A stretch of 64,000 bases of DNA from Crossaster papposus (taxonomy: Eukaryota; Echinodermata; Asteroidea; Velatida; Solasteridae), in the NCBI GenBank assembly GCA_037893245.1, contig JBAIAA010000445.1, positions 496,001-560,000 on the forward strand, in the 5' to 3' direction. Position 1 is the stretch's first letter. Each line of letters starts with the position of its first letter. This document shows positions 1 to 64,000 of this stretch, one piece after another. A program made the position numbers and the translations under genes. The notes beneath the pieces were generated by a model. It made no database searches. It was given only the letters and a program-made list of their open reading frames with translations, and had not been told where the DNA came from.

Positions 1-840
1 GATCCGTGTCACTGACCACATCTTGACATTGGACCCCAATGAACGCCATATCAACGCTTGCCGGTTCACATCTTAGATCTTTCTGGAATTCAAAAATGCG
101 CATGAGCTTCCGCTTGAGCCTCAGAAGCTCGAAATCATCAGCTCGTCCCATCAACTAATTCACGCCGGTGACGATCTGATCTGCGCGAGCGCCGTGCCGT
201 ACTCGTCGTTTCGCTCCCGTCCGATTTCGTCGAATTTTAGTGAGAATATTTGCTTTTTGTCTGATTTTCGAAGAGATAGAACGACGAGCCTGGACTAGTT
301 TCTTTCGCAGTATATTCCGTGCATCTTTGATCCAGTTTTCGGTGGATTCGAAATGCTGCTTGCTCTTTTCGAACTGCTCCAAAATGTTTTTGTAACTGTG
401 CTCCGCCGACCGATGGTCCAATGCGGCACACATTAAGCAGATAAAGGCGTCGCAGATGTCGCAGAAGAAACACACATCCTTTTCAGGGTGGCTCGGGCCC
501 ATTCGGCTGATGGGCTTGCCATGAACTGCTGGGAGATTTCCGATTTGTGCTAAACTCCCAGTGACATGATTTGATGGTCTTTAGCCCCATGGGTTCTCCA
601 GCATCTCTTGCAGAGGTTGTCACTACAGTCAAGACACCTCCAAGCGACCTCCTTGTCTTCTCCACAGTCACATGTGGCAGTCAGTGTCGATACCTCTCTT
701 AATTTTTCCTCTCGGTGTTTGACTTCATCGACAAGAGATATAATAAGAAAGAAAGACGAAGGAGGCAATCCTCCACCAGGAGCCTCCGTCTCTCTCCTGA
801 ACCTGTTATCTTCTCTGTCTCTGACTTCATTTTGCTCAGA
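1..840 (-). pseudogene. TRIM/B-box protein, decayed (B-box1, B-box2, coiled coil)
   Basis: Reading leftward from about 840, a linker leads into a B-box1-like zinc motif (CDCGEDKEVAWRCLDC, then CKRCWRTHG, about 560-680), then HPEKDVCFFCDIC and CLMC...H...H (B-box2, about 400-500), then a charged coiled-coil segment (about 170-400) that continues in frame to the window edge. It is broken: TAG replaces a codon just after the B-box1 segment (550-552), the frame shifts by one base between the B-boxes (near 520), and a second TAG (155-157) interrupts the coiled coil although good coding sequence resumes directly after it (FELLRLKRKLMRIF, 64-135). TRIM proteins are RING/B-box/coiled-coil ubiquitin ligases. 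The C-terminal domain lies outside the window. Alternative: a living gene with sequencing errors, less likely given three lesions. Confidence 0.75.
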
Positions 841-2580
841 TCATCTCTTCCAGACAGTTCAGGCAGAGGCTGTTGCAAATCTTGGGATCATTGAATTGAC
901 AGTTGTAGTTCAGCTATACCAGATACCTCTGCGGATCTTGTCCAACACGGTTAGAGCAGACTAAACTTGTTACCTTCTCTATCTACGACTTCTTTTTGCT
1001 CATCATCTCTTCCAGACAGTTCAGGCAGAGGTTGTGCAAATCTTGGGATCATTGAATTCGAGCGATTCACAATACCTAGAAGCTGCCGTTGGAGGCGCAA
1101 ATCCTGCTATCCCCGCAGTGCATCATGGGAAAAAGTCGGCATCGGTTTTAAAAACAGTATTCATTTTGCATGAACTCATCAGTTTTTACGTCTTTTTGGA
1201 CACGCACGATTAAAGTTTTATTTTTTGTCTGCAAATAACAATGTTTTAATTAACGACGCTGCCGGATACATGTTTGTTTGGGTTAAACCTCGCGTGAACA
1301 ATGAAGAATAGAAATTTCACTACAGTATGATATACGGAAGAAGTCGACCGTAAAGTTTAAAAGTGGCATTTTTTAGTCAAACGCTTGGTGGCGCACTGCA
1401 TTGTGAATCGCCCGAATTGACAGTTGTAGTTCAGCTATACCAGATACCTCTGCGGATCTTGTCCAACACGGTTAGAGCAGACTAAACTTGTTACCTTCTC
1501 TATCTACGACTTCTTTTTGCTCATAATCTCTTCCGCAGACAGTTTAGGCAGAGGTTGTGCAAATCTTGAGATTATTGAATTGATGACAGCTGCAGTTCAG
1601 CTATACCAGATACCTCTGCGGATCTTGTCTAGCACGGTTATAGCAGACTAAACTTGTTACCTCCTCTATCTACGACTTCATTTTGCTCATCATCTCTTCC
1701 AGACAGTTCAGGCAGCGGTTGTGCAAATCTTGGGATCATTGAATTGACAGCTGCAGTTCAGCTATACCAGATACCTCTGCCTACCCTATCCAACACGGAT
1801 AGAGCAGACTAAACTTGTTACCTTCTCTATCTACGACTTCTTTTTGCTCGTCATCTCTTCCAGACAGTTCAGGCAGGGGTTGTGCAAATCTTGGGATCAT
1901 TGAATTGACAGCTGCAGTTCAGCTATACCAGATACCTCTGCCTACCCTATCCAACACGGATAGAGCAGACTAAACTTGTTACCTTCTCTATCTACGACTT
2001 CTTTTTGCTCATCATCTCTTCCAGACAGTTCAGGCAGAGGCTGTGCAAATCTTGGGATCATTGAATTGACAGCTGCAGTTCAGCTATACCAGATACCTCT
2101 GCCTACCCTATCCAACACGGATAGAGCAGACTAAACTTGTTACCTTCTCTATCTACGACTTCTTTTTGCTCGTCATCTCTTCCAGACAGTTCAGGCAGGG
2201 GTTGTGCAAATCTTGGGATCATTGAATTGACAGCTGCAGTTCAGCTATACCAGATACCTCTGCCTACCCTATCCAACACGGATAGAGCAGACTAAACTTG
2301 TTACCTTTTCTATCTACGACCTATATTTGCTCATCATGCATCTCTTCCAGACAGTTCAGGCAGGGGTTGTGCAAATCTTGGGATCATTGAATTGACAGCT
2401 GCAGTTCAGCTATACCAGATACCTCTGCGGATATTGTCCAGCACGGTTAGAGCAGACTGAACTTGTTACCTTCTCGATCTACGACCTATTTTTGCTCATT
2501 ATCGGATCTCTTCCAGACAGTTCAAGCACAGGTTGTGCAGATCTTGGAGTCTCATCTCAGATTGACAGCTACATTCTAGA
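841..2580 (-). repeat. 161-bp tandem array derived from a TRIM RING segment
   Basis: Nine copies start at about 852, 1014, 1537, 1701, 1862, 2023, 2184, 2350 and 2515 (anchor AGACAGTT); spacing is 161-166 bp apart from one interrupted interval. Read on the minus strand the unit gives fragments such as NCSCQFNDPKI and, one frame over, CLNCLEEM. These match the start and the C-x2-C end of a TRIM RING finger but need a frameshift to join. The leftmost copy runs straight into the B-box1 linker at 550-840, so the array seems to have grown from the RING part of the neighbouring pseudogene. None of it is a usable reading frame. Confidence 0.7.
1059..1415. mobile_element. MITE inserted in the RING array
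   Basis: About 357 bp with terminal inverted repeats (GCGATTCACAAT at the left, ATTGTGAATCGC at the right) flanked by GAATT on both sides. It interrupts one 161-bp unit, explaining the 523-bp gap between copies at 1014 and 1537. It is younger than the array. Confidence 0.7.
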
Positions 2581-2814
2581 TATCTCCGCTGATCCTGTAT
2601 AACACGGTTTTAACTCCCGTCATCATGTAAATTATATCCTAAACCAAAACAAAACAAAAAACGCCGTTTTGTTTAGTTTGTTCAGAAACCTGCAAGCGCA
2701 CGACAGGAATTAGGTGAAGTAGTTGGGAACATTAATTTCGCTCCTCACAAAATGATGTTGAGCATGTCTTTACATTAAATCTACTAACCTTTTAAACAGC
2801 AGATAATACCGTCA

Positions 2815-2942
2815 AGTCAAGTCAAGTCAAGTCACAAGTCAAATTTTCTCAAGTCAAGTCAAGTCACAAGTCAAATTTTCCCAAGTCAAGTCAAGTCACA
2901 AGTCACTTTTTGTCAAGTCAAGTCACAAGTCACAAGTCATTT
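2815..2942. repeat. CAAGT pentanucleotide array
   Basis: Runs of CAAGT interspersed with CACAAGTCAAATTTT-like spacers. A related array lies at 3636-3800. The sequence between them (2943-3635) and around them (2581-2814) shows no gene or recognisable element. Confidence 0.8.
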
Positions 2943-3635
2943 ATAGTCGCGAATGAAAGTCAACTTTCAAGAAATATTTGTGTGTACATGTCCTCGTACA
3001 TGTGCGTACACGGCCGGGTGTATGTACGCATGCTATGCGCATGCACTCAAAGCATGCGCGCTGAGATAAACAACTTACCAAATGCATGTGTATCGGTGAT
3101 ATAAGGAGAATTTGAACATTACGCACGTGAAATGTTTTAAAATTCTCTTTTTAGGGGATAAACCATTTAAAAATTACATGTACCCTATAATGTTTACACT
3201 AATAAATCAATACAGTTTGAGTCAAAATAGTTATTCGGTTTCGTTTACGGTAAATTTGCGATAATTTGTTCAACACTTTTCAAATTCTTAAAACAATTAA
3301 CAATGTCACTATAACCTCGTTTCCAGCTGTCTGTTAAATTGTGTTGAATGTTAATGCACAGCTTTTAACAGTAAAATCTCACACAGCTTCCACACTACGA
3401 CGGATTGGAAGACTAGACATGTAGGCCGTAGGCGATGTAGCCCACACTTTGACTTTGCAATGTAATATTGCATGTGCGTAGCTAGCCGTACACACAGTAC
3501 ATGCAGTACATAGTACAGATTCGCGACGCGGCAAAAACATTTTTGCCGTCACAAAAATACATCGGCTGCCGTAATGAAAAACACAAATTTGTTTAAATAA
3601 CATACAAATAGTAAATACATGATGACTTGCAATGT

Positions 3636-3800
3636 CGTCAAGTCAAATTTACTCAAGTCAAGTCAAGTCAAGTCACAAGTCATTTTTCGTCAAGTCAAGT
3701 CAAGTCACAAGTCATTTTTCTCCAAGTCAAGTCAAGTCGCAAGTCACAAAAATTGGCGACTCGAGTCGGACTCGAGTCCAAGTCACCGACTCGAGTCAAC
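3636..3800. repeat. CAAGT array ending in CGACTCGAGTC palindromes
   Basis: Second CAAGT tract. Its right end changes into palindromic GACTCGAGTC motifs (3756-3800). All three plus frames stay open simply because the unit lacks stops, so they are not genes. Confidence 0.8.
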
Positions 3801-4029
3801 AACACTGTAATTTAGTGCCACAACACTCAAGCTTTTAGGTATAATACAAAAAGCGTCTACACTTACACAACAGCCCGCGCCTTTATACTCAACTTGAATT
3901 TGCGGGAAATAGTTCCCGAAGCGGGCAATAGTCTTTTAAAATGTTGACTGGTTACAGCGCCCTCAAGAGATTTGCCAGGCTCATCTTAATATGAAAAATG
4001 GCGGCGTCTGGATCTTTTGGACCCAGGTG

Positions 4030-4215
4030 TTATAAAACACATATGGACTGGCATGATTTGGTCACTAGAGCACGTCTATTCCCCTTCGGCTGTGTGAGTG
4101 ACCAGAAGCGGGACCTGTTTTTCATCGGCCTCGGGAAATAGGTCCCCCTTCTGGTCACACACAATCCATCGGGGAAATAGACGTGCTCTAGTGATCTCAT
4201 TGCCAGTCCATTTGT
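4030..4215. repeat. long palindrome
   Basis: Arms of roughly 80-90 bp: GGACTGGCATGATTTGGTCAC... at the left pairs with ...GTGATCTCATTGCCAGTCC at the right, around a short centre (CATCGG). It is likely a foldback element of the type also seen at 9346-9450. Confidence 0.75.
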
Positions 4216-4654
4216 ATAATAGTTACTGTCTGTCTGTTAAATGGAGCAAGTCTGTGAAATGAAGCGGCTTTTTATTCGCTCACTTTCTTTTCGCCTCACC
4301 CTGTACACCTCAACAAAAACTATACGTGCATTCAAAGTGACCATCCTATTTTGCCAACAATGTTTTATTGTCATAACTTAGTTTGAGAAGCACAATTTTA
4401 CAAAGATGAAATTTATTCAATAATGTCTTAAGAGTAAAAAATCGCCAAGGTTAAGTGAACATATTTTAATTTCCCGGTGTGATACGAAAATCAGACTCCT
4501 GTGAAAATCAAACTTTTTCTTCTTTTCTCCATATTAAAGTTAAACCCCCTCACGTGACCGATCACTCCTAATTATCACGATCATCACCAATAATACTACT
4601 TGCGCAATACTACCAATGAACCCGTAATTCATAGTCTGAAATTCATGCTACACC

Positions 4655-5045
4655 GGTAATAGCCATTTGCGCGTGACCCCGAGTTAAATGTTAACAACAT
4701 CTTTCACACTAACTTGCTCATGTCGCTTGGCACCGTTGAACTTAAAATTCTCCTGACCAAAGACACTGTTGCCATATCACATGATTCGGGGCAAGCTCTT
4801 GCATATACTTACGTAACAGACGTTCAGCACCAATACATTGTTCACAATAGTGAGTATGGCACAAATACACCAGACCATTCCAGAGCTGAGGTTGCTAGCG
4901 TTATGCTTGCCCCGAATCACGTGATATAGCAACAGTGTCTTTAGTCTAGAGAATTCAAAGTTAATGTGCCAAGCTGCGTGAGCAAGTCAGTGTGCAAGAT
5001 GTTATTCAAATTTAACTTGGGGTCACGCGCAAATGGCTATAATTT
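4655..5045. mobile_element. foldback element, ~390 bp
   Basis: Imperfect arms of about 150 bp. The left end ATAGCCATTTGCGCGTGACC reappears as the reverse complement at the right end (5020-5041). A second match is GTTGCCATATCACATGATTC with GAATCACGTGATATAGCAAC. No coding capacity. Confidence 0.75.
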
Positions 5046-6023
5046 TGGCTAAATCCAGGCGCCCACTTTGAGATTTCCGCAGGTTTCTGAACACTGCGAT
5101 CTACTTGCGGTTGCGGTCCTTGCGAAATCGCATTTATGTCAGCATTAGGCCTAAATCGCAACCGTTCCGCCTAAAAACACATAATTGTGAACAATCTGCG
5201 GTTTTCGCAAGGAGTGCGGTTGACTGCGACCGCTTCATGTGGTATATAGTTGCAGACATTGCGACACTTGTGGACCTATTGCGTTTGGCTGCGGAACTAC
5301 TGCGGAAACTTGCCAACTGTTGGGTTCAAAGATACATTTTGTTCACATATAGAATCATGTATTCGTGTTTCTCTAATCGAATCCATGTCACACCAGCTTT
5401 TAAAATGTGGACTAGATGATGTTCCCAGAAATCTGAATATGTAACCTGCCATGGCATATGCATATTGGGGAATTACCCCACTTTTGAATTTTTTTGGGGG
5501 TAAAGTACACCATAGTAAAGAGCAACTCATTAGCTTTTTCATGATTCCCAAATTATTGTTGTAGCTCAATTAATTCCAAAGATATACCACAGGAACGTTG
5601 GCAGTGCGCCGCAAAACCTTATCGGTCTCATTTCGAGAAAAAGGGGCTTTGAAACCAACAGCAATGAACAAAAATGGAAATATTCTCCACATTTGAGGAA
5701 GTATAAATCTTGGATACTTTGACAACTCTAAAATACAGAAAACCCAGAATTATAAAACCCAGAAGTATAGCCAAATTCAGGGGCCGATTACTTGAAACAA
5801 GCTTTTGGGGGACATTCCTTATTTACCCTCAGTAGTCACATATTTATATAATAACCACACGCGTTTTTCGCAACGATCCGCAAAATGAGTATCCACAATT
5901 TCCGCAAGTCCAACAGAACGCAATACACCGGCTGCAGTGCACTGCGATTTATGTACGCAAGTTACGCAGTAGATCTGAACTAGTTGCAACCCGCGCAAAT
6001 CACAAAGTGGGTGCACCTGAATT
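5046..6023. mobile_element. TIR element, ~975 bp, no transposase
   Basis: Left end (AATCCAGGCGCCCACTTTG, about 5052) and right end (CAAAGTGGGTGCACCTGAATTT, about 6001-6022) are imperfect inverted repeats of about 30 bp. The interior is rich in TTGCGG/CCGCAA motifs in both orientations and contains no credible reading frame. It abuts the foldback at 4655-5045. Confidence 0.6.
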
Positions 6024-7934
6024 TAAGGAAGTGGGAACAATCCTGAAATCAGTAAGTACATGTACATTCAACTTGACCGTAAGTCAATAAATTTAAGTAA
6101 AACATAAGTTTGTGTTAAAACGGTGTTAATCCATACAAAAAACATATATAATTTACAAGTTTGGTTTCCGAATTCATAATGTATAGTGGCCTTGCCACAC
6201 AGTAAATTATAACAAATTAGAGCTTTGGTCGTTAGAATCGATATAATATTTACAATAATCTCTTGCAGTGCTAACACAACTTGCATTATCTTTTTGTCTG
6301 CGCGGCAAACACTGTCAAATTATATATGCAGCGTCAGGTTATCAAGGGGCGTCTGGCAAACGTTACAGTTAAGTTTATAACCCGTAACCCCTCTTACCAT
6401 CTTAAATCCTGCAAAATCCTCCAATTGCCACCACGTAAAAATTATATTCATCCTCTTTTGAGGTGAGGTACACCTGCATTGTTTGACTGATTCAGCTTGA
6501 TTTGGCTTAGCATAAAAAAAGCAGACGGAGTTTTAGATGCTAACCATAATACTGTTTTCACTGAGCAAGACTTGTTTGTGCTATAAAGCAATCGTTTTGG
6601 TGCTTAGCAGCTCCATAAAATTGGGGAACAGATCTCTACTTTCTTTTTCTAAGGAAAAGCAAATTGGATATATTAATGTTAATCTATCAGAGATGTGGGA
6701 TAGTGTTTTTAACACCAAAGGAATCACATAGCTCCACATTACAGCAGTCGAAAATTGTTACATAAACCAATGTTCAGTCCAATGTTTAACCAAGATTTAA
6801 GTATCGAATTACACTGCGCTGAAAATAAGAGAGTAATGTTGTTCTTTGTGATATTTTTATTATTTTGTTTTGATACCAGCCATCCTCGTATGACAAATCT
6901 TATTACAGAATGTTACAAATTGGATGTTGACAGCTATATATACATGTATTCAATCAGCAATTTCGCACCTAATTTATTGCTTTTCTTTGTTGTTCAAATT
7001 TGAATATGAGATGTCTATAACAATGTCTAACGCTCATTGTTGCGTTTCTATATACAGGGTGGTTACTAAAAAAAAAAAAAAAAAAAAAAAAAGAACCAAC
7101 AAAAATACCAGAATGGCCTATGTTCAGTAACCTCCAACCAAAAAATTAAAATAGTTTGGATATACAGGAATCTTTCTAAATGAAAAATGATACCAAGATC
7201 ACTCGATTTGGTCGAGTATTTTTTATTCTAGTGGCTTTTTTTCTGGAACAAAGTCGGGGGTCAGTTGGGCAGGTGAGCAACAAAAGCACCATAGCAATTA
7301 AAAGGCTAGTATTATGGAAATCATTAACAGCACATTGTAAAGGCATCAAGCCCTTGACGCCGGTATTAATTCCTCATTCATCGGATTACTGGACCGAGCG
7401 TGCAGCTGCCACACAGGCAGTGTTCTACGGCGTAGTTTACATGTTAACAGCAAAGGCATAATGTAATGTAATGGTTGTGGAACTTAAAATAGGCAGTTCC
7501 CTTTTTTTTTGTTATTTTCTGTGACCACCCTAGGGTTTTCGAAACCTTTGCTTCGTCTTCGGCTCCGCCTCCGAATTCCGAATCAATGAGAGATGATTTG
7601 AAATAGAAGCAAACGCAAATATCACTTGTTGGTTCATATCAACGGATTTATTTAATGTTTCTGAAGTCAAGGCTAGGCTCCAAAATGTGGCTGGAGTTCC
7701 GACAGTTGGAAATCCAAAGCCGGATCGAGGTATTCGAAAGGACCCATCATAGAGGTAGTTATTCTGGATTTTACAATAGCAAAATACTGCTTTGATGACA
7801 GTGAGGTAGGTTTTACCAACAACCTTAGTGAATAATTGTAAGGAACTGATTCATGCGCTTTGACCAATCAAACCTAGGACAAATTTCTGACAGACACAAA
7901 AGACGCGTTTCCATTCACAAAAAAAAAATCTCGG
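6024..7934. other. intergenic, little recognisable content
   Basis: A decayed copy of the AAGC-hairpin family (about 6490-6625, ends GGCTTAGCAT and TGCTTAGCAGCTCC) and a poly-A tract (7069-7092). No gene, RNA or other repeat could be supported. Confidence 0.5.
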
Positions 7935-8110
7935 TCACGTCAACCAATCACATGGAAGAACATCTTAATTACGGGGGCGTGACAAAATAGTGGCACATGC
8001 GCATTGGTGGAATCGACCAATTGCAAACAAAATGTCGACTAAATATATTTGGGAACAATTGGGGGCGCTTTTTTTTTTCTCCAACGACGACGGTCAGAGA
8101 AAAATAGTTA
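7935..8110 (+). promoter_or_regulatory. CCAAT-rich promoter-like segment
   Basis: Contains CAACCAATCACATGG (about 7940), an ATTGG box (CATTGGTGG, about 8002), GACCAATTG (about 8014) and an NRF1-like GCACATGCGCATT (about 7992), followed by a T-rich pyrimidine tract. It lies 35-200 bp upstream of the ATG at 8144. Dense CCAAT plus NRF1-like sites is typical of housekeeping promoters. Motif reading only. Confidence 0.35.
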
Positions 8111-8143
8111 GAAATTGATATCAAAATTCCACTTTTCTTGAAA

Positions 8144-8212
8144 ATGCCAGCTCACGAGGTGCCTCGATTTTACAGAAAGCTTGAGACAGTTATTCACCTA
8201 CAGTCAATTAAG
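8144..8212 (+). CDS. possible orphan first coding exon (23 codons)
   Basis: ATG opens a 23-codon frame (MPAHEVPRFYRKLETVIHLQ, then SIK) that ends exactly at AAG|GTATTT, a fair 5' splice site, just downstream of a promoter-like segment. I do not recognise the peptide. The next good acceptor (TTTTTCTTTTGCAG, ending 8423) would give a stop after two codons, so a continuation must lie elsewhere, perhaps nested in the opposite-strand lipin gene. It could equally be a pseudogene, a non-coding transcript start or chance. Confidence 0.3.
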
Positions 8213-9345
8213 GTATTTTATCATAATTTAGTAGTTTTTTATGTTTGAAAATGTACATATAATGTATTACCTTTAGGATCTTTCAAATTCATATAAGGCC
8301 AAATAAAAAAACTAGTTTCTCGTCCTCAAAACAAATAAAAAAATAAAAAATAAAAAAAAATGCGAAAATCTGAGACATTTTTAAATTAGCACTTGTTCTT
8401 GATCATAATATTTTTCTTTTGCAGTGTTTCTGAGCATAGTTTGCAAAAGTGGAGTCTAATTGTTATCATATGACGCGACGCGATTATGATAATGTTTATA
8501 CAGGAGTATCGCCTATTGCCGTAACCCGTGTCCGTATTACCCGCCGCAGGAAGTGTTAAAAAAATGCATTGAACAAAACAAACGACTGTCAATAGTATTG
8601 CTTACATGACTAGTTTTTGCTCATGCGAAAATTAAGTAAACCTTCAACTTTTCTCAGTCAAACTTTCATCTAACTTATATTTCTTCTTTACATTAATCGC
8701 TCAATTATATACCATATATATATATATTCATAGTTTACTTCCAGAAATGGTGTTAAATTATTTCCTGTTCTGTACAATATTTTTGGTTTTAAAGCTTTAC
8801 ACAAACACACACGTATATATAAGTCCAATAAACATTACGAATGGCAGTGTATTTTATATGCCTGCTTGTCTGGCGTCCTGACACTTGTACATGTACAAGT
8901 GATTGAGGTTTTTGAAGCTAATATGGCTCATCAATCATCAGACTGCCATTCTGGCAAAAATGAGACATAACTGGGCAGAGGTTGAAATGAGATTTTGTTT
9001 TAAAACACCTCACCCACAGATTCTGTGTCTTGATTGGCTGAGAGCTAGTCACATGGCATTTTCTATTTTTACCATCTTTCAGTGCACGGCCAAAAGTACT
9101 ATACCATAGCAACCCTATACCCAGAACGCGTTATTTGTGTGCAAATACATGCCGATGTGGCTTCAAACATTTCTTGAAGGGGTGGTTTAGAAAAGAGCAA
9201 AGACATTTCTCACCAATTTTGTTTTGAAATCAAGTTCATTTCAAGTGAAATCAAGTGTATTTAGATTTAGATAATTTAAAAATATTAAAACCAAGCAGAA
9301 TCTGTGGGTGATGTTTTATAAAACAAATATTATCTTGTGGTGTAG
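8213..9345. other. intergenic, no gene seen
   Basis: AT-rich DNA with an AAATAAA tract (8335-8360), a short TA run (8715) and TGTACATGTACA (8888). A pair of related segments at 8990-9030 and 9296-9330 share the ACCCACAGATTCTG motif in opposite orientation, suggesting a loose inverted repeat. Nothing coding. Confidence 0.5.
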
Positions 9346-9450
9346 TAAAACTAGCCTTCCTCGGTGATCCATGGAGCATTCCATTTTCACTCGGCCTCGC
9401 CTCGGGAAAACAGAATGCTCCATGGATCACCCCGGGAGACTAGTTTTAAC
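9346..9450. repeat. palindrome with GATCCATGGAGCATTC arms
   Basis: AAACTAG...GGTGATCCATGGAGCATTC at the left is mirrored by GAATGCTCCATGGATCACC...CTAGTTTTAAC at the right. The centre is CTCGGCCTCGCCTCGGG, similar in design to 4030-4215. Confidence 0.75.
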
Positions 9451-9507
9451 GACACGCACGCGTGGTCTGTTTTTTCATCCGAAATCAGACGACAGGCCTT
9501 GACGTTA

Positions 9508-9756
9508 TTAACCAGTTCGCGCCGAGATTATTTTCACATTGACCGGGCCCAGGCGCGGGATTATTTTTCCTGAACCTCGATCTGAGAACGTGTTCAGGCC
9601 AGCATTCACGGGAAGCACACCCTGATATTTCCGGCCTCGCTCACTGCGAGCCGGTCGCTGACAGATATTTTCAGCCTTGCTCGTGACATGCTTATTATCC
9701 GTGACATGCTTTGAATTCCTGTAAATTTTTGTGTGACACATCATCCGACGCTAACT
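9508..9756. mobile_element. C-family MITE (TIR CCAGTTCGCGCC, TTAA target)
   Basis: Begins TTAACCAGTTCGCGCC and carries the family core (GGGATTATTTT, ACCTCGATC, GGCCTTGCTCG). The right end is diverged. It lies 290 bp downstream of the lipin stop codon. Confidence 0.7.
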
Positions 9757-10045
9757 AGAAGAAAAATGCTATCATCATTGGAGACTTGCCCCAGTTTACC
9801 TTTCCTCCATCTTGAAACTAAAGGAAGTAACTCGCGAGTGACTAGAGAAACCATGGCCCAGGGCTAGGTTGATCTAGTTAGTCAAACCACGCAGCGTTAG
9901 AGTGACTAATGGTTAAGTCTAGTCGCTCTAGTCGCCCAACCGAAGTTGCATCAGCTTTCTACAAACTCCCGACACTAGTGTACCGTTTGCAGGTAGGCTC
10001 ACAGACACCCACGCCGCACAATATCGACCTCGCTGCGACCTCTGC

Positions 10046-10223
10046 TCATTTCTTGTCTTTGACCGTCAGTGATTTGACGAGTTCGTCGTCGTCCGGTAGG
10101 ACGAGAACCGGCTCCCTCCAGAACGTGAAGGCACTGTAGTTGTAAGGCGAGACGAACGCCATGGTTTGCTCACGGTGGAGCGGGGGAAAGACGTGCTCTA
10201 CTAGAGCCTGCATCTTGGGATAC
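10046..10223 (-). CDS. LPIN: lipin coding exon 16 (C-terminus and stop)
   Basis: 178 nt. Acceptor CCAATCAG|G. Encodes [20 protein letters not shown], then [14 protein letters not shown] and an acidic/basic tail ending [14 protein letters not shown] is a conserved lipin C-terminal motif. I see no clear poly(A) signal in the next several hundred bases. Confidence 0.95.
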
Positions 10224-13200
10224 CTGATTGGAACAATGACCCAAACAAATTGTAGAGTTGTAATGAGTCCGAGTCACTGATTTTTGTGAATGGAGGCAAT
10301 TTTAAAAAGTGAGTCGATTAGAATCATTAGGTCAAGAAGGTCGAGTCAAGTATTTAGCTCGAGTCAATTCGAGTCACAATTATTTGAACACCATACAATA
10401 AATAAATAAACACATGCTACAGAAACACAAGGTGGAAGTCCACGACGCCGTACGACACTACTTAGAGAGACAGAGGTCAAGTTTTGTGAATTAATCTCCA
10501 TCGAATTCGACCTGTTACACTATATGTCGGCCATAGACTGGTTCCGGTATTTAGATTTGGTAATGACTTAAACACCATACATTTGTATTTATTTTTGGTC
10601 TCGGTCTTGAAAGTTGTGGTCTTGGTCTCGGTCTCGGCTTGAAAAAGTCTCGGTCTCGGAAGTGTTCGGTCTCGGTCTCGAAAGTGTTAATCTCGGTCTC
10701 GAAAGTGTTAATCTCTGTCTCGAAAGTGTTAATCTCGGTCTCGAAAGTGTTAATCTCGGTCTCGAAAGTGTTAATCTCGGTCTCGGAAGTGTTAATCTCG
10801 GTCTCGGAAGTGTTAATCTCGGTCTCGAAAGTGTTGGTCTCGTTCTCGGAAGCGTTGGTCTCGGTCTCGGAAGCGTTGGTCTCGGTCTCGGAAGCGTTGG
10901 TCTCGGTCTAGGAAGCGTTGGTTTCGTTTTCGGAAGCATTGGTCTCGGAAGCGTTGGTCTCGGTCTCGGAAGCGTTGGTCTCAATCTCAAAACCCTTGGT
11001 CTCGGTCACAACACCGAATAAAAAGCAAGACTATTGTTCAGTTTTCAAGTGTATTGTTCGCGGATACGCTTGGCTGAGCAAGGCGTTAAAATGTGATATA
11101 CAAACAATGAATGCTTACGAGTGCGATGGAAGGAATATTTTCATGAGGGTAAAGTTCGACTGTTCAATTCAAGGTGTACAAAAAAAAATCTTTCGAGGGA
11201 AATTGGTGGGGTTATCTGTAGAAAATTTAAGAGAAACACCTGCTAGGCCCAGAATTAAAGTTTGAAGTTCAAACAATTTTCGGGAACCGAGAAAAATGAG
11301 TGTTTAGCCAATTTTTTTTAACTACATGAATACAAAGGAATGTCCACAGTAGGTATGGAAGGCAAGATCGTGTGTACTTACGAAGACTGGAAGGTAAAGG
11401 TATGATCGTGGGTGACCTTCCCTTGTGTGTTGATGGTGAAGATTCTGGAAACTGGAATGCCCACTGCTCTGTAGGCCCACGTGTCCTGTCAGAAACATAA
11501 ACAACTCAATATCACAATTGGTAATGCAACCATGGGTGGTTTCACCAAATGGTTTTAAAGGTAGAATACACCATTGGAAATTGCTTAAATTATCAGGAAT
11601 GGATGTAAAGAGGGGGGGGGGGGGGAGTAGAAACTCTCTCATAAGCCAAATAGGCTGGCAAAATGTTAAACATGGCGTCGCGCGTAAAACGCATCGACTG
11701 CAGTCCTAATTTTAAATGTGCCAATTTATGGCACATTTATATTAGACAATTCCAGGGGTTAAGATTTGCAAGGCATGATGGGACAACATGGCGCAGCAAG
11801 ATCGTAGCCATGTATATCGTAATGTGTATTATAAAATTGAGTTATACATGGTTAGAAAGCCCACAACCTAAGCTTTAATTTGGTATATAATAAAGCTCCA
11901 TTGCCCCTCTCATTTTGGAGACATGACGTGTTTACATATTGATTACTTTCTCAGAGTTTAAATTACACAACTAAGAAAACAGGCTTTGAAATAGCTGGCT
12001 CTGATGTACTACAACAGAACGATGCACACAAAATGGTCGTTTATTTCCACTTTATTCATCAAAATCAACATTTCTTTAAATGAAACCTGAAACTTTAGGT
12101 ATTATTAAAAGATGTCATTTTGACAAAAAATAAATATCACATTTTGATGAAATGTTTACCCTCTCAACGTTGAGTGGGCCATTACATGATAGTGCACAGC
12201 GCGACTTAAAGGGATCGTTTACGTTTGGTAATTACTCAAAATATTAATGGCAATAAAAACTTACTTGGTAAGAAGTACAGCAGCTTTGGATAGTATAATG
12301 CATTTTTTTAGGTCAAAGTACTGCGGTTATGGACAAAGACATCACTTTTTATCCCAAAAAAATTGAATCTGAGAAGCGTTACTGCAGTGACGTTTCTCAT
12401 ATTGTGTATTCCAATGCAGATTATTTTTCCTGCGTGGACATAACTGCTCCAGATTTTCGGCAATATCTCAAAATTGATAGCACCTTTTGAAATGAAATTT
12501 TTACAGGTTAGTTTTATGGTATATATCTAAAACTATATAGGATTGAAACAAGCAATGGGTTCAAATTACCAAACGTACACGATCCTTTTAATACACCTTT
12601 TTGTAGAGCCGGTCAAAATTCATTTTTTTTTAAAAGCAGATACGTACATTGATTCTGTTTCCGAATCCGGCATAGAAGGGGTTGCAGGGAGTGGTACAGA
12701 TGCTTGATGGAAACAGCGACTGAATATCCTTCAAACATCGGATCTTAAACTCCTCTGGCTTCTTGATTATCACCTCTCTGCAAAATGGAACAGTCCAGGA
12801 CAGTTTAAAAGGTAAGATACGCCATTGGCCATTGGTAATTGCTTGAATTATCATGAATGGGTGGATTTGGGGGTTGTATTTTTATAGTAAATATCGTTTA
12901 ACCAACCCTTTCTGAATGTTTACAATCATAGATGCTGAGAAAAGCAAGAAAAACAGCATTCGTTTTTAACTGGCATCGGGCAGTTATTCTTATGTTGTTC
13001 TTGTTTTTACGCGATCACTAAATCCTTCCCCTTAGATTATGTTCAAATTTGGGGAGATTGTAGATTAATAGTTTGTGATTCAGAAAAAACCCAAAACCTC
13101 AAAATGGTAAAATCCACCCCAAAATGACTTCACGAGTACATTGTAATAAAAAACACTGTTTCGTTGGAACATGTCACATATGTGACCTGGCAAAACAAAA

Positions 13201-16200
13201 TGGGTGGAAAGTTGCAAAATAAAAAATATGACTTTATTACATTTCTAGAAAGATGTATTGTGTGTTGCTGTAGCTTATTTCCTAGCCGCCGCTATACTCT
13301 TTTGAAATAGCTAAAGTCATGCTCCCTTGTTTTGAGAGAATGGAGTTTAACCAGTTCGCGCCGGATGACGTATATAAACGCAAAGTTTCCCCCAAATTCA
13401 AAACTGATGACGCATAAACACGCCAAGTTCAAGTTCGGAAATGTCTGTCAGCAGCGAGCAAGGCCGGAAATGCGTGGGTGTGCTTCCCGGCACTTTCGGC
13501 CTGAACCCGCTTTGGATCGAGTTTCGTTAAAAATAATCCCGTCCCTCGGCTCGGTGATGTTAAAGTAATCCCAGGCGCGAACTGGTTAAAGTCCGTAAAA
13601 CATGCCAACTATACTATCACTCACTGCAATTCAGCCACAAAAAAAACGTTAACAACTCAAAACCGACCACCCACTTGAAAAATTGATGTTTCGGCCAATA
13701 ACTCGTTTTGGCCATGTGTGACTTTCCGCTCATTTCGCGGTACCAGGTTAGATATGAAAGCCAGCTCACCTGTGGAATGCCCGTATGAGTGAGCTCGGGT
13801 TGAGCAGCAGAGGTCCGTCAGGCAGTGCAAATTTATCCTGACAGACGCTTTTCAGGAAGCCTTTTGTATGCCTCGCCTGGCCGATGGCCCTGGAGGAGAG
13901 GTACATGAAGACAAAGCCGTTCTTCTGGATTTGCGAGAAGAGTTGGGCCACTCCACCGTGGGTCCAATCCTTGCCGAGGACGGGTAAAATCTGGCCAAAA
14001 ACGTCCGACCTGAGTGGGTAGGACGTTAAACGACACAGTGTTCAAAGTGAAAACTCGGGCATTAAAGGTGGAATACACCATTGCTAATTGCTTGAATCAT
14101 CATGAATGGGTAGATTTAGGGGTTGTATTTTATAGTAAATATCGTTTAACTGATCTGTCTGAAGTTTTACAATCATGGATGAGAAAAAAGTACGAAAAAC
14201 AGCGTTTGTTTTCAACCGGCGTCGAGCAGTTATTCTTATGTTATCTTAGTTTTTTTCGCCATCGCCGTCCGGTGATCACAAATGTTTCTTTATCAAATTC
14301 TAGTTTTCGGAATAATTACAGGATATCTAGTGCAATCATTTTGCTCGATGCCTAGAATCATTAGTTTCTTTCAAATGATTAAGATATTTCTTAATAATGG
14401 GGTAGTAAATATTTTCGATATCTGCAAATGGTGCATCCTACTTTTAACCCAAACCAAAACATAACAATTTGCTTAGCACTAAGAAGTCTTGGTCAACTTA
14501 AAACAGGTTACCAACCAAAATGTTATGGGCTTTTCATGCTAAGCAAAAACCTGCTGAATACCAGTTACAAACAATATACATCACCCAAAAATTTTTTATT
14601 TTAAAGTTAAGAACCTAGAAAAAAATTTTAAAAGCAAAATCTTAAAAAAACAAACTTCTCCAGGTTTTGTTGGAGCAGGTCACATATCACAAGCAAGGCT
14701 GGAAAATAGCCAAAATGTGCAGTTTTAAAGTTTAGCAAGATTCGCATTTAGAATCTACACCCCTCGTGGGGTGCTGGTGGTCCAGTGGTTACGGTAAAGT
14801 CTGAAGTTTACCGCGATGCGGATTTTCCGCGAAAATCGCGGAATCGGCAAAATCGGCCCAAGAAAGCGGAAAACGCGGTTTTGAAGAAAGTTTGAAAAAT
14901 GAACCAGGAAAAACTATCAAAATGACCGGATAATGAGCAATCCGAGTGATTTTGATAAATAAGAAGAATGAAATCCTTCAAAATACATCGTAATAAATCA
15001 TATTTACCCTCTACAATGTGAAAATTATCGCGTAAAAGCCATGTCGAAAGTTGAAACAGTGACAACTGATTGTTGTTTATACGTTCACGATCGATCGAGC
15101 AAGGCTTGTTGTTGTACTAACTACCACTAGCACTGCATGTAGTGTAGTAACTAGCATTGCACAACACATCGTAGTCAGTGTTTGTCACGTGCAGCCCATT
15201 CGCGGTATTATTCCACTGCTGTGTGGAGTATGTGCATTCATTCACCGTTACCATGTCGACCGCTTGTAGCTGTGTAGCAGTAGTGTGCGGTCACTGGCTA
15301 CATATGTCACGGCTGTACAATGGGGGAAATCTAATTTAGCGCCCTCTTGTGGTTACTAATTGCCAGTCAAACGAAAGCGCATCACAGCGCATGCGCGGTA
15401 GACAAAAACACTGTCATAAACATGGCCGTTCGTGCTTCGGTTTGTACGACGAAAAAAAGTTCAAGATTTTACAAAATTGCAACGTATTTAGACGATATTT
15501 TACCTTGTTTTTTATGAATTATGAAATCTGGAGGAAGCCTAATTCAAGAAAGCAGAAGAAAACGGATTTTGTGAATTATAAAGCAGAAGAAAGCAGAATT
15601 TAGCATTTATAAAGCAGAAAACTTCAGACTTTAGGTTACGGTGTTTGACTCCAGTACGATGGTACGTGGGTTTGAACCCTGCCAGGGAACATGGTGCTTG
15701 TGTTCTTGGGAAAGACACTTTGCTACAATTGCCTCTCTCCATCCAGGAGTAATGGGTACCTGTGAAGGTAGAGACCACATGCGCTGATTTCGAGCCGCTG
15801 CAGAAATGGTCTCGTTCCTGGTGAACAGGGATAATAGTTGTAAAGCACTTTGATACACCCACATTGTGGGAGTCTAAAGCGCTATATGTGACCCGTCATC
15901 ACAAAATGAGCGTAAAGTAGTGCTGGGACTCAAAACCGAATATTCGGTTATTCGAATGTGCTTCCACAAACCGGTTTGGAATTTAGAAACCGAATATTCG
16001 AAAAAAAAAAAAAAAAAAAAAAAGGAATGCTCTTTTTACGATTTCTGGGCAGAAAATAAAAAAATGTTGTTCAGTTTGGAATTCTGATTTGAATTGGTTC
16101 CGTGGACGATCGCTCAAGCGCGGCGAAGTTAATGAGCAAGGCTGGCTGTGCGCCATTGTCATCGATTCAATGGTTACGTGAATAAACACGAGCCACTAGA

Positions 16201-19200
16201 TAAACTCATGAATACAGTCAGCTGGTACGCGGAAAGACGTTCTGTTTGAAGTAGCTGATAGCACGTATTGGAGAACGCAACTTCCATGTCACTTAATCCA
16301 TTAAAATCACTTTTATAAAAAAAATAAAAAAAAATAAATAAAAAAAAATAATAATACATTTTTGGATTTTGTAAACCGATTAACGAATTCGGAGGATCGA
16401 TTATTCGATATTTTCAAATTCGGTTATTCGGTTTTGAAGACCTCCGATTTGTCCCAGCACTAGCGTAAAGTCGGCAAAATCAAAAATTGAGATATGGGTA
16501 TTTCTAAATTCTGTGGAAACAGAGCTTTCCAATGGTATATTATCACTTGGAGGTTTGATACTCAATATTTTTTTTATTTATTTTTTTTAGTCTGGAGTCT
16601 TAATACAGAGATTATGAGAAAACGGGCAATTCTTGCGAGTAATTGTGTGAAAGGCATAGAAAGGCATAGTCAAAATTGTCTTAAAAACTAATTTTGTTTT
16701 TATCTGATCGTCCTGAAAAATTGGGAATTGATTGTTGGGGATTTAGTCTTAATAAACCCCTAATCTCAAAATCGACCACCCCTTCAAATTTTGACTTTGA
16801 CTGGCCGTACTGGGAAATCACTCCGTGCGACTTTACGCTCATTTTGTGATGACAGGTCACATATAAGAACTAACATTATTATTATTATTATTATTATTGA
16901 AACCTTCTATATGCCAAATAGGAACATTTGTAGCGATCATCCTAAGGACTATAAAGTGAAAGATGAAAGCAAAGGAATCAGTGTGAGAATTGGTGGTCCA
17001 TACCTCGTGATGGTTCCGTCAATGTCCGAGATGATAAGCTTGCTATCATGTTTCCAGAGATAGATGGTGGATTCACACATCGTGGTACCTTGGTATCTAG
17101 TCGTTACTGAGTACGTGATGACGTTAGGTCCTGGCTTCAGATTCAACTTGGCCTGTAAAATGCAGAGAAGATGTTACCGGATGAGCCTGAGATTGTCAGT
17201 TAGTCTAACTACATTACTCATACTAACTACATTAGATCAAACTCACCAGCTGGTCAGATGATAACCTGATAGCCTTCTTGTAGATGTTACTGAATGAGCC
17301 AGAGATTGTCGGTTGGTCTAACTACATTACTCATACTAACTACATTAGATCAAACTCACCAGCTGGTCAGATGATAACCCGATAGCCTTCTTGTAGATGT
17401 TACTGGATAAGCCAGAGATTGTCGGTTGGTTTAACTACATTACTCATACTAACAACATTAGATCCAACTCACCAGCTGATCAGATGATAACCTTATAGCC
17501 TTCTTGTAGATGTTACTGAATGAGCCTGAGATTGTCGGTTGGTCTTAATACATTACTCATACTAACTACATTAGATCCAACTCACCAGCTGGTCGAATGC
17601 TAACCTGATAGCCTTCTTGTAGATTTTACTGGATAAGCCAGAGATTGTCGGTTGGTTTAACTACCTTACTCATACTAACTACAATAGGTCCAACTCACCA
17701 GCTGGTCGGATGATAACCTGATAGCCTTCTTCTAGATGTTACTGGATGAGCCTGAGATTGTCGGTTGGTCTAACTACATTACTTATACTAACCACATTAG
17801 ATCCAACTCACCAGCTGGTCGGATGATAACCCGATAGCCTTCTGTAGAAGATGTTACTGGATGAGCCTGAGATTGTCGGTTGGTCTAACTACATTACTCA
17901 TAATAACTACATTAGGTCCAACTCACCAGCTGGTCGGATGATAACCTGATAGCCTTCTTGTATATGTTACTGGATGAGCCAGCGATTGTAGGTTGGTCTA
18001 ACTATGTTACTCATACTAACTACATTAGATCCAACTCAACAACTGGTCAGATGATAACCTGATAGCCTTCTTGTAGATGTTACTAGATGAGCCAGAGATT
18101 GTCGGTTGGTCTAACTACATTACTCATATTAACTACATTAGATCCAACTCACCAGCTGGTCAGATGATAACCTGGTAGCCTTCTTGTAGATGTTACTGGA
18201 TGAGCCAGAGATTGTCGGTTGGTCTAACTACATTACTCATACTAACTACATTAGATCCAACTCACCAGCTGGTCGGATGATAACCTGATAGCCTTCTTGT
18301 AGATGTTACTGGATGAGCCAGAGATTGTCGGTTGGTCTAACTACATTACTCATACTAACTACATTAGATCCAACTCACCAGCTGGTCGGATGATAACCCG
18401 ATAGCCTTGTTGTAGATGTTACTTGATGAGCCAGAGATTGTCGGTTGGTCTAACTACATTACTCATACTAACTACATTAGATCTAACTCACCAGCTGGTC
18501 AGATGATAACCTGATAGCCTTCTTGTAGATGTTACTAGATGAACTAGAGATTGTCGGTTGGTGTTACTACATTACCCATACTAACTACATTAGATCCAAC
18601 TCACCAGCTGGTCGGATGATAACCTGATAGCCTTCTTGTAGATGTTACTGGATGAGACTGAGATTGTCGGTTGGTCATGATCCCCAGCCTTCTCACTAGA
18701 TTCCGTCTCATCGCTCCAATACACGGTGTCATCTCGATGCCTGTTGCAAATGACAATAATAAATGTTGAAAGCATTCCAGTTTGTACAGTCTAAAACCTC
18801 AAAATATTACCCAACTTGTGCATTTTACCGTAGTGTAACTCCATGTGCAACAGCCCCAAAACCCTGTCAATACTTAAACTTGTTTCCAGCCATAAACCAC
18901 TGTACCTGTATACTCCAATCTTGTAATGGCCTGCATTTGTGCATCTACAATACAATCTGTGCGCCGACAACCAGTAGAACAGATTAAAACTGCGCTCGCT
19001 CGGATTTCTGATTAAAATTGGAAAGGTGTTATCTATCACATCACAATTGCCATTCTGCATTAGTGACTGCCTTGTGTGGTACCTTGACTCCTCTCTGTCT
19101 GCGGCCACTTCACTGCTCGCTTCACAGCTGGACTCGGACCCCTGTAGTTAGAAAATATGAATGGTGATTAATAGACAGTTGTATTAGAGTTTCTGCTAAA

Positions 19201-22200
19201 TCTTGCAGAAGTCCTGCGGCAAGTCCCGCGGCAAGTCCCGCGGCAAGTCCCGCGGCAAGTCCCGCCACAAGTTCCGCGGCAAGTCCCGCCACAAGTTCTT
19301 GTAGTATTTGGAATTGCAGGATTTTGCAGAATTCAAGTTATGTGCATGAAAAAAATTGGGTAGGGAGTTAGGGTTAATAAATGGACTATTTTTTCTTTCT
19401 AAAAGCGAGAAAAATAAATATTTAGTCAATGTTCGTTTAACTACGCGCAGGAAAAAAATGTTCACAGTACGTATGGTAGGTATGACCGTTTGTGCTAGCA
19501 ATGTCTGATGCATTTGTTTTCCTTGTCTTGCCTTTTTAGATGGTGTTGTCGGTTGTTTAGAGGTGCCCCATAGCCAGGATGTCAGGCTTCGCTTGCCTTT
19601 AGGAACTTGGTCTTTCATGAGTGTCGTCACAACAGGCTAGAAAAATACAGACAGTTAATTAATGAAAGGCTTCATTAATCATACGCGAAACAAATGCAAA
19701 CGCTAATTTGTGACAACAGGGGTGAGCTTTCGCGCTGTGAATTTGCAAAAGTTAAACCCAAACTCGTACCAAGATACTGACAATTTGGGAGACTGCCAAC
19801 ATAGGGCACGATAGCTCAGTTGGTAGAGCGCCAGTCCGGTGTTCCGAAGATCGCAGGTTCGAGTCCCGTCTTGCCAATTTCTTTGTTCACTTTGATTTTT
19901 GACACTTCAACTCTGGCGAACTTTCACAGCAATTGTTTTGTGATGTCAACATCGCGTCGCATTCGCTTTCGCGTAAAGTATGAACCCAGTTCGGAAGGCG
20001 TTCCAAGAGTCACGCCTATTTCTTAAAAGAAGTCAGTGGTTCTTTCTCATCACACTAAACTGTGTCGTGTTAAATTCGCGGGTGCGGTTTAGTTATTTCT
20101 CGGTGTGAAAGGACCCCTGACTGTGCTTCGCAAAACAGGGCCTGGAGCAAAAACTACTAGCCTAAATCAAGATATCTTGGTATCATTTTACTTCAAGAAA
20201 GATTCTCCATCCATTGGTATAGGTAGTTTTAGCCTCAGGGTAGTGGAAGTATGCTTGTCTGGTTTTTTTTTAATGGCAACCCTGTATATATTATGAACAT
20301 TTCCTAATATTATTATTATTATTAATTATTTCACTAAATGAGCACTTAGGGAGACAAATTAGCGTAAGTTTTTAGGTAATAAGGAGACAGTGACACTTAG
20401 GGAGACATTTCAGTGTCTCCCTAAGTGTCTAGCTACTTTATAAAAAAGATATTTGAAAGTTATTTTTGCTCTAGAATAACAGATTGGGGTCTACCGGTAA
20501 ATAGCATAAATCTCGAAGATCTTAGAGAAAGGGTTAGGATAAACAAGTTAGGACTGCTTTAAGTTTGTGTACATCTCTATGGGATTGTCTCTCCAAGTGT
20601 CGGTGTTTTTTTTATATTATTATTATTATTCTCATTATTATTAAAGGGATCGTATACGTTTGGTAATTACTCCAACAATTAATGGCAATAAAAACTTACT
20701 TGGTAAGAAGTACAACAGCTTTGGATAGTATAATGCATTTTTAGAAACTTTTCACTTCGAAGTACTGCGGTTATGGAAAAAGATATCACTTTTTATACAC
20801 AACAAATTTAATCTGAGAAGCGTTACTGCAGTGACGTTTCTCAGATTGTGTATTCCAATGCAGATTATTCTTCCTGTGTGAACATAACCGCTCAAGATTT
20901 TCGGCAATATCTCAAAATCGATACCATTTGAAATGAAATTTTTACAGGTTAGTTTTATGGTATATATCTATAACTATATAGGATTGAAACAAACAGTGGG
21001 TTCCAATTACCAAACGTATACGATCCCTTTAATTGTGTAATCTCTGCTTAAAGTATTTTGATTTTGAAAACCAAACTCTGCCCGTCTCTGTACCTCGGGT
21101 AGGGGTCTACGGAAGGCTAGATAGGAGATGATGACAGGGCCTGCCGCTTGCCAATTGTAGTACTTGGTGTCTAGTCTGACTACAAGGTTAGGGTTGGCTA
21201 GAAGGCCCGGCGACTTGCAGAACTCATCGTAGGTGACCAGATGCTTCATGAATACATCTGGAAACGACAAAAGACATTGACAGAAATGGGGAACCGGCGA
21301 CATACCGGTAGGAATGGGTAGCTCAGTTGGCAGAGCACCGGTACGGCAACCCGGAGATTGCGGGTTCCACCCTGCTTCAGTCGATTTTTCAGTTCCGGGT
21401 CAAAGGTTAAAGATAGAATACACCATTGGTCATTGCTTGATTTATCAGGAATGGGTAGGTTTTGGGGGTTGTATTTTATCATATGAAGCACGATATGTGG
21501 CAGAGAAAACCCCCCCTCTTTTGTGTTGACCATTGTGTTCCCGGAATCTCAGGAATTCCTTTTAGGTTTCAAGGGGGGATGGGTTAGGTTACAATAGTGT
21601 TGAGTGCGTATAAAGTATAGGGATAAGAGGGGGGTACCCCTCTGCCACATATCGTGCTGGGTATATATTTTATAGTCAATATTGTTTAACTGACCTGTCC
21701 GAAGCTTTACAATCATGGATGCCAAGAAAAGCACGAAAAACAGCGTTTGTTTTCAACCGGCGTCGGGTAGTAGTTCTTATGTTCTTGTATTTTTTGCGAT
21801 TACCGTCCCGCGATCAGTAATTTTGTTTATATAATTCAATTTTTCAAAACAATTACAGGAAATCTAGCGGAATTAATTTGCTGGATGCCTAAAATCGTTA
21901 TTTACTTTCAAAAAAGTAAGATAATTCTTAATAATTCGGAAGTAAAATGTTTTGATATAGACAAATAGTGTATCATACCTATAAAGTTTATTCTGATTGA
22001 CCTCATGCTAAAATTTTCCATTTTTCATTTTCGTTCATAACCTAGATAACTCACCATGGGGTACGCTGTCATCTTCTTCTTTAAGACCACCGCAGAGAGA
22101 CATCTGAAGTTCCATGGAAGACTCACTGAAATAAAATCGCATCGTTAAAAGGTCGTAGGCTCGAGGTTACTATCTGCATCAGAATCCCTGACCCTTATGG

Positions 22201-25200
22201 ATTTCCAAACCAAGACTATTCCTTAACCAGTTCGCGCAAGAGGACGTATATACACGCAATTTTTTTCCCAGATTCAAAACGGATGACGCATAAACAAGTC
22301 ACAAGCAAGGCTAGGAAATGTCTGTTGGCATCAAGCAAGGCCGGAAATGCGTGGGTGTGCTTCCCGGTACCATCGGCCTGAACCCGCCTCGGATCAAGTT
22401 TCGTTAGAAATAATCACACGCCTCGGCTAAGGCATTCGTTGAACCGACTGGATAAAATTCTTATCAACTTTTTGTGGAAACATTAAAAGTCTCACATTCA
22501 ATTTCGTCCGTAATTTTTTTTTACACGCTTTTACCAAACCATTTTATTAATTTACTATTCAATTTTGAAGTTTGGTCACTCAGAATAAACATTAGATTGA
22601 GAATATTCGTCATTGCAGATCAAATTCGTCTCAGCTGTTGCTTAGACAACTTTGATCTGTGACGACAAATATTTTCGACCTGGTGTTTAAAGGGGCACTA
22701 TGTCCTTGAATTGCCCAATTGGGCTACAAAACGCGTTATGAACGAAAAGTTTCCCCCAGATTCAAAACGGAAGACGCATAAACACGCCAGGAGCAACGTC
22801 GGAAATGTCTGTCAGCAGCGAGCAAGGCCCAGAAATGCGTGGGTGTGCTTCCCGGCACTATCGGCCTGAACCCGCCTCGGATCGAGTTTCGTTAAAAATA
22901 ATCCCGCCCCTCAGGTCGGTGATGTTAAAATAATCCTGGCGCAAATTGGTTAAGAACCCCATGTCCCAGTGGTTACGCTGTTTGACTCATATTCAATGGT
23001 GCGTGGGTTCGAACCCTGCTACATGTAGGAACATGTTGTTTGTGCCCTTGGACGCAACTGTTACCTGCTATCGTCCCGGTACGCCACTCCTCCAGACACC
23101 TCCTCCACCGTGTTAGGAGACTGCGGAAGGGACGTCCCAAGATCAGACGATTTGTCTTCGTCACGGAGTTCATCAATCCTGTTGGAATGCTCAGCCCTGA
23201 CCAAAACAAATGGAAAAAAAGTCTCTGAAGAAGATCTTGTTAAGATCGAAATATTAGGCCCTCTTAACTTATTTGATTTGGAAAAAAAGTATAGAAGACC
23301 ATTTGTGACCTGGCACCACGAAATGGGTGGAAAATAACAAATTGACATTATTACATTTCTAGAAGAAAGAAGTCTTATGCTTTCAAATGATGTATTGTGT
23401 GTTGCTGTACATGTAGCTTATTCCTAGCTGCCGATATACTCTTTTGAACTGGCTGAAGTCATGCTCCTTTGTTTTGAGAAAACGGAGTTCAAAGTCCGTG
23501 AACCGTGCCAACTATACTGTCAATCAGTGCAACTCAGCCACCAAAAAAAAAAAAATTAAATTGAGTTGTAAAATGTTGGCTATAAAATGATGTACCATTT
23601 ACGGTACATATGTACCCTTACCCTATCTCCCCTGGTGGAAGGATTTAGTGATAAAACCCTGACAACCTAATTATGAGATAAACAGCTTCGAAGCTCAGAA
23701 AAGCGTATTATTTCCATACCCAATTGTTTCCCAAAATCGACAAAAAACTGACTTCTGCGTGACGGATTATGTTCAAATTTGCAGAGATTGTAGATTATTA
23801 GTTTGAGATTCTACTCAAAACCTCAAAATGATAAAATCCACCCCAAAATGACTTGACGAATACAACAAACTGTGCGACTTTGTCCGGGTTTCGTTGAACA
23901 GGTCAAATATTTTTTTTTTTTATTGACCAAAATAGTTCTAGAAATAATTTTAATATTGTTGTTAAGTTGAGACAACCTTTTGACTCACTCTGTACGTACC
24001 GCATCTGCAACTTCGCAATTTTATGGGGAATTACCAGGGATGTAGTCGAGTCCACCACAAGTCCCTGCAAGTCCCTGTAAGTCCCTGCAAGTCCCTGCAA
24101 GTCCCTGTAAGTCCCTGCAAGTCCCTGCAAGTCCACCACAAGTCCTCCAGTTCCAATTCAAATCACAAGCTATTCAAATGAGCTTTGACAAAAGCATTCC
24201 TTTGTCACTGTTCATCTAGTTACTTGTGACTGCCCCAATGAAAGGACTTTTGACTGGCTTGCAGGGAATTACCGACGAGTTTGCTCACCTTTCTGGGAAG
24301 TAGAGGGCATAGACCTCGGGATCAATCTCCTCCGAGGCCAAGTCTTGCAAGTACATGCCCTGCTCTACGCCCTGACTATGCTGAATATTCCTAAAGACGT
24401 TGAGTTTACTCCACACAGACTTCTTATCGTCCGTCTTTTGTTGGCTCTCGAGATCCGCCGACTCGCCTTCGACCACCGCCTCTACATCCTTTGGAGATTC
24501 GTCTTCGTTGCCTTTCACGTTTCGCAGCGACTGCGTGAACAGATTACGAAGGTCGGGCATTAGAACTCGACCACTGGTTATCGATGTTACGCAACAGTCA
24601 ATGCATGACCAACCTTAACCCTCATGGGTATTTTGGCTATATACCCTGCCAGACGCAGCAACATGCAGCAGTTGTCAAAGTGACAACCCTGCCCAGTGCA
24701 GCAAGATCCATCAGGTTAAAAATTATCAAGGTCAAACTGCCTCAGAGTCTGCGGTAACCCAACACAGCAGGATCCATCTCAGTAGATTTAGACTGTGGTG
24801 GTTATGCACTGGTGTTGACAGCCGAATGCATCAGAAGTGCACCAGACTTTTTTTTTACCTGATGCACTGTGCTGCATCTGGCAGGGTTAGGGTTAAAGGG
24901 ACAATTATTCATGTCGCCGCAGCGTCCAAACTATTTTGAAAAAAAAAAATCCTTTTCGAATTTCTCACCGCTCGCACATCGTCGTACGTGGCAGCCATGT
25001 TTTAGTATTAGTATGGCCTTATGGGATACTCCTCATAACCGGCTTGGCAGTTCAGTTACTTACGGTACGCCAGGCCCGAGTAAGCGCGAGAAGTCACGTG
25101 TGCGCCAAATCGAACGGTGTCGCGCTTACTCAATTAAGCGCGGAGGAAGTAATCAAAATTGATGAACAAAATTGATAAGACATGCGTTAGTATAAAAGTA

Positions 25201-28200
25201 GAGGTTAAAAGTTACTGTGCAGCACAGAAAACATGCAGAATGCAAATAGCAGAATGTGGTTCAAGAAAAAAACTCTCAAAAAGCAATTAACACTAAAGCA
25301 TAATTCAGGATTAGTCAGGCATAAACACCGAATACTGAATGAACAGGGTAAGAAATAACAATATATACGACATATTTCACAATAAACAATACAAATTGAA
25401 CAAATTTATTATTTGATCAATTAATTCCAAAGATATACCACAGAAAAGTTGACAGTTCTCTAAATAGATATCAATAGGAGGGCGCCATTTGTTCATAAGT
25501 CTTTTGTGATTTACCCATTTAACCAAATAGTGCCTCATTTATGTCAGCCATACCAGTACATAATGAACTAATAAAACATGCCAGTTCGAGCCGGGATTAT
25601 CTATACATGTGGCTATAAAGGACCGTATCCCACCACCTTAAAGCCAATTTGTACATAAACATGTACATGTACGGTACATTACATCATTTTGAATTTCCCA
25701 TACATGTAGCTATTCAGTGTTAAAGGTACCGGGGGTAGCATACACTATTTGCAGATATCAACAAATTTTACTACCAAATTATTAGGAAATATCTTACTTA
25801 TTTGAAAGCAAATAATGATTGTAGGCATCCAGCAAAATGATTGCGCTAGATATCTTGTATTTGTTCCGAACAATTAAATTTTACAAAAAAACAAAAAAAC
25901 AAAAAAACAAAACAAACGAAGAACATGTACGTATACCACTGCCCGACGCGATTAAAAACAAATGCTGTTTTCCATGCTTTCCAGCCTTCATGATTGTAAA
26001 ACTTTGGACAGGTCAGTTAAATGATATTTACTATAAAATACAACCCCCAAATCCACCTACATTGTACATGTATTCATGATAATTCCAAGCAATCACCAAT
26101 GGTGTATCCTACCGGTACCTTTAACTTTCAAATGCAATGTAGTGCCATTGGCAACAGCCCAATAAAAAAAAAAAACATGCACAGCTGAGAAAAATCCAGT
26201 TTGTTCGAAATGTGAACTGATCATCGAACTGCCTGAACCTATGACATCTGACCTCCTTGACCTATGTCATCTGACACCCCTGGTGACTCTGCACATTTTT
26301 ACATCAACAAATTGAAATGAGCATTCTCTGACAGAAAATAAACTTCAAACAGTTTAGAATTAGAAAAGTGAGACAAAAACCTGTATACGTATAAAAACAT
26401 GTTCACAACGCATGCATCAAAAGGCAGAAAGAGGGTTTAACACATCTAGTGAGAGGGGTGGGGGGAGGGGGAGCTTAAAAGAGGGGTAAATTTGAAGACA
26501 AACCGGGTACCTCAAACATTTCATCATCTGCACCAGACAAAGACCGTCGAGACAATCGGCGCTGAAGTGGGAGAAAACAAGTTAGGTTGGGCAAAACAAT
26601 TAATGAAGAAATTAATCCACTCGGCTGATAATGATTATAGCATTATTTGCGAGGATTTCCCACATACCAGCAAATAAGCCTGCAATGGTTACACGGTTAC
26701 ATTTTTCCTGTTCGGTAATTTTTTTTTTTTTTTTAATGTTAGTTACGGTTAACCGTTAACCGTATCCGCAAAACAACGGTTACACGGTTAATTTAATAAC
26801 CGGAAACTTGCAGCCTTACTAGCAAATCATACTGCAATCAAGAAGCTAGTTCGATATTTCAACTTGGCCGTCATTTGGCGAACGCAACCACAAACTGTTT
26901 CGGTCGTCCAAGTTTTTTCGATTTTGTTTGGATACTGTGCAAGTGTAGCCTTAAAATCAAGTCGCCACCAAAAATTAACCAGTGCTGAGCCACCATGCCC
27001 GCTGCCGTCAGCTCTGGTTCATTTCGGTGGCGCCTGGACGGACAAAGACAAAAGTGTCTAACGACTTGATTTCAAGTCTACACTTGCACAGTATCCAAAC
27101 AAAATCGAAAAAAAACTTGTTCCCATGGTCAATTTGACCACTCTTGCTAAATTATTTATAACTCTGTTTAACATTGTCAGATTTGGACGTTTAATGTCTC
27201 ATTTTAAAGTGGAAACCAGTATCTTTGAAACCATAACTATATTATCAATGTTTAGTTACACATTCTACGTGTGGTATTCCGTTATATTTGGTGGCATTTT
27301 TTTTTAGACACTGTTTTTCAAAAACATACTTATGAAAATTGTAGTGAAAATAAATTAATGTATTGCAAAGAGAAAAGAGAATTACAAACGTATGTACTGT
27401 AGTCTTTCGAGTGTTTCGTCTGCTACTCAAGTTTCTTGTAACGTTCGGCTGAACAAACAACTTTCGGTCATTCGTTTTCGTGCCTTGAACACTATTTGTT
27501 TACGGTCAAAGCTACGGTATGATGTCAGAATCAGCTCTTGAATGAGGACAGCCAAAACGCGACCCAGCGCATGTGTACAATTATATGGGTCACAGGTCAT
27601 TTGGGATCGCTTGACACCACATGTTACTTAGGCCATGTTCGAATTGTTGGCTTTGGCTGCGACTTCGGCCGTTGCTATGCTGTTGCTATGGGCGGTCATT
27701 GTTTGCTCTTAGCAACAGCATAGCAACGGCCGAAGTCACAGCCAAAGCCAGCAATTCGGACACGGCCTTAAAGCCAAATAAAAACTTGGCTCACCCGCGA
27801 TTAAAAATCTAAATTCATGTGGGTTGATCATGTATGCACCATACACATCACACCCTAGCCTTCCCATTAGAAAAAATATATATTTCCACACCATGTACAC
27901 AGTGATGCTTAGGCCTAAAATACGATCTTAACATTTTATTATCTTTTTGATTTTTTGATTTTATTTGTTTTCTCAAAAAGATAATTATATTTATATTTTT
28001 TTTCTCAAAAAAGCAAAAAAGCAAAAAAAAAGAAGCGGCCTCAAAAAAGGAAGCGGGCGGTGACGCTAAACATGTTTTTTGTTTTTTTTGGCCTAAAGTC
28101 AAAATGTGCATTCGCGTAACATCGTGTGACATGACGTCAGCGGATTTGTCCCTAATAACCAATAACCTGGACTACTAGATTGAAATACCGAACTATACCA

Positions 28201-31200
28201 GGGTAGCTTATAGTTATTGTAATTCTTTACAGGTTCACCTTTTTTCCCAGAAAAATATTAAAGCAATTTTAGAATACCATCATGTTATGAGGAGAAAGAA
28301 AAGGCAAATTAGGAGTTTAACATTGCTGGAAATGTTTAGTTCAGTAAAAATCAAATCTAGTAAAAAGATTGAGCGAGGAAGAACTGAAAGTTGAAAAGAA
28401 TTATTGACCAAGAACACCACTGTTTTATCTATCTACTCTCTACCAACTACAGGTATAAGCTATTAGCGAGTTGGTTGAGGAAGCCGTTTTGTATAGTTCT
28501 TTATAGTTCTTAAATGTATAATGAGTTGCCATTGCTCTTTCTTATGAATATATGACGCACCACCCAGCTCCTGAAAATAATTTAAAATTGCAAACCGCTA
28601 CACCAGTTAGTATCAAGGGTTTCCAACATTTCCTATCTCTAGGTGTGCATACCTTGCCAAAAATTACTATAAACGTTACTTCTCTTGATCATTTGATACC
28701 AGTGCCCATTTTTTTAGATAAAGGCAGATGGCCTATATAAAAATCCGATGTACACATGTAAACAGGGACACGGAAAAACACTAGACCAAAATTCGACAGA
28801 ATCCCTGAGAAAGCACAACCCTATCGCCACCAACCTGGTTACAGTCACGATAAGAGTATGGTTCACTTACCCCGGGAAGCTCCCCCCAGTTCCATTCAAT
28901 CTTGTCGGTGCTGCTGCTAGACCGGATGTGACCTGTCGACTTGGTACGACGCCGTTCTACCCTTGCCAACTCGAGCTCCGTGTCGCTCTTTGGTGTGGGA
29001 GGACGTGTACTAACGGGGCTACAATTGTCAGTTATTGTACAAAATTTGTTAAAAACACCCAAATACGGTACCTGTACCAATAGACCGATTGCGCCCTCTA
29101 AGTCACGTGACCTATAGTGGGTATCGAACATCAACAAACATGGCGTTCTCCATAGCAAAGTGCCGCTGTTGCAAAGTACCGGTACATGATGATTGTTGCA
29201 TTTGTTTCTTCGATTGAGGCTTTTCTTTCTCAAAATCTCTGAAGAATATTCCGGAGTTTGTACCCGAGACCTTACCGGAATGCCGGAAATAAAGCCAGTA
29301 AGGACAGTTCCAGAAAGTCTTAGAAATTCTACAAGGAACGTTATGTTCACGATGTGATACTGGCACGGAACGTTGGGACCGGCACTAGCACTACCGATTT
29401 CGAGAAAGAAAAGCCTTGATCCAAGAAACAAATGCAACAATCATCATGTACTTTGCAACAGCGGCACTTTGCTATGGAGGACGCCATGTTTATTGATGTT
29501 TGATACCCACTATAGGTCAGAGGCGCAATCGGTCTATTCTGAAGGTTTTTTCACTGCCATGTTTGTTACACATACATGTACATGTACTTGGTGATAGTTG
29601 GTAAGAACAAATTACTTTCTTTCAATTTTATGCAATCATTATGAACCCCAACCATCCCAAATCCTCCAAAATCCCTTTTGCAAATTGCTGGATTTTGCAG
29701 GATTGAGGTCACTTGGAAGTTAATGCATCAGAGGAATTTGCAGGATTGAGGGCGTTTGGGGTTTTGCCACTGGAGGATATTGATAATGCAGGATCCAAAA
29801 CTAATGCTGGATAATTTGGCAGGATTGAGGTTACTTGGGTGATTTTGGAGAATTGAGGTAATACTTTGGTTTATGTACCGCGGGAGCACCTTGTGTTACT
29901 GCGACAGTGTGGGACACTTCAAGCCAAAGCGGGAGACGGTTTACGAAAATGAAATTACACGGTACGGCCATACATGGTGACAGTTAACTGATGGGCTCGA
30001 TGTCTACGAAAGACAAAAGATAAATCATCCCTTAATTATTGAATGTTTATTACCTTTTTTAATGCATGGCAGTTCACTACAGTATACCGCTAATTTTGGT
30101 TGGCTAAAACCGCAGAATCTATTGTTATTTAAATTGAAATGTGCATCGGGAGCGGGAGTTTCAAGCTTCTCACGTTACTGTGGAACAGTTCACCAGCTTC
30201 CTTTTCAAGCGAGAGCCGATAAAAGAAGGGCTATAAAATATGATCGACTCCCAGTAAATGAACTGCGAGTATTACGCCTGTCCACCGAGCCACTAAACTT
30301 TTCTCTCTTACCTAAATATCGCTGGAGTTAAGTCTCCATCGGAGAGCGGATGTTGAGGTATCTGGACTTTCAACATCTCCTGGTGCACCTCATCCCACAG
30401 TTCACTCTGTGCCTTGGCGAGCGGCTTAAAGGTCCTCCCAGAAGGCCCTTCCTCCTCAGAGACATCCTCCATCTGAAAGATGGCGTCGTCGGTGTCCGAG
30501 TGCTGCGAAGACGAGGTGCTGGACTCCGAGAGGTTCATGAGCCGGCGGCTGAGAGAGGCCTCCTCTGGGAAGCCTCCAGAAGACGCCTTCTTAGTACGTG
30601 CGGGTTTCGTCCCGCTGCTCCGCCGCTTCCGCTTCTTGATCATCCTCCCGGGCCGGCTGGATTTTGTCTCGTTCTCGATCATTATCAGGGTTTCCTTAGC
30701 CGTGGGCGAGGCAGCAGACGTGGCGTCGCTCTTCTGAAATTCGTCCTCAGATTCGTTCTCGTCAGACGGCTTGATAGCACCGGTGAATTGGAGTTTCTTC
30801 TTTTTCTTGCCGCGACTGATCTCGGTCTCAACTGTGATGGCTACGGGCTCGTCATTGGCCAAGTCCTGGATGTTGACGATCGTGCTTCCAGGCTCGGGCT
30901 CCTTCATGGCTTCCAGGCCGCGATCAAGGTTCTCTTTCATCTCTTTCTTCTCTAATGTCTCAGTCGAGCTGGTTCCCTTACTGCTATATGACATGCCCCT
31001 CCCCAGACTGGTGTCTGACTCCTTGCTACTTTCCGTTTCGCTGCGGACATGGCTCGCCTCAGCGTGGAGCTTTTTCATGCCTTCTTCCATGAGGTCGATT
31101 GTGGAAAGCAACGGCGAGGAGCACAAGTGGGCCGGGACTTTGTCCTTTAAAAATAATATAAAACAGAGCATTAACTCTAACCCCTTTTTTGGCATGGGTA

Positions 31201-32403
31201 CCGGCAGTGGTCCTGAACAGACAGTGACGGGCTGGATTTTTTAGGTAATGAAACATTCCAAATACCATCTCAGCCTTTTGGGGAGTATACAGCTCGATTC
31301 TGCCATTTTGGCACAAAGCAGCTAAATCAACCACAATAACCATCTCTGCCCTCACAGGTACCCATTTACTCCTGGGTGGAGAGAAGCAATGAGTGACAAA
31401 GTGCCTTGCCCAAGGGCACACGCACCACAGTCTCAGGCTAGATTCGAACCCACAACCTGTAGCTTTACCTACAAATTACAAATTCAATGATCCAGACCAC
31501 GAGGCTACGGCTCTATTATGCTGATTAGAGGCTTGACAAAAATCAACATTGGCAATTTACTGATTTTCCCAGCTGGTACACCTACCTCAACTGCCGCTTC
31601 TTCAAGGAAGAACGCTTCGCCATTCTCTCCCAATTTCATGTGGAGATCCACTTGTTCCCCATTGATCTCTATGTATACCTGGATCAAAATGAACATTCCA
31701 CAATACATAAAAAGATGCCTATTACAAAACATAATAATCGTGCTTATATAGCGCTTTCCGTCGTATCAACGATCTCAAAGCGCTTACCCCGTTCAACCAG
31801 GCTCTCTGCTTCATCTCTCCCATACAATTTAGCTGTGCCAAGATGTAACAAAGAGCTACTATAATTGCCCTTTTTCTACATTCTGCATCTCTTTGGAACT
31901 TCTTGCCCTTTAGCTGTTTCCCTCCATCTGATGATTTGGCCTTTTTTAGGAGTCGTTAACGTAATTTTGTTTACGATAGTACCAAAACCAACTTCGAAAC
32001 AAACTTTTATAATTTATCTTGTGCCTCTTAATAAGGGAATACATGTGTGTTCGAGAGGTTTTAAACACTACCCCGCCCTTACTATTGGAGACGAGGTACG
32101 GTTGGAAATAAAGTGAGCCCTGGGGACGGGTATAATGCGCGATCGCGTGACAGGATTTTGTTGCCAGCTGGTCTTAAACACTTCCAGCCATGTCTTTATC
32201 GTCCGTTACTAAGTGACACTTACACATTTCTCTCTACTTCGGAGCACGCCCATTTTACCAAATCGGACGTGGAACGGGGAACACAGCAAGGACCCGTCGT
32301 CTTGCTGGACAACGATGACATCGATAGCACCAGTGAGAGTGGCCGGATTGATCTCGCTGTAAAACGTCTTGAAGGAAGACAGAAGACGACCCACATAGTT
32401 CAT
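10046..32403 (-). CDS. LPIN: lipin, phosphatidate phosphatase (complete, 16 coding exons)
   Basis: Mg-dependent phosphatidate phosphatase converts phosphatidate to diacylglycerol at the ER; lipins also act in the nucleus as coactivators. Join, in transcript order: 32224-32403, 31586-31678, 30312-31144, 28871-29018, 24289-24530, 23065-23196, 22055-22125, 21094-21257, 19532-19636, 19083-19141, 18605-18740, 17004-17152, 13770-14009, 12648-12777, 11382-11485, 10046-10223. Phases agree throughout: 2964 nt, about 987 residues, a little longer than vertebrate lipins. N-LIP domain at residues 1-91 ([30 protein letters not shown]); basic nuclear signal KKRKRR about 241-246; C-LIP/HAD domain about 722-940 with catalytic DIDGT (D764, D766), SSRAIG and GFGNRIND. 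ATG context CCACCATGA is strong. The orthology call rests on these motifs; LPIN1/2/3 cannot be separated and invertebrates usually have one. Confidence 0.95.
10261..11030. repeat. GGTCTCGGTCTC minisatellite in lipin intron 15
   Basis: From about 10590 to 11010, roughly 21-bp units (CTCGGTCTCGAAAGTGTTAAT) shift to GGAAGCGTTGGTCTC variants. An upstream segment (10260-10380) has GAGTC/GACTC tracts. The open frames on both strands come from the stop-poor unit, not from a gene. Confidence 0.85.
11382..11485 (-). CDS. LPIN: lipin coding exon 15
   Basis: 104 nt. Acceptor TCTGACAG|G, donor CTTC|GTAAGT. Encodes [20 protein letters not shown] then [15 protein letters not shown]; the first Asp completes the conserved GNRxxD motif. 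Confidence 0.96.
12207..12592. mobile_element. E-family TTAA element (AGGGATCGTWTACGTTTGG)
   Basis: About 385 bp in lipin intron 14. Ends AAAGGGATCGTTTACGTTTG and CAAACGTACACGATCCTTTTAA are inverted repeats flanked by TTAA. Sister copies lie at 20643-21036 and 38306-38710. Confidence 0.8.
12648..12777 (-). CDS. LPIN: lipin coding exon 14
   Basis: 130 nt, residues 851-894. Acceptor CATTTTGCAG|A, donor AAT|GTACGT. Encodes [20 protein letters not shown] and [12 protein letters not shown], conserved HAD-domain segments. CTTPCNP before FYAGFGN is slightly longer than the vertebrate loop. Confidence 0.96.
12806..13020. mobile_element. A-family MITE, truncated
   Basis: Starts AAAGGTAAGATACGCCATTGG, about 30 bp beyond lipin exon 14, and contains the family core (GGGGTTGTATTTT, ACAATCATAGATGC, CGATCAC). 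The far end is missing. Confidence 0.7.
13178..13740. mobile_element. D-family TIR element with C-family insertion
   Basis: Ends TGTGACCTGGCAAAACAAAATG and CATTTCGCGGTACCAGGTTAGA are diverged inverted repeats. Between them a C-family element (about 13345-13587, CCAGTTCGCGCC...GGCGCGAACTGG) sits at TTAA on both sides. The empty site is visible in another D copy at about 23480 (GGAGTTCAAAGTCCG). Confidence 0.8.
13770..14009 (-). CDS. LPIN: lipin coding exon 13
   Basis: 240 nt, residues 771-851. Acceptor CCCACTCAG|G, donor CACAG|GTGAGC. Encodes [35 protein letters not shown] and [13 protein letters not shown]. The coactivator LxxIL position reads FGQIL here. Confidence 0.96.
14064..14450. mobile_element. 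A-family MITE
   Basis: Ends AAAGGTGGAATACACCATTG and ATGGTGCATCCTACTTTTAA; about 385 bp, in lipin intron 12. A partial AAGC-hairpin element follows (14455-14600), and H-family sequence reaches about 14690. Confidence 0.8.
14770..15890 (+). mobile_element. tRNA-derived SINE split by a hAT-like element
   Basis: The head GGTGGTCCAGTGGTTACGG (to 14794) resumes at 15634 as GGTTACGGTGTTTGACTCC, with the B-box-like GTGGGTTTGAACCCTGCC (15667) and the body typical of this family (GACACTTTGCTACAATTGCC, ATGGGTACCTGTGAAGG). Its 3' end reaches GCGCTATAT (about 15884). Confidence 0.8.
14795..15633. mobile_element. hAT-like non-autonomous element, 8-bp TSD
   Basis: Terminal inverted repeat TAAAGTCTGAAGTTT at the left, AAACTTCAGACTTTA at the right; direct repeat GGTTACGG on both sides (14787-14794 and 15634-15641). 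An 8-bp duplication and a TAAAG terminus fit the hAT superfamily. About 839 bp, no transposase frame. Confidence 0.82.
15884..16866. mobile_element. TIR element with nested hAT-like insertion
   Basis: Outer ends TATATGTGACCCGTCATCAC and GTGATGACAGGTCACATATA are near-perfect inverted repeats extending to GAGCGTAAAGT. Inside lies a second element, 15918-16462, with ends TAGTGCTGGGAC / GTCCCAGCACTA and an 8-bp duplication GCGTAAAG (15910-15917, 16463-16470). The inner part has A/T-runs and CCGAATATTCGG palindromes. Confidence 0.85.
16876..16900. repeat. (ATT)n microsatellite
   Basis: Perfect ATT run in lipin intron 12. Similar ATT tracts occur at about 20308-20325, 20617-20640, 39098-39113 and 49488-49502. 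Confidence 0.9.
17004..17152 (-). CDS. LPIN: lipin coding exon 12 (catalytic DIDGT)
   Basis: 149 nt, residues 722-771. Acceptor TTTTACAG|G, donor ACGAG|GTATGG. Encodes [20 protein letters not shown] and [17 protein letters not shown] is the DxDxT nucleophile/acid-base motif of the HAD superfamily; both aspartates and the threonine are present. Confidence 0.97.
17153..18604 (-). repeat. 113-bp array of lipin exon-11 end plus donor, filling intron 11
   Basis: CACCAGCTG (donor junction, plus strand) recurs at 17244, 17357, 17470, 17583, 17696, 17809, 17924, 18037, 18150, 18263, 18376, 18489 and at the true exon, 18602: eleven intervals of 113 and one of 115. Each unit holds about 72 nt of exon 11 ([22 protein letters not shown]), the GTGAGT donor and about 41 nt of intron. 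Twelve of 13 junctions keep the donor; the 18037 copy does not. Copies read Gly or a variant where the true exon has Val. A further truncated exon piece (17165-17205) abuts the exon-12 acceptor region. Confidence 0.95.
18605..18740 (-). CDS. LPIN: lipin coding exon 11 (source of the 113-bp array)
   Basis: 136 nt, residues about 676-721. Acceptor TTTGCAACAG|G, donor CTG|GTGAGT. Encodes [13 protein letters not shown] and then [16 protein letters not shown], the conserved 'YKKTLRLTSEQL' lipin motif. Its last 72 nt, the donor and 41 nt of intron are repeated downstream. Reading through the donor gives a stop after VSWI. Confidence 0.95.
19083..19141 (-). CDS. LPIN: lipin coding exon 10
   Basis: 59 nt: [19 protein letters not shown]. 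Acceptor TAACTACAG|G, donor TCAAG|GTACCA. Serine/acid-rich linker like the 'ESSSSDEE' segment of vertebrate lipins. Confidence 0.85.
19195..19300. repeat. AAGTCCCGCGGC minisatellite
   Basis: About eight 12-bp units (AAGTCCCGCGGC and variants) in lipin intron 9. It resembles the 11-bp AAGTCCCTGCA array at 24055-24140. Confidence 0.85.
19532..19636 (-). CDS. LPIN: lipin coding exon 9 (GC donor)
   Basis: 105 nt, residues about 622-656: [24 protein letters not shown]... Acceptor TTTTTCTAG|C. The best phase-compatible donor is AAG|GCAAGA, i.e. a GC-AG intron. A GT alternative (ACG|GTCATA, about 50 nt further) is poorer. Confidence 0.82.
19805..19880 (+). mobile_element. tRNA-like SINE head (not a functional tRNA)
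   Basis: TAGCTCAGTTGGTAGAGC and GGTTCGAGTCCCG are excellent A- and B-box promoter sequences, and the acceptor ends nearly pair, but the putative anticodon arm (CCAGT...TCCGA) cannot fold. A second, more decayed copy is at 21316-21385 (GGGTAGCTCAGTTGGCAGAG). Confidence 0.65.
20643..21036. mobile_element. E-family TTAA element
   Basis: TTAAAGGGATCGTATACGTT at the left, AACGTATACGATCCCTTTAA at the right, with TTAA as the shared flank. It ends about 60 bp from the donor of lipin exon 8. Just upstream, 20389-20429 is a short palindrome built on AGGGAGACA/TGTCTCCCT. Confidence 0.85.
21094..21257 (-). CDS. LPIN: lipin coding exon 8
   Basis: 164 nt, residues about 567-621. Acceptor TTTCCAG|A, donor GAG|GTACAG. 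Encodes [20 protein letters not shown] and [20 protein letters not shown], the conserved block that precedes the catalytic half. Confidence 0.95.
21405..21990. mobile_element. A-family MITE interrupted by a short palindromic insert
   Basis: Ends AAAGATAGAATACACCATTGG and AATAGTGTATCATACC. Inside, about 21486-21655, arms AGCACGATATGTGGCAGAG and CTCTGCCACATATCGTGCT bound a roughly 170-bp insert. Confidence 0.7.
22055..22125 (-). CDS. LPIN: lipin coding exon 7 (SLCGGL)
   Basis: 71 nt. Acceptor TTTATTTCAG|T, donor CATG|GTGAGT. Encodes [26 protein letters not shown] is invariant in animal lipins. Confidence 0.93.
22224..22955. mobile_element. two C-family MITE copies in lipin intron 6
   Basis: 22224-22460 begins TTAACCAGTTCGCGC; 22735-22955 shares the core (GCGTGGGTGTGCTTCCCGG, CTCGGATCGAGTTTCG) and ends GGCGCAAATTGGTTAA. 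Both are diverged. Confidence 0.75.
22966..23052 (+). mobile_element. truncated tRNA-derived SINE
   Basis: CCCAGTGGTTACGCTGTTTG and GTGCGTGGGTTCGAACCCTG form the tRNA-like head; it breaks off after GTGCCCTTGG, right beside lipin exon 6. Confidence 0.75.
23065..23196 (-). CDS. LPIN: lipin coding exon 6
   Basis: 132 nt (44 codons). Acceptor TTTTGGTCAG|G, donor GATAGCAG|GTAACA; entering and leaving phase 2 fits both neighbours exactly. Encodes [20 protein letters not shown] and [14 protein letters not shown], acidic and Ser-rich like the variable region before the SLCGGL motif. A truncated SINE ends only about 12 bp past the donor. Confidence 0.85.
23308..23915. mobile_element. D-family copy followed by H-family sequence
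   Basis: The D end TTGTGACCTGGCACCACGAAATG starts near 23305 and runs to about 23560. From about 23620 to 23910 the sequence matches the H family (TATCTCCCCTGGTGG, AAACAGCTTCGAAGCTCAG, TTTGTCCGGGTTTCGTTG), also found at 43600-43860 and 45650-46055. Confidence 0.7.
24055..24142. repeat. 11-bp AAGTCCCTGCA minisatellite
   Basis: Eight or so units alternating CCTGCA and CCTGTA, in lipin intron 5, about 150 bp downstream of exon 5. Confidence 0.85.
24289..24530 (-). CDS. LPIN: lipin coding exon 5
   Basis: 242 nt, residues about 419-499. The end, [22 protein letters not shown], matches the conserved 'YLDDL...PEVAALYFP' lipin segment. Donor AAAG|GTGAGC. The acceptor (TTCACGCAG|TCG) has a weak pyrimidine tract, so the start is less certain; the frame is open for 30 nt further upstream. 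Confidence 0.88.
24645..24892. mobile_element. inverted-repeat element (CCCTGCCAGAYGCAGC)
   Basis: Left ACCCTGCCAGACGCAGCA and right TGCTGCATCTGGCAGGGT face each other around about 210 bp with further internal GCAGCA/TGCTG motifs. Confidence 0.65.
25719..26125. mobile_element. A-family MITE
   Basis: TTAAAGGTACCGGGGGTAGC at the left and GGTGTATCCTACCGGTACCT at the right, with the family core between (TTAGGAAATATCTTACTTAT, GCAAAATGATTG). The rest of 24900-26900 in lipin intron 4 shows only A-runs and ATGTACATG tracts. Confidence 0.75.
26908..27119. repeat. inverted repeat, ~45-bp arms
   Basis: CGATTTTGTTTGGATACTGT at the left matches ACAGTATCCAAACAAAATCG at the right, extended by CAAGTGTAG...AATCAAGTCG arms, around a GC-richer centre. 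Confidence 0.8.
27629..27768. repeat. palindrome with ~60-bp arms
   Basis: GGCTTTGGCTGCGACTTCGG and CCGAAGTCACAGCCAAAGCC pair; the inner arms are CCGTTGCTATGCTGTTGCTA / TAGCAACAGCATAGCAACGG. The following stretch to 28870 (lipin intron 4) shows nothing but A/T-rich tracts. Confidence 0.85.
28871..29018 (-). CDS. LPIN: lipin coding exon 4
   Basis: 148 nt, residues about 369-418. Acceptor TTGTAG|C, donor GGG|GTAAGT. Encodes [17 protein letters not shown] and [10 protein letters not shown], matching the conserved lipin 'PxSPKSDSEL...WxWGELP' motif. Confidence 0.93.
29078..29541. mobile_element. foldback element in lipin intron 3
   Basis: About 460 bp. Outer arms AATAGACCGATTGCGCC / GGCGCAATCGGTCTATT; inner arms extend over 130 bp (AACAAACATGGCGTTCTCCA, GTTGCAAAGTACCGGTACAT and their complements). 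The AT-rich remainder to 30300 holds weak repeats of GCAGGATTGAGG (29690-29840). Confidence 0.85.
30312..31144 (-). CDS. LPIN: lipin coding exon 3 (long, disordered, NLS)
   Basis: 833 nt, residues 92-369. Acceptor TTAAAG|GAC, donor TTTAG|GTAAGA. It begins [13 protein letters not shown], matching the segment after N-LIP, then is Ser/Glu/Lys rich with two basic clusters: KKKKK (about 194) and KKRKRR (about 241-246), the likely polybasic membrane-binding and nuclear signal. The Ser-rich stretches suit phosphorylation by growth-factor kinases, as known for lipins. Confidence 0.93.
31311..31508 (-). mobile_element. tRNA-derived SINE in lipin intron 2
   Basis: Minus-strand head near 31500, B-box GTGGGTTCGAATCTAGCC (about 31442-31459), then GGCAAGGCACTTTGTCACTC and AGTAAATGGGTACCTGTGAG. 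It ends about 75 bp from lipin exon 2. A fragment of another SINE tail lies at 31733-31835 (CTTATATAGCGCTTTCCGTCG). Confidence 0.75.
31586..31678 (-). CDS. LPIN: lipin coding exon 2 (N-LIP end)
   Basis: Residues 61-91: [20 protein letters not shown], then [11 protein letters not shown]. Acceptor ATCCAG|G, donor GAG|GTAGGT, phase 0 on both sides. The glycine-rich GENGEAFF turn is a hallmark of the N-LIP domain. Confidence 0.95.
32224..32403 (-). CDS. LPIN: lipin coding exon 1 (N-LIP start)
   Basis: Residues 1-60, starting [20 protein letters not shown] and ending REKC before donor TGT|GTAAGT. It contains the conserved [15 protein letters not shown] block. A candidate 5'UTR acceptor (GATGTAG) lies about 25 nt upstream of the ATG, so the promoter is probably distant. 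Confidence 0.95.
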
Positions 32404-33050
32404 GGTGGTGGCTGCTTCAGACGATTCTCTACATCACACTAGTTAGGTACCGTTAGGAGTGACCTACATGTACATATAATGTGACAAAAGTATAAATATA
32501 TATAAATATAAGTATATATTGCTCTGTTACACGTGGGTCATTCCACCAAGTTGGAACAAACTAAGGCAAAAAAGCCGTTTACCAGTTCGCGCCGGGATTA
32601 TTGTAACATTCATCGAGTCGAGGCGCAGGATTATTTTAATAAAACTCGATCCGAGGCAGGTTCAGGACGATGGTACCGGGAACATCATGAGCCCCTAAGC
32701 TTCATGTACATGTAATTTTCACAGTATACGCTACATGTACTTGTGTGACTATGTGCATTGGGGAAATGACATCAGGGATATGACAAAAACCTTGTTAGTC
32801 AGACTACCCCTGGAATGAATGTGCCATATTGATACGCTTACCACCAAGCTTGCTTACCATAGCAAAGAACCTTGCAAAGAACCTTGCTCCATGGTACAAC
32901 TTCCTAAATGTACAAGTATGCTTGTCATGCTTCCTGTAGAATTGCTGATCGTGTACCGGTATATTAAAAAGCATAGACAAATTACGATTCATGTATGACA
33001 AATTTTATGAGAACAAACTTAGCTTGTAGCATACCGGTATCTTGTTCAAG
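32404..33050. other. upstream of lipin coding exon 1
   Basis: Holds a possible 5'UTR acceptor (about 32429), TATATAAATATA tracts (32490), a short C-family fragment (32578-32710, ACCAGTTCGCGCCGGGATTA) and ACATGTACATGT tracts. No TATA/Inr arrangement could be assigned. Confidence 0.5.
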
Positions 33051-34062
33051 TATAAAGGTAGGATACACCATTTGCCGATATTTTATATAACTACCAAATT
33101 ATTAAGAAATATCTTACTTATTTGAAAGTAAATAATGATTCTAGGTATCCAGCAAAATGATTTGAGCTAAATACCGTATCCCGTAATTGATTAGAATTTT
33201 ATTTTAAAAAATCCCGTCGCCAAATGGCGATTGCAATCAAAAACAAAACTGCCCGACGCCAGTTTAAAACAAACTTTTTTCTCCCTTTTTTTCTAGGCAT
33301 CCATGATTGTAAAACTTCGGACAGGTCAGTTAATCGATATTTACTATAAAATACAACCATACCTGATAATTCAAGCAATTACCAATGGTGTATCCTACCT
33401 TTACATCCACCTACATGTACGGTACATGTAATTACCAATGGTGTATCCTATGTACCTTTACATCCACCCATTCCTGATAATTCAGGGAATTACCCATGGT
33501 GTATCCTACCTTTACATCCACCCATTCCTGATAATTAAAGGAATTACCAATGGCGTATCCTACCTTTACATTCACCCATTCCAGATAATTCAAGCAATAC
33601 CAATGGTGTATCCTACCTTTACATCCACCCATTCCTGATAATTCAAGCAATTACCAATGGCGTATCCTACCTTTACAATGTACATCCACCCATTCCTGAT
33701 AATTCAAGCAATACCAATGGTGTATCCTACCTTTACATCCACCCATTCCTGATAATTCAAGCAATTACCAATGGTGTATCCTACCTTTACATCCACCCAT
33801 TCCTGATAATTCAAGGAATTACCAATGGCATATCCTACCTTTACATTCACCCATTCCTGATAATTCAAGGAATTACCAATGGCATCCTACCTTTACATTC
33901 ACCCATTCCACATAATTCAAGCAATACCAATGGTGTATCCTACCTTTACATTCACCCATTCCAGATAATTCAAGCAATACCAATGGTGTATCCTACCTTT
34001 ACATCCACCCATTCCTGATAATTCAAGCAATTACCAACGGTGTATCCTACCTTTAACGTTTA
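33050..34062. repeat. A-family MITE whose right end is amplified 13-fold
   Basis: The MITE starts AAAGGTAGGATACACCATTTG (33055). From about 33362 to 34062 its right end (about 55 bp: CATCCACCCATTCCTGATAA, TTCAAGCAATTACCAATGGT, GTATCCTACCTTTA) is repeated head to tail 13 times, with small deletions (AATACCAATGG) in alternate copies. Confidence 0.88.
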
Positions 34063-34333
34063 AGTGAACAAAAGTGGTGGTAACAAATTCATATCTGTAC
34101 TGCTCTGCTCTGCTCTTCTGAGAACACATGGACAAAAGTGACAATGCTGGCACTACTAGCATAAGGTCAATTGTATCCAATACCCCCAGGGTTTGTTTGG
34201 ACATCATGCATGGCAACTACTCCTGATGACCTGCATACTTGGCCTTGCTCTACAAACTGTATCATGGAGTGATCATGTGATAGCCATGCACACACAGTAT
34301 ACACAGCTGGGTCTAATTTCAAGACACTGCTTA

Positions 34334-35452
34334 GGTAAGATACACCATTGGTAATTGCTTGAATTATCATTAATGGGTAGATTTGGGGGTTGTATTTCAT
34401 AGTAAATATCAATTAACTGACCTGTCCGAAGTTTTACAATCATAAATGCCGAGAAAAGCACGAAAAACAGCGTTTGTTTTCAACTGGCATTGGGCAGTTA
34501 TTCTTATGTTATCTTTGTTTTTTCGCGATCGCTGGACGGCGATCGCAAAATTTTTTTTATAAAATTATATTTTTCGGAATAATCACAGGGTATCTAGCGC
34601 AATCATTTTGCTGGATGCCTAGAATCATTATTTATTTTCAAATTAGTAAGATATTTCTTAATAATTCGGTAGTAAACATTTTCGATTTCTGCAAATGGTG
34701 TATACTACCTTTAACAGATAGCAGAAAAGTTGTGCTAAACTATAGAGCTCTACATGTATTTCATGGCTTTTTTGTGCTAACAAATTGTGTGCGTGCATGG
34801 CAATTCTTTGGTTACGTCACTGATATTTAAGCAAGTTTTCCCACTAGGTTTAAAGCCATAAGGAACGATTTCATAAAACATGTAAGCACACAAATTTGCT
34901 TAGCACAAAAATAGTTTTGCTCAGTAAAATCAGGTTACCGGCCAAAACACAATGTGCTTTTCATGCTAAGCAAAAACCAGCTGATTATTAGTCACAAACA
35001 ATAAACATCACCTGACAATTACAGGTAGATTTGTAACCCTGTTTTTCCACGTTTCATGAAATTGGCCCATGGTCTTTTCAAATCCCTGGCTTTGTTTTAA
35101 AGGTAGGATACACCATTTGCAGATATCGGCAACATTTACTATCAAATATCTTACTTATTTGAGTGTAAATAATGATTGTAGGCATCCAGCAAAATGATTG
35201 CGCTAGATACGCTGTAAATGTTCAGAACTATTTAATTCATAATTCATAATCGCCGGACGACGATCGCGAAAAAAACCACAAGGTAAAACTGCCTGACTCT
35301 GGTTGAAAACAAACGTTGTTTTTCTTGCTTTTCTCAGTAACCATGACTGTATACCTTCGGACAGGCCAGTTAAACGATATTTACTATAAAATTCAACCCC
35401 CAATTTCACTCATTCCTTTAAATTTAAACTATTACCAATGGTGTATCCTACC
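34334..35452. mobile_element. two A-family MITEs flanking an AAGC-hairpin element
   Basis: A copies 34334-34715 and 35096-35452 are in opposite orientations with full ends. Between them, 34850-35075 contains TTTGCTTAGCACAAAAATAG and CATGCTAAGCAAAAACCAGC, the AAGC-hairpin family also seen at 37655-37890, 45405-45652, 55130-55363 and 60130-60310. Confidence 0.8.
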
Positions 35453-35487
35453 TTTTGCTTAAAGGTAGGATACACCATTTGCAGATA

Positions 35488-37132
35488 TAAAAACTAGACA
35501 TGTGTTTGTGGACAAACACAGAGCTGTTTCGAGTGTCTTACATTACTTTCAATATGTGTGTGTGGTGGTCTATGTGTGTGCCAAGTCTCAAGCCGATCGG
35601 ATTTACTAAAGTGTCAAAGTCAATAGCCTAAAGAAAAACATGTACAAAACCTATGGGGGAAACAATTGAACCTTTAACGTGACGCCCCGTGACCTTGAAT
35701 GACGTAATCGTGCCAAATTTCTCCTACGACCGTCTGTGGATAGTGGTCTATGTGTGTGCCAAGTCTCAAGTCGATCGGATTTACTAAGTGTCAAAGTCAA
35801 TAGTCTAAAGAAAAACGTGTACAAAACCTATAGGGGACAATATAAACCTTTAACTTGACGTCACGTGACCTTGAATGACGCAATCGTGCTGAATTTCTTT
35901 CAGAAACATCTGGTGGTGGTGTTCTGAGTATATGGCAAGTTTCAAGTCGGTCGGATTTACCAAAGTGTCAAATTCAATAGTCTGAGGAAAAACGTGTACA
36001 AAACCTATGGGGAAAATTTCACCTTTAACGCGAAGTCACGTGACCTTGAATGACGTAATCGCGACGAATTTCTTCTAGGACCGTCCTTGGGTGGTTGTCT
36101 AAGTGTATGCCAAGTCTCAAGTCGATCGGATTTACCAAAGTGTCAAAGTGTATTGGCTGAAAAAACGTGTACAAATCCTATGGGAAAAAGTCTGAAAGTG
36201 GAAAAAAAAAAAAAAAAAAACTAGACATGTGTTTGTGGACAAACACAGAGCTGTTTCGAGTGTCTTACATTACTTTCAATATGTGTGTGTGGTGGTCTAT
36301 GTGTGTGCCAAGTCTCAAGCCGATCGGATTTACTAAAGTGTCAAAGTCAATAGCCTAAAGAAAAACATGTACAAAACCTATGGGGGAAATTGAGGCTTTA
36401 ACGTGACGCCCCGTGACCTTGAATGACGTAATTGTGCCAAATGTCTTCTAGGACCGTCTGTGGATGGTGGTCTAAGTGTGTGCCAAGTCTCAAGTCCATC
36501 AAATTTACGAAAGTGTCTAAGTCATAGACTAAAAAAAAACGTGTACAAAACCTATGGGGGAAACAATTGAACCTTTAACGTGACGCCCCGTGACCTTGAA
36601 TGACGTAATCGTGCCAAATTTCTCCTACGACCGTCTGTGGATAGTGGTCTATGTGTGTGCCAAGTCTCAAGTCGATCGGATTTACTAAGTGTCAAAGTCA
36701 ATAGTCTAAAGAAAAACGTGTACAAAACCTATAGGGGACAAATTAAACCTTTAACTTGACGTCACGTGACCTTGAATGACGCAATCGTGCTGAATTTCTT
36801 TCAGAAACATCTGGTGGTGGTGTTCTGAGTATATGGCAAGTTTCAAGTCGGTCGGATTTACCAAAGTGTCAAATTCAATAGTCTGAGGAAAAAGGTGTAC
36901 AAAACCTATGGGAAAAATTTCACCTTTAACGCGAAGTCACGTGACCTTGAATGACGTAATCGCGACGAATTTCTTCTAGGACCGTCCTTGGGTGGTTGTC
37001 TAAGTGTATGCCAAGTCTCAAGTCGATCGGATTTACCAAAGTGTCAAAGTGTATTGGCTGAAAAAACGTGTACAAATCCTATGGGAAAAAGTCTGAAAGT
37101 GGAAAAAAAAAAAAAGAAAAAAAAAAAAAACT
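35488..37132 (+). mobile_element. F element, tandem dimer with A-tails and 176-bp internal repeats
   Basis: Two head-to-tail copies, 35488-36217 and 36218-37132, each starting ACTAGACATGTGTTTGTGG and each ending in a poly-A run. The body is built of about 176-bp subunits (anchor GTGACCTTGAATGACG at 35689, 35865, 36040, 36413, 36590, 36766, 36941). The head carries the palindrome TGTGTTTGTGGACAAACACA. Non-coding. Confidence 0.85.
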
Positions 37133-37232
37133 TTAACGAAAACAAAAGCTGTTTCGGTGAAAAACCGAAACAGCTAAAAAAACAAACTTTAACGAAAACA
37201 AAAGCTGTTTCGGTGAAAAACCGAAACAGCTA
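37133..37232. repeat. duplicated stem-loop AGCTGTTTCGGT/ACCGAAACAGCT
   Basis: Two 57-bp direct repeats, each a 12-bp perfect stem with a GAAAA loop, directly after the F element tail. Confidence 0.9.
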
Positions 37233-37654
37233 ATAAATTACTACCGAAATATCTTACTTATTTTAAGGTAAATAATGATTGTAGGCAATCCACCCATCAA
37301 AACGATTGCCCTAGATCCTGTAAATGTTACGGAAAATTGAATTGTAATAAACCAAAATACATAATCGCCTGAGGGTGATCACGAAAAAAATAAAAACAAA
37401 AAAAACTGCCCGGCTCTGGTTGGAAAATAAACATGTTTTTTCTTGCTTTTCTCAGTAACCATGATTGTAAAACGATATTTACATGTACTATGAAATACAA
37501 CCCCCCAAATCCAGTCCTTATAATTCAAACAATTACCAATGGTGTATCTTACCTTGAAGGCTCAGGCGATTTTGGTTCCCGACAGACCATCATTAAATAT
37601 TGTTGTAAAACACAAATTTTACTTTTGTTGGAAATGACAGCACACAAGAGGCCA

Positions 37655-37890
37655 ATTTCATAGAGCTGAAGCACAACAATTTGCTTAGCATGACAATTTG
37701 TCCTTGGCAAAAACAAGGTTACAGACCAAATTTTCACCTGATCTTTATTGTTCTTGATTGATAATCAGCTGTTTGTTTTGCTTAGCATGGAAAACACATA
37801 TAATTTTGGCTGGTAACCAGTTTTTAATGAGCAAGACTTTTTGTGCTAAGCAAATTTGTTTGCTTAGCAGCTTTATGAAATTAGCCCCAG
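37655..37890. mobile_element. AAGC-hairpin MITE
   Basis: Ends GGCCAATTTCATAGAGCT and AGCTTTATGAAATTAGCC; subterminal TTTGCTTAGCA motifs occur in both orientations. Downstream, 37900-38300 shows no gene or repeat. Confidence 0.8.
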
Positions 37891-38305
37891 GTTAGACTAT
37901 TATCATTCACTATAAATATTTAAGTAAGCTATTTCTTAATAGTATTACGGGTAATTGGTTAGTTTTAGTTTTTGGTATAACACTTGATGAATATTTCTAA
38001 TCCTATGAATTAATTACAACAGCTTAACCAAATTGACATTTCTGGAAAAATGCCAACAACAAATAAACCACTGTGTAAGCAACTCCATTCATTAATTTTT
38101 AACAGATGCTAGGTCAAGGTCCATTCATGGTGGTCACATGACAGAAATACTATCAGATAAACAGCTGGATATGGGCCAAAGAGTTGACAAATGCCAAATA
38201 TTTTGAGCGCATGGTCCCATAAATACAGTACACATTATGTTTTATCATAGATACTATGTACAGGGAAGCGCCAATAGTATGCTATAGGCAAAACTGTAAA
38301 TTTAA

Positions 38306-38710
38306 AGGGATCCGGATCATATACGTCTGGCAATTGAAACCAATCATATATAGTTATAGATACATGTACATGTATACCATAAAAATAACCTGTAAAAATT
38401 TCATTTCAAAGGGTGGTAGCGATTCTGAGATATTGACGAAAATCTGGAGCGGTTACATGTATGTCCACGCAGAAAGAATAATCTGCATTGGAATACACAA
38501 TCTGAGAAACGTCACTGCAGTAACGCTATCAGATTCAAATTTTTGGGGATAAAAAGTGATATCTTTGTCCATAACCGCAGTACTTCGAAGTGAACAGTTT
38601 CTAAAAATGCATTATACTGTACTATCCAAAGCTGCTGTACTTCCTACCAAGTAAATTTTTATTGTCATTAATTTTTGGAGTAATTACCAAACGTATACGA
38701 TCCCTTTAAA
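38306..38710. mobile_element. E-family TTAA element, inverted
   Basis: AAAGGGATCCGGATCATATACG at the left, AACGTATACGATCCCTTTAA at the right; the same core as the copy at 20643 in opposite orientation. The following 38710-39110 shows no feature beyond ACATGTATTGGTACATATACC tracts. Confidence 0.8.
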
Positions 38711-39119
38711 ATTAAATGTAAATTTGTAGCTATTCAAAAAAGTAACTATAACCAAATTACTGTTGAAAGTCTTACTGGAATGCATGGAAATTACAATAAA
38801 AGGTGTATTGATAATTTTTGGGGGAAATTTCGGTGAGTTTCGTTTTGTAATCTATGATTAGTACTGTTTGCAAGCATGGTGAACAATACCTGTAGATGTT
38901 TCTGACAAGTGACACCCACCTCTCTGTAACCCTGACCCAGCCTGCTGTACCAGTATTCTGCTTAGCCTAGCAGAAAAAAATGCAAAGTGAAACCCACATC
39001 CAACTACATGTATTGGTACATATACCAGTACTTGTGTACATAAGATTATGGTGTTAGATACTGTTGATGAGTAGTGTTAACAATGTAGCAATAACTTATT
39101 ATTATTATTATTATTTTCT

Positions 39120-39480
39120 GGTAATGAAACCAATGATCCTTCAAAAGCGCTCAAGGCACTGTAGCTCGTGAGCCAAAAGAAACCCTTAGACAGAGACACA
39201 CAGCCAGGAACACCGGGGCAAACCCCTTTTCTTAGCGATAAGTGTTCTAGGTTCTTTAATTAACGTGCATTATACAATTGTTTAATGTTATAATGAGAAA
39301 GATATATACACACATTATACATTTTACAACACACAGGACCTACAACTTTACGTCCCATCCGAAGGACGAAGCAATAGTGGTTTAATTGCCTTGCTTAAGG
39401 ACACACGTGTCGACACCAGGACTCGAACTCACGCTCTGCAGAACAGAAAACCCAGCTCTTAACCGCTCGGCCACACACTT
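39120..39480 (-). mobile_element. tRNA-Leu-like SINE
   Basis: Minus-strand head GGCCGAGCGGTTAAGAGCTG and B-box GAGTTCGAGTCCTGG, then ATTAAACCACTATTGCTTCG, ending near CTGGTAATGAAACC. A close copy lies at 48625-48900. Confidence 0.8.
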
Positions 39481-40329
39481 GGCTTTACGTACACATGTAT
39501 ACCGATATACATACGTCAACGTTTACACCTTTTATAAAATGTAAAAAAATTAATATCAAAGTACAATATCTGAAACTGCACATTTTAGCCGAGTTCCAAA
39601 ATAGTGCCGTACTTTGACAAGCAGATTTGTGAAAATGTGTTTAATTGAATGATAAAAAGCGTGCAATTTGGCACACAATTATACTCATAATATGCACGTG
39701 AAAGATATATAGGGCCATCGCAGATTTGGCCTTTGAAAAAATAATATTTTAATAGTATTAGAATAACAAGCAATTTTCAATTTTCTAAATGGCTGCCATT
39801 GCATGTTTAATAATTTATTTACCTATACGCCGGGATTATTTTAACATCACCGAGCCGAGGCGCAAAATTATTTTGAACGTAAATGTACACCCACAAAAAC
39901 CTCAGGTTGACAAAATATTTGTAAACTCGCTACACAGGCTGATAACACTTTCATGGAACTTGGAAACTTGTGACCCTGACCGTTTTATTCTGTCCCAATA
40001 ACCATATTACATGTACATGTACAAGTCCCATAAACACAAAACAGGTACAGGTATTATGCCTTGTACACAATCACAGGAAAAGAGGTGTGTCATTGTTGGT
40101 GTCCCATCATCCAATCAGAAGCAGGCTTTCTACCCGGCCATACCCACACACACATGGATCACCTCATTCCATCACACCACCACACTTATCAGCAAAGATA
40201 ATTTGTACATTATGGTCCCACATACAGATCAGTGGTTTTATTGACACAATGACCAAACAGAAACACTATTATTTTTAGGCCCGTTTCAAAAACGTTGCGC
40301 TTTGAAGTACATGTACTACTACTGGTACA

Positions 40330-40750
40330 TTGTAGGATACACCATTTATCGATATCCAAAGGAATTTACTACCGAATTTAATATTAAGAAATATCTTATT
40401 CATACTTATTTGAAAGTAAATACCGATTGTAGGCATCCAGCAAAATGATTGCGCTAGATATTCTGTAATTGTTCCCCCCACAATAAAAACAATAACAACA
40501 TAAGGACAATTGCCCAACGCCGGTTTAAAGGTAGGATACACCATTTGCACGATCGCGAAAAAACAAAGATAACATAAGAATAACTGCTCGGCACCAGTTG
40601 AAAATCAAATGCTGTTTTTCGTGCTTTTCTCGGCATCCATGATTGTAAAACTTCGGACAGGTCAGTTAAATGATATTTACTATTTAGAAATACAACCCCC
40701 CAAATCTACCCATTAATGATAATTCAAGCAATTACCAATGGTGTATCATA
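40330..40750. mobile_element. A-family MITE with partial internal duplication
   Basis: Ends TGTAGGATACACCATTTATC and CCAATGGTGTATCATATACC. A second left end (AAAGGTAGGATACACCATTTG) sits inside at 40525, so two copies were fused or nested. Family G sequence (CCCCTAGGCTCTCGCACT) follows at 40755. Confidence 0.7.
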
Positions 40751-41269
40751 TACCCCCTAGGCTCTCGCACTAAAAAGCATACTATTACTAACTCTAACAA
40801 ACTTCAACAACTGCAGGTTGCTGAAGAAAAAAAAGAACAAGTGATGTCTGCAGACGGCCCAGGCCTTCCCCAGTGATAATTTGCTGACAATATCTTTTAT
40901 TCACAATCACATCACAAACAGTCGAGTTGTGCAAACAAGTCAAACTAACAATTTAAGTTTATTTATTTCTTACTTTAATTCTATTTTTTTCAATAGACCT
41001 AGTGTAATACATGTATAACAATTATCTGAAATCTCCAAACATATAAATTATAATCCCTGTCAATACATTAGTCTTGCAAAGAGATCAGAATACTGTATTC
41101 TTCGAAAATATAATACAAAACATTTAGTTAAAACATGGTTAAAATAACAACACAACAAGCATCACATTGACATTCACAATGACATCATTGACATTTATAG
41201 AGTCGATATTTCGCGAAATAGACGGCGTACAACGAGTAATTATAACGTAATTATTTTAAAATAAATACC

Positions 41270-41540
41270 TTGACTTGTTGTCGGAAGTTGGTAGCTAAAC
41301 GGAGGAAGTTGGATGTACTGTACTGACTGACTGCACTGGTGTTGTAAATGAACGTACGAAGACGAAGCGCGTTTCAAAGTCTGATTCGATATAATCTGAA
41401 AACATAAACACCGTGCCGGTGTCCTATCCGCATAACATAATCATACCGCATGACGTACGTGCTCGACCTGTGGGTCACCCATGCACGGCGCGCGGTTTAC
41501 GTCTAATCACGTGCCAATTATTTAAATCATGTGACACGAA
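41270..41540 (-). promoter_or_regulatory. candidate lipin promoter and non-coding first exon
   Basis: On the minus strand a GC-richer segment contains a CACGTG E-box beside an ATTGG box (about 41508-41520), a CRE-like TGACGTAC (about 41451) and, further on, AAG|GTATTTATT (about 41273), a plausible 5'UTR donor. Lipin coding exon 1 appears to have an upstream acceptor, so a distal first exon is expected. Placement here is inference; it could serve another transcript. Confidence 0.3.
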
Positions 41541-41956
41541 CACCCCATTATCCACAAAACAACGTCGTTGATATAATTTTCTTTAAGAGATATTTACAGT
41601 AACTATTGTACGATTTCAAAAGGAAAAATAAATACTACAAATATAGGTTTTTCACTTGTTGTTCTAGTGTACGTAAATGTTATTTAACTATTTAGTATTA
41701 AAATAAGAAATACAAAATATTGAAAATGACTGTAATGGCGCCGCCCAGTGCTAGCAAAAAAAAGTAATTCGTCACTCGTCAGTCTAGATTCTTACTATTA
41801 AAACAGCGGTAGTTTGTTTTATAAGCAGGTACAGTACATTTAGTCATTTCCTTGCTCTACGGTATTTTTAGTAAGACTATTTCTTGTAATTTTTTATTCT
41901 ACCCGCTCAATTACGGTTGATGTAGCCCAGGTTGGACGACGTCTTCATTGCACTAC

Positions 41957-42910
41957 AGTTGTTTTCCTAGTTCCGGATTTTTCCTAGTTCCGGATCGTTT
42001 CAAATAAAAACCTACCTCTTATGGCTTGGTCTCCAATACTATTTTGTTTAGATGAAGTGCATTTTGAAAAGAAACATACAAGCTTCTTGATACATAAATA
42101 TCTTTTCAATAAAATATCCAGAAAGGGAATTTTGGCTAGATTTTCGACTCGTACTTTGACATGTTTGGACGGTTTGTAGAAATCACGGGAGCCGCAAAAC
42201 CACGAACAAATATTCTGCGACATGTCACTCAAAACGTTTGATTTCATTTATGCCATTTTGTAGTCTACAGTTGTATAAAACTCATGCATCGATTATTTGT
42301 TGAGTAAAAATAAGTCTAAAAGTCTCCAGAATTAAAAAATCTGCCAAAGACTGAACGTATATCTTTTCCTAGTTCCGGATCGCGCGTAAAATACATGCAT
42401 CAACTACACGCGCGCAAGCGTTTTCATATGACGTGTTCTGCGATGTGATCGGTCAACGTTTATCGGCTCGTTGCCGCGCCACACACGTACCGGTCGCGCA
42501 CGCTACACGGACAAAACATTTCAAAACATTTCCTTGCAAGTCTTCTTTTTGAACTTTATTGGAAGTGGAAGTATTTGAAATGTATTTTAAACTGTATTTA
42601 TATAAACTAATGAATACTTTATCAGAAATATAGGCTTGATTCGGGTTGGTTCTAGCGCGATTATTTTTCTTTACGAAGCAGTTTTTCACCCGATCCGGAA
42701 TTGGTTTAACCGATCCGCAACTAGGAAAAGTGATGTCGGTATATTTGACGTCGTATTTTCAAATTAAGAGGAGCATAAATATCGAAACAAAAACTGTAGT
42801 TTCTTCAATACTTAAGGTAAACTACTAAACCTATTTTGTTTGAATTTAGAGGATTAGACTTGCCGAAAACAGCCTGAATTGTTTTTGCGATCCGGAACTA
42901 GGAAAACGTC
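41957..42910. mobile_element. inverted-repeat element (TTTTCCTAGTTCCGGATC)
   Basis: Ends GTTTTCCTAGTTCCGGATTT (left, with an immediate second copy) and GATCCGGAACTAGGAAAAC (right); two more internal copies at about 42364 and 42712. About 950 bp, no convincing coding frame. Confidence 0.75.
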
Positions 42911-43027
42911 TGTACGACTAACGTCCAGGATTTAAGACCTCTGTGCAATACGACTCAAAAAAAGAAACAAATTTTACTCTCGTTTTTACCTAGTTGAAAA
43001 AGTCAATTTCTCGTCTTTGCATTCTAT

Positions 43028-43440
43028 GTGTCCTTATCTATGAGAACGGGGGGTTAAGAAATTCCATATATGTTATGCTGGCCGACGTTTTTTCAGGGAA
43101 ATAAACTCACAACAACGTTAAACTTGTACTTGTTGTAGACTCTCTTCGTCAGTTTCACATCGAGTTCGTACGTGTGCGCGTACTTACACACACGCGCCCT
43201 TGGCTCTTCGCGAATCCGCGATCGCTAATACATGCTGCGCGCATTGATATTGAGCGTGCACGCAGCATCGCGCATACAGCGCACGTGCACGTCGTATACG
43301 AACTCGAGTCGGCATGAAACTGATTAAGAGAGTCTACAAGTTTAACGTTGCTTTTGAGTTTAATTTCCTGAAAAACGTCATCCAGTGTAGCAATAGCATA
43401 TGAAATTTCTAAACCTCCCGTTCTCATAGATAAGAACACG
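43028..43440. mobile_element. foldback element ~410 bp
   Basis: CTATGAGAACGGGGGGTTAA / CCTCCCGTTCTCATAGATAA outer arms; inner arms ACAACGTTAAACTTGTACTT...GACTCT and AGAGAGTCTACAAGTTTAACG. The centre is rich in alternating purine-pyrimidine CGCGCA tracts. A small hairpin, GGACTCCCTCCGTAACGTAG...GGGAGTCC, follows at 43539. Confidence 0.82.
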
Positions 43441-43599
43441 ATGATAATATGTGAGGGTGGAATTATTGTCTACAATGAGGTAAAAATATTGAAAATTTCA
43501 TCATAATTTGTTTCGCCCACGTTTAGAGGCTTCGTATCCTGGACTCCCTCCGTAACGTAGGGAGGTTGCAAGGGAGTCCACCTGGGCTACGGTTGATGC

Positions 43600-43860
43600 A
43601 CGGTATGCTTTGTGTTTTATGACGATTTTGTAAAACAATTGTGTATAGAAATAATTTGCTGAATTTCAAAGCTGTTTATCTTGTGATTAAGTTGTCAGGG
43701 TTTTATCACTAAATCCATACCCCAGGGGAGATAGGGTGGGGTACATAATGCAAATTATACATCATTTTAAAGCTGAGAACCTAGAGAATTAAACAAAAGC
43801 AAAATCTAAAAAACTAAAATTGTCAACTTTGTCCGGGTTTTGTTGGAACAGGTCACGTAC
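43600..43860. mobile_element. H-family element upstream of SNRNP48 exon 1
   Basis: Shares AAAGCTGTTTATCTTGTGAT, GGGGAGATAGGGTGGGG and TTTGTCCGGGTTTTGTTGGA with 45650-46055. It ends about 50 bp before the SNRNP48 start codon. Confidence 0.7.
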
Positions 43861-43912
43861 ATGTATGATATAGCCTTAGGCCTGCCTGCCTACTTGATAT
43901 TTGTTTAGAGTA

Positions 43913-44038
43913 ATGATGGATGACAAACTACAAACACGCCAGGAAACTGTTGAGGAGCTGACTGCGTTCATTGATGGAAGTCACAATCAGCTGGACGAGT
44001 TACTCTGTCGGTTACGGTGGGACAAGGAAGATATACTT
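43913..44038 (+). CDS. SNRNP48: SNRNP48 coding exon 1
   Basis: 42 codons: MMDDKLQTRQETVEELTAFI, then LDELLCRLRWDKEDIL. Donor CTT|GTAAGT. This helical 'ELxxFI...L..LxWD' segment precedes the zinc finger in the family. A TTTAG just upstream could be an acceptor for a 5'UTR exon. Confidence 0.88.
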
Positions 44039-47000
44039 GTAAGTAATGGAATGATGCGCAAACACGACCCGGAAACGACTCGACCCAAAACCAGCCCCGA
44101 CCCAAAACCCGACCCCGACCCAAAACCGACCCCGACCCAAAACCGACCCGACCCAAAACCGACCCCGACCCAAAACTGACCCTGACCCAAAACCGACCCT
44201 GACCCAAAACCGACCTGACCCCAAACCGACCTGACCCAAAACCGACCCGACCCAAAACCGACCCGACCCAAAACCAGCCCCGACCCAAAACCAGCCCCGA
44301 CCCAAAACCAGCCCCGACCCAAAACCATCCGGACCCAAAGCAGACCCGACCCAAAGCAGACCCGACCCAAAGCAGACCCGACCCAAAGCAGACCCGACCC
44401 AAAACAGACCCGACCCAAAGCAGACTGACCCAAAGCAGACTGACCCAAAACCGACCCGACCCAAAACCAGCCCCGACCCAAAACCGACCCGACCCAAAAC
44501 CGACCCGACCCGACCCGACCCAAAACCAGCCCCGACCCAAAACCAGCCCCGACCCAAAACCAGCCCCGACCCAAAACCAGCCCCGACCCAAAACCAGCCC
44601 CGACCCAAAACCAGCCCCGACCCAAAACCAGCCCCGACCCAAAACCAGCCCCGACCCAAAACCAGCCCCGACCCAAAGCAGACCTGACCCAAAGCAGACC
44701 CGACCCAAAGCAGACCCGACCCAAAACAGACCCGACCCAAAGCAGACTGACCCAAAACCGACCCGACCCAAAACCAGCCCCGACCCAAAACCAGCCCCGA
44801 CCCAAAACCAGCCCCGACCCAAAGCAGACCCGACCCAAAGCAGACCCGACCCAAAGCAGACCCGACCCAAAGCAGACCCGACCCAAAACCAGCCCCGACC
44901 CAAAACCGACCCGACCCAAAACCGACCCGACCCAAAACCGACCCGACCCAAAACCGACCCGACCCAAAACCAGCCCCGACCCAAAACCAGCCCCGACCCA
45001 AAACCATCCGGACCCAAAGCAGACCCGACCCAAAGCCGACCGACCCAAAACCGACCCGACCCAAAACCTGGTCTGGTCGGGTTAAGGTTAAGTTACAAAC
45101 ATTAACAGAAAATAGTACAATTTATTGAAGATATTCCCAGTTAAAATGATAAATTGTTCTCCACAGGTCCAGATTGAGCGAACGATGGAGTTATGTGCCA
45201 TGAATTCACACCACCTTGTACCACAGACCTCCCTCGAACGACACACCCAGGAATGTGAGCTGGTCGCTCAGGGCTACTCAAGGCTAGAACAGGTCTCACA
45301 AAATCTCTCAAAATCTCTAAAAATTGAGGAAAATGTTTATGATTTTACGAGATAATCCTGTCGGGACAGTCCAGCAGCCAATTTCATGATAGTTTCATTT
45401 GTGACCGGGGGCCAATTTCGTAGAGCTGCTAAGCAACAAAATTTGCTTAGCACAAAAAAGTCTTGCTCATTAAAAACAGGTTACCAGCCCAAATTCTACA
45501 TGTTTTTCATGCTAAGCAAAAAAACCAGCTGATTATCAATCCAGAACAATAAAGGTCAGTTGAAAATTTGGTCTGTAACCTTGTTTTTGCCAAAGACAAA
45601 TTGTCATGCTAAGCAAATTTTTGTGCTTAGCAGCTTTATGAAATTGGCCCTGTTCCAACGAACCCCGGACAAAGTCGGACAATGTGTTTTATTACAATGT
45701 ACTCGTGAAGTCATTTCGGGGTAAATTTTACTATTTTTAGGTTTTGGGTTTTTCTGAATCACTAATCCGAAATTTGAACATAATCTGTCAACCATAAGCT
45801 TGTTTTCTGTCGATTATGTGAAACAATTGTGTACAGAAATAATACGCTTTCCTGAACTTCAAAGCTGTTTATCTCACAATTAGGTTATCAGGGTTTCCTC
45901 ACCAAATGCTTCCACTAGGGGAGATAGGGTGGGGATAAATGATACATTATTTTAAACCTACACTCGTAGTACATCTAATGAGAATTTGAAAAAAGCTCAA
46001 TCTAAAAAACAGAAGTTGTTAACTTTGTCCGGGTTTCGTTGGAGCAGGTCACATTTTGTGAAAAAAACTAAAAACATATTTGGCAAATGGGTAAACAGAG
46101 TTAGGAGAAATGATTTCTTAGTAAATCAAATGTTACTTTGTCTTCTTCTTATTTATCTTCTCCAGAAAGAAATCCCTGCTTCAAATAGTTTCTTCTATAC
46201 CAGGTCCTCATCTGTTGTGCCTGTGTTTATAGGTAAGACAAAGGTTTATTATTTTTAATTAAGTATTCTAACTTCATCCAGGGCACCAGCAAGTCATTAT
46301 TCCTAACTACCCCAAGCCCATCAAACTCCAACTGAAGGTTTTGCGACTGAGCGTAAACTTCCTGCGACCACCTTTGGCCTGGTAGTTTTACATCACCGCC
46401 GCGGTAGGTTGACAGGGACGTTAATCTACCGCGCGTTCCCACTGGATTAAACGTTGTCATTCTACATCCCTTTACCGGGATTGTTTTTCACGAACCTCGA
46501 TCCGATGCGGGTTCAGGCCACCCTGATATTTCTGGCCTCGCTTGCTGCGAGCGGTCGCAAACAGATATTTCCGGCCTAATTCGTGACATGTTTATCCGTC
46601 ATCGGATTTAAATCCCGGAAAACTTTGCGTGTATACACGTCCTCCGTCGCGAACTGGTTATGGAGACTGCCATGTTTTTATTCCAAATTTTGAGGGTGGA
46701 ATCGCAAATTGTTTATTTTTATTTTTGTTTTGTAGACAAGGAAGCCCAGGATGACATCTTGTCCCGCGTTCCAGGTAAAGTAGAAAATGTTATTCATCGG
46801 TTTTGTAAAAGCTTTCTTCAATTCATATTCAGTGCAAAAATGACTTCAGGGCAAGATTTCCCGCCGAAAATTTGCAAAAGTTGGACAGATTTCAACTCGC
46901 ACCAAAAAATCACACGCCCAGAAAAATCACACGCCCAGAAAAATCACACGCCCAGAAAAATCACACGCCCAGAAAAATCACACGCCCAGAAAAATCACAC

Positions 47001-50000
47001 GCCCAGCAAAATCACACGCCCAGAAAAATCACACGCCCAGAAAAATCACACACCCAGAAAAATCACACGCCCAGCAAAATTCACGTGTGCCTTTTCAAAT
47101 CAGGACTGCATTTGAATTTGTATTAAATATTAACCGGCCTCGACAAGGTCAAAAAAACATGTGTATGTTTATAATTGCTGTACATCAAATGGACTACCCA
47201 AAATAAACTATTGACACATTCAATGTGTACTGATCCGAATTTGATTGAAATTTGAAAAATAACTTGTAAGCTGGTAAAGGTAGGATACACCATTTGCAGT
47301 ATTTACTACCGAATTATTAGGAAATATCTTAATTATTTAAAAATAAATAATGATTCCAGCAAAATGATTGAGCTAGATATCCTGTAATTATTCTGAAAAA
47401 TATAATTTTATATAAAGAAATTCGCAATCGCCGTCCGGCAATTACTCAAGCAATTACCAATGGTGTATCCTACCTTTAAAGGTAGAGAATACACCATTTG
47501 CAGATATTGAACATATTTACTACCAAATTATTAAGAAATATCTTACTCATATGAAAGTAAATAATGATTCTAGTCATTCAGCAAAAGGATTGCGCTAGAT
47601 ATCCTGTAATTATTCTGAAAAATTGAATTTTATAAAGGACGGCGATCGCAAAAAAACACAAATAACATAAGAATAACTGCTCGACGCCGGTTGAAAACAA
47701 ACGCTGTTTTTCGTGCTTTTCTCGGCATCCGAGATTGTAAAACTTCGGACAGGTCAGTTAAAATGATATTTACTATGAAATACAACCCCCCAAATCCACA
47801 AATTCATGATAACTCAAGCAATTACCAATGGTGTATCCTACCTTTAATTGAAACCAGCGAAATACGGTTTTCGGTACAAATGCCGATTGATTAATTTCTT
47901 TCTTTCTTACAGTGAGCAAGTGTTTACATTCCAGGCAGGTGATTTCTAGTCATACAGTCGCTGTCTTACGACCGTTATATCCTTACACCGTATCCTCTTT
48001 GACTCCCTTAACCCTAACTACCCTAACCCATCAAACTCCAACTGCAGGTTTACGAATTATGTTCAAATTTTGGGAGATTGTAGATTAATAGCTTGTGATT
48101 CAGAAAAACCCCAAACCTCAAAATAGTAAATTCCACTCCGAAATTACTTCACCTCATTGAATTATTGTTTCCATCCCACAAATGTGAAACATTGTAATAA
48201 AACACATATTGAATTACCTGCTGCTATTCAGAATCGAACCAGAGTGGTAAGATTTCGGCAGTAAAAAGCAGAAGATCATTCAGTCAAGAGCATTATTTTA
48301 TGATAAACTGCTCATCAGTGTCTCAGGGGTGCCGTGGTCCAATGGTTACGACGTTCGCTTCGTGTGCGATGGTTTAGTGTTCAAACCCTCATGGGCAACA
48401 TGGTGCTTGTGTTCTTGGGCAAGACACTTTACTGCAATTGCCTCTCTCCACCCAGGAGTTTATAAATGGGTACCTGTGAAGGCAGAGACCAAATTGCGCG
48501 GATCTCGAGCTGCTGCAGAAATGGTCTTGTCCCAGATGAACAGGGATAATAATTACAAGCAAAATTCAATCGATCTCTTGCTGTGCTCCGTGGTCAGATA
48601 TAGGGCCGTACGACGGATGTCTGCATCCAATCCAATCCAATCTGCATTTGTAAAGCGCCATCAATCTAGTTGCTTATTCCGAGGAACACCGGGGCAATAC
48701 CCCTCCTCTTAGCGATGAGTGTTACTGGGTTCTTTTACGTGCATTACACAACACACGGGACCTCCAGCTTTACGTCCCATCCGAAGGACGAAGCAATAGT
48801 GGTTTAATTGCCTTGCTTAAAGACACACGTGTCGACACCGGGACTCGAACTCACGCTCTGCGGAACGGAAAATCGGGTTCTTAACCGCCCGGCCACGACA
48901 CTCCACACATACCATCGACTGCATACCATCGACTCGACCACGTTGTAGCTGCATCCTTCGCAATCCAGCTTCTCAGCTGCGAGTAAGAAAGCTTTGTAAT
49001 GAAACATGATGAATTGCCTCAGATCATTGATTTTGTTGGTTTGTATAGGCAGCTCATCAGGAACGAAGGAAGTCCCGCAGACCGTAGATCGTATGGATAA
49101 AGCCTTCTCATCCGCTGAGAAGCTAGCTATCCATCTGGCCGTACTGGAACGATCTAATGCCGTCAGACAACAAGGGACAAGCTCAATGCCAGATTTGGAG
49201 TTTGATCAGGAGGCATTGCTTAAAAAAGGTAAAAACTATCGCATGTTGCTGTACCTCATTATTATACAAATAATGAATGTTTATGAGTGCGATGGTAAGA
49301 ATAATTTCATGAGGTGACAGATGGCATGCGAGTGGATTAGAACATGCCATCTGTCACCTCATTAAATTATTCTTGCCATCCCACAAATGTGAAACATTCA
49401 TTATTTGTTTTATGCAATGCCTGAATAAATATTCACGCACAGGGTACTAGACTGTCTCATGAGAAGCCCCATTTTGTTGCCGTAATATTATTATTATTAT
49501 TAATTGTTACTTCTTTCTGGTAATGAAACCAAGGGTCCCTCAAAAGTGCCCGAGGCACTAGCTCCTAAGCCTGAAGAAATCTGTAGAGAGAAGACATTGA
49601 GAAGAATTAAGGTACAGTTTTAGAGGTGGGAGGAAAACCCCAGAAGAATATCCTGGGGAAAACCCACGGAATCAGGCAGGGCTTGAAAACCCAATCCACA
49701 TATTGGCCCAGGCCGGATTTGCAGAGCAGCTAAGCAACCACAATAACCATCTCTGCCCTCGCAGGTACCCATTTACTGCTGGGTACAATACTGACTTCCT
49801 CAATAATTCTTGGCCACTTGCCCCCGTAGCCCCTGAAATTTCTCAGGTAACCCCAAATCGCACCCTTTTTTTCTTCAACAAGAAAGGTTTCAAGTGTTGC
49901 AAATGTAACCCAATTGCAATGTCTATGTATTCTTTAGCTCAGTGAGTTGAGTTGTTAACTTCGCATGAACAAATGTGACGAAATAAGTCCACTTTTCCGA

Positions 50001-51239
50001 CACACAGAAAGTGAATGTTCCCAAATGTTTGATTCTTCTTTGATTTACAGATGAGCCTGCCGGGCCCAAGTCTAGAATGGAGATATTGGCAGAGTTACGG
50101 GACTACAAGCGACGCCGACAAAGCTATCGAGCTAAGAATGTCCACATCACGAGACGGTCACAGACAGAGGTATAACACGACAAAAGTGGGGGGAATTGTG
50201 CTTTTAAAAATAACGGCCTCTTTCAAATATTACCAATTTACCATATTATTTAAGTTAGTTCGTATTTTGTTAGCAATCGATATGAACAGGTACAATCCAG
50301 TTAGACTGGTTCCCTGACGTTTATAAATTGCTCTGTTTAATCTTAAGTGGAGTCTGGGAACCAGACAAGAAAAATATTGTTTTCTTGGTTTTTCTAGCAT
50401 CTTCGAACACAAACGAAACATAATATTTGTATTATAATAATATCTGTAATAATATCTGCTAAACCCCCCCCCCAAAAAAAATCCAACCATTTCTGAAAAT
50501 TACAGCAAAAGCAAATAATATATATCCCTTTAATCTAGGAACAAAACGACATTAACTTTTAAACAATTCCCTTGATATTTGTTTGTTTTAACGTTGAACA
50601 CAGATCATGAGAGAAGTGATTGAAGTGCAGATGAAAGAGTTGCAACAAGCCTTGCAGGGTGACGAAGGATCCGTCCAAAGCTCTCAACATGAAGAACGCC
50701 CTTCAAACCCCGAAGCGAAGAGGTCGCGCGACACCAGCCGCAGCCCTGTCCGCTCCCGATCCCGACAGGACGACGGTCTGAATGACCAGCATAACAGTCA
50801 CAGGTCCACCAATCGGTCCCGTTACAATGACGAGGCCGGTTCAAGGCCAATCGGACGAGCCGAAGCCAGGTCACGCGACCCAAGTCCTCGTCCCCAACCG
50901 ACCGGCTCACGACACGACAGGGATCGTAACGGGCGTCGCAGAAGCAACAACGGCTCCGCGAGCCCGCTCGTCAAGGTTGAGAAAGTCGAGCCGGTGGCAC
51001 CCCGCGAATCGGGTCGTAGCCCCGGAGTGTCAGAACCGGGGAAGGATGAGGCTTCCACAAGTCGATCCAGCACACCTCATGCCGTAGCGGGTATCTCCGT
51101 CAAGGTGGAGAGTGAATCGAGGAGTCCTAGCCCCAGCCAAACGAGAAGGGATGAGAGAGATGGCGAAGACAGAAGCCGCCGCCATTCTAAGCATAAACAT
51201 CGGCATAAGCACAGACACCATAGCAGGGATAGTAGATAA
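43913..51239 (+). CDS. SNRNP48: U11/U12 snRNP 48 kDa protein (SNRNP48), complete coding model
   Basis: U11-48K is the minor-spliceosome protein that recognises the 5' splice site of U12-type introns. Join 43913-44038, 45167-45292, 46741-46774, 49049-49228, 50051-50169, 50604-51239: 1221 nt, about 406 residues with consistent phases. Two features identify it: a CHHC zinc finger (C52-x5-H58-x9-H68-x3-C72) and the near-invariant block EILAELRDYKRRRQSYRAKN followed by VHIT (residues about 166-189). The C-terminal half (196-406) is Arg/Ser/Asp-rich and ends in His/Lys/Arg repeats. It is longer than the human protein (about 340) mainly through this tail. The start ATG (tandem ATGATG) has an in-frame TGA 18 nt upstream. 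Exon 3 is the weak point. Confidence 0.92.
44070..45075 (+). repeat. 1-kb GACCCAAAACC(A/G)(G)CCC minisatellite in SNRNP48 intron 1
   Basis: Interleaved 15- and 17-bp units (GACCCAAAACCGACC, GACCCAAAACCAGCCCC, GACCCAAAGCAGACC) start about 30 nt after the exon 1 donor. The minus strand is G-run rich (GGGTTTTGGGTCGGGGC type). All three minus frames are open for about 350 codons because no phase of the unit makes a stop; these are not genes. Confidence 0.93.
45167..45292 (+). CDS. SNRNP48: SNRNP48 coding exon 2 (CHHC zinc finger)
   Basis: 42 codons. Acceptor TTCTCCACAG|G, donor GAACAG|GTCTCA. Encodes MELCAMNSHHLVPQTSLERH then TQEC: C-x5-H-x9-H-x3-C, the U11-48K-type CHHC finger that contacts the U12-type 5' splice site. 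Confidence 0.92.
45405..46056. mobile_element. AAGC-hairpin MITE and H-family element, adjacent
   Basis: 45405-45652: ends GGGGCCAATTTCGTAGAGCTGC and CAGCTTTATGAAATTGGCCC. 45650-46056: ends TGTTCCAACGAACCCCGGAC and GTCCGGGTTTCGTTGGAGCA are inverted repeats. Both lie in SNRNP48 intron 2. Confidence 0.82.
46472..46660. mobile_element. C-family MITE
   Basis: GGGATTGTTTTTCACGAACCTCGATCCG core and right end TCGCGAACTGGTTA. The left end is diverged. Confidence 0.7.
46741..46774 (+). CDS. SNRNP48: SNRNP48 coding exon 3 (tentative 34-nt microexon)
   Basis: EAQDDILSRVP in the frame that links exon 2 to exon 4. Donor GTTCCAG|GTAAAG is good. The acceptor is ambiguous: TGTAG (46735) is the better site but gives the wrong phase; GACAAG (46740) fits the phase. 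A separate donor/acceptor pair at 47913-47938 (TTCTTACAG...GGCAG|GTGATT) looks like an exon but breaks the phase. Confidence 0.5.
46905..47080 (+). repeat. 17-bp AAAATCACACGCCCAGA minisatellite
   Basis: About eleven 17-bp units, 130 bp downstream of SNRNP48 exon 3. Frames stay open across it because the unit lacks stops; not coding. Confidence 0.92.
47276..47848. mobile_element. two abutting A-family MITEs
   Basis: First copy 47276-about 47478 (internally deleted), second about 47477-47848. At the junction the right end CCAATGGTGTATCCTACCTTT meets the left end AAAGGTAGAGAATACACC directly. Confidence 0.8.
48325..48905. mobile_element. two SINEs in opposite orientation
   Basis: Plus: head GGGGTGCCGTGGTCCAATGG (48326), GACACTTTACTGCAATTGCC, AAATGGGTACCTGTGAAGG, to about 48545. 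Minus: head GGCCGGGCGGTTAAGAACCC (about 48893), GAGTTCGAGTCCCGGTGTCG, to about 48625. Confidence 0.8.
49049..49228 (+). CDS. SNRNP48: SNRNP48 coding exon 4
   Basis: 180 nt, entering and leaving in phase 1. Acceptor TTTGTATAG|G, donor AAAAAAG|GTAAAA. Encodes GTKEVPQTVDRMDKAFSSAE and KLAIHLAVLERSNAV, matching the family's 'EVP...LTxADRLALYDFVVE' region. Confidence 0.85.
49255..49780. mobile_element. short foldback plus SINE remnant
   Basis: 49255-49410: ACAAATAATGAATGTTTATG / CATTCATTATTTGT with AGATGGCATG...CATGCCATCT inside. 49505-49760: minus-strand SINE body (CTGGTAATGAAACC, GAGGAAAACCCCAGAAG). To 50050 nothing else is seen. Confidence 0.65.
50051..50169 (+). CDS. SNRNP48: SNRNP48 coding exon 5 (signature block)
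   Basis: 119 nt. Acceptor TTGATTTACAG|A, donor ACAGAG|GTATAA. Encodes EILAELRDYKRRRQSYRAKN then VHITRRSQTE, the most conserved stretch of U11-48K proteins. Confidence 0.95.
50604..51239 (+). CDS. SNRNP48: SNRNP48 coding exon 6 (RS-like tail)
   Basis: 212 codons including TAA. Acceptor TTGAACACAG|A. Begins IMREVIEVQMKELQQAL (family match), then an Arg/Ser/Asp-rich disordered tail (RDTSRSPVRSRSR, RRSNNGSASP) with two repeats of VKVE, ending HKHRHKHRHHSRDSR. AATAAA at 51480-51485 is a possible poly(A) signal 240 nt downstream. Confidence 0.93.
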   Translation: MMREVIEVQMKELQQALQGDEGSVQSSQHEERPSNPEAKRSRDTSRSPVRSRSRQDDGLNDQHNSHRSTNRSRYNDEAGSRPIGRAEARSRDPSPRPQPTGSRHDRDRNGRRRSNNGSASPLVKVEKVEPVAPRESGRSPGVSEPGKDEASTSRSSTPHAVAGISVKVESESRSPSPSQTRRDERDGEDRSRRHSKHKHRHKHRHHSRDSR

Positions 51240-52080
51240 CAGCTTAGCCGTGATTCTGAACCAAGATCTGAACCAGCACAGTCCTTCATTCAATGATTTT
51301 TTCCCTTGATAAATGTGAGGGGTTCTTGCAAAATGAGACGGAACTAGGCACAGGGCATAGTGCAGAAAAATGCAAAATTTATGAATAATGATTGATTATT
51401 TTTAATTTTCAGATTTATTGATATGTCTTTGGTATACCTACTAACTATATTTTGTTAAGAAATAGTATGAAAGTAGTGGAATAAAAGTGTTTTTAAAGAA
51501 AAACAATTGACATTTTTCCATATCACATGTACAAAACTTAAAAGGCCGGCCTTTTCTCAATATTTTACTAAAATAAATGTTGATAAATATGAACTTTAAA
51601 CAGCTATAACTTGTTAACGAAATGCCCAATTAAAGTGCAACAAAAAGTATTGTAGGAAGAATTGTATCCTTCTAATTTAATACCTGAGAACCCTTATTTC
51701 AACCGCTGCCCCTCATAAATGCTTTCTTTAGCTGTGCACAGAAGAATTGTACGTTTGCATCACATACAATTGATACCTTTTTATACCTGTGCAAGTTGTA
51801 GGAAGATAGAGGGCGCTGTCCTGGTTGACCCCCATTGACACAGAAATGAAATAGTCAAATGTTAGATTCAATTTTGAAAAAGTGGAATGCAGCTATACTG
51901 ATCACCATCCTTGGCGCCTGTTTTTTGGTTAAACAAAAACTACTGAACACCGTTTGAAAGAATTGTCAACGGATTAACAATATTGTCCTTGGCTCCCTAT
52001 TTATATGTCCAAAGATTGTTGTTGACAAATAATTATGTCAACAGATTTGTGGGTATGTCAAATGCTATTTGGGCAGTTTT
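51240..52080. other. SNRNP48 3' flank
   Basis: Presumed 3'UTR to about 51500, then AT-rich DNA. 51460-51660 is a diverged repeat of 52720-52900 (shared GGAATAAAAGT, ACTTTAAA, AAAGTGCAACA motifs). Confidence 0.5.
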
Positions 52081-52082
52081 AT

Positions 52083-52300
52083 GTCAACCAGTTCGCGCCG
52101 GAGGACGTATATACACGCAAAGTTTTCCCCAGATTCAAAACAGATATGACGAATATAAACACGCCACGAGCAAGACCAGAAATGCGCGGGTGTGCTTCCC
52201 GGTATGATCTGCCTGAACTCTGATCGAGTATCGTTAAAAATAATCCCGCGTGTCGGCTCGAGCGGTGATGCTAAAATAATCCCAGCGCGATGTTGGGTGG
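52083..52300. mobile_element. C-family MITE
   Basis: AACCAGTTCGCGCCGGAGGA at the left and the GTGTGCTTCCCGG core; the right end AATAATCCCAGCGCGA is shortened. Confidence 0.75.
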
Positions 52301-52719
52301 CTGGCTAATAGGTCAGACACCGCTATACATTATACTAGACCGGCGGCTGAAGATCGATATACCGAACAAATCTGTGGTTCTAGCATATACACCTATAGTT
52401 GTGGGGAGAGTTTCTTTTGTTTGGAGAAAGCGGACTGAGTTGTACTAGGGACATTTTCGTGTGCCCATAGCATTTTGGGTCTCCAGTAAAGGGGTATAGA
52501 GGTAGGTTTAGGGTAAATGAAAGGAAACAACAAATTAGGGTGATGTTGAACATATTTTAGGTCGAAGGAATTTTCTGAATTTGAGTTGAGAGATTTTCCT
52601 CAACACCCAAACCTTAATGGAGTGTCCCCATATCGTAATGTACGAGAAGAATGTATGATTCTGTATTATAATATTTGATATGTCTACTACACGCGTTTTG
52701 AAGTTATACAAAGTACTAG

Positions 52720-53255
52720 TATGGAATAAAAGTATTTTTAATGAAAAATGTTTGGCATCTTTCATTTTCACGAATACAAATTTTGAACCTTTGTGGGCCT
52801 TTTCCTTAGTTTCGTAACTGTTTGACATGTCAAATACAAACTTTAAAACGGGCATAACTCCTCAATATGGAATGTCTGAGTGCAACAAACAGTACTGCAA
52901 GGAGATCACAACTTTTAGGGCGAGGATTAATTTTTAGTAAAAATAAAATACAGGACAAATTTCTTGAGTGTGGTGTCTTTTTGCATGAATATTCTTGCCC
53001 TTACAAAACCATCCCACAAGTCAGTTATTTTCAATGCAGGGTGCCTGCTGCGTATATACACGCAAAGTCCGATTGAAGTGCAACAAACAGAACTGTAAGG
53101 AGAATTACCACTTTTAGGGCTAGGATTCAGTTTTAGTAAAAATTTAAATACAGTACATGAATTCCCTATGTGGTATAATTTTTGGAAGAATATTCCTTGA
53201 AGCCCTTACAAAACCATCCCACAAATTGGGCATTTTCAATGCGGGGTGTACCAAC
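52720..53255. repeat. imperfect ~190-bp tandem repeats
   Basis: 52873-53055 and 53068-53255 are two copies (GTGCAACAAACAG, TTACAAAACCATCCCACAA, TTTTCAATGC). They follow a segment related to 51460-51660. Non-coding. Confidence 0.7.
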
Positions 53256-53474
53256 TGTTTAAAACACAATTAAAAAAATATATTTGAAGCAAGACTAAAT
53301 TAAATTGCAACCTCTTCATGTTTATTTCGACGTTACCTTACAATCTACAGATATTTTTTCTTAATTATGTATAGGCCTAATTTTGACAGCCGAAAGTCTA
53401 CCAATTAATGTATCAGTTCAAATACACTTCATTCATCAACTCTAAACTTGGAGTTATTTATCTCTAATACTTAA

Positions 53475-53787
53475 AAGGTAGGATACACCATTGGTAATTG
53501 CTTAAATTACCAGAAATGGTTGGATTTGGGAGGTTGTATTTTATAGTAAATATAAGTAATATCGTTTCTGACCTGCCTGAAGTTTTACAATCATGGATGC
53601 CGAGATAAAATCAGGAAAAATAGCGTTAGTTTCCAACCGTCGTCCGTTTTTGTGTGTGCAACAATTACAGGATATCTAGCACAATCATTTTGCTGTATGC
53701 CTAGAATCGTTATTTACTTTCAAATAAGTAAGATATTTCTTAATAATTTGGTAATAAACAATGCAAATAGTGTATCCTACCTTTTAA
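53475..53787. mobile_element. A-family MITE
   Basis: AAAGGTAGGATACACCATTGG to AATAGTGTATCCTACCTTTT, complete but internally shortened. The region 53790-55130 after it shows only AT-rich DNA and family G sequence (CTAACCCCCTAATTTTTGCAC, 54920). Confidence 0.82.
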
Positions 53788-55129
53788 GGCTAATACATGT
53801 ATACACATTTTTTTTTATTGCAAATTATATATATAAATATTTTGCTACATATGTCGTACCTGTACAAAATGTCGTTACATAAAGCTCCCTCAACACATTT
53901 TCAAGCACTGATAAAGGAAACATGAAGTTTTCAGGAAAGTGGAGAGAAAAATAAATACTCAATGGAAATAAAGAAAAAAATGTTGGTTCCTCGGTCATAT
54001 ACAGTTTATTGCCGACTAGAATAGACACTTTGCATTCATCTTTGAGACAATGAATGTATCAGGTGTCTAGTTATGCATAAAGCCGTTTTTTTAATTGTTT
54101 TTTTACTGTTACGTATACGTTAGCAATCTGTTTCATTGAGCGATTTTGACAAGACGACTAAAATGGTCTTGCAAGCAACATGCTATATGATGATATCAAT
54201 TTTTTGCGTCATATACCAAGGTAAAGGACATTATAGCAGCACACATGACAGGACGAGCCTTTTAAAAACCAACCCGACCAATACTATGGGCTCACTTGAG
54301 TTTGAAAACATCATTTTGGCCCTTAGGGTCAATCTAGAGTGATTCAGCCTTAGTTTTTTACTACACAATTTCATTATGAGAGCTTTTGGCATAAATAATA
54401 ATGCGAGTGAAATGTTACTTTGTTTCTTTTTTGAACTGTGAAAATTGATAAATAAACAGCCGAAAACGATCTTTTACTTAAGATTTTTTTTTTAAGATCA
54501 AGTTTTGAATATCAAATACATGTAGTAACTAAATTATTCGAAAATGAACAGCCCTACAAGACAAATACAGTCCAACAATTCATTCATAACAGCATAAAAA
54601 CACTAGCGCAGAACAACCATCAGCAGCGACACAAGAAAAAGTTCACGAAGGACAGTCAAGACTCAATTGAGGAATGTTTGTTTGAAAAAAAATAATAAAG
54701 AATTACATGTAATGTATACACAAACAAACATGCAAGGAAAAGTGGCATTTACTTCAAAGTAAATTACTTTGTGAGAGAAGCAAAATTCAATAAAATCAAC
54801 TGTATATAAACAGATATAAACTACAAAGATTTGTTTTCCCTCAAACTTTCAATCCATATTGAAGAAACCACAAAAATAAAAAAAAATCAAGAAAAGAACC
54901 AAATTGTTATAAATACTTTAACCCTAACCCCCTAATTTTTGCACTAGAAAGCATACCCAACAAACTGCAACAGCTCACACAGGTTTAGTGATTATTGGTA
55001 CACTGTACTGAACCTAACAGTAATAAACCTGCTAAACTGCAACAGTTGAAGTTTGATTGACTTGGTACAGATGGGTAAGTGCGTGGGTGGGGACACACAG
55101 GGTGTACATGTACATACACTTACAGGTGA

Positions 55130-55363
55130 CCAGGGGCCAATTTCATAGAGCTTCTAAGCATGAAAATTTGTCCTTGGCAAAAACAAGGTTACAGACCAAA
55201 TTTTCACGTGATCTTTATTGTTATCGATTGATAATCGGCTGTTTTTTGGCTTAGCATGAAAAACCCGTAGAATTTTTGCTGGTAACCTGTTTTTAATGAG
55301 CAAGACTTTTTTGTGTGCTAAGCAAATTTTTGTGCTTAGCAGCTCTAGGAAATTTGCCCCTGC
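55130..55363. mobile_element. AAGC-hairpin MITE
   Basis: GGGGCCAATTTCATAGAGCT at the left, AGCTCTAGGAAATTTGCCCC at the right. The stretch 55370-56040 contains only a family G fragment (55500-55600, TGCAGTTGGAGTTTGATGGG). Confidence 0.85.
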
Positions 55364-56040
55364 CGTGGGTCACCCACGAATAAATGCCTGTGCATTTCCC
55401 CACCCTTTCATCATTGTACAAGTCTCATGCCTTTTTGTCCTGAACCTCGCATAATTCAACAGGGTCTCCCTGGGCCTTTGGTACTGAGTCAAACAAAGTC
55501 CAACAACAAGTTGCTAATGTTTGGTATAAAGTGGGACCAAACCTTCCAAAACCTGCAGTTGGAGTTTGATGGGTTTGGGGCATTTAGGGTTTAACAAAGT
55601 ACTATTGTAACATGTAGCACATATCATTATACGACTTTTCATACAGAAATATTGTTTTGGTCAAAATTGTTATTGTGACTTTGTGCAGCACCATTTGTCG
55701 TCACGGTTACGCATCTTGCATCATTTGCCTCCCTAGATACTCCCTGTGAGAAAAGCAAAAACAAACGGACAAGAAAATAAAATAACATCAACACAAATGA
55801 TCACAATGCAACAGTACAATACACATGCACTGGAATGGAAGGGCAGCGGGTACAATAAACAAACACCAGGCATGATGTGATTTTGCATTCATAAATACCT
55901 AAGACAGTTTACCTATTCCTATTGGTCGACAGCCCGTCACGTGGGCAAAGTACCAATCACAAACACTATACAACACATGGAGTTGTGGCTGGTAAGCTGG
56001 TTTTACTAAGCAATAATGTTTTGGGCTAAGCATTTTTCTG

Positions 56041-56255
56041 CTTAACCAGTTCGCGCCGGGATTATTTTAACATCACCGAGCTGCCGCGTGGGATTATTTT
56101 TAACGAAACTCGATTCGAAGCAGACTGCCAGTACCAGGAAGCCCACTCACGCATTTCCGACCTTGCTCGCTGCTGACAGACATTTCCGGCCTTGCTCGTG
56201 GCGTGTTTATGCGTCATCCGTTTTGAATCTGGGGATTTGACATCTAGCGTCGAAC
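56041..56255. mobile_element. C-family MITE
   Basis: TTAACCAGTTCGCGCCGGGA with a nearly consensus core (AACATCACCGAG, GAAACTCGAT, TTTCCGGCCTTGCTCG). The right end is replaced by CATCACATCC-type motifs (56260-56460) that recur in both orientations. Confidence 0.8.
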
Positions 56256-56755
56256 ACGCTGGCCAAAATCACATCCTTTTTACGACTCAATCCTAAATCT
56301 GAATTTCGATTTTTACGACCTACAGTAATCTAGGATGTGAATTCAGAAGATGATGTGAAATTGGAGCATTTGGATGTGATTTTGGAAATCCGTTGTTGAA
56401 ATCACATCCTGCTGAGGACCGTGTCCGCTTTGAATGCAAAATCACATCATGCCCTTGTTCTAGTGAAAACTCATAAGTAATTTGGAAGAAGACAGGGAAC
56501 TTGACCTGAACAGGCTGACTATTGAACTTGGAAGATAAATAAATTGCAGAAAAGGGAAGACACTCTTTATGCACAACAAGCATGGCAAACATTTGGGGTA
56601 GGAGACATGACAACTAAAAAAGAATACGAAACTTCATATTAAAAAGTGGGCTGCATTATAAATAACACTCAGATGTCGCAACGAATAATTCAAAATGCTG
56701 CTTGGAAAAGTGAAGAATGGTAAATTTGAAATAAAAGGCATTTTTTGAAGACATA

Positions 56756-57281
56756 CAGTGCAGTTGAAAGTTAACACTGCGAATGGGAATGGGAAATTTT
56801 GTGAAAAGGTGTGAAAAATCGGGTTCCCACTTGTGAGTTAGTATTTCCTACGCACTGTGGACCTCCGAACAATTGACGTCCACAGGATGCGGGAAGAGGT
56901 TATAGTTTGTGAACTTGGTTTGTTCCCAGTCCGTTTTGCTCTCTCCGAAAAAGAGCTTTACTAAGGAAAAATGGGTTAGGGTTATATATAGAAAAGGTAA
57001 GAGGAACAGCTGAGAGGCCCAGAATCAAAAATTTGAGGTGAAATCTTTTTTTGGGAAGCGAGAAAATTGAGTATTTAGCCAACGTTTTCTTAACTAGACG
57101 AAGACAAAGGAATGTCCATTGTCCACAGTACGTATGTTAGGTAAAGCTGCGTGTGTGAAAGGGTGTGAAAATCCTATAAAAAATGTTTTTTCTATGAAAA
57201 TCGGGTGTCCTACTTAAGACAAATTGTAAAAAAATTGTGAAAAGAATTTCCCATTCTGAGATTAACTTTCAACTGCACTGT
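56756..57281. mobile_element. TIR element, ~526 bp
   Basis: ACAGTGCAGTTGAAAGTTAA at the left and TTAACTTTCAACTGCACTGT at the right, extended by GAATGGGAA/TTCCCATTC. The interior resembles 11180-11340 in lipin intron 15 (GAGGCCCAGAAT, GAGAAAA.TGAGT.TTTAGCCAA). Confidence 0.85.
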
Positions 57282-57659
57282 TCTGTATCGGTTACACATC
57301 CTTACCTTCCTGTAGTAACCCAGTTATAATTTTGTTGGCATTTCGGTACATTTTTTTTCCTTTTTTTTAAATGCTACAGACAGTTCGTACCTTTTAGATC
57401 CTTTTCAAATTTCTTTCAAAATATTATCTACTTTGACCCTAACCCTTTGGAATGATTTACTAGGAACCTTCCTCTTCTTGCAAATTCCAGAACAATATGG
57501 TTTTACGGGTGTGCTATCACAGTTAGTTTGGGACCAAGGTACATGATTACAACAACAACCCTTATACCTGTGAACCCTAAGGTCACCAAATACTACAAAA
57601 CACTACTCGTAGTAAAATGTAGTAGTCACCTAATTTTTAGTATTTGGTACTTCACCAAA

Positions 57660-58086
57660 TATGTGACCTGGCACCACGAAATGAGCGGAAAGTCGCACAT
57701 GGTTAAAACGAGTTATTGGCCGAAATGTCCATTTTTCAAGTGGAAGGTCGGTTTCGAGTTGTTAACGTTTTTACACAAACAAACCTTCTTTATCATATAC
57801 CAACATTTTAGCTCAATTGAAACTCTAGTCTAAAGTGTGTTTTTTTGTGGCTGAATTGCACTGATTGATAGTATAGTTGGCACGGTTCACAGACTTTGAA
57901 CTCTGTTTTCTCTAAACAAGGGAGCATGACTTCAGCAATTTCGAAAGAGTATAGCGGCGGCTAGGAATAAGCTACAGCAACACACAATACATCATTTGAA
58001 AGCTTAGGACTTCTTTCTAGAAATGTCTTTGCCAATTTTATTATTTTGCGACTTTCCACCTAATTCGTGGTGCCAGATCACATATA
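57660..58086. mobile_element. D-family TIR element (best copy)
   Basis: ATGTGACCTGGCACCACGAA at the left and TTCGTGGTGCCAGATCACAT at the right, about 427 bp. Other copies are at 13178, 23308 and 61255. The stretch 58090-58680 shows no feature beyond a TTTATT (58337, minus-strand poly(A) candidate for ATP6V1H). Confidence 0.88.
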
Positions 58087-58680
58087 GGAATATTATACAA
58101 TTGTTGACTGCTGTGACGTGGGATATGATGTTTAATCTCAAAACGGTTCCCGAGATCAACGGTCGGATAGTTTAGTACCTAGGTCAAATGCACACCTATT
58201 ATGCTTTCACAACTGACAACATGTGACCCACTCTGCAAAATACAGTTTCCCATACACGGCTGTTTAATATCGGACATTATTTTTCTGTCAACAAATATTT
58301 TTTTGTTGTAAGGTTTTTTGTTTTTTTCTGATATCTTTATTTTCAGATCTGATCAATTGAAAAAGTTGTTTTGATCCCTAAAAGTAGGTTTAATAAATGT
58401 TTTTGTCGTCCTCTTACCATAGCATCTAATGAAGCACTACTATTTTAAATCTTCATTTCTGTAACAGAGACGTTTAAAAAAGAAAATGTAAAGACCAATG
58501 CATTACACTACAGAGTTGTGCCATATATCAAATAAAAGGTAATTTCCTGCTTTTTCTAACCAACTGTAAAAACTTAAAACAAATATTTGTAACACACAGA
58601 CTCATTTTTGCAGAGTGAGTCTCAAATGTTCTGTCGTCCCCTTAAATAGCTTGAAAATTCACCCTGATAAATATTTCATT

Positions 58681-58837
58681 TTACTCGGAAGGAGCAATAA
58701 TAACAGGCATGATGGGTGCATACCAGTTGTGGACCATGAGCTTCTGGACGGCCAGCAATGCTTCATAGCGAACATTCGGATCTTCATGAGTCATGTACTG
58801 CATGACCAGATGCTTGCAGCCAAGCTGTTCAACGACG
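58681..58837 (-). CDS. ATP6V1H: ATP6V1H last coding exon
   Basis: 157 nt. Acceptor TTCCTCGGCGTAG|C; stop TAA at 58681-58683. [20 protein letters not shown], then [18 protein letters not shown], then a short divergent tail. Confidence 0.94.
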
Positions 58838-61800
58838 CTACGCCGAGGAAAAATAAAGACACGGTCAATATCAACAACATTTACATATGTGATGCGATCA
58901 AGCAAAATCAGTCTGAAGTAGGCCTTGGTCATTTTGGGGATTTTTACATATTCTTTTGTAGCGTACTTCAGGCTCCATTTCAGTGAAAATCCCATGTGAA
59001 TACGACCTTTGGTTAAAATATTACAACCATTTGAACACCAGCACGTTAAAAAAAAAGAAACTGAGTAAATCATGTTTTTGTATCACTTCCCTTCTAAATT
59101 TGGTTAAAAGAGTATTTTCATGTAAAAGATAAATATTTTCCCCATCTGTTTTTGTAAAAAACGAACATATTTCGGCCCTATCTCAAAACAAGAATTGCTG
59201 AGTTCCGACTGATATTGCTTGATCGCATCACATATTCAAATCTTTAGCCCTAACCCCGTCAGACGTAGTCCTTGCCGAAGACGAATGCGTTTGATCGATC
59301 GTGTAAATCGCGTATTCTTTTCACGCAGTGCGCCGGCTAACCACACGAATACAGACCAGCTCCCTCGCTTACGCATATATCTTTGCAAATTGCTTCTAGC
59401 GGTTTAGGTGGTATAGCAGGTTTTCTTAGAGAGCCAATCAACGATCGCAGAACTGCGATTATCAATGCGTACTACGCGCACGCACGAAATTCCTTTGTGA
59501 AGCAGCGCTAATTAGATATGTGACCCACCAGGCCAAAACCAGGCGGAAGTCGTCAAATGCCATTTCGAGATATGGCATTGTACACACAAAAATGTGTTGC
59601 CGGTCGATTTTTTTTCTTTCTTATAAATCGTTAGTTAAAACTCTAATTTATAGGCTGTTCATGTCTAAACCTTTTTTAAAATCCCCAAAAGTGATAATAT
59701 CGGCCTTCTCCTAATTTTTGTTGTCGTTGCTATTACTCAAATTGAGCAAACTTGTTGCCGCGAACGGCAACAAAATGTCACTTTTTGAAGCGTCGTTACT
59801 TTTCATTCCATAGCGGTACCGGTGCATGTGATGTATCATTTTAAAGCTTAAAACGCTAGCAATCTAATGGTATAAAAATCTCTCATATGAAAAATTTCGA
59901 CTTTAGCCTGGTTTTGGGGTGGTGGGTCACATATGCAACGCAGGCCAGCGCGACCGCCGAATGGTAGTTGACTGCGTGAAGATGCTATGCGTATATTAGA
60001 ATGGTCGATTTCGTATGAAAAGGTCACGCGCCATTATTTTAAGCAATTTGCAAAGACCACTGTGTGATCGAGGGAGCTGATGGGAATATAAATTGTGTCA
60101 TTAGCGGGTGCACTGTCGAATGCAGTGGTCTTTGGCACAAAAAAGTCGTGCTCAATAAGTTTTTCATGCTAAGCAAAAAAACAGCTGATTATCAATCAAA
60201 AACAATAAAGATCACTTGAAAAATTGGGCTGTAACCTTGTTTTTGCCAAGGACAAATTTTCATGCTAAGCATATTTTTGTGCTTAGCAGCTCTATGAAAT
60301 TGGCCCTTGGTCAGACGCAGCAGCACAGTGCTTCTCCCCACCCAGGAGTGAAACGGGTACCTATTATGTAACAGGTACCTGTTATGAAACGGGTACCTGT
60401 TATGTGGGGAATAAAATTGTCCTTCCACGCATACATTCGTAGTGATATAAATTATCATGTAAAGCTAGCCGAACTTCCGAACCGACCGTTTCGGTTCGGG
60501 TTCGGTTTAGACGGCTCAGGTTGTCAGGTTGGCGCAGCGGTTTTTTCCTCGACTTCCACCGCTGTGACCTGGGGGGCGAATCCCGCTTGGGCCAATATAT
60601 GGATTGGGTTTTCAGTCCCTGCCTGATTTCATGAGAAAAGATATTTGGCTATATAGGGCCATTGCAGATTTTTCCTTTGAAAAAATATAAGTAGACTAAC
60701 GATTGGTTTTTTTTTAATTTTCAAAATGGCTGCCGTTCCTCAATAATCGACCTACATTAAGTGCAAATCTGCGATGGTGCTATTACAAAAAAAAATTCTC
60801 ATGACATAATTAAACTTTCGCCATTAAAACTAGAATTTTGTTCTTATTGTTTATCTCTGCAGGTTTCTTAAGGTTTATCAGCTACAGTGCCTTGGTTTTA
60901 TTACTAATTTATGATAAAAATAATCTATTTTTAAGGTTGAAACTTAAACACAGCACAACATTTTTGTTTTTAAATATTGTGACTTACTTTTTGCCTCTGG
61001 GGTAGTGCCTGACATATTCGCCAATATCATGGGCACTGACGCACAGAACCAAAGGATCTTTAGATGTCTCTAGAAGTCGCGTCAAAATCCTGAGAAAGAG
61101 AAAAAGCTTCAAATTACTTTTGGAACAAGAAGATAACTATTAAACAGTTCGCGCCGGGATTATTTCGACATTGACAGGACCCAGGCACGTGATGGTTTTT
61201 CACAAACCTCGATCCGAGACGGGCTGAGGCCGCCATCTGTGGGTAGCACACCCTGATAATGTTTTGAATAAACAAAGGAGCATGACTTTAGCAATTTCAA
61301 AGGAGTATAGCGGCAGCTAGGAATAAGCTACAGCAACACACAATACATCATTTGAAAGCTTAGGACTTCTTCCTTCTAGACATGTAATAATGTCAATTTT
61401 GTAATTTTGTTATTTTGCAACTTTCCACCCATTTTGTGGTGCCAGGTCACATTTGTGAAGTGAAAGACGATGACCATAACGTGAAAACAGAGTTGTTACA
61501 ACTTTGACCGACTGACTTGAGCAATTCGTAGTTCTTCTCGTTGAGCCTCATGGCGTTCTCCCGCCAAAACTTCTCGCTCCTGTGCACCGGGCTCCACTCC
61601 AGCCGACCCGATTTCACCTCAGATGAATATTCATCAAATGAGCTTTAAAACAAAAGCAAGAAGACAAAGTTAAATTAAAATAAAATACTCCTTGTGACTT
61701 TCAAACAATTTTGAGCCCGACCCAAAAAAACCTAAAATTCTTGAATAAAACCTACCTGAGATCCACCATACTATCTAGTAGGTTCTCCACGAGATACTCC

Positions 61801-63447
61801 ACATCTTCCGTGATGTCAGAATCTTCAATCTTCTTCCCTCCTCCCTGTCACAATCTAAGCCCCTCATCCTCCTCTCACCTACCCGAGATCCCCCATACTG
61901 CCTTGTAGGTTCTCCACTAGATACTCTACATCTTCCAGGATGTCGGGATCATCAATCTTCCTCCCTCCTCCCTGTGGCAATCTAAGACCCTTACCCTCCT
62001 TTCACCTACCTGTGATCCACCATACTGTCTTGTAGTTTCTCCCCCAGATACTCTACATCTTCCGGGATGTCAGGATCGTCAATTTTCATTCCTCCTCCCT
62101 GTCACAATCCAAGACCTTCACCCTCCTTAGATCTACCATACTGCCTTGTAGTTTCTCCCCCAGATACTCCACATCTTCCATGATGTCAGGATCTTCAATA
62201 TTCCTCCTTCCTCCCTGTCACAATCTAAGCCTTTCACCCTCTCTTCACCTCCCTGAGATCCACCATACTGTCTTGTAGGTTCTCTACCAGATACTCCACA
62301 TCTTCCGTGATGTCAGGATCTTTAATATTCCTCCTTCCTTCCTGTCATAATCTAAGCCCCTCACCCTCCCTTTATCCACCTGAGATCCACCATAGTGCCT
62401 GGTAGGTTCTCCACTAGATATTCTCAACTTCCGTGATGTCAGGATCGTCGTTCTTCCTCTCTCTTCCATGTCACAATCTAAGCCACTCACCCTCCCTTCA
62501 CCTATCTGAGATCCACCATACTGTCCGGTAGTTTCTCCCCCAGATACTCCACATCTTCCCGGGTTGTCAGGATCTTCAATATTCCTCCCTCCTCCCTGTT
62601 GCAATCTAAGACCCTCACCCTCCCTAAACCTACCTGAGATCCACCATACTGCCTAGTAGTTTCTCCACCAGAAACTCCACATCTTCCGTAATGTCAGGAT
62701 CGTCATTCTTCCTCTCTCTTCCCTGTCACAATCTAAGCCCCTTACCCTTCCTTCACCTACCTGAGATCCACCATACTGTCTGGCAGGTTTTTCACCAGAT
62801 ACTCTACATCTTCCGTGATGTCAGGATTGCCAATCTTCCTCCCTCCTCCCTGTCACAATCTAAGACCCTCACCCTCCCTAAACCTACCTGAGATCCACCA
62901 TACTGTCTTGATGTTTCTCCCCCAGATACTCTACATCTTCCGTGATGTCAGAATCTCCAATCTTCCTCCCTCTTCCCTATCGCAATCTAAGACCCTCCCA
63001 CTCCTTTTACCTACCCGAGATCCACCATACTGTCTTGATGTTTCTCCCTCAGATACTCCACATCTTCTGGGTTGTCAGGATCTTCAATCTTCCTCCCTCC
63101 TCCCTGTCGCAATCTAAGACCCTCACCCTCCTTTCACCTACCTGAGATTCACCATACTGTCTTGTAGTTTCTCCCCCAGATACTCTACATCTTCCGTGAT
63201 GTCAGGATCTGCAATCTTCCTCCTTCCCTCCTGTTGCAATCTAAGACCCTCACCCTTTCTTGACCTACCTGAGATCCACCATACTGCCTTGTAGTTTCTC
63301 CCCCAGAAACTCCACATCTTCCGTGATGTCAGGATCTTCAATCTTCTGGCCTTGTAGTACCTCTAGTTGCTTCAAGACTTTGCATTGTATCATGGCCAGA
63401 GCGTTCTCTTGAACAACCTCCTTCTCTTCCGGTTTCTCAATCATATT
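58681..63447 (-). CDS. ATP6V1H: V-type ATPase V1 subunit H, C-terminal four exons (partial)
   Basis: Subunit H is the regulatory V1 subunit that bridges the rotor and stator and silences free V1; it acts on endosomes, lysosomes and plasma membrane. Exons 63269-63447, 61517-61642, 60988-61089 and 58681-58837 are joined in consistent phase (564 nt, 187 residues plus stop). They match the C-terminal armadillo/HEAT domain: [90 protein letters not shown] and [15 protein letters not shown]. The 5' part lies beyond 64000. The very end ([13 protein letters not shown]) departs from the usual NWEYLG-type tail. Confidence 0.95.
58838..60987. other. ATP6V1H last intron: repeats
   Basis: 59517-59937: MITE with ends ATATGTGACCCACCAGGCCA / TGGTGGGTCACATAT. 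60130-60310: AAGC-hairpin MITE. 60525-60640: SINE head (AGGTTGGCGCAGCGG, GGGCGAATCCCGC). 60640-60790: repeat of the 39700-39800 type (GGGCCATTGCAGATTT, AAAATGGCTGCCGTT). 59240-59470 and 59950-60100 share AGCTCCCTCG / CGAGGGAGCT in opposite orientation, flanking the MITE. Confidence 0.7.
60988..61089 (-). CDS. ATP6V1H: ATP6V1H coding exon ([13 protein letters not shown])
   Basis: 102 nt. Acceptor TTTCTCAG|G, donor [31 protein letters not shown], then [13 protein letters not shown], nearly invariant in animals. Confidence 0.95.
61142..61460. mobile_element. C-family fragment fused to D-family copy
   Basis: TAAACAGTTCGCGCCGGGATTA to about 61255, then D-family sequence (AAGGAGTATAGCGGCAGCTAG) ending TTTGTGGTGCCAGGTCACATTTGTG. 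This is the reverse of the C-in-D nesting at 13178-13740. Confidence 0.75.
61517..61642 (-). CDS. ATP6V1H: ATP6V1H coding exon ([20 protein letters not shown])
   Basis: 126 nt. Acceptor TTTTAAAG|C; donor CTCAA|GTCAGT (non-optimal but phase-correct). Confidence 0.93.
61750..63268 (-). repeat. 127-bp array of ATP6V1H exon end plus donor, filling one intron
   Basis: GAGATCCACCATACT (exon-end marker) recurs at 61758, 61885, 62012, about 62129, 62255, 62382, 62508, 62636, 62763, 62890, 63017, 63144 and, in the true exon, 63271: mostly 127-bp spacing. Each unit has about 78 nt of exon ([20 protein letters not shown], then SMVDL), the donor and about 49 nt of GA-rich intron. Ten of 13 junctions keep GT at the donor; those near 62129, 62255 and 62508 have lost it. 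Confidence 0.95.
63269..63447 (-). CDS. ATP6V1H: ATP6V1H coding exon that seeds the 127-bp array
   Basis: 179 nt. Acceptor ATTTTTGCAG|A, donor [43 protein letters not shown], then [20 protein letters not shown] and MVDL. The last about 78 nt is repeated downstream. Confidence 0.95.
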
Positions 63448-64000
63448 CTGCAAAAATTTTATAGTTCATTCAGCAATTTATAATACACTTCTACTTCTAT
63501 GACGCTACTCAGCAACGTCCATAAGTGGAAGCTCTTTGAATAGTCTCCATTTCATGAAATAAAATCGCAGCGTGAAGCATAGAAAAAATACGTAACAAAA
63601 TGACCTTTGACTTTAAATTATGAAAATGACTACACTTCAAATTTAAAAATAAAAGACTCTCAAAAGTTACATGTAGTTTATTATGTTAGCAACAATCTTT
63701 GAAAATGTTGTGATGGGCGCTCTTAAACTTTTAAAGTTATGATTTTTTTTAACCCTAACCCCCTAGGCTCTCGCACTACTGATAAAGCATACCAAACCTA
63801 ATAAACTTCAACAACTGCACATAGGTTCAGTGGTTATTGGTACTGAGCCTAACAACAGTACTAACTACTAAACCCGCCAAACTCCAACTTGTTGAAATTT
63901 GATTGAATTGGTACAGATGGGTCTATGCATTGTTCAGTGTTCAGGATCAGGGCTGTGATGAATGGCAATTTGGTTCTGTGTGTTGGAGTGTGTAAGTGGG
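63448..64000. other. ATP6V1H upstream intron
   Basis: No exon seen. 63750-63930 is family G sequence (AACCCTAACCCCCTAGGCTC, then TCGCACTAC), related to 40755-40830 and 54920-55070. Confidence 0.6.

Follow-up and report, generated by a model that had tools for sequence, protein, structure and literature searches.

How does an intron come to consist largely of copies of the splice junction that opens it, and do these copies serve the gene that carries them? The question is raised by ATP6V1H, whose features in the window (the whole stretch of 64,000 nucleotides that was analysed) are given below together with those of a second array, located in a lipin gene.

63269..63447, minus strand: authentic ATP6V1H exon, 179 nt, ending in phase 2 with ...GATCTCAG; based on coordinates, frame and protein identity
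63263..63268, minus strand: authentic 5' splice site GTAGGT, donor G at 63268; exon end GATCTCAG followed directly by GTAGGT
61643..63268, minus strand: ATP6V1H intron of 1,626 nt, of which the array fills about 93%; last base of the acceptor AG at 61643
61750..63346, minus strand: tandem array, 127-bp unit; exon end present 13 times, intron piece 12 times
63269..63346, minus strand: copy 1 of the exon end, the coding copy, 78 nt
61750..61755, minus strand: donor GTAGGT of copy 13 (the last); unique intron follows
61517..61642, minus strand: next ATP6V1H exon (SSFDEY...ELLK), end placed by eye
17169..18676, minus strand: lipin array, 113-bp unit, 13 copies over donor CTG/GTGAGT; anatomy like that in ATP6V1H, sequence unrelated

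The identity of the gene, as claimed in the preliminary description, is well founded. In the splice product, 102 residues across the junction align without gaps to solved V-ATPase subunit H chains (residues 291-392, best E 4.6e-43). The alignment spans the splice itself (...DL/SSFDEY), and both Pfam domains, V-ATPase_H_C and V-ATPase_H_N, exceed their cut-offs at this gene. Copy 1 is the coding copy of the exon end, and the repeated unit is the gene's own sequence.

TRF describes the array with a period of 127 bp and 12.7 copies (61750-63346, score 2041). Each unit spans the exon-intron boundary of its host gene: it comprises the last 78 exonic nt, the GTAGGT donor and 43 further intron bases, so that the intronic share is 49 nt with GTAGGT counted in. 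The earlier outline of the anatomy (about 78 nt of exon end, GTAGGT, about 49 nt of intron; 13 copies filling most of a 1.6-kb intron) is thus accurate. The array starts inside the exon, at 63346, with GAAGATT, and the copies follow each other on the minus strand at spacings of 127, 127, 127, 127, 127, 127, 128, 126, 127, 116, 127 and 127. The intron piece ends in GAAGATT as well, a 7-bp match identical to the exon-side start. Copy 13 carries no intron piece, and unique intron sequence takes over at GTAGGTTT. The splice signal survives in many of the copies, though not in every one. Copy-by-copy reading agrees with the earlier count of GT in 10 of 13 junctions in the window (GTAGGT in nine, GTGGAT in one); GT is absent from copies 7, 9 and 10, one of these losses being a deletion. 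On a second contig, GT is retained in 12 of 13.

We propose, with a probability of roughly 85%, that the array is a locally born minisatellite over the 5' splice site and plays no part in the working of the gene. It would have begun as a tandem duplication that ran from the GAAGATT of the exon to that of the intron and so took in the exon end together with the donor and the start of the intron; slippage or unequal exchange might have caused it. Further rounds would then have grown the array into the intron. Such growth is suggested by paired contigs that differ in copy number for three other arrays, namely lipin (13 copies in the window and 10 on the second contig, which is either the other allele or a duplicate), a kinesin (8 versus 3, contigs C1238 and C1108) and an SNF2-family gene (39 further copies among the matches listed on C14, 3 on C456). 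Several points count against this proposal, among them a slight synonymous excess and the U1 energies, both treated below. Firstly, plain head-to-tail duplication does not account for the missing last intron piece, and one more deletion is needed. Secondly, the paired contigs agree at 13 copies for the ATP6V1H array and show a single 11-bp difference, so that instability of this particular array would be an assumption.

During splicing, the first donor, the one nearest to the exon's own acceptor, would be picked, and in the mRNA the exon end of copy 1 (...GATCTCAG) would be joined straight to CTCATTTGATG. The later copies would be intron and free to drift. U1 would pair better with another copy than with the authentic donor: the duplex energy of the latter is -11.5 kcal/mol versus -12.5 for copy 11, and the copies with GTAGGT range from -11.4 to -12.5 kcal/mol, near the authentic value. 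For this reason, the sole use of the authentic donor is something we infer. The array may be tolerated because copy 1 preserves the frame and a later donor leads to an immediate stop. The TAG of the authentic GTAGGT is an in-frame stop when this site goes unused, and, by frame reading, use of any distal donor brings it into the transcript. Such a transcript would probably be degraded, or the subunit would be truncated after MVDLR.

It is also imaginable, though improbable, that selection maintains the array as a splicing or dosage device. In this view, a row of strong donors with GGG/GA-rich spacers would retain U1 snRNP or rival the true donor, and poison transcripts would set the level of functional V1H. 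The presence of GTAGGT in 9 of 13 copies with U1 energies about equal to that of the authentic donor speaks for it, as does the GGG-rich intron piece (five GGG in its consensus; 51 runs of at least three G on the sense strand of the array). The preliminary description saw splicing-enhancer sequence in this GA/GGG-rich composition. The composition is real, but the enhancer role does not follow: GGG varies among arrays, with 6 per unit in ATP6V1H, 0 in lipin, 5 in the C17 array and 1, 1, 0 and 1 in four others, so that five of the six other arrays have 0 or 1. Arrays on the acceptor side, which form no donor row, occur as well. In copies 2-12, the intron piece beyond the donor hexamer is off consensus at 56 of 548 sites and the exon-derived part at 67 of 777 (Fisher p = 0.34), hence the intron piece is no better conserved than the rest of the unit; the hexamer itself is off consensus at 4 of 66 sites. 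Retention of GT is close to neutral expectation, since the mean rate predicts its survival in 9.9 of the 12 downstream copies and it is found in 9 in the window and 11 on the second contig. Because the exon and intron parts diverge alike, GT stays at the level of drift and the GGG count per unit lies anywhere between 0 and 6 in the seven arrays, a splicing function is not supported by sequence comparison, and the array is apparently neutral.

Selective constraint on the downstream copies can be mostly rejected on the same grounds, with a small synonymous excess remaining. Among 71 changes in the downstream exon copies, 21 are synonymous versus 14.6 expected (one-sided p = 0.033), which slightly favors the device just described. 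Variability among copies is 0.074 at codon position 1, 0.161 at position 2 and 0.167 at position 3, the near equality of the last two being in line with drift. The excess together with the low variation at position 1 might reflect weak constraint, chance, or homogenisation by the coding copy. Greater likeness of neighbouring copies was not found (Spearman -0.02, p = 0.90), and in a tree of the copies only 2 of 12 inner branches are supported, each of them just pairing a copy on one contig with its counterpart on the other.

Less probable still is a stage of intron gain, in which duplicated AG/GT sites make a new exon out of one of the exon copies, or in which the array created the intron itself. 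The accessible text of PMC3087553 puts this forward for the so-called mirages of amphioxus, and cites the model of Rogers, in which introns are gained when AG/GT proto-splice sites are duplicated in tandem. Duplicated AG/GT sites flanking a repeat are found here too. Further, the lipin array extends nearly to the acceptor, making that intron almost all array, and in a dynein gene an 86-bp unit is almost wholly exonic, its apparent donor AAG/GTAAGAC matching exonic AGGCAAGAC. Unlike in the Rogers model, however, the ATP6V1H copies lie inside an existing intron, and a new intron or exon is not evident. No likely acceptor was found inside the ATP6V1H array, as the 20 bases ahead of the best of its 195 AGs include 11 pyrimidines, versus 16 at the real acceptor.

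We consider it very improbable that the unit is a dispersed satellite or transposon inserted at the junction. The genome does contain dispersed repeats (e.g. at locus L070), but this unit carries the gene's own codons, and a genome search with the array listed no locus besides this one and its second copy (very common words were skipped, so rarity is not proven). It also shows no similarity to other arrays: BLAST found none among seven different array units, those of ATP6V1H and lipin included, in keeping with the earlier claim that these two arose separately. Finally, repeats are prone to assembly error, and the preliminary description held that an assembly product would undo its reading, but a collapsed or mis-threaded repeat is a decidedly unlikely origin of an array in which every copy bears its own variants and which the second contig repeats as the same 13 variant copies in identical order, apart from 4 substitutions and a single difference of 11 bp.

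Eight further junction arrays were recognized beyond the window, five on the donor side and three on the acceptor side. They were picked out visually from 800 match rows for seven Pfam families, and others may have escaped notice; C1238/C1108 and C14/C456, taken to be pairs of haplotypes, enter the count as one locus each. Seven arrays (C17, C1238 with C1108, C5, C167, C72, C893 and C456) were inspected in sequence, and the C181 array and the long C14 array were judged from match rows alone. Splice sites outside the window were placed by eye from frame and consensus, the next exon lying within the same stretch only for C1238/C1108. Possible junction arrays at C58, C685 and C41 stand outside the count of eight. 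A preference for 5' splice sites, implied at the outset, does not emerge. The genome-wide comparison of donor and acceptor sides proposed earlier, run here on the small sample of 800 rows, did not reveal a donor bias: the ratio is 5:3 (two-sided binomial p = 0.73), or 7:3 with the two arrays of the window (p = 0.34).

The ATP6V1H array belongs to a kind already described in lancelets and chicken. According to the available part of PMC3087553, amphioxus mirages are minisatellite-like tandem duplications of 5' or 3' exon-intron boundaries, known in Adh3, the globins BflGb6 and BflGb9, troponin C and PGBD5 (see also the part available of PMC3902484). Globin units are 150-160 bp long and those of Adh3 10-72 bp, AG/GT is retained in many but not all copies, two BflGb6 haplotypes have 6 and 3 units, and splicing is reported to be undisturbed (PMC3087553). 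As far as this text goes, the likeness lies in tandem units that span the exon-intron boundary and keep the splice signal in many but not all copies. The differences are a host that points to echinoderms, other affected genes, and a copy number equal on both contigs. The Adh3 mirage is reportedly unstable in somatic cells. Unlike in amphioxus, no array over the matched exon was present at 13 globin-search loci, one of them on a bacterial-looking contig.

As to the host, mitochondrial COX1 (4 rows, which like the 13 globin rows stand outside the 800) reads best in the echinoderm code, not as expected of a cephalochordate, and is followed by ND4L and then COX2, an order that we take as pointing to an echinoderm. 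Amphioxus, which the work on mirages had brought up as a possible host, was set aside on these mitochondrial grounds. Three of the four tRNA genes found before COX1 lie on the other strand, which presumably fits the sea-star arrangement. A genome search for a GFP gene, likewise outside the 800, gave 0 rows, a result that speaks weakly against amphioxus, as no control gave a signal.

In chicken, the accessible portion of PMC12954441 describes "exon stuttering", in which part of an exon, along with the donor or acceptor next to it, is amplified through the intron; units measure tens to hundreds of bases, intron lengths differ between individuals, and 190 of 236 such introns lie on dot chromosomes. 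The ATP6V1H array, a partial exon with its adjacent donor expanded through the intron, fits that account. The host here is no bird and the array lies on no avian dot chromosome; unlike in chicken, eight further arrays come from a small sample of conserved genes in another phylum. No report of junction arrays in echinoderms was found in the literature searched, echinoderm terms included.

Alone, the ATP6V1H array is of modest interest, because it looks neutral. Within the sources available, junction arrays were on record from lancelets and then, in 2026, from chicken, there mostly on dot chromosomes; their presence in the V1H, lipin, kinesin, dynein and SNF2-family genes of an apparent echinoderm suggests that the underlying mutational process is more widespread. 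We tentatively raise the possibility that junction expansion is a general, continuing form of intron growth in deuterostomes, frequent in this genome (eight arrays in 800 rows) and reshaping introns of essential genes. It might provide hundreds to thousands of natural minigenes with a choice of first donor or last acceptor among near-identical sites. Exon definition, proximity rules and nonsense-mediated decay are put to a natural test wherever only one in a row of near-identical splice sites is correct, and the arrays place the 3' coding end of an essential subunit's exon within a repeat.

A separate scan covered 73 exon loci with 1.5-kb flanks (30 myosin, 13 globin-search and 30 chaperonin-search loci, bacterial and false ones among them). 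At three, L010, L064 and L070, the matched exon was flagged as having copies next to it. L064 was set aside as a single degenerate copy of 31 nt, and L070 as a dispersed repeat in an intron; the latter is the only one of the 73 loci with a TRF array over the matched exon. Some array with a period of at least 20 occurs at 25 of the 73 loci, and L010 carries two matches to its own exon, of 16 and 21 nt.

The tandem repeat in ATP6V1H lies over the 5´ splice site of an exon on the minus strand, and the preliminary description of it (127-bp unit, 13 copies, GT in 10 of 13) proved correct almost to the letter.

63447-63269, minus strand: ATP6V1H exon, starting after the 3´ splice site and ending ...GATCTCAG, then GTAGGT

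TRF reports a period of 127 bp and 12.7 copies at 61750-63346. Each unit starts at GAAGATT with 78 exonic nt, and the donor with 43 more intron bases completes it; in succession, the exon end is present 13 times and the intron piece 12 times. The final donor, at 61755, has unique intron sequence beyond it; counting from this donor, 113 nt remain up to the intron end at 61643 (total intron length 1,626 nt). GT is missing from copy 7 (AT), copy 9 (GG) and copy 10, where an 11-bp deletion runs across the site.

The gene was identified from 102 residues spanning the junction, which align gap-free to solved chains labelled V-ATPase subunit H (best E 4.6e-43), and Pfam models for the N- and C-terminal parts of the subunit match as well. 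Coding sequence comes from copy 1, after which the intron interrupts a serine codon. Reading on past an unused first donor meets an in-frame TAG after a single intron base (CTC AGG TAG), so every later donor would give the identical early stop.

Beyond its first copy, the array resembles intron sequence that is unused and drifting. Firstly, in copies 2-12 departures from consensus are about as frequent in the exon-derived part (67 of 777 sites) as in the intron piece past the donor hexamer (56 of 548; Fisher p = 0.34). Secondly, GT survives in 9 of the 12 downstream copies in the window, against 9.9 expected from the mean rate. Thirdly, no AG with a good pyrimidine tract was found within the array (best 11/20, real acceptor 16/20). 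Variation is equal at the second and third codon positions and lower at the first; synonymous changes slightly outnumber the expectation (21 of 71 against 14.6, p = 0.033), which counts against pure drift. Adjacent copies are no more similar than distant ones. Predicted U1 pairing is -11.5 kcal/mol for the authentic donor and -6.3 to -12.5 for the remaining donors. Apparently, the array is a neutral splice-junction minisatellite.

Queried with the array, the assembly that contains the window (1.02 Gb, 1,841 contigs) lists this locus and one other place.

C216:782274-783881 (a contig of the same assembly): second ATP6V1H array, 99% identical to that of the window

Both arrays have 13 copies in unchanged order and differ by 4 substitutions and one 11-bp difference. 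GT is present in 12 of 13 copies on C216, where copies 9 and 10 retain it, unlike in the window. There are no differences in the 400 bp preceding the array or in copies 1-4, and all 56 differing columns among the 1,037 flank columns compared are downstream of it. The unrelated 113-bp lipin array has 13 copies on one contig and 10 on the other. Further, some genes occur on contig pairs with equal scores (for example C866 and C984) and no such pairs were seen by eye among chaperonin rows, which suggests that a second haplotype is partly represented in the assembly. The C216 copy may belong to this second haplotype or be a recent duplicate. As far as can be told from assembled contigs, the array is not an assembly artefact. 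C8, a contig of more than 5.2 Mb, resembles a bacterial genome: its matches to COX1, Cpn60 and SNF2, as well as globin-like ones, are long and open.

Arrays of this type belong to an already described kind of repeat. Two amphioxus papers describe "mirages", tandem duplications of exon-intron boundaries at either boundary, which retain AG/GT in many copies, vary in number among haplotypes and reportedly leave splicing undisturbed (PMC3087553, PMC3902484). The ATP6V1H array is of the same kind, in apparently another phylum; among the matches listed from open-licence literature there was no echinoderm report of junction arrays. More interesting than ATP6V1H alone is that conserved genes of this genome carry such arrays repeatedly, at donor as well as acceptor sites. 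In 800 match rows from the same assembly, read by eye (myosin 99, chaperonin 72, kinesin 139, DHC_N2 114, AAA_6 125, p450 109, SNF2 142; seven Pfam families), eight further loci repeat part of an exon at constant step on one side of it.

Further junction arrays, by contig
C17, kinesin, donor side: 133 bp; seven exon-end copies including the coding one, six with ATG/GTAAGT
C1238 (8 copies) and C1108 (3 copies), kinesin, donor side: 145 bp
C72, dynein, donor side: 86 bp; at least 16 further matches
C14:215968-227052, SNF2-family gene, donor side: ~136-bp step over 11 kb; 39 further copies listed
C456:2123919-2125065, SNF2-family gene counted with C14 as one locus, donor side: 3 further copies listed; apparent donor TTGAG/GTCAGG (C14/C456)
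C181, second SNF2-family gene, donor side: 119 bp; 5 further copies, known from rows alone
C5, dynein, acceptor side: 147 bp; ~2.3 copies
C167:46450-47560 (extracted locus L091), dynein, acceptor side: 118 bp; 8 nearly identical copies of 3´ splice site and exon start
C893, kinesin, acceptor side: two copies, 80% alike

An eighth C17 copy begins at the edge of the stretch examined. The C14 array also shows a larger repeated spacing pattern, and C456 may be the other haplotype of that locus. On C167 the coding copy is the last of eight, so the spliceosome has to bypass seven near-identical acceptors. No junction arrays were seen by eye in myosin, chaperonin or p450 rows. The resulting figure of about one locus per 100 rows is rough and no per-intron rate, because bacterial matches, paired contigs and the array copies themselves all add to the number of rows. 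The expected preference for donor sites did not emerge: outside the window 5 arrays are donor-side and 3 acceptor-side (p = 0.73), and adding those of the window makes 7:3 (p = 0.34); the longest arrays encountered are donor-side, among only eight cases.

L092 (C72:1886150-1886700) covers an exon that encodes a dynein P-loop; nearly the entire 86-bp unit there is exonic. On C188 (loci L089 and L090), a 116-bp copy (96%) of part of a dynein exon lies ~2.4 kb upstream of that exon, between other exons. Overlapping kinesin/dynein match ranges at C58:808692-809174, C685:391034-391638 and C41:215027-215488 may be junction repeats.

We suggest that the initial tandem duplication could start from short exon-intron matches. 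GAAGATT stands at both ends of the ATP6V1H unit, once within the exon and once where the intron piece stops; for the dynein on C72, exonic AGGCAAGAC mirrors the apparent 5´ splice site AGGTAAGAC (also given as AAGGTAAGAC). Copy number would then be altered by unequal exchange or slippage. One extra deletion would be needed, as the ATP6V1H array is without the last intron piece.

Two other arrays were noted in the window. At 44077-45068, about 60 copies of a GACCC-rich 16-bp unit, not exon-derived, almost fill an intron, starting ~40 nt past what is probably the donor of a gene resembling U11-48K (its CHHC finger scores under the Pfam cut-off). A 161-bp array at 797-2609 adjoins a B-box gene that lies on the minus strand, and may contain a splice site; TRF gives 7.0 copies at 1414-2547, BLAST more copies from 797.

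As to the host, published work on such arrays suggested amphioxus, which was therefore put to the test. No GFP gene was found in the assembly, which is weak evidence because the controls gave nothing either. C1841 is an apparently mitochondrial contig. Its COX1 reads through 13 in-frame TGA codons and has AAA at the bracketed, normally conserved asparagine positions of GGFG[N]W and MN[N]MSFW, as in the echinoderm code. By eye, ND4L and COX2 follow COX1, and four tRNA genes were found before it, three of them on the other strand, a gene order that is presumably echinoderm and sea-star-like.
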